Of a DNA stretch of 38,816 bases, positions 1 through 38,816 are shown one piece after another. The notes below the pieces were generated by a model that saw only the letters and a list, made by a program, of their open reading frames with translations, did not search any database and had not been told where the DNA came from. Both the position numbers and the translations under genes were made by a program. This DNA comes from an uncultured Candidatus Woesearchaeota archaeon (lineage in GTDB: Archaea; Nanobdellota; Nanobdellia; Woesearchaeales; 21-14-0-10-32-9), in contig CAITEO010000060.1 of NCBI GenBank assembly GCA_903891505.1, positions 1 through 38,816 on the forward strand, given 5' to 3'. The first letter of the stretch is position 1. Each line of letters begins with the position of its first letter.

Positions 1-382
1 CAGACGCATTATCAGCCTTACCTACAGCACTAGCATTAATAGTAACACTCGCATTAACATTACCATCATTCCTAACAGAAATATTACTCTGCGTAAAACT
101 AATACAAGCAGTACCTGTCTGCTCCAAAACATCAGACGTAACATTAGTAGTAACACCATTACCACTAGAAGGAGAGCAACTACCGAAATCAACAATATTA
201 CCATCAGTAGTAGTAATAGACACCGATTGTGAAACACTCAAATTAACAGTACCTGTCGCAGAAGAAACATAACCTGTAGTCTTTATTTCGTTCATTCTGT
301 TTAGACTTAGTATTGTTCCTCCTAAAGATATTACCATAACTGCTAGCAGAAGAACCGCTAATGATTTATTTGAAAACTCCAT
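1..382 (-). CDS. N-terminal part of a secreted/surface protein (partial, runs off the left edge)
   Basis: Minus-strand reading from CAT at 380-382 stays open to the edge: MEFSNKSLAVLLLAVMVISLGGTILSLNRMNEIKTTGYVSSATGTVNLSVSQ... N-terminal hydrophobic segment, then Ser/Thr/Asn-rich sequence. Missed by the ORF track because it has no stop in the window. Confidence 0.75.
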   Translation of the reverse strand, partial: MEFSNKSLAVLLLAVMVISLGGTILSLNRMNEIKTTGYVSSATGTVNLSVSQSVSITTTDGNIVDFGSCSPSSGNGVTTNVTSDVLEQTGTACISFTQSNISVRNDGNVNASVTINASAVGKADNAS

Positions 383-400
383 TTTTATTTCCTCCGTTAC

Positions 401-700
401 TTAAGATCTTGGATGTATGTTCAATGCAACATATCCCTGTGCAGAACTTTCCTTTGATGCCACTGCAGTACCTGGAGACACTACTGTTAAAGTTATTTTC
501 CCCTGTGTCGTTTGACTTCCTGCGCTGCTAACTTGTGTTGCACCTATTTGCGTTGTTCGTACATTGGCTCCGCTCGTCTCTCTAAGAACTGTAAAAGTTC
601 CTAAAAGAGAAACTACTACTGCCAGAATAACCAAAATCACAAGTGTCTGCCTAGAAACATCTCTCTTCTCAGGCTTTTGCTCCTCAATTACTTGATCCAT
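401..700 (-). CDS. Small single-TM, Ser/Thr-rich membrane or secreted protein
   Basis: ORF 401..715; internal ATG at 698-700 (MDQVIEEQ...) follows GGAGGG, so it is the likelier start. One TM segment (LVILVILAVVVSLLGTFTVL). Confidence 0.65.
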   Translation of the reverse strand: MDQVIEEQKPEKRDVSRQTLVILVILAVVVSLLGTFTVLRETSGANVRTTQIGATQVSSAGSQTTQGKITLTVVSPGTAVASKESSAQGYVALNIHPRS

Positions 701-1022
701 TCTACCACCCTCCAAAATTTAGTTAGTATAATACTACTAAGTCAAACTTAAATAAGTTAAACTAAACTCTTCATTCACAATATGCTATTTAAAGTTTTCT
801 ATTTTTACTCAACTCAGAAGTAGTTTAAAATAAAACTTCTTTGCTAAAGCACAATAAAAAGTGTTTCTGTTTCGCAAAATTAATTATGCGCTCAACTTAT
901 TACTTCTACGATAACAAAACAAACAATATTACTAAAAACATTGAAAACAATTTGTATTTGAACTTTCACTCCAAAGAGCATAAACATTATAAATGGCCAA
1001 AAAACCCTTATAGATGATACAT

Positions 1023-1137
1023 GAGCCTGTAGCTTAGCCTGGTGGAGCACACGACTGATATATTGACGCAAAGACAATTGATCGAAACGTCAGTTGCTGA
1101 GATCGTGAGGTCCGGAGTTCGAATCTCCGCAGGCTCA
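1023..1137 (+). tRNA. tRNA-Ile(GAT) with a ~41-nt intron at the canonical 37/38 position
   Basis: Acceptor GAGCCTG/CAGGCTC, D-arm, anticodon stem CACGA (1050-1054)/TCGTG (1103-1107), loop CTGATA, T-arm CGGAG-TTCGAAT-CTCCG. Intron ~1061-1101 contains TGACG...CGTCA, compatible with a bulge-helix-bulge. Confidence 0.88.
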
Positions 1138-1138
1138 T
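1121..1138 (+). repeat. attL-like copy (T-arm/acceptor 3' half of tRNA-Ile)
   Basis: GAATCTCCGCAGGCTCAT, identical to 12735-12752. Confidence 0.82.
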
Positions 1139-1184
1139 CCATACCTTTAAGGTACAATTCGCTTAAATTTAAGAAATAAAATAT

Positions 1185-1493
1185 TTATATTAAATTTTTA
1201 TTAACACTTATGCTTTGTAGTATACGGGTAGTTTTAGTATAATATACTTCAATAACTTTACCCTCTAAATCTGAACTTTGTTTTGATTTAGTTTCTGATA
1301 ATAGAGACTTTATTTCTTTTTTATTATTTACTGATGCAAAATAGTATCCGCCGTTACGATCAGCACAAAATAATTTAAATGTCAGAGTTTTTCCAGATTC
1401 ATCAAATTTTGGTTCTTTTATTACTCCATAATCTTTTTTCACATTATCTAATTCTTCATCTGATAAGGTTCTTAAGTAATATTTTTTGTCCAT
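1185..1493 (-). CDS. Hypothetical protein (~102 aa)
   Basis: ORF 1185..1508; ATG at 1491-1493 (MDKKYYLRTLSDEEL...) follows a GGAGG Shine-Dalgarno. Confidence 0.65.
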   Translation of the reverse strand: MDKKYYLRTLSDEELDNVKKDYGVIKEPKFDESGKTLTFKLFCADRNGGYYFASVNNKKEIKSLLSETKSKQSSDLEGKVIEVYYTKTTRILQSISVNKNLI

Positions 1494-1820
1494 TTTATTT
1501 TCCTCCATTGATAAAATAATATAGATAGGAAAATGTATAATTTATATATAAATATTGCGGTTTTGTTGCTACTTTCAAGTAATACTTATGTTTTGTCTGT
1601 TTGTGTCGCCCACGTTCGCCACATGTTCGCGACTCTCTCGCTTGAAGTCCTGCGAAATCTTATTCGTCGAGACTCGGCTCAGTTCCAGATGTTTAACCTC
1701 TGGAGCTTTCCCTTTTCTCGGCAATTCCGCTCTAAAGATTCGTTTAGGGATTTATATATCTTGTCCCATTTGAGACGAGAAGTTGAGGTTTTTTAACATT
1801 CTGGCATCGAAAGAAAAATA

Positions 1821-2085
1821 TCCCAGCACCTTTGTAACTTGACTATTCCGACAAACCGACCATTATTATTAAGATTATTGTTGCCATTCAGACCATTATA
1901 ATTGTTGTTGAGGAACAGCAAACGGCCCAAAGTTAGCACTTTCACCTATAGTTTGCACCACCACTTCATTGCTGTCGTGGTTGAATTTTATAGCAATTCC
2001 GCTAAGATTGCCTTAGTGAAAGGGCATGTAGTCCAGCTACTCCAAGTTCGCACAAGCTTTGCGGAAAGCTCCTGCTGTGCTGGGA
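1821..2085 (-). ncRNA. Candidate DGR template RNA region containing the TR
   Basis: Non-coding region holding the TR; bracketed by a 9-bp inverted repeat TCCCAGCAC (1821-1829)/GTGCTGGGA (2077-2085). True transcript ends unknown. Confidence 0.5.
1848..1928 (-). repeat. DGR template repeat (TR), 81 bp
   Basis: Minus strand: GGGCCGTTTGCTGTTCCTCAACAACAATTATAATGGTCTGAATGGCAACAATAATCTTAATAATAATGGTCGGTTTGTCGG. 23 adenines, nearly all in AAY codons; aligns ungapped with both VRs. Confidence 0.95.
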
Positions 2086-2126
2086 TGAAAAAGACAACAG
2101 AATAAGAAATATATAAAATTATCTCT

Positions 2127-3065
2127 TTATTTTTTGGCGACGTGCGCCTCCGGCGCTACCCCGACAAACCGACCACTATAATTAAGACTATTGAGGCCAT
2201 TCAGACCATTAAAATTGCTGTTGAGGAACAGCAAACGGCCCTGAGACACAGATGGATCAACCTCGCTAAATCTATGATGATTTCCAACTGTTTCATTATC
2301 GCTTTTCTTGGCTTTTTCAAAATAAGAATCAAGATAGTTTAAAGTTCCAGCTCTTGCAAGAACTACTGGATTCTCTATGAATTCTTGTTTTGTGAAATAT
2401 CCTGACTTAGTTGCCTTTGCATCATCAAAATTCATGACGACAGCATATCTGTCAAATGGATTACTAATTCCTTTTTTCAAATCTTCAAGATTATAAATTT
2501 GAATAGTTTCTCCTGTTGGAAGAACTCCTTGCAATAATTTGTCAAACTCGCTATCAGTGTATGTTGCCGCATTTTGCGGGGTCAAGCCAGATTTATATGC
2601 TGTGCTAATTCTCTTTGGTGTCAAAATACCTCCACCATGCACTGTTACAAGAACAGGATCGCCTGCTTTTCTTGCGAAAATTCCTTTTTTATCTATTCCG
2701 ATATTTTCTTCAGTTAATGCTGTGAACCAATATTGCCACAAATAGTTTTCCTTTTCTGCTTGAGCTTTACCCGCGATAAGATAAGGCATTGACGCCACAA
2801 TACCATTTGCATCCGCGTATTTCAATGCTTTTTGGAATGCTATAGGTACGCCTACCCAGTTGCCATTCTTATCTTGTTTATCGCTGTAGAAATATTTACC
2901 ATTGTTAACAAGGTCATCTACGCTAAAACCATTCGAATTGAATGCGACAGCAGTATTACGAGGAATAATTGGTTGATGTTGTATTGGTGCTTGTTGCTGA
3001 GTCGAGTCTTTTTCAGGATTCCACTCCAAATGTTTTATTCTATCAGCAGGAATAATTTTTACCAT
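2127..3065 (-). CDS. DGR-diversified target protein 1 (312 aa, VR at C-terminus)
   Basis: C-terminus QGRLLFLNSNFNGLNGLNSLNYSGRFVGVAPEAHVAKK is encoded by VR1. Paralogous to 5039-5947 (shared start VKIIP.D.I.HLEWNP). No signal peptide seen. Confidence 0.92.
   Translation of the reverse strand: MVKIIPADRIKHLEWNPEKDSTQQQAPIQHQPIIPRNTAVAFNSNGFSVDDLVNNGKYFYSDKQDKNGNWVGVPIAFQKALKYADANGIVASMPYLIAGKAQAEKENYLWQYWFTALTEENIGIDKKGIFARKAGDPVLVTVHGGGILTPKRISTAYKSGLTPQNAATYTDSEFDKLLQGVLPTGETIQIYNLEDLKKGISNPFDRYAVVMNFDDAKATKSGYFTKQEFIENPVVLARAGTLNYLDSYFEKAKKSDNETVGNHHRFSEVDPSVSQGRLLFLNSNFNGLNGLNSLNYSGRFVGVAPEAHVAKK
2161..2241 (-). repeat. DGR variable repeat VR1
   Basis: 81-bp ungapped match to TR with 7 differences, all at TR adenines (3 A>G, 3 A>T, 1 A>C). 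Confidence 0.95.
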
Positions 3066-5026
3066 CTTGACAATAACACCTCTATTCCATCCTGAAGCAT
3101 TTTATTTTTATCATAAACAGGAGTATAAAATATATTAGGATCATTCTTGACTGCTGTACCCAAAGCATATTCGCCTCCGATTTCAAACATCAAAACTTTA
3201 TTGTTAGGATCTTTAGCTAATTTTTTCATTTTCTTAGCTTCTCTTTCAGTTCTTCCCTCAAGAACAAGATTTCCATCTGTAACAACAACATAACTTCTCT
3301 TAAGACCATCGTTAAAATCCTGAATGCATATATCCTCATGACCATATCCGTTCTCTGGCTTAAACAAAGTAGTAAGAGCTTTACCATTTCCTTTTAGGAA
3401 ATCCTCGACAGATATAATCTCTGAGCTCTTCTGAGAATTTGCAAAATTATGAACTCTTAAACTGCACTTCTTATTCAACACTTTTCCACCCTGATAAAGC
3501 GCATCAATGTAACCATAAATAACATTGCTAAGCATATCCCAACTCGAACCATCATTAAAACCAAAGTTATTAGTTTCCCCATACATAGAACCTGAACTAT
3601 CAAGGTAAAATTCTACGATGTCAGGAACATCCATTGTTTCATCTACAAACTTTATATCCTTAATTTCCTTCGTTCTGATTTCATATTCATTCAATCTATA
3701 CTGATGATTTTCTAAAGGAATAAGTACAGGCAAACCAGTTTTTTGTTGGAATCTTGCTACATGTCTAAGATTGATTTTTGATAAATTATCTTCTGTTATA
3801 ACTTCACTTTTTTTCAAATGCCAATATTCTTTATTATCAACAACAACAGATTCGCCAGTTTTGCTTCCGCCAATAATCTTTATGTTTGGATGATTTCTTT
3901 TGTAAAATTCATGAATGGAAAAAACATCAAGTGTATTGTATTCTTCATTTGACTTTGTCCCACTAGAAATACTGCCTGGTTTTCCCATACCCATCTGTGC
4001 CAAGTTCTTATCAGTAGAAAGACTATTTATGAATGCAGATTGTTCGCTTGGGGTCATGTCGTCCAATAAATCCTGTAGAATATTCTGAGGTGAAGTTCCG
4101 CTTCCATCTCCTTGTTGATCAGGTCTTCCCTGAGGCATGTCCTTTTGAACATACGGCCCTAGAACACTCATCAATCTCTCAATGCCCTTGTATCGTCCAT
4201 CGCTCGAGAAAACCTTTCTTATTTCAGATGAATACTCTTGCAACGTATCTAATTCTTTTAATGCACCAGACTTTTTTCCTTTCTTAACTATTTTTGTTGC
4301 TTTTCCAAGCAAAGACAAATCTTCTTTAGGTAAGGGCGTTGTTTTCTGGACAAGCGAACCTAGCGCTTTCTCAGCAACGTTTGCACCATCTTTGCCTGCT
4401 TTCTCCTGAAAAAATGAATAAGTACTTTGAGGACCATAAAGAACGCCATACAAGAATCTTGTTATTGTGTAAAAATTAGTTTTATCGTCAGAGTCCTGTA
4501 ATTCTAGCAAATCCCAAACCGGAATTATATCCTCTTGCACATATTTTCCTTTTTTATTATCTAAATAAAAGCGATTATCTAAAATGAAATCTTTAACTCC
4601 ATTCTGTGATGCATGAACCTTAACTAATTGATCAAGAGGAGTGAGCGCTGGCTCTGCACGTAGCACTCCTTTTCTTATTGCCTGATGGATAAGCTTATTA
4701 TCACTATGATCTCCGTCCACGCTAAAAGGTGCTTCTAGAGGATGATATAATTCATGATTAAGTAAATATTTTAATGTTGCTCTAGCCAAATCATCAGGAG
4801 AGCCCTTCCAATATTTAGTTACAACAGTCTCAAATTTTTTCTTTAAAGAATCATCGTTATTAATTAATGAAAATATTTTGTTTAAATCAGTATAGAACTC
4901 CCAGTCACGATTATTGAGTTTACCTGTTTTTACAACAGGCGTGTCGCTATGTAAAGGAAAGTCTCTACGAACATCTTCTCTCCACTCGTGTTCTGCTTCA
5001 TCCAATAAAACGTGCATGCTTTTCAT
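3059..5026 (-). CDS. VWA-domain protein (MIDAS-containing), partner of the MoxR ATPase
   Basis: C-terminal VEFYLDSSGSMYGETNN (DxSxS MIDAS) ... YVVVTDGNLVLEGRTEREAKKM. Overlaps the start of the VR1 gene. Confidence 0.85.
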   Translation of the reverse strand: MKSMHVLLDEAEHEWREDVRRDFPLHSDTPVVKTGKLNNRDWEFYTDLNKIFSLINNDDSLKKKFETVVTKYWKGSPDDLARATLKYLLNHELYHPLEAPFSVDGDHSDNKLIHQAIRKGVLRAEPALTPLDQLVKVHASQNGVKDFILDNRFYLDNKKGKYVQEDIIPVWDLLELQDSDDKTNFYTITRFLYGVLYGPQSTYSFFQEKAGKDGANVAEKALGSLVQKTTPLPKEDLSLLGKATKIVKKGKKSGALKELDTLQEYSSEIRKVFSSDGRYKGIERLMSVLGPYVQKDMPQGRPDQQGDGSGTSPQNILQDLLDDMTPSEQSAFINSLSTDKNLAQMGMGKPGSISSGTKSNEEYNTLDVFSIHEFYKRNHPNIKIIGGSKTGESVVVDNKEYWHLKKSEVITEDNLSKINLRHVARFQQKTGLPVLIPLENHQYRLNEYEIRTKEIKDIKFVDETMDVPDIVEFYLDSSGSMYGETNNFGFNDGSSWDMLSNVIYGYIDALYQGGKVLNKKCSLRVHNFANSQKSSEIISVEDFLKGNGKALTTLFKPENGYGHEDICIQDFNDGLKRSYVVVTDGNLVLEGRTEREAKKMKKLAKDPNNKVLMFEIGGEYALGTAVKNDPNIFYTPVYDKNKMLQDGIEVLLSRW

Positions 5027-5038
5027 AAATACACCTTA

Positions 5039-5947
5039 TTATTTTTTGGCGACGTGCGCCTCCGGCGCTACCCCGACAAACCGACCATCACTACTAAGAT
5101 TACCGCTGCCATCCAGACCACTACAATTGCCGTTGAGGAACAGCAAACGGCCCTGAGACACAGATGCATCTCTGCCACTAAAAGGATGCCAATTGCCGAG
5201 CGTAGAATCATCAGATTTCTTTGCTAAATCAAAATACGAAGCAAGATTCTCAAGTCCTCCTGCTCTCGCAATAACCAAATCATTATTCAAAAACTCATCC
5301 CGTGTATGATAACCTGACTTCAAAGATTGCATCTTAGTATAATCATTAACAACACCATATCGTCTAGGAAGATTGCTTATTCCTTTCTTGAAATCATCAA
5401 TAAAATATAGCGGAATCTCCTCACCATAGACACTTCCCTTAAGCAAATCTGAAAACTCAAGAGGAACATACTTAGCGCTTCCATTAACGAGGCCTTCTTC
5501 ATACGCCATCCTAATTCTCTGAGGAGTAAGTAAACCTCGCCCGTGCAAAGTTATCAGAACAGCGCCTCCTGGCTTCACATATTTTCCATTAGTATCGATA
5601 CCGATATTTTCCTCTGTCTGGACAGAATACCATTTTTGCCAGAAATCATGAGTTTTATCAGCTTTTATTTTGGTAGCAATAAGTTCAGGCATTGTCGCAA
5701 CAATGCCATCTGTACCTGCATAATCGAGTGCCTGTTGTAACGCATCAGGTAATTTAGCGTCATAAAATATTTGTCCAGTCAAAATAGCCTCAACATCTGC
5801 AGGAAAAATAACATTCGAAGTAGGACTAAAAGATACTGCACTCTGCGTTGCACTTGAAGTACTAGGGAGAACAGACCCTCTATCTGGATTCCACTCAAGG
5901 TGTCTTATTTTATCAGGAGGAATAATTTTTACCAATTTATCCTTCAC
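5039..5947 (-). CDS. DGR-diversified target protein 2 (302 aa, VR at C-terminus)
   Basis: C-terminus QGRLLFLNGNCSGLDGSGNLSSDGRFVGVAPEAHVAKK is encoded by VR2. Start overlaps the end of the MoxR-like ORF by 4 nt. Confidence 0.92.
   Translation of the reverse strand: MKDKLVKIIPPDKIRHLEWNPDRGSVLPSTSSATQSAVSFSPTSNVIFPADVEAILTGQIFYDAKLPDALQQALDYAGTDGIVATMPELIATKIKADKTHDFWQKWYSVQTEENIGIDTNGKYVKPGGAVLITLHGRGLLTPQRIRMAYEEGLVNGSAKYVPLEFSDLLKGSVYGEEIPLYFIDDFKKGISNLPRRYGVVNDYTKMQSLKSGYHTRDEFLNNDLVIARAGGLENLASYFDLAKKSDDSTLGNWHPFSGRDASVSQGRLLFLNGNCSGLDGSGNLSSDGRFVGVAPEAHVAKK
5073..5153 (-). repeat. DGR variable repeat VR2
   Basis: 81-bp ungapped match to TR with 11 differences, all at TR adenines and all A>G. 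Confidence 0.95.
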
Positions 5948-7554
5948 CTCAAAATAGATTCTAATCTATGTTCATAAATGCTACTCTGGCCTTTCTTTTC
6001 ATTATAAAGATCTACAAATGCTTGAAAGCTTCCTTCACCCTGTTTTAGAATCTTCGTTATGTCTGCTTCGAAAGTTTTGCTGAAATGATCTAGCACAACA
6101 AGATCAGCAACAAGACGACTTTTCAATGTACCTTCAGCAGGAGTTGTTGTCTGCGTATTCAATGCATTTATGCTATTTGCTATTGTATTTACGTAACCTG
6201 TGAATCCTTGCTCCTGACCAGCATATACTGCTGCCTGCCAAGTTGCTTGTCTAAAACCATACTCCTCTGGAATATTGTGTGCTTTATGTAAGTCAGTGTA
6301 TGCTTTTCTTGCATCATTAACAAGATTAATTAATTTACCATATTCAGAACCTGTTATGATTTTGCTTTCAAGAACAACACCCATACTTACAGCGACATCA
6401 TTAAGATTAACACTCGGTTCATACGAGCCATTCTTTATGCTCTTAATAAATCCGATAAGTCTTGCGAGATTGCCTATTTTTCCAAGATCTCGACGAACAA
6501 AACCATGCTTCAGCAGATTCTGAGCTTCAATTACTTTATTGTAATTGTTGTCTTTTCTTACACCAAAACGAGCAGTTATTCCGCCTTGTTTAATTAACTC
6601 CGCATTATGTTCAAAAGTCTCAATTGGAGCATGACCGACATAGCCAAGAGCTACATCAATAAATTCTCTGGTTTCTCCGTTTAATTCTACTTGCAGAGAT
6701 TCAGAATCAGTAACAACAGGATAAAACTCTCGCCATCCACCAGTTGTGCCTGCTTTTTTATTGAATGAACTCCAAAATCGGTCATAAAGACCATCTTTAA
6801 CTATTTTATCGAGCTGACTTGATGCAGCTTCATCTACTCCATTTGGAAATCTGAATTTTAAGAATCTATTCTCTCCTGCAATATCAAGTTCTGTTGCAGA
6901 TTTATGCTCTGCATCAGGCGGATTCATTGCGGCAATAACCATCAAATTTTTGTATCTCTGTGGACTCGTACTCAGGATAGGAACTCTCAGGAATCCTTTA
7001 TCTCCATTTATGTGAATTTCGCCATCCACAACTTGTAATACTTCCTGACTATCTCCTCTATTAATTTCATCTATAAACAATGCACCGTATTTAGCGCATT
7101 TCTCATGATCTATTCTTGTCTTTGGAACGCCATTCTCCATTACTGTTTTTGAAAAAGGTTCAAGTGCAGAGTTTCCCATAATTCCTGTGCTAAGTCTTAA
7201 TGTGGTGTATCCATCATTGCCAAATACTGAACTGAATAGTGCATCGCTTGTGTATGTTTTTCCTACTCCTGTGACTCCTTCATAAAGAATGTGAAAATCG
7301 TCGAAAAACAGTGATGCTGCATCAATATCTAGAACTGTAATCTCCGTTGTGTTTGGACGAGGAAGTTCTCCTTTTCCATTGAGGAATTTTACATTTATTT
7401 TATCGCTTTCCTCTATTTCCATATAGGGCGTTGGAGATATTGCTCCGCTAAGTGTTTGATATATTGATTCTATGAAATACTTTCTGAGTTCTTTTTGATT
7501 AGTAGTTTTCATTTTCATCCTCTCTTTTTCTAATGATGTACAAGAGCACATCAC
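5944..7554 (-). CDS. MoxR-like AAA+ ATPase
   Basis: Walker A GVTGVGKT, Walker B ALFIDEINRG, MNPPDAEHKSATELDIAGENRFL. Likely true start is ATG at 7512, preceded by GAGAGG. Confidence 0.85.
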   Translation of the reverse strand: MMCSCTSLEKERMKMKTTNQKELRKYFIESIYQTLSGAISPTPYMEIEESDKINVKFLNGKGELPRPNTTEITVLDIDAASLFFDDFHILYEGVTGVGKTYTSDALFSSVFGNDGYTTLRLSTGIMGNSALEPFSKTVMENGVPKTRIDHEKCAKYGALFIDEINRGDSQEVLQVVDGEIHINGDKGFLRVPILSTSPQRYKNLMVIAAMNPPDAEHKSATELDIAGENRFLKFRFPNGVDEAASSQLDKIVKDGLYDRFWSSFNKKAGTTGGWREFYPVVTDSESLQVELNGETREFIDVALGYVGHAPIETFEHNAELIKQGGITARFGVRKDNNYNKVIEAQNLLKHGFVRRDLGKIGNLARLIGFIKSIKNGSYEPSVNLNDVAVSMGVVLESKIITGSEYGKLINLVNDARKAYTDLHKAHNIPEEYGFRQATWQAAVYAGQEQGFTGYVNTIANSINALNTQTTTPAEGTLKSRLVADLVVLDHFSKTFEADITKILKQGEGSFQAFVDLYNEKKGQSSIYEHRLESILR

Positions 7555-7593
7555 TCTATTTTTATCTCTTATCCAGTAGTGAGGAGTTCTACT

Positions 7594-7630
7594 ATTTAAA
7601 TCTTTCGTTATTTAACCACTTCTTAGTAAC
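7594..7630 (-). promoter_or_regulatory. Promoter/operator of the MoxR-VR2-VWA-VR1 operon
   Basis: Minus strand GTTACTAAGAAGTGGTTAAATAACGAAAGATTTAAAT; BRE/TATA-like CGAAAGATTTAAAT. Ungapped 29/37 match to 12634-12670. Confidence 0.6.
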
Positions 7631-7688
7631 GAAATTGCTGTTTGGTGATGAAATATTAATTAAACAGTAGGACAAAATCTCTTCAACC

Positions 7689-9368
7689 ATGAGTCAAAAA
7701 CAGGCAGAAATAACAACATTTGATCAAATCTGCACCTATGACAACATCAGACTTGCCTATGAACGAGCAAGAAAAAGAAAAACTAAAAAAACATATGTAA
7801 TAGAATTTGAACAAAATTTAGATCAAAATATTCGCGAGTTACAAAAAGAACTTATAACAGAAACATATTTTCCAAAACCACTCAAAATATTCATAATCCG
7901 CGAGCCCAAAACTAGAAAGATTAGCAAATCAGAATTTAGAGATAGAGTGATTCATCATGCAATATGCAACATCATAGAGGAAAAATTTGACAAAGCATTT
8001 ATTCATGATAGTTATGCCAATAGAATAGGTAAAGGAACATTAAAAGCAATTAAACGCTTCGATGAGTTCAAAAGAAAAGTTTCAAAAAACAATACAATAG
8101 ATTGTTATTTTCTTAAAGCAGACATAAAACATTATTTCGAAACAGTCAATCACAATATTTTAATAAAAATACTTGAGGATAAAATCAAGGATGAAAAAAC
8201 AATACGCTTGATAAAAATAATTCTTTCTAATCATAAATCTGAGCATGAAGGTAAAGGGATGCCACTTGGAAATCTAACAAGTCAGTTCTTCGCTAATGTT
8301 TATCTAGATAAATTAGATCAATATGTTAAGCACGAACTTAAAATCAAATATTATATTAGATATGTAGATGATTTTATAATTTTAGATCATTCCATAGACA
8401 TTCTCCAAGAATACAAACGAAAAATAAATCATTTTCTTAATGAAGAACTCAAGCTTGAACTTCATCCCGACAAATCGAAAATCTTGCCAATAGAAAGAGG
8501 AGCAAATTTTCTCGGATTCAGAATATTTAATCATCACAGACTAATAAGAAGAAAAAATCTCAAAAAGTTCCAGAGAAAATACAGCAAAATTAAGACGGCA
8601 CATAAAAAAGGTTTAGTATCGAGAGAGAAAATTATAGAGAAGTTCGAAGGCTGGTTAACCTACATAAATCATGCAGACACATATAAATATAGAAGACATT
8701 TAGCGAGAAACTTGAATCAAGATTTTCCACTTGAATGTGAAATAAAACTTGCGAACATAAAAAAACACGAAAATGAAATAAAAAGAACAGATACATTAAA
8801 CTTTCAATATTCTCCACAAAAAACGTTGCGATTATTTAACAATAAACTCACAATCAAACAAATAGCAGAAAAAAGAAGAATAAAAGAATCAACGGTCTAC
8901 GAACACTTGACTAAACTCATCGAATACAACCAATACTCAGTTTGGAAGGTTCTTCAAAAAGAAAAAATCATCAAAATAAGCAGACAAATAATCACGGAAA
9001 ACGACTCGCTAAAAGAAATCAAACAAAGAATAAATGATAATAATCTAACATATAACGAGATAAATTTGGTTTTGGCAAGTATCAAGGCGAGAAACAAAAA
9101 GAAAAATATACTGTTCCACATTAAATGGTATAAAAATAATTATTGCAGAAGAAAATGTTTCTTCGACCAAAAACAAATGCTTGCTTGCGAAGCAAAATTT
9201 AACCAACTAATAAGCAACAACCCTCAACTAAACATAACAAGAAAAGAATTTCTAGACCTATTCAATCACCATATCAAAATATGCACATTGTCAGACAAGA
9301 AAAAAGAAGAATATGTACCTTGGGCTGAATTCAAAGTCAGACTCGCACTAAACAAAAAAACGCGATAA
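7689..9368 (+). CDS. DGR-type reverse transcriptase with C-terminal HTH-like extension (559 aa)
   Basis: RT motifs FLKADIKHYFETV, GMPLGNLTSQFFANVYLDKLD (SQ variant of domain 4), IRYVDDFIIL, ANFLGFRI. Extension contains TIKQIAEKRRIKESTVYEHLTKL and LKEIKQRINDNNLTYNEINLVLASIK. Confidence 0.93.
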   Translation: MSQKQAEITTFDQICTYDNIRLAYERARKRKTKKTYVIEFEQNLDQNIRELQKELITETYFPKPLKIFIIREPKTRKISKSEFRDRVIHHAICNIIEEKFDKAFIHDSYANRIGKGTLKAIKRFDEFKRKVSKNNTIDCYFLKADIKHYFETVNHNILIKILEDKIKDEKTIRLIKIILSNHKSEHEGKGMPLGNLTSQFFANVYLDKLDQYVKHELKIKYYIRYVDDFIILDHSIDILQEYKRKINHFLNEELKLELHPDKSKILPIERGANFLGFRIFNHHRLIRRKNLKKFQRKYSKIKTAHKKGLVSREKIIEKFEGWLTYINHADTYKYRRHLARNLNQDFPLECEIKLANIKKHENEIKRTDTLNFQYSPQKTLRLFNNKLTIKQIAEKRRIKESTVYEHLTKLIEYNQYSVWKVLQKEKIIKISRQIITENDSLKEIKQRINDNNLTYNEINLVLASIKARNKKKNILFHIKWYKNNYCRRKCFFDQKQMLACEAKFNQLISNNPQLNITRKEFLDLFNHHIKICTLSDKKKEEYVPWAEFKVRLALNKKTR

Positions 9369-9415
9369 TCCTTAAGTGTATTACAAACTCCGAGTCGATT
9401 ATATTAATCTTGGGA

Positions 9416-9437
9416 GCCTTCGCAATAGTACGGAGGC
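9416..9437 (+). promoter_or_regulatory. 5'-UTR hairpin covering the Shine-Dalgarno of the recombinase gene
   Basis: GCCTTCG (9416-9422)/CGGAGGC (9431-9437), 7 pairs including one G-U, loop CAATAGTA; GGAGG lies in the 3' arm, just upstream of ATG 9446. Confidence 0.4.
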
Positions 9438-9445
9438 GATACACA

Positions 9446-10006
9446 ATGGTATTTGAATACAAAAGAGAACCCTTAGAAGAAAACGAAATACTAGCCCTAC
9501 GAAAAGCATGCACCACATTCGAGGAAGAACTCATCATAAACGTTCTTCTCGAGACGGGTATGAGAGTCTCGGAATTCGCCAAACTTAGCGACGAAGAGAT
9601 CAGCTGGCAACGAAACTGCATAACCACCATCGGCAAAGGAAACAAAAGACGAGTAATCCCTCTAAGCAAAACCGCACGATTCTATCTAACAGAGTATTTT
9701 AAGGACAACCACAAAATCCATCTAAGCCCTAGAATTATTCAGATGCGTTTAAAGTTTGTTGCTGATAGAGCTCGCATAAAAAAGCCCGTAACACCCCACG
9801 TTTTAAGGCATACTTTCGCTGTATGTTACTTGCATCGTGGTGGAAATGTAAGGGCGTTGCAAGGTATTCTTGGCCACAGTAGCCTCATAACAACCGACGT
9901 TTACCTAAACTACTCAGGTCAGAGAGTTATTGAGGATTTCCAGAAAATATGGGAACAAAAACCAGAACCAAAGCGCGATAACAGCTTGTTAAACTATCTA
10001 GGGTAA
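9446..10006 (+). CDS. Tyrosine recombinase (catalytic domain only)
   Basis: ETGMRVSE, HVLRHTFA, LGHSS, TDVYLNY; start ATG 9446 after GGAGG (ORF track begins at a TTG, 9410). Confidence 0.85.
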   Translation: MVFEYKREPLEENEILALRKACTTFEEELIINVLLETGMRVSEFAKLSDEEISWQRNCITTIGKGNKRRVIPLSKTARFYLTEYFKDNHKIHLSPRIIQMRLKFVADRARIKKPVTPHVLRHTFAVCYLHRGGNVRALQGILGHSSLITTDVYLNYSGQRVIEDFQKIWEQKPEPKRDNSLLNYLG

Positions 10007-10009
10007 AGA

Positions 10010-11236
10010 ATGGCTGAATCAAAGAAAGAAAACAATCCAATGTTTTTCTTCGTCATAATAATCTTAGCTTTGGGGCTTGTTGCATACAAATGGTACGACT
10101 CAACAAATAAAACCGAGCTGTACCACAACATAATTATTATCGGCCTGATAATTTTAGGAGGGGCTCTAGTGCTGGGAGCAATAGTTCTTTTAATTAGAGG
10201 GTACGTGTTAAAGGAGGAAACATCTAAGAAAGTAGCAAAAATACTCATCATCATTATATGTACCATAATAATAGGAAGTTTCATCTATCGAACGTTGTTC
10301 TTGAAAATAATTTTTGATTACACGTACATTTTTCATGGCCTGCTATCGTTAGCGATATTTTTGTTTTACAACTACAGAATTCATTTCAAAATATTCAAGA
10401 AAATAACTAAGAAAAGAGCTGAACAGGAAAGAGAAAGACTAGAAATAGAAGAAATACAAAAACTACTACGACTAGATCTGGATAGACTGGATGTAAATGA
10501 ATTGAATAATTTGCAGGACAAATTAAAAGTTAAAATAGCATCAGGCCGCATAAAAGAATACAACAAAGAAATATGGCATAAATTAGTATTAATACCAAAA
10601 ATTATTGAAATCAAAGAACAAGAAAACGAACTACGCCACATTCTCAAGAGAAAAGATGATGCGTTAGATAATTTAAGAAGAATTCAAGACAAGAAACACG
10701 AAGAAGAAGTAGATGAAGAACAAAAAGAAATTGAAGTATTAGACAAATTAGAAGATGAAGGAAACGTCATAAAAAAAGAAGATCTGTCAGAAGAAGAAAA
10801 AGAACTTCTCCTAGAAAACGATTACAAACAAGTCAACGAATACTGCGTTTACGAACAAAAAGTCATAACAGTTCTAGTTAAACAAATCTTGAATCACTCA
10901 CCAACACACACGTTCTTGGTATGGTCTATTATGAGATTAATCACTGATTTCGGAGTCAAAAACCTCCAGACACATGACACACGAGAAGCAGACATCACGT
11001 TCAAATACAAACATCAATGCTACGCTATCGAGATAGAAACAGGCAGTTTACTAACAAGAAAAAAACAACTAGAAGATAAAGTCAAATATCTCAACAGACG
11101 TTACCCTAAACGCTGGTTTTTTGTAGTTTCAAACAAAAATCTGCAACCAAAGTACAGAAAATACGGAGTCGCCACCCAGAGAGTAGGAGTGGAGAAATTC
11201 TTGAAAAAGATGCTGAAAATACGCACCCAGAACTAG
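10010..11236 (+). CDS. Multi-TM protein with coiled coil and C-terminal PD-(D/E)xK-like nuclease domain
   Basis: N-terminal TM segments, Glu/Lys-rich helix, then EADITFKYKHQCYAIEIETGS (D...ExE). Starts 4 nt after the recombinase ends. Confidence 0.6.
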   Translation: MAESKKENNPMFFFVIIILALGLVAYKWYDSTNKTELYHNIIIIGLIILGGALVLGAIVLLIRGYVLKEETSKKVAKILIIIICTIIIGSFIYRTLFLKIIFDYTYIFHGLLSLAIFLFYNYRIHFKIFKKITKKRAEQERERLEIEEIQKLLRLDLDRLDVNELNNLQDKLKVKIASGRIKEYNKEIWHKLVLIPKIIEIKEQENELRHILKRKDDALDNLRRIQDKKHEEEVDEEQKEIEVLDKLEDEGNVIKKEDLSEEEKELLLENDYKQVNEYCVYEQKVITVLVKQILNHSPTHTFLVWSIMRLITDFGVKNLQTHDTREADITFKYKHQCYAIEIETGSLLTRKKQLEDKVKYLNRRYPKRWFFVVSNKNLQPKYRKYGVATQRVGVEKFLKKMLKIRTQN

Positions 11237-11314
11237 GTGGGTGCACACCCAGTTTTGTCGACAATACACATCTTGAAAAGTGGCACTGAAATGCCTCGAT
11301 GTATATATACATAT

Positions 11315-11335
11315 ACCCCCTGCCCCGCAGGGGGT
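11315..11335. terminator. Hairpin between convergent genes
   Basis: ACCCCCTGC-CCC-GCAGGGGGT, 9-bp perfect stem. Confidence 0.5.
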
Positions 11336-11381
11336 GCTTATTACTACTAGCTGTTGCTTATGCTGAAGCATTCCATGTTAT

Positions 11382-12215
11382 TCAAAATAGATTTTGGTTC
11401 TTGCTTAACTCAGTTATTATATTCATTTTTTCTAATAATTCATCATGACTTATATCTCCACTTGCAAATCTTAACTTTAAAACTTCTATTGGATCTGATA
11501 ACTGCGCTGTAGCCAAATTAGCGCTTCTTACGTTGGTATCTTTTTTTCCAACGAATGCTTTCTCTATTTTTTGTTGCAAGTCTTTTTGGCTTACGTATGC
11601 GTAGATTTGTGTTGTGTAGATATCGCTGTGTCCTAGGCTTCGCTGGATGTAATACAAATCAACACCACGTTCCAACAAATAGGTTGCATAAGTATGTCGT
11701 AGCGTGTGAAAGCTATACAAGTGTCTTTGTTGTTCATTCTTAGTTTTCTTCCAATCCAATAACAATCCTGCTTTTTCAAGATACGCTCTGAATTTCAACG
11801 AGATATAATTTGGACTCACGCCATCACTTGCTGTTGTAGGGATGAAGAACTCTGATTCTGAGACTCGAAACCATTTCTCAATTAATGGTTTGAGGCTTGA
11901 TGGCAACATCACATATCTGTCCTTGCAACCTTTGCCCTGAACAATTTTAATCTTGCAATCAACCAAGTCGACATCTTGTCTTTTGAGCTGACAAACTTCG
12001 CTAATACGCAGACCACAAAACAAAGCCAGCAAGCACGCCAAGAAAATATCAGTCTCATCAATTACTGTGAATAACTCGATTAATTGCTTTTTGTTAAAAA
12101 CATTTGGCAAACTTCGGTTCTTGCCCTCATTTTGGTTTTTTCCTCTACGATTTGAGTGTTTCATTTTTACATTCCTCTCACTAATTGCATGCCTTGTAAT
12201 TTTATGCTTATGCAC
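11382..12215 (-). CDS. Tyrosine recombinase/integrase (XerA/C-like), probable integrase of the element
   Basis: CGLRISEVCQL, YSFHTLRHTYATYLLERGVD, LGHSDIYTTQIYAYV. Adjacent to attR. Confidence 0.88.
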   Translation of the reverse strand: MHKHKITRHAISERNVKMKHSNRRGKNQNEGKNRSLPNVFNKKQLIELFTVIDETDIFLACLLALFCGLRISEVCQLKRQDVDLVDCKIKIVQGKGCKDRYVMLPSSLKPLIEKWFRVSESEFFIPTTASDGVSPNYISLKFRAYLEKAGLLLDWKKTKNEQQRHLYSFHTLRHTYATYLLERGVDLYYIQRSLGHSDIYTTQIYAYVSQKDLQQKIEKAFVGKKDTNVRSANLATAQLSDPIEVLKLRFASGDISHDELLEKMNIITELSKNQNLF

Positions 12216-12559
12216 GCATGGCTGTTGGTTTCGTGTCGGCTTTTGAAGTGCGTATTTAACGCGGTTTTTTGGCTAATTGTGCCCTCTTTGAGTTGAAATC
12301 GTAGTGTTTCAGGTACTCTCTCAAGAAGGCACCACCTGTAAACTTTGTACGGATTGTGTCCGTTCTCAATTAAGAAATTGTATAATTCTCTATCTTTGCC
12401 TAGAAGAATTGATTTCTTTTTGTTGTAATGATATTGTGCAAGCATTCCTATTTTTTGGTGGAAATTGCGAAAATATTCCTCACCAAAACGAACACTCACT
12501 TCTTTCTTTATAGACTCATAATCAATGAGCCAAGTCTTCCGAACAATTTTATCTTTCAC
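12167..12559 (-). CDS. Small ORF upstream of and overlapping the integrase; possible separate DNA-binding/core-binding part
   Basis: 130 aa, same strand, overlaps integrase ORF 11382-12215 by 49 nt; preceded by a shared promoter motif. Confidence 0.55.
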   Translation of the reverse strand: MKDKIVRKTWLIDYESIKKEVSVRFGEEYFRNFHQKIGMLAQYHYNKKKSILLGKDRELYNFLIENGHNPYKVYRWCLLERVPETLRFQLKEGTISQKTALNTHFKSRHETNSHACISIKLQGMQLVRGM

Positions 12560-12633
12560 GAAACACCACCTCTAGTCATTTGTGAAATGCCGAGATTCAG
12601 CCACGACAAGCCCCGACGTCAAGATTTCGCAGA

Positions 12634-12670
12634 ATATAAATCTTTCGTTTCTTTACTACTATCTAGTAAC
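12634..12670 (-). promoter_or_regulatory. Promoter/operator upstream of the integrase operon
   Basis: Minus strand GTTACTAGATAGTAGTAAAGAAACGAAAGATTTATAT, matches 7594-7630 at 29/37 in the same orientation relative to the gene. Confidence 0.6.
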
Positions 12671-12734
12671 TATGTTGGCTTTTCATGTTATTTTCTGTTT
12701 TTTTCTCGTCGGAATAAAACTATTAATAGACGGG

Positions 12735-12752
12735 GAATCTCCGCAGGCTCAT
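12735..12752 (+). repeat. attR-like copy (orphan tRNA-Ile 3' end)
   Basis: GAATCTCCGCAGGCTCAT with no tRNA body upstream. Confidence 0.82.
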
Positions 12753-12999
12753 AACATTCTTGATTATGCGGACGCCGAACGCTAGTGAGAACGTCCGCAG
12801 AAATAACACATGAGACTGCGGACCGAGAGCGCGAGCGACCCTGTCCGCAGGCTCAGACCAGTACGCCCGTCTATGCCCTACTAGGGCAGGACGTTCGCGT
12901 GCTCAGTCCTGCTCCGTAATCCCTTATCAGCATTTCTAAAACAAACTAATTTTAAATAGAAAAGAAACATTATAATAATAAGCAAAGAATCCGTATCTG

Positions 13000-13830
13000 T
13001 TGAAGAAAATGGAAAAGGAAACAAAAATAGAAAAAATTAACAAAATGATGTACATCGATGTGCACGCGCACCTTGACGCGGAAGAATACAAGAATGATCT
13101 AGATAAAGTTCTAGAAGATTGCCTTGCACGTGGCGTCAAAGCAATAATAGTCAACGGTGTACATCCTGAAAGCAACAGAAAAATTCTCGAACTTTCACAA
13201 AAACATCCTATCATCAAACCAGCGCTTGGCTTTTACCCAACACACATTGTTGAAAACAAATGGGACGCAGTCGAAGAAGAACTTAATTTTATACTCCACA
13301 ATAAACAAAAGATTGCAATAGGTGAAGTGGGTCTTGATTACAAATTTGGAGAAGAATCAAAGAATGCACCGAAACACTTAACGATCGATGATCAAAAGAA
13401 AATGCAACGAAAAGCATTTGAGAAATTCATAGAAATAAGTGAGAAAACAAAAAAGCCATTAATAATACATTCAAGAAAAGCAGAACAAGATATTATTGAA
13501 ATGATCGAATCATCTTCTCTAAAAAATCCAGTGTTTCATTGTTTTTCTGGAAAGCGAAAGCTCGTTCAAAAAATCGCGGACAACAAATGGAATTTTTCTG
13601 TACCTGTAACTGCAATTAAACTTCAGCAATTTCAAGAACTCGTGCAGTATACAAACATAAATCAATTGCTGACGGAAACAGACAGTCCATATTTAAGCCC
13701 CGTACTTGGCGAGAGAAATACACCTGCGAACGTTACACTTACTGTGAAAAAAATTGCAGAGCTAAAGGGTTTTGATGAAGAAGAAACATCAAAAACAATC
13801 TTCATGAACTATCAGCGACTATTCTTGTAG
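13000..13830 (+). CDS. TatD-family metal-dependent hydrolase
   Basis: MYIDVHAHLD, GEVGLDY, PLIIHSRKA, FHCFSG, LLTETDSPYLSP. Start may be ~13045. Confidence 0.9.
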   Translation: MKKMEKETKIEKINKMMYIDVHAHLDAEEYKNDLDKVLEDCLARGVKAIIVNGVHPESNRKILELSQKHPIIKPALGFYPTHIVENKWDAVEEELNFILHNKQKIAIGEVGLDYKFGEESKNAPKHLTIDDQKKMQRKAFEKFIEISEKTKKPLIIHSRKAEQDIIEMIESSSLKNPVFHCFSGKRKLVQKIADNKWNFSVPVTAIKLQQFQELVQYTNINQLLTETDSPYLSPVLGERNTPANVTLTVKKIAELKGFDEEETSKTIFMNYQRLFL

Positions 13831-13853
13831 CAAAATCTAATCATTAACAAAAT

Positions 13854-14126
13854 CTACAAATCATCGACGCTCCTAAGCGGATAACCATTCATATCAAGTC
13901 CTTTCTTGAAAGAAACAATATTACAATTCGTGCAAATGAAAAATGGACCAAACTTTCCTTCTTTTATGTCGAGGTATCGACCGCACGCACATTTCAAATC
14001 AACAAGTTCCATGTCTTTATGACGTGTGCATACAGGAACCTTCTGAGAATTTTTTGTAATCGCTGCGCCCCCACAGAACGGACAATGCGATACATTCTCT
14101 TCCGAATAAACTTTGCGCATGAACAT
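13854..14126 (-). CDS. Small zinc-ribbon protein
   Basis: CPFCGG, CACG, CTNC cysteine pairs in 90 aa. Confidence 0.65.
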   Translation of the reverse strand: MFMRKVYSEENVSHCPFCGGAAITKNSQKVPVCTRHKDMELVDLKCACGRYLDIKEGKFGPFFICTNCNIVSFKKGLDMNGYPLRSVDDL

Positions 14127-14418
14127 GAAATCACTTTTCTCTTTGACTTAATTTTCTCTAACTTTCAACTCCCTCTAATTTTCTCAATAATATATTTTTA
14201 TTTCTCTGACCAATCTGCGCGTACGCGCAGTCAGGCTCACCGTACGGCGAGAAAACATCTGAGGAACCAAAAAAAATTACTAATCATAAAAAATGCGACG
14301 TAATGAAAAACAAAAAATAATCAAACAAAATAATTAATTAAAATCCAAAAAAATCCGCGATGCAGATTTTTTAGACGCAGAAAATGCAAAAGCATTTTCT
14401 TCGAAATAAAAAAAACAT

Positions 14419-17211
14419 TTACTTTTTCTTTGGTTTCTTGCTGCTTGCAACAACAACTTTCGTTTTGACTTCGGTCTTGGCGCTAGATTTGTCCTCTTTC
14501 TTGCTATCGTTCTTATCGTTTGCAAGAGTAGTCGCAGCGTTCGTTGCGCCGTTTGTCGTCTTTGTTCCTGCAAGTTCACATCCATGTGCATACTTTATTG
14601 CTGCTTGCGCAGCGGCTAATCTTGCAATTGGTACTCTGAATGGAGAGCACGAAACATAGTTCAATCCAACCATGTGGCAGAACTCTATTGAAGAAGGGTC
14701 TCCTCCATGCTCGCCACAGATTCCTAGTTTAATATTAGGTCTTGTTGCTCTTCCTTTTTCAACAGCCATCTTGATTAATTGACCGACTCCGTTTCGATCA
14801 AGTACTTGGAATGGATCTTTCTCTATAATTCCTCGCCTTAAGTAATCAGGAACGAATGAACCTACATCGTCTCTTGAAAAACCAAGAGTCATTTGTGTTA
14901 GATCGTTTGTTCCAAAACTGAAGAATTCAGCTTCCTGTGCAATGATATCAGCTGTTAGCGCTGCTCTTGGAATTTCTATCATTGTTCCAATCATGTACTC
15001 TACTTTTGGTTTGTCGCCGAGAACCCTCTTCGCAACAGATAGAACTATGTCTTTCTGATTCTTCAACTCAAGAACTTTACCTACAAGAGGAATCATTATT
15101 TCTGGTTTTACTTTTATTCCTTTTGCCGCAACTTCTTTTGCTGCTTCAAATATTGCTTCTGCTTGCATCTCTGTTATTTCAGGGAACGTAATTCCTAGTC
15201 TACACCCTCTGTGGCCGAGCATCGGATTTACTTCATGCAACTTCTCAGCTTTTTGTTTTAGCGCGATAAGAGGAACCTTCATATCTTTTGCGAGTTCAAT
15301 TATGTCCTTCTCTTCTTTTGGTAAGAACTCATGCAGTGGAGGATCTAGCAATCTTATTGTTACTGGTTTTCCGTCCATAATCTTGAACAGCTCGATGAAA
15401 TCCTGCTTTTGGAATGGCTTGATTTTTGCAAGCGCAACTTTTCGTCCATCAACATCGTTTGCAAGAATCATTTCTCTGACTGCTTTTATTCTCTCTCCTT
15501 CAAAGAACATATGCTCAGTTCTGCAAAGACCAATTCCTTCAGCTCCAAATTTTATTGCTTGCATAGCATCTTTTGGAGTGTCCGCATTCGTTCTGATATT
15601 TAGCACCCTGAATTTGTCTGCAAATTTCATTAATTCTCCAAACGAACCAGAAAGTTCTGGATTTATTGTCGGAACTTGTCCTTCATAAACAAGGCCTGCT
15701 GTTCCATCAAGAGTTATATAATCTCCTTCTTTGAGTTTTACTCCTCCAAGTTCGAGCGTCTTTTCTTTCTCATCTACTTTTGCTTCACCGCAACCTGAAA
15801 CGCAACATCTACCCATTCCACGCGCAACAACTGCTGCGTGTGACGTCATACCGCCTTTCGATGTTAGTATTCCTTGCGCTGCATTCATACCCATCAAATC
15901 TTCTGGGCTAGTATCATTTCTAACAAGAACAACAGTATCTCCTGCTTCTTTCATCTTAATTGCAGAATCATTGCTAAATGCTATTCTACCGACAGCTGCA
16001 CCTGGGGACGCGGGTAATCCTTTTCCTAACACTTTGTGTTTTTTCTTTGCAATTGGATCAAGCTGTTTGTGAAGCAATTGATCAAGCGAATCCGCAGGAA
16101 CTCTTGTAACTGCTGTTTTCTCGTCGATAAGTTTTTCCTTAACCATATCTATTGCCATTTGTACTGCTGCTTGAGCTGTTCTCTTTCCATTTCTTGTTTG
16201 CAACATGTAGAGTTTGCCTTCTTGGATTGTGAACTCCATATCCTGCATATCTTTGTAATGTTGCTCAAGTTTTTTGTAGTAAGAAACTAGTTCATCATAT
16301 ACTTTAGGCATCGTCTTCTTAAGTTCAGAGATTGGCTTTGGTGTTCTAATTCCCGCAACAACATCTTCTCCTTGCGCGTTCATCAAGAACTCGCCGTAGA
16401 ATACATTCTCGCCTGTTGATGGATCTCTTGAGAAACAAACTCCTGTTCCTGAAGTTTCACCCATATTACCAAAGACCATTGCTTGTATGTTAACAGCAGT
16501 TCCCTTAAGTCCTTTTATGTCATTTAATCGTCTGTAATGAATTGCACGATCATTATTCCACGAGCTAAATACTGCTTCGATTGCAAGCATTAATTGCTCT
16601 TTAACGTCTGTTGGGAAATCTTTCTTTGTTACTTTCTTGACAAGCTTTTTGTACTCATCAACTACAGCGTTCAAATCTTTTGCGTCAAGCTCTGTATCAA
16701 ATTTAACCCCCTTCGTATTTTTTCTGTTACCAAGTATTTGTTCGAAGTCATGATGCTCAACACCAAGAACTACATCTCCGAACATCTGAATGAATCGTCT
16801 GTATGAATCCCATGCAAACCTTTCGTTGCCTGTTTTTTTTATTAGTCCTGCAACAACAGCATCATTCAAACCTAAATTTAGAATTGTATCCATCATACCA
16901 GGCATGCTCGCTGCTGCGCCGCTTCTAACTGATAATAGAAGAGGTTTCTCTGCATTTCCAAGTCCTGCGTTCATTGCTTTCTCAAGTCTCACCAAATTGT
17001 CCTCAATTTCAGCAATTACATGCTCAGGAATCTTTTTTCCTAAATCATAATATTCTGCGCACGATTCAGTAGATATTGTGAAACCTGGCGGAACAGGAAT
17101 TCCGAGATTTGCCATCTCAGCAAGGTTAGCTCCTTTGCCACCTAGAATGTCTTTCATGTCTTTTTTGCCTTCAGTCATGTTGCTCCCGAAAAAATACACT
17201 TGTTTTTTCAT
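14419..17211 (-). CDS. ppdK: Pyruvate, phosphate dikinase
   Basis: GGKGANLAEMANLGIPVPPGFTI; TSKGGMTSHAAVVARGMGRCCVSGC; FGTNDLTQMTLGFSRDD; full length 930 aa. Confidence 0.95.
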   Translation of the reverse strand: MKKQVYFFGSNMTEGKKDMKDILGGKGANLAEMANLGIPVPPGFTISTESCAEYYDLGKKIPEHVIAEIEDNLVRLEKAMNAGLGNAEKPLLLSVRSGAAASMPGMMDTILNLGLNDAVVAGLIKKTGNERFAWDSYRRFIQMFGDVVLGVEHHDFEQILGNRKNTKGVKFDTELDAKDLNAVVDEYKKLVKKVTKKDFPTDVKEQLMLAIEAVFSSWNNDRAIHYRRLNDIKGLKGTAVNIQAMVFGNMGETSGTGVCFSRDPSTGENVFYGEFLMNAQGEDVVAGIRTPKPISELKKTMPKVYDELVSYYKKLEQHYKDMQDMEFTIQEGKLYMLQTRNGKRTAQAAVQMAIDMVKEKLIDEKTAVTRVPADSLDQLLHKQLDPIAKKKHKVLGKGLPASPGAAVGRIAFSNDSAIKMKEAGDTVVLVRNDTSPEDLMGMNAAQGILTSKGGMTSHAAVVARGMGRCCVSGCGEAKVDEKEKTLELGGVKLKEGDYITLDGTAGLVYEGQVPTINPELSGSFGELMKFADKFRVLNIRTNADTPKDAMQAIKFGAEGIGLCRTEHMFFEGERIKAVREMILANDVDGRKVALAKIKPFQKQDFIELFKIMDGKPVTIRLLDPPLHEFLPKEEKDIIELAKDMKVPLIALKQKAEKLHEVNPMLGHRGCRLGITFPEITEMQAEAIFEAAKEVAAKGIKVKPEIMIPLVGKVLELKNQKDIVLSVAKRVLGDKPKVEYMIGTMIEIPRAALTADIIAQEAEFFSFGTNDLTQMTLGFSRDDVGSFVPDYLRRGIIEKDPFQVLDRNGVGQLIKMAVEKGRATRPNIKLGICGEHGGDPSSIEFCHMVGLNYVSCSPFRVPIARLAAAQAAIKYAHGCELAGTKTTNGATNAATTLANDKNDSKKEDKSSAKTEVKTKVVVASSKKPKKK

Positions 17212-17376
17212 TTTATGCCTCCTTGAATAGGATCATTGATGGATAATAAGGGATATTTTTCCATAAATCCCTCGACTTCCACACTTCCTCTCGAATAAAA
17301 TTCGTGGACTCACTTTCAACTTAAAAGCGTTGCGGTGCTCAAAACCTAACATATATAAATAAGAAAAACAATAAAA

Positions 17377-17462
17377 GTTGAGTTTGTCTTCTCGCCACCC
17401 CGAAGGGGCCATCCCCCGTCGAGACGCGCCTTATATTTTTGGCGGCGTACGACAAACTCAAA
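17377..17462 (+). ncRNA. Candidate structured RNA or leader
   Basis: 11-bp outer stem TTGAGTTTGTC (17378-17388)/GACAAACTCAA (17451-17461) enclosing inner hairpins (TCTCG...CGAGA with CCCC-GAA-GGGG; CGCC...GGCG); TATA-like ATATATAAA ~27 bp upstream. Confidence 0.45.
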
Positions 17463-17479
17463 ACAATAAGTTCAATTAG

Positions 17480-17875
17480 GTGAACCTCATGAAAATTGAA
17501 ATCGATACTAATCTTGATAATGAAGAAGAAATAATGAACGCGATTACACTCGTGCAGCAAACACTTGCAAGGCGAAAAGAGCGAGTGCAAAATGAGAGAA
17601 TGCAAACGACACAAACCGCGCAAGCTCAACAAAACATCAATTCAACACCAAAAATAATCACATCCACACAAACTTCTGTCTCTGAAAAAAAAGAAATGCC
17701 TAAAATAATTCTTGAAGAATACAGTGACATGGACACATTGCGAGCACGTCAAAAAGAAAAAACGGCAGCAAGACTCAACCAAGAAAAAACAGCAAACGAC
17801 AAGATTATAGACAACAAAAAGAACAAGAAAGACGACACTGACGATATTCCTAAAGTCGAGATCGTCGAATATTGA
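17480..17875 (+). CDS. Hypothetical charged protein
   Basis: 131 aa ORF with acidic/lysine-rich low-complexity C-terminus. Confidence 0.6.
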   Translation: MNLMKIEIDTNLDNEEEIMNAITLVQQTLARRKERVQNERMQTTQTAQAQQNINSTPKIITSTQTSVSEKKEMPKIILEEYSDMDTLRARQKEKTAARLNQEKTANDKIIDNKKNKKDDTDDIPKVEIVEY

Positions 17876-17954
17876 AAATATAAATGCAAATAATACTGCT
17901 AAACCTTCTATTTTCGCGAAAACCTTTTAAAAATAGCAGACTTTTCTACTTAAT

Positions 17955-18482
17955 ATGGTGAGTGCAAAACTAAAGCTAAAAGAAAAACAAAATAAAAAAC
18001 TGAATGAAAAGAAAAAAGAAACTCTGAATGTAAAAATAAAGGAGAAGAATAAAGAGTTTGAATTTTTAGATCATACAGCTGACGTAAAATTCAGGGCGTA
18101 TGGCAAAATATTCGAGGAAGCACTCAGAAATGCAGCAAGAGCAACAATCGCAGTTACAACAGACATCACAAAAATAATACCTAAGAAAACAAAAAAAATA
18201 ATTGTTGAAGCAAACACAAAAGAAGCGTTGCTCTATGATTTTCTCGGCGAAATAATATATCTTGTTGACACCGAGGGTTTTTTGACGTGCGACGTCAAGC
18301 AAATCGCAATTACATCAGGCACCAACACAGAAACATACAAGTTTGTTTTGCGCGCAGAACTCATTGGCGATCTTGCAACGAAGTACGACGTGCACACATA
18401 CATCAAGTCAGTAACGTACAACGACATGCTAATTGTTGAGAAGAAAAATAAAGTAATGATCCAAGTCGTACACGATATATAA
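17955..18482 (+). CDS. Archease (RtcB cofactor)
   Basis: EFLDHTADVKFRAYGKIFEEALRNAARA; LLYDFLGEIIYLVDTEGF; AELIGD; lysine-rich N-terminal extension. Confidence 0.93.
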   Translation: MVSAKLKLKEKQNKKLNEKKKETLNVKIKEKNKEFEFLDHTADVKFRAYGKIFEEALRNAARATIAVTTDITKIIPKKTKKIIVEANTKEALLYDFLGEIIYLVDTEGFLTCDVKQIAITSGTNTETYKFVLRAELIGDLATKYDVHTYIKSVTYNDMLIVEKKNKVMIQVVHDI

Positions 18483-18528
18483 AATCAAGAAATGAATATT
18501 AAAAAAATAAAGAAAATAAACACAAAAT

Positions 18529-18903
18529 TTATCTGACATACTTCTTTATGGACTCAACCAGATATTTTTGGCGCACTATAGGCCCAAGATTTTCGACAGT
18601 GTTATTGAGCTTGAAATTCTTATCATAAATTAATCCAACAACTGGAAGATTTGGCATTTTACTATTCAATGTATCAACAACGGTTTGACTTCTACTATTT
18701 TGATCAATTGTCTCCCCTGCATCAACCAAAGCAACTGCAAAATCTTTGTAATTTGTTTCCGGTACTCTTCTCTTAATATATTGCTCATTTGAAAATGTTA
18801 TTCGCGTACCAGTCTCTTGCTCTAAAAGCGAAACAAGACCGTTCGCCTCTTCCATACCACTAATATACATAGCTAAAAATACTTTCTTTTGTTCCTTAGT
18901 CAT
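18529..18903 (-). CDS. Hypothetical protein (124 aa)
   Basis: Intact ORF between archease and rtcB, opposite strand. Confidence 0.55.
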   Translation of the reverse strand: MTKEQKKVFLAMYISGMEEANGLVSLLEQETGTRITFSNEQYIKRRVPETNYKDFAVALVDAGETIDQNSRSQTVVDTLNSKMPNLPVVGLIYDKNFKLNNTVENLGPIVRQKYLVESIKKYVR

Positions 18904-19054
18904 AAATCATTCCTCCGAACGAAAGAGAACAACTACTAACTATTTAAACATTTCTCTTAAGTAGTGACACATACATGATTTTTTTGACCTGGATTCTTGC
19001 AGAGTTTTGCATTTCTCCCAAAACATTTTAATAATAAGTAAAAATACTCTCAAT

Positions 19055-20644
19055 ATGACTCTCAAAGAGAAAAAAACAGAAACAAAAATAAAAAAAACAG
19101 AACCAAATAAAGAAAATAGTAAACATAGCAAAATTGAGAACAAAAAACAAGACATCATAGAACTAAAAGAAATTGAAGAAGATTCTCAAAAAATAAAACC
19201 TTATGAAAGAATCATGGTTGAAGTAAAAAAACTCAATAACTATTCTTATCTCGTCGATAAAAAAGATGGAATGAATGTTCCACTCAAGATTTTCGCATCA
19301 GAAAAATTGATGAAAAAAATGCAGGAAGATAATTGCATCCAGCAAGGAATAAACGTCGCGCATCTTCCAGGCATAAAAGGATTCTCCATCATGATGCCTG
19401 ACGCACACCAAGGCTACGGATTTAGCATCGGCGGTGTTGCAGCATTCGACCATAAATGTGGATGCATAAGCCCCGGCGGAATTGGATATGACATCAATTG
19501 CGGAGTTAGACTGCTTGTAACAAACCTCACAAAGGACGATGTAAAAGATAAAATAAAACCTCTTCTTGAATCACTTTTCAAAAATATTCCTCCGGGCGTT
19601 GGAGAAAAATCATTATTCAAACTTAATGAGAAAGAACTAAATGAAGTTTTAAAAATAGGCCCTCGCTGGGCAATAAACAAAGGCTACGGTGAAGAAGAGG
19701 ATCTTGAGAATTGCGAGAGCAATGGCTACCTTGAAGATGCAGACCCAAATAAAGTTAGCCAGAAAGCACGGGGACGCGGACGATCGCAACTAGGAACTCT
19801 CGGTTCTGGAAATCATTTCCTCGAGGTACAATTTGTTGGAGAAATATTCGACAAGAAAACTGCGAAGACATTCGGGATTACAAAAGAAAATCAAGTTGTT
19901 GTATTAATCCATAGTGGATCAAGGGGACTTGGACATCAAGTATGCTCAGATTATCTGAGATTAATGGAGGATGCCGAGCCAGAACTTGTTGCATCACTAA
20001 TAGATAAAAGTTTAATCTACGCGCCAGCTGAGAGCAAACTCGCAAAAGATTATTTTAGTGCAATGTGCGCTGCAGCGAATTTCGCGTGGACAAATAGACA
20101 ATTAATAACATATCAAACGAGAATTTCATTCAAAGAAATATTCGGTGATAAAGTAAAACTAGACGTTGTATATGATGTTGCGCACAACATCGCAAAACTT
20201 GAAGAACACACAATTGAAGGACGAAAAGAAAAAGTTTGGGTGCACAGAAAAGGCGCAACACGAGCCTTCCCCCCTAATCATCCTGAGATACCTGAGAAAT
20301 ATAAAAAAACAGGACAACCAATTTTCATCCCAGGGAGCATGGGAACATCATCATACGTTCTCGTCGGAACAGAGCGAGCAATGCTCGAGAGCTTTGGAAG
20401 CACAGCACATGGTGCTGGACGAATGATGAGCAGGCATGCTGCAATTGAAAAATGGAACGGACAACAATTAAAAGATGAACTCGAGAAAGAAAAAATCTAC
20501 ATACGCGCATCATCAATCAAAGGACTTAGCGAAGAAGCACCACTTGCATACAAAGACGTCGATGAAGTCGTGAAAGTCTCAGATGATGCGGGCATCGGCA
20601 AACTCGTCGCTAAACTAAAACCCATGGGCGTTGTAAAGGGATAA
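19055..20644 (+). CDS. rtcB: RNA-splicing ligase RtcB
   Basis: MPDAHQGYGFSIGGVAAF, GGIGYDINCGVRLL, GTLGSGNHFLEVQ, HSGSRGLGHQV, AHGAGRMMSR. Intein-free. Confidence 0.96.
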   Translation: MTLKEKKTETKIKKTEPNKENSKHSKIENKKQDIIELKEIEEDSQKIKPYERIMVEVKKLNNYSYLVDKKDGMNVPLKIFASEKLMKKMQEDNCIQQGINVAHLPGIKGFSIMMPDAHQGYGFSIGGVAAFDHKCGCISPGGIGYDINCGVRLLVTNLTKDDVKDKIKPLLESLFKNIPPGVGEKSLFKLNEKELNEVLKIGPRWAINKGYGEEEDLENCESNGYLEDADPNKVSQKARGRGRSQLGTLGSGNHFLEVQFVGEIFDKKTAKTFGITKENQVVVLIHSGSRGLGHQVCSDYLRLMEDAEPELVASLIDKSLIYAPAESKLAKDYFSAMCAAANFAWTNRQLITYQTRISFKEIFGDKVKLDVVYDVAHNIAKLEEHTIEGRKEKVWVHRKGATRAFPPNHPEIPEKYKKTGQPIFIPGSMGTSSYVLVGTERAMLESFGSTAHGAGRMMSRHAAIEKWNGQQLKDELEKEKIYIRASSIKGLSEEAPLAYKDVDEVVKVSDDAGIGKLVAKLKPMGVVKG

Positions 20645-20649
20645 AAAAA

Positions 20650-21258
20650 TTACAAATCTATTATCTTTCCTTTAGAACCGACGTTAATGACGAGTGTTCC
20701 TTCGATGTATTCTTCGAGGCCTTCTGCTTCATGCACGTGACTGCAGAGCAATATGTCTGGTTTGAATTCGCGTATCGCATCAGTTACGCCAGTACTTCCA
20801 TGCACAAAATTAGATAATTTTTCCATTTTACTCCCCGCTGGATGCACGTGAGTCATCATAATTTTCTTTCGAACATCATGCAGCCAATCATGACCTTTTT
20901 TTAACGTGTTGAAAATTTCTTTTTCAGATATTCCGTGTATTCCGACATTTGCCGCGCCGCAACCAAATATTCCTATGTCATAATACTTTGTTGAATAACC
21001 ATGCATATGTCTTGCTTTATTCACGTATGCGAGAAACTCAGTTGTCGAGAGACTTTCATGATTTCCAGAAATAATTAACATCTTTATGCCCTTCTCTTTA
21101 AACGGCGCAAGAATATTTTCAACAGTATCATCATCTGCCAAATCGCCGCAAAGCAAAACTAAATCTACTTTTTCTAAGACTGCTCGCTCAGATAATTTCT
21201 TTGCAACAGCAAAATCTCCGTGAAAGTCTCCTGCTCCTAGAATTCTCATTTTTCGCAT
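20650..21258 (-). CDS. Calcineurin-like metallophosphoesterase
   Basis: GDFHGDF, LCGDLADDD, ISGNHES, HVHPAGS, CSHVHEAEG. Confidence 0.85.
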   Translation of the reverse strand: MRKMRILGAGDFHGDFAVAKKLSERAVLEKVDLVLLCGDLADDDTVENILAPFKEKGIKMLIISGNHESLSTTEFLAYVNKARHMHGYSTKYYDIGIFGCGAANVGIHGISEKEIFNTLKKGHDWLHDVRKKIMMTHVHPAGSKMEKLSNFVHGSTGVTDAIREFKPDILLCSHVHEAEGLEEYIEGTLVINVGSKGKIIDL

Positions 21259-21278
21259 TCCAACTGGCTCATACAGAG

Positions 21279-21890
21279 TCAGTGTCTTCCTTTAGATCTG
21301 TCCTTTATCTTAACTCTTTCATCATCAAAATGTATGAGTGTAGATGGAGCACCTTTCTTCTCTCCTTCATAAATTATAAAATCAACACCTTCCTTGATAT
21401 GTTCATTTAAGTCATCAACAGATGTCATGAATTCTTCACCAGTAGGATTTGCACTTGTTGCAACAATTGGCACACTAAGTTCTTTTACAAATTCAGTTAT
21501 CCAATGATCAGGAATTCTAACACCAATAGTATCCATACCTTGATTAACATTCTTCGCGATTGCTTTCTTATTCTTCAGCCTTAGTATTACAGTAAAACAA
21601 GTCTTTTTTCCAGATATAACTAATTTCTTTCCAAGAGCCTCAACGTAAGGCTTCTCTTTTTCTTCAACAACACAATTCTTGTAAACCCACTCTTTAGAGG
21701 GCGCGATTATTGAGAACGGCTGAAGATTGCTTTTCTTTAAACTTCTTATCCTAGAAACAGCCGCTTCATTCGTTGCATCACAACCAATCCCATAAATAGA
21801 GTCCGTTGGATAGATAAAGATTTTAGATTTCATGAGCTTCAAATATTTCTTCCTCGAAGCCCCCAGCTCTTCTTTTAAAACAACTTGCAT
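21279..21890 (-). CDS. Sua5/YrdC L-threonylcarbamoyladenylate synthase
   Basis: IYPTDSIYGIGCDATNEAAVSRIRSLKKS; VPIVATSANPTGE. Confidence 0.88.
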   Translation of the reverse strand: MQVVLKEELGASRKKYLKLMKSKIFIYPTDSIYGIGCDATNEAAVSRIRSLKKSNLQPFSIIAPSKEWVYKNCVVEEKEKPYVEALGKKLVISGKKTCFTVILRLKNKKAIAKNVNQGMDTIGVRIPDHWITEFVKELSVPIVATSANPTGEEFMTSVDDLNEHIKEGVDFIIYEGEKKGAPSTLIHFDDERVKIKDRSKGRH

Positions 21891-22058
21891 TTAGAAGTGG
21901 AAGTAAAATCGATTTATATATTTAATGTAAAACAAAAACCTCTCAAGCGTTGACAGAGTTTCTTTGATATTTAGTCGAGAAGTTTTTGAAACAAGAAAAT
22001 TTGCAAATTTTCTATAAAAATTGAACAAATTTTTATAATCATATGACCCTCTTACGAT

Positions 22059-22505
22059 ATGCACGCATACGTTAACGAGAGATTAATACTTTCAGGATGC
22101 CTTGTTCTAAATGACAAAAAAGAAATTCTGCTTTTATTTAGAGAAGATCACTGTCATTATGAAACTCCTGGAGGAAAAGTTAGGCTTTCTGAATGCAAAA
22201 ATCCTGAAAATCCGAGCGTGGACGATTTATCAAAAGCAGCAGAGCGTGAATTATACGAAGAGCTAGGAAATCACATCAACGTTGAAAAACTAAAATACTT
22301 CGACAAAGCAGAATTCACAATTCCTGATGGACGCCTCGCAGTCGCAAACAAATTCTTAACAAGAATAATTTCTGGAACTCCAAAAATAAATGAACCAGAA
22401 CGATTCTCGAAACTTGAGTGGCTCCCTCTTACAACACTTGAAAAATATCCTATTTCTCCAGATCTAAGAATCTTGTTGCCTATGCTAAAAGAATTGGTTA
22501 AATGA
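22059..22505 (+). CDS. NUDIX hydrolase
   Basis: ETPGGKVRLSE...AAERELYEELG (Nudix box with a short insertion). Confidence 0.85.
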   Translation: MHAYVNERLILSGCLVLNDKKEILLLFREDHCHYETPGGKVRLSECKNPENPSVDDLSKAAERELYEELGNHINVEKLKYFDKAEFTIPDGRLAVANKFLTRIISGTPKINEPERFSKLEWLPLTTLEKYPISPDLRILLPMLKELVK

Positions 22506-22733
22506 AAAAAGTCCGCCCAAGAAAATCTTAGAGAGCTGCAAGACTCTCTAAGGTTGAGAGCTTCAGCGACCCTGTCGAGCGGAACTTTAATGGGTCATAC
22601 GGGTAATATGAAAACAATCCATAATCATGAATTCTCTTGAAAAAAAGAGGTATTCGAGAGATCTCTTGAATTAACATAGCTCTCGAAGTCCATAAATTCA
22701 ACATAATTAGTTGAATTGCACTCCCATTGAGCG

Positions 22734-22859
22734 TTATGCATATTCATTATCAGTCACCTGGATGAGATAATCCTCCACCCTATCCATGTCTTCATCAAAC
22801 ATGTTCTTCTCTTTGAGTATCGGTATTAGTCTTGCTTCGTAGTTCGGATATATTCGCAT
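22734..22859 (-). CDS. 41-aa small protein
   Basis: MRIYPNYEARLIPILKEKNMFDEDMDRVEDYLIQVTDNEYA; GGAGGTG Shine-Dalgarno at good spacing. Not in the ORF track. Confidence 0.5.
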   Translation of the reverse strand: MRIYPNYEARLIPILKEKNMFDEDMDRVEDYLIQVTDNEYA

Positions 22860-22871
22860 TTTATTCACCTC

Positions 22872-22973
22872 CTAGGCAGCCAGGCTTCCTAGGTTTTTCA
22901 TTGTAAGCTTCCTTGTAAGTTCAAATGTTATGTCTCTTATCATTTCTGTGTCTGTGCATTGTGTGTAGTCCAT
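22872..22973 (-). CDS. 33-aa small protein upstream of the 41-aa ORF
   Basis: MDYTQCTDTEMIRDITFELTRKLTMKNLGSLAA; its stop TAG abuts the Shine-Dalgarno of the next ORF. Confidence 0.4.
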   Translation of the reverse strand: MDYTQCTDTEMIRDITFELTRKLTMKNLGSLAA

Positions 22974-23138
22974 GTTTGTTCACCGTTCATTTTTTATTGT
23001 CTATCTCTTTGGCCCATCAACCAACGAGCTCGCATCGAATCACTTTGCGTCGCCCTGATTTGTTCTTGGTTTTTGACCAATTGTTTTAAGAAAATGATGA
23101 GGTACTTTGTTTAAATACCCGACGCGAGAGTATGTCCA

Positions 23139-23564
23139 GTGCATATATGGGTGTGTACAGTGCTAAGCACTGTATCAACATTAATTCATCAAAGAAACAA
23201 ATATTTAAAGCGAAAAGAAAATACACAAAGTGTGAGCTTGAAACATATCTTGAAACAAATATTAAAACCAACAAAAGTAAAATTAGTTTTTTTAGTTATT
23301 CTTCTTGCTATTTACTTATTCCTTTTACTCTCAAAGCCTTGTCCTGATAAGATAAGAATATGTGCGCCTAATATTGCAGATAAAAACGTTAATGCGTTGC
23401 AAGGAACGCTTGTTCCATTAACTTGTCAACAAGTTTGTTCGAACAAAGACTACGCGATAAATTTAACTCTTGGAATTCTACTTGTTATAATCATTCCTGC
23501 AATAGTACTCTACATCATACTCTCTTTGCTTTTAGCTGTTGGAAAAGGAAAGAAGAAAAAATGA
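23139..23564 (+). CDS. Small membrane protein with two TM segments (start uncertain)
   Basis: VKLVFLVILLAIYLFLLL and LTLGILLVIIIPAIVLYIILSLLLA, four cysteines between; true start probably downstream of 23139. Confidence 0.55.
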   Translation: MHIWVCTVLSTVSTLIHQRNKYLKRKENTQSVSLKHILKQILKPTKVKLVFLVILLAIYLFLLLSKPCPDKIRICAPNIADKNVNALQGTLVPLTCQQVCSNKDYAINLTLGILLVIIIPAIVLYIILSLLLAVGKGKKKK

Positions 23565-23968
23565 ACGAAATGAAGAAACAAACAGCCGAGAAAAGAAAAG
23601 TTAAACCAAAACGAAAAGTTGGCCTATTCCTTTATTGGACACCAAGAATACTTGCAATAATATTCATACTTTTCCTAATGCTGTTCTCATTGGATGTTTT
23701 TGGAAACGGATATGGTTTCTGGGAGACAATCTTAGGATTACTCATGCATAACATCCCTGCATTTGTTCTAATCGCGGCACTCATAATCTCCTGGAAATAT
23801 GAAATTGTAGGAGGGATTGTTTTCATCCTTGCAGGACTTGCTTACATCCTAACCTTGATACTAAAACCTAACTTCGAATGGTACATGCTCTTATGGTCCC
23901 TAATAATCGCGGGCCCTACATTCCTGGTAGGAATCTTGTTTATCATTGGATGGAAAAAGAAGAAGTAA
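23561..23968 (+). CDS. Multi-TM membrane protein
   Basis: MNEMKKQTAEKRKVK... then four hydrophobic segments; ATG overlaps the upstream stop. Confidence 0.65.
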   Translation: MNEMKKQTAEKRKVKPKRKVGLFLYWTPRILAIIFILFLMLFSLDVFGNGYGFWETILGLLMHNIPAFVLIAALIISWKYEIVGGIVFILAGLAYILTLILKPNFEWYMLLWSLIIAGPTFLVGILFIIGWKKKK

Positions 23969-24022
23969 AGATAAAGGAAACAAAGAAAAGAAATAAAGAG
24001 AAAATAGACAAAAAAGGAGAAA

Positions 24023-25078
24023 TTAGAAATCCTTCAGGGTCTTCTCAACTATTGTTGTGTTGCCCCCTTCGCCTGTTTGGCGCATTGTCTTGATGAACTT
24101 GCCCTCTTCGAGTTTTGCAATCTTGCGCTGGAACGTCTTGTAAGATGATGCACCGCCTCTCTTCTGGTAAAGTTTAAACAAATCACCAATCTTCTTTCCT
24201 GAATTCTCTCGAACAAGATCATAGATTATTTTTGTTTCAGCTTCGAGAAGTCCTGCGTTCTTAATCGTGAATTCTTCAAGCTTCTTAACAGCCTCAGACA
24301 CATTTTCAAGTGTTATTCTCTTGCTCGACTTTTCTTCTGCTTGAAGAGTTGATTCTTTCAAAAGAAATATTCCCGTTCGTATATCCTTAAGCTCGAACGT
24401 CTTCTTCGCAATAAGATCAAATCCAGACACATCAAGAACTCCTGGATAAAGTGCAAGCTCCGATCTTACTTTCAAAATATCCTTCGTTTCTTTCTCAGTG
24501 TATGGCTTGAACTCAACTAACTCAGGCGTTAATCTTGACTTGATGCGCTCATCAATTTCAACTAAGAACTCATGATAATTAGTAATTAAGAAAATACTCT
24601 TCTTATGTATCTCTTCTAGAACAAAATACAAGAAATCAAAATCCTCAACCTGATCAATCTCATCAAAGATAAAAACAGCAGCCTTCTTGTTCAGCATCGA
24701 AGAAACAACCTTGAATAACTCAACCGTCTTCTTGTTCTGCGTAAACCTATACCCTAAGATATCGCACATCTCCATAAGAATCTTATACGTAGTATTATGC
24801 TGCCAACAATTAATGAACAATATTTCTATCTCATCCGTTTGATCTTCAAGATCACGCATGACGAACTTTGTTGCAGCAGTCTTACCAATACCAGGCGCAC
24901 CAAAGATAAAAAGATTTCGTCCAGGCAAAGAGTTGAATAATGGCTTGATACAAGTAGCTAAATACTTCTGCTGACCCTCCCTATATGGCAGCGCCTTTGG
25001 CAAGAACTCATAATCAAGCGCATCAGCATTCCGAACGAGCGTCTGATCAGACCTCAAAACATCATCAAATAACCCCAT
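24023..25078 (-). CDS. Orc1/Cdc6-like AAA+ ATPase
   Basis: LFIFGAPGIGKTAATKFV, AAVFIFDEIDQVEDFDF, C-terminal winged-helix region. Confidence 0.88.
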   Translation of the reverse strand: MGLFDDVLRSDQTLVRNADALDYEFLPKALPYREGQQKYLATCIKPLFNSLPGRNLFIFGAPGIGKTAATKFVMRDLEDQTDEIEILFINCWQHNTTYKILMEMCDILGYRFTQNKKTVELFKVVSSMLNKKAAVFIFDEIDQVEDFDFLYFVLEEIHKKSIFLITNYHEFLVEIDERIKSRLTPELVEFKPYTEKETKDILKVRSELALYPGVLDVSGFDLIAKKTFELKDIRTGIFLLKESTLQAEEKSSKRITLENVSEAVKKLEEFTIKNAGLLEAETKIIYDLVRENSGKKIGDLFKLYQKRGGASSYKTFQRKIAKLEEGKFIKTMRQTGEGGNTTIVEKTLKDF

Positions 25079-25215
25079 GACTTAAGAGATAAGAAAAATT
25101 CTTTAAAAATCTTCCTGAAACGAAAGCGAAATTCAAAAAAAACTCGCTAAAAAGAAAAAACTTAAAAAGGAGAAGTATACAGATATGTATACCAACCCCT
25201 GAATGGGACGTGAGG

Positions 25216-25371
25216 ATGAACAATATGGCAGAAGGAAGATGCATGAAATGCAAAAAACAAGTAGAGATCAAAGATCCACAGGATACGTTAATGAAAAACG
25301 GCATGAAAGCAATAAAAGGCGTCTGCCCAGTATGTGGTACTAAGGTTTTTAGAATCTTAGGAAAAGCATAA
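25216..25371 (+). CDS. 51-aa zinc-ribbon protein (DUF5679-like)
   Basis: MNNMAEGRCMKCKKQVEIKDPQDTLMKNGMKAIKGVCPVCGTKVFRILGKA; not in the ORF track. Confidence 0.75.
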   Translation: MNNMAEGRCMKCKKQVEIKDPQDTLMKNGMKAIKGVCPVCGTKVFRILGKA

Positions 25372-25726
25372 ATTAACAATTTTTTTTATTAATTATTTTC
25401 ATATACCTTTCTTATTAGTTTTATGAGTCTTGTTTTTAGCACAATACTTTCTTTGATACATCAATAAAATAAAGAAAACATAGAAACTGCATTAGCATTT
25501 TCTCTGTTTTCGAATTCACGCGAGGGGCTTCATCCTCACCCTGAAGAGTGATGTATTCGTCCCCTCATGAATAATATTTACTCCTATTTCCAAGCTGCGC
25601 TTTGCGCAGAAATAACTGCCCTGAAAGGGCAGGATAAAACAGAGAAAGAGAAAAGACATAAAAAAAATCATAATAGTACTAAAAACTAGGAGAAAACAAC
25701 AAGTGAAAAGTAAAAAAGTTTAAAAT

Positions 25727-26179
25727 CTATCTCATGAGCCCTTTAGACAATGTACCACAATAAGGACAGTGATTAGGTCTGTCAGTTTCAGGATCGTACT
25801 TGTATTGATACTTGCATTTCTTGCACGTATTCATAATTCTACCATCATCAAGCTTAGGCGCAGTACCTATACCTGATTCTGCCCTTTCTGCTGCTTTCTT
25901 CACTGCAGCTTTTTCGATTAAATCATCCTCCGCATCCCATCCAGCAGGAGGAATATTTTTCAAACCACCTGTCTGACTCATCGGTTTAGGCTGAGACTTT
26001 GGCATCTCAGTAGGTGTATTTCTTACTGTTGGCTGTGTGCCTGGCGCTGATCTTGCAGACATTTTTCTTTCGTTTGCGCATGACCTGCAAATAGCCATTT
26101 TGAGAATTGGATCAACTGAAAACTCACTAGCGGGAGCTTTCTTACCGCATTTCCTACAAGTTACTGGAACATCCATCAC
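25727..26179 (-). CDS. Zinc-ribbon protein with two zinc knuckles
   Basis: CRKCGKKAPASEF...CRSC and CKKCKYQYKYDPETDRPNHCPYCG. Confidence 0.7.
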   Translation of the reverse strand: MMDVPVTCRKCGKKAPASEFSVDPILKMAICRSCANERKMSARSAPGTQPTVRNTPTEMPKSQPKPMSQTGGLKNIPPAGWDAEDDLIEKAAVKKAAERAESGIGTAPKLDDGRIMNTCKKCKYQYKYDPETDRPNHCPYCGTLSKGLMR

Positions 26180-26315
26180 TGAAACATCACCTAGATTTAG
26201 CTAACTTTACCTAGTATTTATACTTTTTGATAGACTATTCCACAAGAACAACAACACAAACACCTTGGTTTTCAGAACAAAAAAGTATTAAAACAATCAT
26301 ACAACCCTTTAAATT

Positions 26316-26849
26316 ATGGAAGATACACGAAAAGAAAAAGAAAACAAAGATAAAAAAGAAGAGAGGAAAGATGGAGAAAAAACCAAACAAACCCTAAAAG
26401 AAGAGTATTCTAAACTACAAACAAAGTACTCACTTCCAAGCTTTGAACTCCTAGATAAAGACTTTGAAATTAATGATATTGAAATAGAAGATAACATCAT
26501 ACGAGAGATTCTAAAATCAATCCACGGACATACTGAATCATACACGAGACTTCTTGAAGGACTAATACAGCCAGACTCAAAACTTGGAGATATGAAAGAA
26601 GCTAGCAACTTAACTCAAGAAGATCAAGCACTCATAACAGACCTTTACCGAAAAGGAATGCTACTAAATAGAAGCATCCTGCTCGTAGATCTTGATTATA
26701 ATGAAAAATTGGCAGCAGACATGATAATCAATGCTCATAAAGAATGGCAGAACATGAAATGCGACATGAAAACTATACTTGAAAAAATGAGAAGTACATG
26801 GGAATCAAAATCACCAAAAGAAAAATACGGAGGAGGATACTTCGGATGA
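26316..26849 (+). CDS. Hypothetical helical protein
   Basis: 177 aa ORF, overlaps the adk start by 4 nt (ATGA). Confidence 0.6.
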   Translation: MEDTRKEKENKDKKEERKDGEKTKQTLKEEYSKLQTKYSLPSFELLDKDFEINDIEIEDNIIREILKSIHGHTESYTRLLEGLIQPDSKLGDMKEASNLTQEDQALITDLYRKGMLLNRSILLVDLDYNEKLAADMIINAHKEWQNMKCDMKTILEKMRSTWESKSPKEKYGGGYFG

Positions 26850-27487
26850 TAATCGTAATAACAGGACCACAAAGCTCAGGAAAAGGAACACAAGCAGAAA
26901 TACTCCAAAAAGAATACGGCTTCAAACACATATCAACGGGCGATATTCTAAGAGAAGAAGTAAAAGCGGATACCCTTGAAGGACGTGAAGCGGACTCGTA
27001 CATGAAAAAAGGATTGCTTGTTCCCTATGATCTCAATAACACAATCTTAAAAAAAGCACTTGACAAATACAAAGACAAGACCATTCTGCTAGATGGTTAC
27101 CCTCGCACTCTACCTCAGGTCGAACATCTGATGAAGATTGCAGAAGTCAAATGTGTAATTTACATAAATATAAGCGACGAAGTCGCAGTACAAAGAGCAT
27201 GCAACAGACGAATCTGCACAGCGACAAACAAAATTTACATACTAGACAAGCTAACTCCTCAAGACTATGAAACCTGTAAACTCGCAGGTGGCGAAATAGT
27301 TCAAAGAACGGATGATAATCCTAAGACAATCAAAGCAAGACTTAAGATTTATCACGAACAAACATCGCCTTGTCTTAGCTATCTAGAAAAACACAAAATA
27401 CCTGTATTCAAAATCAACGGCGAGCGACCAATCGATGCAATATCTGCTGATGTTAAGCAAGAACTTAAGAAGATTAAATTAATTTAG
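26846..27487 (+). CDS. adk: Adenylate kinase
   Basis: MIIVITGPQSSGKGTQAEILQKEYGFKHISTGDILREEV; LLDGYPRTLPQ; start after GGAGGA. Confidence 0.9.
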   Translation: MIIVITGPQSSGKGTQAEILQKEYGFKHISTGDILREEVKADTLEGREADSYMKKGLLVPYDLNNTILKKALDKYKDKTILLDGYPRTLPQVEHLMKIAEVKCVIYINISDEVAVQRACNRRICTATNKIYILDKLTPQDYETCKLAGGEIVQRTDDNPKTIKARLKIYHEQTSPCLSYLEKHKIPVFKINGERPIDAISADVKQELKKIKLI

Positions 27488-27748
27488 ACCATCAACTCTT
27501 ACAGTTTCTAAATTTTTATTGATTTAAGCACTTATGAATGCCTGTACTTTGTCTCATTATGAACTACTATCTAGACAGATACAAGTTATCCGTCGCAAGA
27601 ATTTACTCTAGAAAGAGTTGATAGCATAAGTGATTGCACTCCATTCAGGGAACGCGGGAACATGACGACAAAACAAAAAATAACAATCATAGCAACACGC
27701 CGTGAAATGGGATTCATAAGATCTCGTTCAAAATTAAACAAAAACATC

Positions 27749-28024
27749 TTACCCAAGACCAAAACTCCTATCAAACTCCTTCATTTCACGAAGTTTGTTC
27801 AAGAACTCTATTCCTCTATCTGTGATTATAATATATTCATATTCCTTTTTGTTTATTTTCTGCACAAAATTCTTCTCTACAAGCTCTTCGAGATATGACT
27901 TCATTTGAGTGTGAGAAAGATTAGACTTGTACATCAGATGAGTGGGCTTAATCTCCCCATTCTTACCCTGAATTGAGAACAGAATATCCTCAATTATTTG
28001 TAATCTTTCCCTTTTTTTTGCCAT
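27749..28024 (-). CDS. Winged-helix DNA-binding protein
   Basis: IIEDILFSIQGKNGEIKPTHLMYKSNLSHTQMKSYLEELVEKNFV...YIITDRGIEFL. Confidence 0.7.
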   Translation of the reverse strand: MAKKRERLQIIEDILFSIQGKNGEIKPTHLMYKSNLSHTQMKSYLEELVEKNFVQKINKKEYEYIIITDRGIEFLNKLREMKEFDRSFGLG

Positions 28025-28703
28025 GTTTAAGCACCGATATAAATGTCACGAGTAAAATCACATAACCTGCAAGTTGGACCAACTCTCCAACAACATACAT
28101 AGAGGAATAATTGTGTGCTAATATAAATAATATCAGGCTCAAACTTATTATTCCGAAACTCATTGCAAGATATTTTGTGGTTCTCATTCCATTAAGTCTA
28201 TAATTCCTCAAAAGAGAAAGCGCAATCATCAACGTAAGCAAGAACGCAGTTAAATGCATGAATATATATGCATCATCCGTGAATAACACAATTGTAACAA
28301 GCAAGAACATTATCAGAATTACTGATTTAATTGAAAACTTTTCGTAGACAGTGAAGAAAATAAAGAATCCTATAAGCATAAGTACTGCATATATAATAAA
28401 TGAAACTGCGAAAAGTGTATTAGTAGGAGTCACATAATAAACTAGTTTTCCAAACAACTGATACACTTGAACCTGAAAATGTGATGAGTATAGAATGAAA
28501 TAAGTTGCTATCTTGAAAATAAAAGACAAACCTAGAAGAATAAAAGATGTGAAAATAAGCAAGTGTTTCTTATTTGACTTGTTTAATGAATAATACTTCC
28601 AGGAAAAAAAACCTATTAATAGCAGAACAACTACACTTACAAGATCTATAATAAAGTCGCGACCTAAAAACCATTGAGGCCCAGCTGGAATATCAAAATG
28701 CAT
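27990..28703 (-). CDS. Multi-TM membrane protein
   Basis: 237 aa with about seven hydrophobic segments; overlaps the winged-helix gene. Confidence 0.65.
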   Translation of the reverse strand: MHFDIPAGPQWFLGRDFIIDLVSVVVLLLIGFFSWKYYSLNKSNKKHLLIFTSFILLGLSFIFKIATYFILYSSHFQVQVYQLFGKLVYYVTPTNTLFAVSFIIYAVLMLIGFFIFFTVYEKFSIKSVILIMFLLVTIVLFTDDAYIFMHLTAFLLTLMIALSLLRNYRLNGMRTTKYLAMSFGIISLSLILFILAHNYSSMYVVGELVQLAGYVILLVTFISVLKHGKKKGKITNN

Positions 28704-28954
28704 AATAGACGATAAAATGAATTTGATTTAAAAAACTTATGAATTATTACTACAGAAGATTGCTTCACACGGTTTAAATACTTCGGCACGAATGATAATC
28801 AAGAAAACCCAAAAAGGTTTTCTGGATGCAGAAAATGCCATGCATTTTCTTCATGTTAACAAGTTGTGCATCGACGATAACAAAGAAAGATGCGACAAAA
28901 AAAACAAATTAGACAAAAAAAATATGTAAATTTAAAAATAAAAGGTGATTAAAC

Positions 28955-29143
28955 ATGCACTTCAAAAGAATAGGAACGAGCAAGCTACAGGATTTAGAAC
29001 TTGACTTTGACTCAAATGAATTCAACCAGATGGGAAGTCTGAAAGAAGACGAAATGGAATTTTTACAATCAAGAAAACTTAGAAGAACAATGTCCATGTA
29101 TGCTCCTGACCCAAGGAAGAGGAGCTACGACGAAGAATCGTAG
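28955..29143 (+). CDS. Small hypothetical protein (62 aa)
   Basis: MHFKRIGTSKLQDLELDFDSNEFNQMGS...; AGGTG just upstream. Confidence 0.5.
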   Translation: MHFKRIGTSKLQDLELDFDSNEFNQMGSLKEDEMEFLQSRKLRRTMSMYAPDPRKRSYDEES

Positions 29144-29431
29144 TTCCCTTATACCTTGGATTCGACAAACAATACACTTGATTAATGATTCCTCAATACA
29201 CCTCAGCCCCGCAATAGTGCGGGGCTCATAATCATTTTTTAACCCCTCCAACAAACCAAGAAAACGTACAAGCGTTTTCTGGGTCAAGAAAATCTACGGA
29301 TTTTCTTGACACCAAACCGGGGCAGTTCACCCTGCCCCCTTATAATCCCTCCAATACACCAAGAAAACACACATCCAATTAAATGGGGTGAGAAAAAAGA
29401 GCAAAAAAGTTTGAAGAGGCACCGATTCAAA

Positions 29432-29468
29432 CCGCAAGCGCCGTACGTGGGGTACGGCGCCTTTTTCT
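29432..29468 (+). terminator. Hairpin plus T-tract terminator
   Basis: GCGCCGTAC-GTGGG-GTACGGCGC followed by CTTTTT. Confidence 0.5.
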
Positions 29469-29510
29469 CATTAATAAAATATTTAATACCAAAACAATAA
29501 TTTCTTCATT

Positions 29511-30146
29511 ATGTTATACAAACTCGTAATCTTTGACATGGATGGCGTTCTATTCGACTTTGAGAATTTCTGGATCAAACTCCATGAAGCACTAGGCACG
29601 CTCGTTGAAGGGAAAAAATTAACAAAACAATATCTTGATTCTGATTTTAATATGCTAGTTGACGCTGTTGTAGTTAATCTTTGGGCAGGAAAAGATGCAA
29701 AGCAGTATTACGACCTCGTCGAATCAATTGAATATCTTCCTGGTGTAAAAGAAACATTCGACTTTGTGCACAAAAAAGGATACTCTTCTGCAATTGTTAG
29801 CGGATCGAGCATCGATGTTGCAAAACGTGTGCAAAAAGATCATGGCGCAATGCATCTATTTGCAAACGAGCTTGTAATTAAAGATGGCAAAATAACGAAA
29901 GAATCATATTGGCCTGTTGCTGAAGGAACAAAAGAAAAAGCAGAAATAATCACAAAGCTTTGCAAAGACTTAGATATTTCGCGTCTTGAATGCATCTACA
30001 TAGGCGATAGCAAAAAAGACATTGAAGCATTCAAGATAGTCGGCAAATCAATCGCGTTCAACTCCACTTGCCCTGAACTAAAAGCCATCGCGACTCACGT
30101 CGTTGATAGCAAGAACCTAACTGACGTGATACAATACTTGGAATAG
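29511..30146 (+). CDS. HAD-superfamily phosphatase
   Basis: VIFDMDGVLFDFENFW; SAIVSGSS; CIYIGDSKKDIEAFK. Confidence 0.9.
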   Translation: MLYKLVIFDMDGVLFDFENFWIKLHEALGTLVEGKKLTKQYLDSDFNMLVDAVVVNLWAGKDAKQYYDLVESIEYLPGVKETFDFVHKKGYSSAIVSGSSIDVAKRVQKDHGAMHLFANELVIKDGKITKESYWPVAEGTKEKAEIITKLCKDLDISRLECIYIGDSKKDIEAFKIVGKSIAFNSTCPELKAIATHVVDSKNLTDVIQYLE

Positions 30147-30213
30147 AAAAATAAAGCGCTCGGGGTGAACGCTGAACTCTGTAAGTTCAAAGCATCTTCA
30201 GTTGCTTCCACTT

Positions 30214-31134
30214 TTACCTCCCATATTTCTTCACGTGTTCTTCTATCTCTTTCATATTCTTATAAAAAACAGGATGTGCTTTTGACATTATTTGCATGCC
30301 TCTATCGTCTAAAACATGATCCTCATTTAGTAACTCAGGTTTATCTACAGCTTCATATGCTAGCAACAATTTATTTCTAAGATTATCATCTATGTCCTCA
30401 TACACTCTAACTAGAAGAAATGCTTTTATGACATTTTGATCTATAATTAAGTAGTTGCCACCGTAGAATTTGCGAATATCTCCAGTTATTTTGGCATAGT
30501 TTCTTTTTTTATTTACAAAAAAATCGAATAGATCAGTATATGCCAAGTAAAATAAACATTTAGACGAGATTCCTGGCACTTTCTTTTTTCCATCAGGCTT
30601 TGTCGTTGGTCGATTCTTTTCAGGGATAATGTTTATAATTAGTCCTAGAAATCTATTGAATTCATATTCAACACTAGAAAATTTTCCCTTTGGATCTGAA
30701 TATGTCCACATTAGAAATGCATAATCACTATCTAAGAATTTGTCTGCTAGGCCATATTCTTTCATGCCCTTATATAATTCTTTGAATGCTGAAGGTGTCC
30801 ATGAGAGTCTTTTGACGACACCGATGGAATCATACTTTTTTTTAGCAGTAGGTTTCTTTATTGTAAGAACTCCTTTTCTTCCTAATGAATTTATGTATCT
30901 CTTTATGCTTAATTTTGGTCTTTTTGTTTTTGCATCTTTACTTAGATCCCATTCCTCTATTATGGTTCTATTAAACATCCACCCTCTTGCTGAATTATAG
31001 TCGCTATTCTCTAAACGTTCAAGATAACGAAGATATTGTTTATTCTCAACATTGAAGGATAGTTTAGAAAAGTTCATCATTATTTGTATAATCTCTATTT
31101 CCGCAGGCGTGAATATGTTCTTTTTGTAGGACAT
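30214..31134 (-). CDS. Hypothetical protein (306 aa)
   Basis: Intact ORF, no recognised motif. Confidence 0.6.
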   Translation of the reverse strand: MSYKKNIFTPAEIEIIQIMMNFSKLSFNVENKQYLRYLERLENSDYNSARGWMFNRTIIEEWDLSKDAKTKRPKLSIKRYINSLGRKGVLTIKKPTAKKKYDSIGVVKRLSWTPSAFKELYKGMKEYGLADKFLDSDYAFLMWTYSDPKGKFSSVEYEFNRFLGLIINIIPEKNRPTTKPDGKKKVPGISSKCLFYLAYTDLFDFFVNKKRNYAKITGDIRKFYGGNYLIIDQNVIKAFLLVRVYEDIDDNLRNKLLLAYEAVDKPELLNEDHVLDDRGMQIMSKAHPVFYKNMKEIEEHVKKYGR

Positions 31135-31226
31135 ATAAGTAGAAGTTTAAGCTCTTATTTAAACTTTCTGTTTTGGGACATTTTTTGTAATAAACTCTTA
31201 TATATTGGTCGACGTTTATATAAAAT

Positions 31227-31394
31227 ATGAAGTTAGAACTTAAACCAAGAAAATTAATTAGAATAAATAAAACCTTGTTAATTACTCTGCCAACAATTTG
31301 GCTTAGACAATACAAGTTAGAAAAAGGAAATGCAGTTCAGGTTGCAATAGAAGATGATGGGAAATTAAGCATAATTCCGGAGGCATCAAAATGA
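31227..31394 (+). CDS. AbrB/SpoVT-like swapped-hairpin DNA-binding protein
   Basis: MKLELKPRKLIRINKTLLITLPTIWLRQYKLEKGNAVQVAIEDDGKLSIIPEASK; not in the ORF track. Confidence 0.75.
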   Translation: MKLELKPRKLIRINKTLLITLPTIWLRQYKLEKGNAVQVAIEDDGKLSIIPEASK

Positions 31395-31495
31395 AGAAAC
31401 TTAATCCGGAATTGGAAAAACAGTTTCCAGAAGAACTCAGAATATTTAGAGAATTTTACTTCGTGCTAGCGGAGGAAAAAAATGAATCCAAATAA
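31391..31495 (+). CDS. 34-aa ORF coupled to the AbrB-like gene
   Basis: MKKLNPELEKQFPEELRIFREFYFVLAEEKNESK; ATGA overlap upstream, overlaps the next CDS. Confidence 0.4.
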   Translation: MKKLNPELEKQFPEELRIFREFYFVLAEEKNESK

Positions 31496-32330
31496 CTTAG
31501 TGTTTCTGGAAACACAACAGATTGTTATTACCCCTAAGCACATAGCCTTGCTAGACAGACTATCTGACTCCGAGGAGCATCGTCAAAGTGAGCTACGAAA
31601 ATTATTTAACAATAATAAGACAATAACTTGTTTGTTATTGCAGGATCTATTGCATATGGGCTGGATTGAAAAAACAAGTATAGGCTCAGAGAAAGTAGGC
31701 AATATAATTGTAATAAATAAATACAAATTAAAAGAAATAGAATCTTTCTTGGGGTGGTGGAAATTTCTGAAACGCTCTGTACTAGTTCGGCCCCATAAAT
31801 TAAATGCTAGAGGCCTCATCAACGCGGAGGACTACACAAGGGAGCGACTAGCATTTGCATTAGGAAAAGACCACGAAATAAAGCCCACAATAATAAGAAA
31901 TAATACGCAATATATTATTTGTACGCCTGTAGGAAAAATAGTCATTTTGAAGAAATCTCCTCTTGTTGAATTCTGGATTGATTCTTTTATTCTTCCAGTA
32001 AACGAGAAAGATCTGGAAGTTTTTGAAAGTTATATTACAGATGCAGTTATGTGTAGATTAGAATATATGATAGATGAAATAAATAAACATACACCCCAAC
32101 TCAAAATTCATATTAGTAGCATACGTTTAATGAACAAAGTTCATATGGGTATTCTTGAGAAGAAAAATGCACGTACTTTTCTTAAAATACAGCACGAGAT
32201 GAAGGATCTCGGTTTTAATAAGGACAAATCTATAGGGGGGTGTTTTGAACATGAAGTCTGTGGTTCGCTGGAAGAGGTACTTAGCAATGTGGCTTTTGCA
32301 ATCAATCGCCATTTCGAAGAGGAGGAATAA
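31482..32330 (+). CDS. Hypothetical protein with N-terminal winged-helix-like segment
   Basis: HIALLDRLSDSEEHRQSELRKLFNNNKTITCLLLQDLLHMGWIEKT; 282 aa. Confidence 0.6.
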   Translation: MNPNNLVFLETQQIVITPKHIALLDRLSDSEEHRQSELRKLFNNNKTITCLLLQDLLHMGWIEKTSIGSEKVGNIIVINKYKLKEIESFLGWWKFLKRSVLVRPHKLNARGLINAEDYTRERLAFALGKDHEIKPTIIRNNTQYIICTPVGKIVILKKSPLVEFWIDSFILPVNEKDLEVFESYITDAVMCRLEYMIDEINKHTPQLKIHISSIRLMNKVHMGILEKKNARTFLKIQHEMKDLGFNKDKSIGGCFEHEVCGSLEEVLSNVAFAINRHFEEEE

Positions 32331-32712
32331 AATGAAAAGTGAAAATAAATTTGAAAGAATATCGCCTGGTCAAGCAATGGATATTTATGGCGACGATTAT
32401 TCTAACATGGGAAATGAAATGATTGAAGAAATATGCACAGTGACGTCTATGCTTAAAAAAATTATGGCACTAGACATTCTTAATAATGTTTTTTTTGTGT
32501 CAGACACCAAATGCGATGGCTTCTACTTAAATCTTGAAAAGGTTGACGAAAGACATGTAATCTTTCTGTCTAAAACACTACTTGACCTTGGAAAGACTGA
32601 ACGTCGTCTAGTAATTTTGCATGAACTGGGGCACTACATACGGCAGGCCAAACCCGAGGAAGCAAGTGCCGAAACGTTTGTTGAAGAATTTTGGGATGAG
32701 TCCTTACCTTAA
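32331..32712 (+). CDS. HExxH zinc metallopeptidase-like protein (ImmA/IrrE-like)
   Basis: RLVILHELGHYIRQAKPEEASAETFVEEFW; start ATG 32331 after GGAGGA (ORF track starts earlier). Confidence 0.7.
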
Positions 32713-32732
32713 ATGGACTTTAGGTGATAATA

Positions 32733-33176
32733 ATGAGTGACACAATTGACACAAGTAAAACATTACAAACATGTGACCCAATGTTCAAGGAAGATTTCCT
32801 TCTGTATGGAACTACAATTCTACATATTATTGAAGGTAGAGCTATCTGCAGACAAGTGGCCAGAATTAGGGCTAGTCCCAATGCCTTGAAGCTACACAAA
32901 TTAATTCAATCCAAGAAAGAAATTGATACTCCTACGTTGCTTCTTATGTTCCCTCTTTCAAGACAAAATACGTACAAGAATCTTAAACTCCTAAGCAATG
33001 TAGGACTAATAACTTGTACAAAATCTACAGCTAAATTTGGCCAAGTCGTAAAATATCAAGCAACAAATGAAACAATACAATCAATTCTAAAAAGCAATAA
33101 CATAGATTTCCTAGACGGAGTAGAAGGAAAACAATTCATCAAAGAAATAGACAAGCTACTCGAATTCATAGAATAA
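32733..33176 (+). CDS. Winged-helix protein
   Basis: KEIDTPTLLLMFPLSRQNTYKNLKLLSNVGLITCTKS. Confidence 0.6.
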   Translation: MSDTIDTSKTLQTCDPMFKEDFLLYGTTILHIIEGRAICRQVARIRASPNALKLHKLIQSKKEIDTPTLLLMFPLSRQNTYKNLKLLSNVGLITCTKSTAKFGQVVKYQATNETIQSILKSNNIDFLDGVEGKQFIKEIDKLLEFIE

Positions 33177-33272
33177 ATATCGCATCGGGGAACTCACGCA
33201 ATCCTGCAGGATTGCGTGGGCATACCCCTGCCGTCGGGAGTCCGAAGGACTCCCGACAATAAGGAGCACAAA

Positions 33273-33770
33273 ATGAATTTTGAAAAGCATTTAGAGATAA
33301 CAATGGGGGCACTAATTTTATTCTGGATTGCCCAGTTTAATTTTAAAATATTGCAATTTACGTTTCTGGAATCTATTATTTTTACCGCTCTAATGCTAAG
33401 TTCAGGTCTGGGCCTAGATGTCGATTCGAGTAGTTCTAAACCTCGAAGAGTTGTTGTTTATTCTCTAGTTCTCGCTGGCCTGATTGGTTTTTTCGGGCTT
33501 ATTGTTTACAAAAATAGTTCAATTAGCTGGCCGGTCATGCTCGTATTATTGGCAATAATAGGAATTATAATTATTGTAAATAGTCGTCATCGCGGAGTTT
33601 TCCATAGTTGGGCATTTATTTTGAGTGTTGGTGTGGCTTTATTTTTTGGAATAACATATATCAATAGTTTGAAAAGTTTGCCTGAGTTGAGCCCCTTCAT
33701 TGTATCTGGATGGATCTTCGGAGGGGCCCTCCATCTAATGATGGACAAGATTTCTACAAAAATATGGTAG
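33273..33770 (+). CDS. Membrane protein resembling YdjM-type membrane-bound hydrolases
   Basis: SRHRGVFHSWAFIL and GGALHLMMDKIS with several TM segments; ATG 33273. Confidence 0.6.
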   Translation: MNFEKHLEITMGALILFWIAQFNFKILQFTFLESIIFTALMLSSGLGLDVDSSSSKPRRVVVYSLVLAGLIGFFGLIVYKNSSISWPVMLVLLAIIGIIIIVNSRHRGVFHSWAFILSVGVALFFGITYINSLKSLPELSPFIVSGWIFGGALHLMMDKISTKIW

Positions 33771-33910
33771 ATAAATGCTTTGCTTGGTAGAGTATCTAGT
33801 TAAAATATGTGGTTCGCTCCGGAGTGCTGCGCAAAAAAGAAAATGTTATAGAAAACTTTTTAAATTCAAATATAAATTTTAACCACATACTCTGAAGGGA
33901 GGAGAATATT

Positions 33911-34525
33911 ATGGGTTTATTTGGTTCAAATAAAAGCAGTCCTTTAGATATTGTAACTAAGGTTTCAGTGTTTCCTACTATTGGCTCGATAGTGTTGCGA
34001 AAAGATAACAAATTACTTGTTTTTAGTCCACAATACTTGCTTGGCAAACATGGAGATACAAGTAGAGAAGTCGCGTCTAAGTTTATGAATCTCAGTTTAG
34101 CGAAACAATTACTAGAACTCATAGATAATTATGTTTCAAGTAGTAAACTATCTGGTGAAAGAGTGGAAATCAAAGAAATGAATTTCGGGTCTCCAGTTGG
34201 AACTGATGCATTAGTTAAAATTTCACCTGAACAAGCAGGAATGCTTCATCAAGAGAATGTTAGAGGAAACATGATAAATACTATTTTTGTTGATAAAGGT
34301 AAGATTCCCACGACAAATCTTTTGAATATGATTCTAGTTCCATTCAACCCACAGTATGGTGGTGGCGTAGAGCAATTATTTAAACAAAAATATGGAGGAA
34401 TTATAGGCTTTGAGCATTTTGAAGGAGCGTATGCTGTATTGACTATCTTTCCAGGAAAATATGCTCCGCCTATGAGCGATGCCTCATTCTGGAATCAGCA
34501 TGCACTATTGAAAGAAATGAATTAG
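33911..34525 (+). CDS. Hypothetical protein (204 aa)
   Basis: Intact ORF after a GGGAGG Shine-Dalgarno. Confidence 0.6.
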   Translation: MGLFGSNKSSPLDIVTKVSVFPTIGSIVLRKDNKLLVFSPQYLLGKHGDTSREVASKFMNLSLAKQLLELIDNYVSSSKLSGERVEIKEMNFGSPVGTDALVKISPEQAGMLHQENVRGNMINTIFVDKGKIPTTNLLNMILVPFNPQYGGGVEQLFKQKYGGIIGFEHFEGAYAVLTIFPGKYAPPMSDASFWNQHALLKEMN

Positions 34526-34582
34526 ATGGCGTCATATATTTACCAAAATTTATAAATATAATCCGCGCTAATAAGTCATACT

Positions 34583-36847
34583 ATGGCATTCGCTAATTTT
34601 GTTAAACAATGGTTTCATAAAAATACTCCTCCTGATTTGAAAGGTTTTAAATCTTTAAGATCAGACGCTTATTCTGAATTTTCTCAAATTCAAAAGTATT
34701 TTGATAATTATGCGATCAAAAAAGAATTATTAGATGCATTAGTTATATTATCTTCTAAAAAAGATTCTAGGCAGAAAACTATTCTTATTTCATTAAGAAA
34801 TATTTTAAATGCTGACATTGGTAGGAATTTTACTGGATTAGTGTCGTATATAATTCATGCACTTACACAAATTAAAGAAGAATACGAGTTTCTTACAGCT
34901 GCAATAAAAGATCAGGCGCTTGCTATAACAAAAGATGAAAATACACTCAAGGAATTAGAACAAAAAGAATACAAAGCAATCACAGCATTGCAACAAATAT
35001 TAGAGGGCAAATTGTTGCCTATTTTGAAAGCTCAAAAAGAATTTTTGAGTACAGACAATATTGAACAAATCATTAATCAGAAAAGCAACATCATATCATT
35101 ATTAAATGAAGAAGGACGCACACTTGTATATATAAGACAAATTGTACAAGAATTAATTGCGGAGATAATTCAATCAATAAAAATTGCTGAAGTGCCTATA
35201 GAAATAAGAATTCCAGGAAGTGCAAATGAATTAAAAGGATTTCAGACTGCTGAAGGTACATTCTTACGTAAGAAAAGCGGTGGCGAAAAATATCCTGGAA
35301 AAGCAATACTTATAGAACAACGAAGTGAATATGGCGGAGTACTTTTTTCTCAACATCTTGGTTTGCGAGCACCAACAATCACATTAGATTCTATGACTCC
35401 GGAAGAAATGAATTTTATTAACACACACGAATTTATATCCAACAAAGATGCTATCTACAACATCATATCAAGTAAAAAAATGAATGTTGCATACATTGAG
35501 AACACAAAACCGCTATTTGATGTTCGTGGAGAGGTAAAAGATGTTATGCGCGGATTAGATCCAGGATATTTATTTGCATGGCCTCCAAAATCTCAACAAG
35601 AGATGATACTTTTATTTTTCTTGGATGTCTTCATTAGTAATTATGATCGTCATGGAAAAAATATAATGGTTGATTCAACAAACAACATTTTTCCAATAGA
35701 CCCCGCCATGGGATTTAATACCGTTAACTTTGTAGCGAAATCATTTAGCGAATCCTATGGTTATCCATTTACTCCAAATATTAATTTAGAAAATTATAAG
35801 TCATTTTTATATAATTCATTTACAAGGTATATTCTTTGTGTTCAAACTGCATCTGACTTAAAATGGGCTGCTGAACACATTTCATCAAAATTTGATGATG
35901 CTACTATTAGAACACTTGTTGGAAGAATGTATGAGCTACGACCAAAAGTAGAATTTTTACCCCCAGAAAAGAGCATATATGCATCTTCTGACGTTCGTGA
36001 TTTATCTCATGATGAAATGATAAGTATTCTTATATCACGCAGAAATGAACTTTTATCAATGATTCTAAATTGGGATACATTCTCCAGACAAGTAGAAGTT
36101 TTTGATTTGTTTTTTGATGAATACATGAAAAAAGGAAAAGTGTCAGACGTTCCTTATACTCCTCAGTATTGTACTTTTAGAGACCACGCAATGATCAGAA
36201 AAGTATTCTATGACAACAAAGCACCAATAAAACGAGAAGATGCTATACGTTCATATTATGAAGAACAACAAAAGAAATACACCACTCAAGATGTAATTAA
36301 AACGGTTATCTCGGATTATTCTACTAGTCATGAAGAACCATGCAAATTAGAAGCTCAAATACGTAAAGATCATGAACTTGCATTAAGAAATAGAGATTCT
36401 GTTTCAAGAACGTTATTATCCGTAATAATTTCAGATATCAAATATGCTGAATTAAGAAAGCGCGATGAACAAGTAGAAAAAATTGATTTCAGAAAAAGAT
36501 TATCTTCTCTTAAAAGTTTAAAAATAAAATTAAATGATGATGAAATCATGTTGGTCGTATTTAGACGTATTAAAGAAAATAAAGATATGATTGAAAAAGC
36601 ACTTCAAGTAAAAAGAACTGATATGATTATACAATGCGAAACAGATAATAAATTACTACATAGATATGTTCCTAGACAATTAGAGGATGATGAATTAAAA
36701 AATATTATTACAGCATATGTTGCTGAATCTGGAAATAATGCTAATCCTGGAATAATAATTGGGCGTTTAATGAAAGAATACAAAGGAAAAGTTGATGGCA
36801 AAAAAGTTAATATGTTTGTTAGCGAAGTTTTACAAAGAGCGGCTTAA
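34583..36847 (+). CDS. Large protein with HipA/PI3K-like kinase signature
   Basis: FFLDVFISNYDRHGKNIMVDSTNNIFPIDPAMGF resembles the catalytic DRHxxN ... IDxxxxF pattern; 754 aa. Confidence 0.55.
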   Translation: MAFANFVKQWFHKNTPPDLKGFKSLRSDAYSEFSQIQKYFDNYAIKKELLDALVILSSKKDSRQKTILISLRNILNADIGRNFTGLVSYIIHALTQIKEEYEFLTAAIKDQALAITKDENTLKELEQKEYKAITALQQILEGKLLPILKAQKEFLSTDNIEQIINQKSNIISLLNEEGRTLVYIRQIVQELIAEIIQSIKIAEVPIEIRIPGSANELKGFQTAEGTFLRKKSGGEKYPGKAILIEQRSEYGGVLFSQHLGLRAPTITLDSMTPEEMNFINTHEFISNKDAIYNIISSKKMNVAYIENTKPLFDVRGEVKDVMRGLDPGYLFAWPPKSQQEMILLFFLDVFISNYDRHGKNIMVDSTNNIFPIDPAMGFNTVNFVAKSFSESYGYPFTPNINLENYKSFLYNSFTRYILCVQTASDLKWAAEHISSKFDDATIRTLVGRMYELRPKVEFLPPEKSIYASSDVRDLSHDEMISILISRRNELLSMILNWDTFSRQVEVFDLFFDEYMKKGKVSDVPYTPQYCTFRDHAMIRKVFYDNKAPIKREDAIRSYYEEQQKKYTTQDVIKTVISDYSTSHEEPCKLEAQIRKDHELALRNRDSVSRTLLSVIISDIKYAELRKRDEQVEKIDFRKRLSSLKSLKIKLNDDEIMLVVFRRIKENKDMIEKALQVKRTDMIIQCETDNKLLHRYVPRQLEDDELKNIITAYVAESGNNANPGIIIGRLMKEYKGKVDGKKVNMFVSEVLQRAA

Positions 36848-37252
36848 TTAATTATCCATTGGATGCATTAATTTATTTTTAACGTGTTTTTCATATTTTT
36901 CGTTTAATATTTGTACTGGTTCACCAATCACTTGAAAGATATTTCCTATTTTGCAAGTAGAATCATATTGGCTATACTCTCTATTACCTAGATGAAATTT
37001 AAGCGAGGCCATAATTGTATTTTTCATATTTGTTTGGGGTACTATGCATTGCCCGTGCTGTATTAATTGGACATAATGTTCTACAGTCTTCTCGCATCCT
37101 ATGTCGTCTATTTCATATTCAAACCTATCAGTTCCCACCTCTTGAACTATAACTCCTGATGGTTCAAATGGCTCATCTACACTTCTTCTGTAATATGTTA
37201 ATAAGTACAACGATAATTTGTCTTCATGCATATTATTATAAAAGCGCACCAA
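36848..37252 (-). CDS. Hypothetical protein (134 aa)
   Basis: Intact ORF, convergent with the kinase-like gene. Confidence 0.5.
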   Translation of the reverse strand: MVRFYNNMHEDKLSLYLLTYYRRSVDEPFEPSGVIVQEVGTDRFEYEIDDIGCEKTVEHYVQLIQHGQCIVPQTNMKNTIMASLKFHLGNREYSQYDSTCKIGNIFQVIGEPVQILNEKYEKHVKNKLMHPMDN

Positions 37253-37322
37253 TTTATAAATTTTACTACTATTTAATGATTAATTCAGTAATCTTTATAA
37301 ATTAACCTTCGTTCCACAATAT

Positions 37323-37856
37323 ATGAACTTAGATTTTTCACCTGAAACAAATACAGAGGAAAGAATAATAAACTCTGAATTATTTAAACATGCAATATTG
37401 TGGGGCGTTGCTAGACCCGGACATCCTGAAGGAAATCTAGGCACACACATCAAACACATATTAGACTACATAAATAAATCAGACCAAACAGAATATAGAA
37501 AAGATTTAAGATTGTTGGCCTTATTGCATGATATTGGAAAACCATACACAGAAGGCACGCACAACAGCCACGCGATACTATCTGCTAAACTCGCACAAAT
37601 ATACACTTCTGATTCAACAATAATACACACAATAGAGCTTTCAGATAAGTATTACGGACTATATAAAAATTCATTAAGACAAAAAAATATGAATGATGAA
37701 AAGATTAAATCCATTTATGCAGGTGCTGATTTGCAATTGCTTTTAAGATTTAATTATGCCGATTCTGCAGATAGACCAAAAACTGCAATAAATTGGTTTG
37801 AAGATAAATTATTTGAACTAGGATTAACAACCAAAAAATTATACAAAATAGACTAA
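37323..37856 (+). CDS. HD-domain phosphohydrolase
   Basis: LLALLHDIGKPYTEGTHNSHAILSAKLAQIY. Confidence 0.75.
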   Translation: MNLDFSPETNTEERIINSELFKHAILWGVARPGHPEGNLGTHIKHILDYINKSDQTEYRKDLRLLALLHDIGKPYTEGTHNSHAILSAKLAQIYTSDSTIIHTIELSDKYYGLYKNSLRQKNMNDEKIKSIYAGADLQLLLRFNYADSADRPKTAINWFEDKLFELGLTTKKLYKID

Positions 37857-37959
37857 AAAATTACCCTTAACGAAATCTAAACGTAGAAGGATGCTTCATT
37901 TTTTTATTCGTGATTTTCTTCTACATCATTTGTAGGTATTATTAAAAAAAGCCTTCGGG

Positions 37960-38816
37960 TTACTTTTGTGCTTTCTTGAACTCCTCGAACTTCTTCATTA
38001 TCTCAGGATTCTTCAATAGTTCCATCATAGCTTTTATTGTATCATTTGTTTCTTCCTCAAGAATTTCTTGATTCTTCAGGTGTATCTTTATTGAAAGAGG
38101 TCTATAACAATTCGGGCAATAGTCTTCATCGAACTTGACTGGTGCATTACAAACAGAACATCTTTTCGGTTTACTCTTTTCATCTTCTTGTACGATGCCT
38201 TTAGATTTCAGATACGCTTCGCGTATCTGTTTTTGTCCGAGATGTGTGTAGTTGTTTAGTTGTTTTGATCCTGGAGACCATCCCATTCTTACACATCTTA
38301 CGTCGGGCGTGAGTTCAGTAGCATCTAGTGAAGCTCTGCTATGTCTAAACCAATGTAAATTATGTTTCTTTTTTATTCCTGCTCTTTCCATGCAGTCTTT
38401 GACCAGATTTGTTGCACCAGTATGTCTTAGAGGTAATGGCCCATGTTCTTGTTCGAGTGCACGTAAACGTTTCTTCTTTATGTTATCCTGATACCACATC
38501 GGTGCTTCTTCATTTTGTTTGGCCGGATGCACATCCAAGTATTTTATTATGTGACCAACACTGTCAATTATGTCAACTGATCTTGGTTTTGTTTTACTTA
38601 TTGGAAAGAATACTTCTCCTATGCCTTGGCCATTTACTTTAAAGTGTTTTACTTTCATACCGAGCATCTCTCCAGTTCTAGCTCCTGTCTCGTGGAGTAA
38701 TGAAATGAATGCTTTTTCTTTAGGAGTTCTACAACCCTTAGACAGAATTATGGATATATCCTCTTCAGTAATTACTTCAGTCGGATCTATTTCTTTTGTC
38801 TCAAAAGAAGTTTTGA
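37960..38816 (-). CDS. Tyrosine recombinase with C-terminal zinc ribbon (partial, 5' end off the right edge)
   Basis: Minus frame open to the edge: ...HETGARTGEMLGMKV...HWFRHSRASLDAT...NNYTHLG; CSVCNAPVKFDEDYCPNC. Confidence 0.8.
   Translation of the reverse strand, partial: KTSFETKEIDPTEVITEEDISIILSKGCRTPKEKAFISLLHETGARTGEMLGMKVKHFKVNGQGIGEVFFPISKTKPRSVDIIDSVGHIIKYLDVHPAKQNEEAPMWYQDNIKKKRLRALEQEHGPLPLRHTGATNLVKDCMERAGIKKKHNLHWFRHSRASLDATELTPDVRCVRMGWSPGSKQLNNYTHLGQKQIREAYLKSKGIVQEDEKSKPKRCSVCNAPVKFDEDYCPNCYRPLSIKIHLKNQEILEEETNDTIKAMMELLKNPEIMKKFEEFKKAQK

What the first reader, a model, noticed from the sequence alone, without database searches (positions are those of the whole stretch)
2127..7554. 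MoxR ATPase - VR protein - VWA protein - VR protein operon: a diversified AAA+/VWA system
Four minus-strand genes are nearly contiguous: MoxR end/VR2-protein start overlap 4 nt, VR2-protein end to VWA start is 12 nt, and VWA end overlaps the VR1-protein start. MoxR and VWA proteins commonly act as a chaperone or remodelling pair, and vWA-MoxR modules have been proposed as biological-conflict systems. Here two cytosolic-looking paralogues (no signal peptide seen) with hypervariable C-termini are built into that module. Inference: the DGR supplies interchangeable recognition subunits to a MoxR/VWA machine, such as an intracellular sensor of invaders or partners, rather than a surface adhesin.
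Basis: partly seen in the sequence, partly recalled or inferred. Interest (0 to 1): 0.93.

Follow-up and report, generated by a model that had tools for sequence, protein, structure and literature searches.

The report
Tail-docked hypermutating heads on AAA+/vWA machine
A mobile DNA island in a tiny symbiont-type archaeon makes two rapidly self-mutating binding proteins that share a short N-terminal tag with other, unrelated binding proteins of the same ATP-driven protein machine, so the machine appears to be a platform onto which changeable recognition heads are plugged.

Summary
A minus-strand operon, MoxR–VR2–VWA–VR1, lies beside a genuine diversity-generating retroelement (DGR): all 22 template/variable-repeat mismatches are at template adenines. 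The four genes, the DGR, two tyrosine recombinases and a membrane protein sit in an 11.6-kb island flanked by an 18-bp repeat of a tRNA-Ile 3' end. The linkage is conserved: in 16 non-redundant DPANN loci every readable MoxR operon encodes tailed proteins, and 11 of 12 testable operons have the VWA gene.

(1) Both VR proteins carry the same ~20-residue N-terminal tail, which recurs on unrelated heads beside the same machine and changes with machine type rather than head lineage. (2) The VWA protein has an HExxH motif upstream of its vWA domain in three non-alignable machine types. (3) The cassette moves as a unit, including in tailed viruses between portal and capsid genes.

Best reading: a tail-docked, DGR-diversified sensor array on a MoxR/vWA, possibly protease, machine. 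Binding, proteolysis and a conflict role remain inference. Related bacterial MoxR–vWA–DGR conflict systems are known, so this is a new variant; [quoted passage not shown]

The parts
1022..1141 (+). tRNA-Ile(GAT) gene with a 41-nt intron; integration site
   Evidence: ARAGORN with introns allowed; the default scan without introns missed it
1121..1138 (+). att-like 18-bp repeat GAATCTCCGCAGGCTCAT at the tRNA 3' end (left end of island)
   Evidence: exact direct repeat with 12735-12752
1843..1928 (-). DGR template repeat (TR)
   Evidence: 90% / 85% identical to the two VRs; all 22 mismatches at TR adenines
2127..3065 (-). VR1 protein: AvpA-like C-type-lectin DGR target, class A body
2156..2241 (-). 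variable repeat of VR1 protein (9 A-site substitutions)
3006..3065 (-). N-terminal tail of VR1 protein (MVKIIPADRIKHLEWNPEKD)
3059..5026 (-). VWA protein: N-terminal helical domain with HExxH, C-terminal vWA with MIDAS
4742..4756 (-). HELYH (HExxH) motif, residues 91-95 of the VWA protein, invariant in 10 homologues
3587..3601 (-). MIDAS motif DSSGS, residues 476-480 of the VWA protein
5039..5947 (-). VR2 protein: AvpA-like C-type-lectin DGR target, class B body
5068..5153 (-). variable repeat of VR2 protein (13 A-site substitutions, all A to G)
5876..5947 (-). N-terminal tail of VR2 protein (MKDKLVKIIPPDKIRHLEWNPDRG)
5944..7554 (-). MoxR-type AAA+ ATPase
   Evidence: weak AAA_5 hit; conserved Walker A/B and sensor motifs, 55-64% identity across loci
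7689..9368 (+). DGR reverse transcriptase with C-terminal HTH_40 domain
9410..10006 (+). tyrosine recombinase (Xer-type) int1
   Evidence: Phage_integrase 3.6e-27; 70% identical homologues beside RT in L058 and L059
10010..11236 (+). membrane protein of the element
   Evidence: weak transporter-like Pfam hits only; also after int1 in L059
11382..12559 (-). tyrosine recombinase int2 (11382-12215) and the ORF upstream of it (12167-12559)
   Evidence: Phage_integrase 2.3e-28; 58% identical homologue in L058
12735..12752 (+). att-like 18-bp repeat (right end of island)

Best explanation
SHOWN: an 11.6-kb element flanked by an att-like repeat in a tRNA-Ile gene carries a DGR whose two targets are cytosolic-looking AvpA-fold proteins, co-encoded with a MoxR AAA+ ATPase and a vWA protein that has an upstream HExxH motif. 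Both targets begin with the same short tail, which is specific to the machine type and separable from the head. INFERRED: the tail docks each head on the MoxR/vWA complex (through the vWA MIDAS, the N-terminal domain, or the AAA+ pore), and the proline-rich linker lets the lectin head sample ligands. The RT keeps rewriting the ligand face of both heads from one template. Ligand binding by a head makes MoxR remodel the vWA protein, as NorQ twists NorD, and so switches on the output. The output is either the HExxH domain acting as a protease, or remodelling of the captured protein. No other conserved gene in the operon could serve as effector. The likeliest use is recognition of changing foreign proteins inside the cell, in conflicts among mobile elements, viruses and hosts. 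Likelihoods: tail-docked heads on a MoxR/vWA machine about 0.7; sensor array with the machine as output about 0.5; HExxH domain as active protease about 0.45; anti-element or anti-virus role about 0.35.
For: Linkage: the same operon is found in DPANN MAGs of several families and in one IMG/VR contig. Tail: it is shared by paralogues whose bodies are 48-55% identical and by heads with no detectable body similarity (window vs L077, L080; L086 vs L076). Among 292 whole genomes the tail DNA pattern occurs 6 times, always at the start of a VR gene in this operon, two per locus. Body lineages A and B each occur with tail type 1 and tail type 3, and well-supported branches force at least two changes of tail for each type. 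Three non-alignable MoxR/vWA pairs show the same layout, and their vWA proteins all have HExxH, [DE][DF][IV]xDN and MIDAS. DGR activity: 269 of 278 TR/VR mismatches over 22 VRs in 10 loci are at TR adenines (sum). Two viral cassettes that are 95-97% identical outside the VR genes differ in their VRs at 13/27 TR-A positions each, against 1/59 and 3/59 elsewhere. Fold: AvpA 5ioo at 2.5e-17 by sequence and 6.3e-10 by structure; the alignment starts at profile position 69, so AvpA lacks the tail. Precedent for the mechanics: NorQD (PMC13036017).
Against: There is no physical, biochemical or expression evidence. The vWA model is of modest confidence (pLDDT 63) and its N-terminal part matches no known metallopeptidase; Pfam gives only a sub-threshold M48 hit (0.03), and only for one machine type. 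Viral copies lie between portal and capsid genes, where a virion role is possible. One locus (L081 = L053) keeps MoxR and a VR gene without VWA or RT. A PADLOC scan finds no known defence family apart from generic RT-type models.
Confidence: 0.5

Rival explanations
1. Maturation or delivery machine: MoxR/vWA are dedicated chaperones that fold, assemble or release the VR proteins, and the tail is a chaperone-binding or leader peptide, perhaps cut off by the HExxH domain. The VR proteins then act elsewhere, for example on the cell surface, in a partner cell or on a virion.
For: Known MoxR/vWA pairs are maturation factors (NorQD, RavA-ViaA, CbbQO; papers found). A conserved tail followed by a proline-rich linker would suit a leader. 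Archaeal viruses carry MoxR/vWA pairs, and for Acidianus two-tailed virus a chaperone role is reported (cited in PMC7911831).
Against: AvpA-like DGR targets also occur without the machine, as in L060-L062 and L040, so the fold does not need it. The tailed proteins have no signal peptide or membrane segment.
Confidence: 0.25
2. Virion or host-attachment module: the cassette makes variable receptor-binding proteins for tailed viruses, and the chromosomal copies are remnants or domesticated versions.
For: In L086, L073 and L088 the cassette lies between portal/terminase and scaffold/capsid genes. In L040, a virus 97-98% identical to L073 in its structural genes, the same place holds a single-target DGR.
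Against: The operon runs opposite to the structural genes and moves between viral backbones as a unit: cassette 95% against flanks 70-73% in L073 vs L088. Most loci are non-viral, and the window copy has recombinases but no recognised structural genes. It carries an ATPase and a vWA protein, which attachment proteins do not usually need.
Confidence: 0.12
3. Coincidence: the DGR and the MoxR/vWA pair are independent cargo that happen to be neighbours.
For: Both travel on mobile elements, and AvpA-like DGRs also occur alone.
Against: Overlapping genes in an alternating order, the same order in unrelated mobile contexts and in three non-alignable MoxR/vWA types, and tails that follow the machine type rather than the head.
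Confidence: 0.02

Closest known systems
VMAP and other MoxR-vWA ternary conflict systems with DGRs (Kaur et al. 2020, PMC7159879; Dore et al. 2024, PMC10907252)
   Same: MoxR + vWA + DGR-diversified C-type-lectin domain in one locus; proposed as NTP-dependent conflict systems with hypervariable sensors or effectors.
   Different: Those are in mostly multicellular bacteria, with the lectin often fused to the vWA protein and a VMAP or other third component. Here there is no VMAP and no fusion; heads are separate AvpA-type proteins joined by a shared tail; the vWA protein has its own HExxH motif; hosts are DPANN archaea and their mobile elements. Dore et al. [quoted passage not shown] RT clade membership was not tested here.
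AvpA-type archaeal DGR targets (Handa et al. 2016, PMC5006420)
   Same: Same C-type-lectin subclass, with RFxGV at the end of the variable region.
   Different: AvpA has no N-terminal tail. The stand-alone AvpA-like proteins seen here lack the tail and carry a C-terminal extension instead.
MoxR/vWA pairs with one fixed target: NorQ/NorD, RavA/ViaA, CbbQ/CbbO (PMC13036017 and others)
   Same: MoxR AAA+ with a vWA-MIDAS partner in one operon.
   Different: These act on fixed metabolic targets; none has hypermutated clients sharing an N-terminal tail, to my knowledge.
MoxR/vWA pairs of archaeal viruses: ATV p618/p892, haloarchaeal siphoviruses, Hardycor1 (PMC7911831)
   Same: AAA ATPase + vWA-MIDAS genes carried by archaeal viruses.
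   Different: The passages read report no DGR at those loci; sequence relationship was not tested here.

Membership tests
Diversity-generating retroelement | DGR-type RT with adjacent TR and VR, and VR changes confined to TR adenines | tested here: met
   22/22 in the window; 269/278 over 10 loci; RVT_1 hit and GNLTSQ motif
Diversity-generating retroelement | Avd or other accessory protein | tested here: inconclusive
   No Avd hit among the proteins scanned; the RT carries a C-terminal HTH_40 domain that might replace it
AvpA-type C-type-lectin target | Homology and fold match to AvpA | tested here: met
   5ioo E 2.5e-17 by profile; Foldseek 6.3e-10, TM 0.74 on the target
MoxR AAA+ / vWA pair | AAA+ with MoxR-type motifs next to a vWA protein with MIDAS | tested here: met
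   AAA_5 only below the curated cut-off, motifs invariant; vWA fold and DSSGS MIDAS; AAA_5 above cut-off in machine types 2 and 3
VMAP ternary conflict system | VMAP protein as third conserved component | tested here: not met
   Beyond MoxR, vWA and tailed proteins no gene recurs in the operon; sequence-level check only
VMAP ternary conflict system | DGR-diversified lectin fused to the vWA protein | tested here: not met
   Heads are separate genes in every locus read
Zinc metallopeptidase | HExxH plus third ligand | tested here: met
   HExxH and a [DE][DF][IV]xDN motif 40-59 residues on, in all 13 sequences and three machine types; the ligand role of the latter is inferred
Zinc metallopeptidase | Zincin fold | tested here: inconclusive
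   Model helical there but of low confidence; no PDB match for that part; Pfam M48 0.03 for type 3 only
tRNA-integrated mobile element | Integrase, tRNA target and flanking direct repeat | tested here: met
   Two tyrosine recombinases, tRNA-Ile and 18-bp repeat 1121/12735; excision not tested
Anti-virus defence system | Protection against infection | not testable with these tools
   PADLOC finds only generic RT-type matches

The most novel reading that the evidence does not exclude
DPANN archaea and their viruses share a plug-in platform: a MoxR AAA+ ATPase with an HExxH-vWA protein recruits several clients through a locus-specific N-terminal tail. The clients include DGR-diversified AvpA-type heads, other lectin-type DGR heads, apparently repeat-built heads, and in some loci non-DGR proteins. 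The result would be an immune-receptor-like array whose specificity module is swappable and self-mutating.
Probability: 0.5. Interest if true: 0.88.

Novelty: new variant of a known kind. Interest (0 to 1): 0.8.

Why it matters
What cellular and archaeal DGR targets do is an open question, and targets without a recognisable domain, such as the archaeal ones, have had no assigned partner. Here they have a partner machine and a short, testable docking tag. If right, it extends DGR-diversified AAA+ systems from multicellular bacteria to ultra-small archaea and their viruses, runs against a published statement that clade 5F CPR/DPANN DGRs lack conflict-system partners, and gives a simple experiment (a tail-only fusion) to test it.

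Tried and rejected
A single-sequence VR scan of viral contigs found nothing; alignment queries then found one contig. hhalign of vWA type 1 against types 2 and 3 is not significant, so the three machine types are called non-alignable, not shown to be unrelated. L073 and L074 are identical, so they give no population variation. Searches of same-genus and same-family genomes for an empty site were uninformative. Named phages hold no relative of the VWA or VR2 protein. A plain surface-adhesin reading was set aside for lack of any signal or membrane segment. A shared tail through recent duplication alone was rejected because tails cross body lineages A and B and unrelated heads; it remains possible for same-class pairs such as L073a/b and L057a-c. 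Tail p-values are bounded by 20,000 random between-locus pairs, and that null contains a few true homologues.

Full report
OBSERVATION. The TR at 1843-1928 pairs with both VRs, and every one of the 22 mismatches is at a TR adenine. The RT lies divergently at 7689-9368 and has a C-terminal HTH_40 domain.

IDENTITIES. Pfam and NCBIfam give nothing useful for the VR and VWA proteins. A profile of 13 VR homologues finds AvpA, the solved archaeal DGR target, at 2.5e-17; the predicted structure (mean pLDDT 64) finds the same entry at 6.3e-10 with TM 0.74. The model of the VWA protein (pLDDT 63) matches mostly vWA/integrin I domains in the PDB list. Its N-terminal helical part holds an invariant HELYH and, 59 residues on in most members, DFILDN. 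The non-alignable VWA proteins of two other machine types (L057; L058/L059) have HESSH...EDILDN and HEFGH...DDVNDN. A metallopeptidase-like domain is therefore likely but not proven.

A MOBILE ISLAND. ARAGORN with introns finds tRNA-Ile at 1022-1141. An exact 18-bp copy of its 3' end recurs at 12735-12752. Between them lie TR, the four genes, RT, two Xer-type recombinases and a membrane protein. Related recombinases also sit beside the RT in G176 (L058, L059), which has a different MoxR/VWA pair, and a relative of the membrane protein follows int1 in L059.

CONSERVED LINKAGE. VR relatives occur in 38 of 292 genomes of the order. A MoxR-alignment scan of 85,462 species found 15 loci, nearly all in Woesearchaeota/Nanoarchaeota MAGs, and IMG/VR gave one contig. 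After removing duplicates and adding the window there are 16 loci. L078 is cut off after MoxR. In all other 15 a tailed protein is in the operon, and in 14 it is immediately downstream of MoxR; L082 has VWA between. The tails of L083 and L087 are divergent. The VWA gene is present in 11 of the 12 loci with enough sequence; L081 lacks it (counts made by reading that table).

THE TAIL. Both tailed proteins of a locus begin alike, e.g. MTRIIPRELIKHLEWxPGQ, even where the bodies are about 50% identical. In L077 and L080 the tail sits on a different DGR-diversified lectin-like head, and in L076, L082 and L087 on further heads without detectable similarity to VR1/VR2. In L083 a divergent tail precedes near-identical tandem repeats that look like a beta-propeller. 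Machine types 2 and 3 have other tails (MSRDELSEYEKAIL..., MKSKQDYLRMLFGEP...) on AvpA-type bodies that still align with the window's. Stand-alone AvpA-like proteins have none. A body tree separates classes A and B; tail types 1 and 3 each occur in both classes. Over 292 whole genomes the type-1 tail DNA pattern hits only six places, all in this operon. Relatives of the type-3 VWA protein occur in 36 of 292 genomes, and some of their operons also have proteins sharing a tail: L119 has three whose bodies are at background similarity, L115 several. The tail principle therefore may extend beyond DGR targets.

ACTIVITY AND MOVEMENT. Over 22 VRs in 10 loci, 269 of 278 TR/VR mismatches are at TR adenines (sum). 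Three viral loci (L086, L073, L088) carry the cassette between portal/terminase and scaffold/capsid genes. L073 and L040 share flanks at 97-98% but hold different DGR cassettes; L073 and L088 share the cassette at 95% but flanks only at 70-73%. So the cassette recombines as a unit. The VRs of L073 and L088 differ at 13 of 27 TR-A positions each but at 1 and 3 of 59 others; their TRs differ at one position. Two further loci (L077, L080) lie beside T4SS-type genes. Host assignment of the viral contigs is uncertain: the identical L073/L074 sequence is binned in a Woesearchaeota and a Cloacimonadota MAG.

MECHANISM. Shown: gene order, DGR activity signature, shared separable tail, fold of heads and vWA, mobility. 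Inferred: the tail docks heads on the machine; the linker-borne heads bind ligand; MoxR remodels the vWA protein (NorQD precedent, PMC13036017); the HExxH domain or remodelling itself is the output. A role in conflict is the most economical use of a self-mutating cytosolic recogniser on mobile elements, but is not tested.

KNOWN OR NEW. Kaur et al. 2020 and Dore et al. 2024 describe DGR-diversified lectins in bacterial MoxR-vWA systems. This differs in host, in having separate tail-docked heads, in the HExxH-vWA protein and in lacking a VMAP. Dore et al. [quoted passage not shown] clade membership of this RT was not tested. No paper found in the held library describes this arrangement, but most subscription papers are not held.

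Noticed in passing
L119:3675-6791 and L115:2880-12445: In relatives of the type-3 machine several non-DGR proteins share a locus-specific N-terminal tail (MTIIPPxNIxEEKKQQILEEL; xGIEKREKKE); in L119 the bodies are at background similarity.
   Followed up: partly
L083:11533-12264: The gene after MoxR encodes a divergent tail followed by near-identical tandem repeats (LCSHNGKLYDGG...), possibly a beta-propeller head varied by repeat recombination.
   Followed up: no
L088:15307-15392: The second VR of this viral cassette has an in-frame stop codon, as blind mutagenesis would sometimes produce.
   Followed up: no
window:5068-5153: All 13 substitutions in this VR are A to G, whereas the other VR also has A to T and A to C.
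   Followed up: no
L073 / L074: An identical 21.6-kb viral stretch is binned in a Woesearchaeota and a Cloacimonadota MAG from the same lake series, so binning, and with it the virus host, is uncertain.
   Followed up: partly
L073:9436-9699, L086:9406-9681, L040:9286-9549: A small conserved gene lies between RT and MoxR (or the single VR gene) in the viral cassettes; it looks AbrB-like by eye but Pfam does not confirm it.
   Followed up: no
L040, L060, L061, L062: Stand-alone AvpA-like DGR targets have no N-terminal tail but carry an extension after the variable region, perhaps a C-terminal docking element.
   Followed up: no
L077:4087-8165 and L080:3823-8239: T4SS pilin and TraG/VirB4-like ATPase genes directly beside the RT suggest a conjugative-type element carrying the cassette.
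   Followed up: partly
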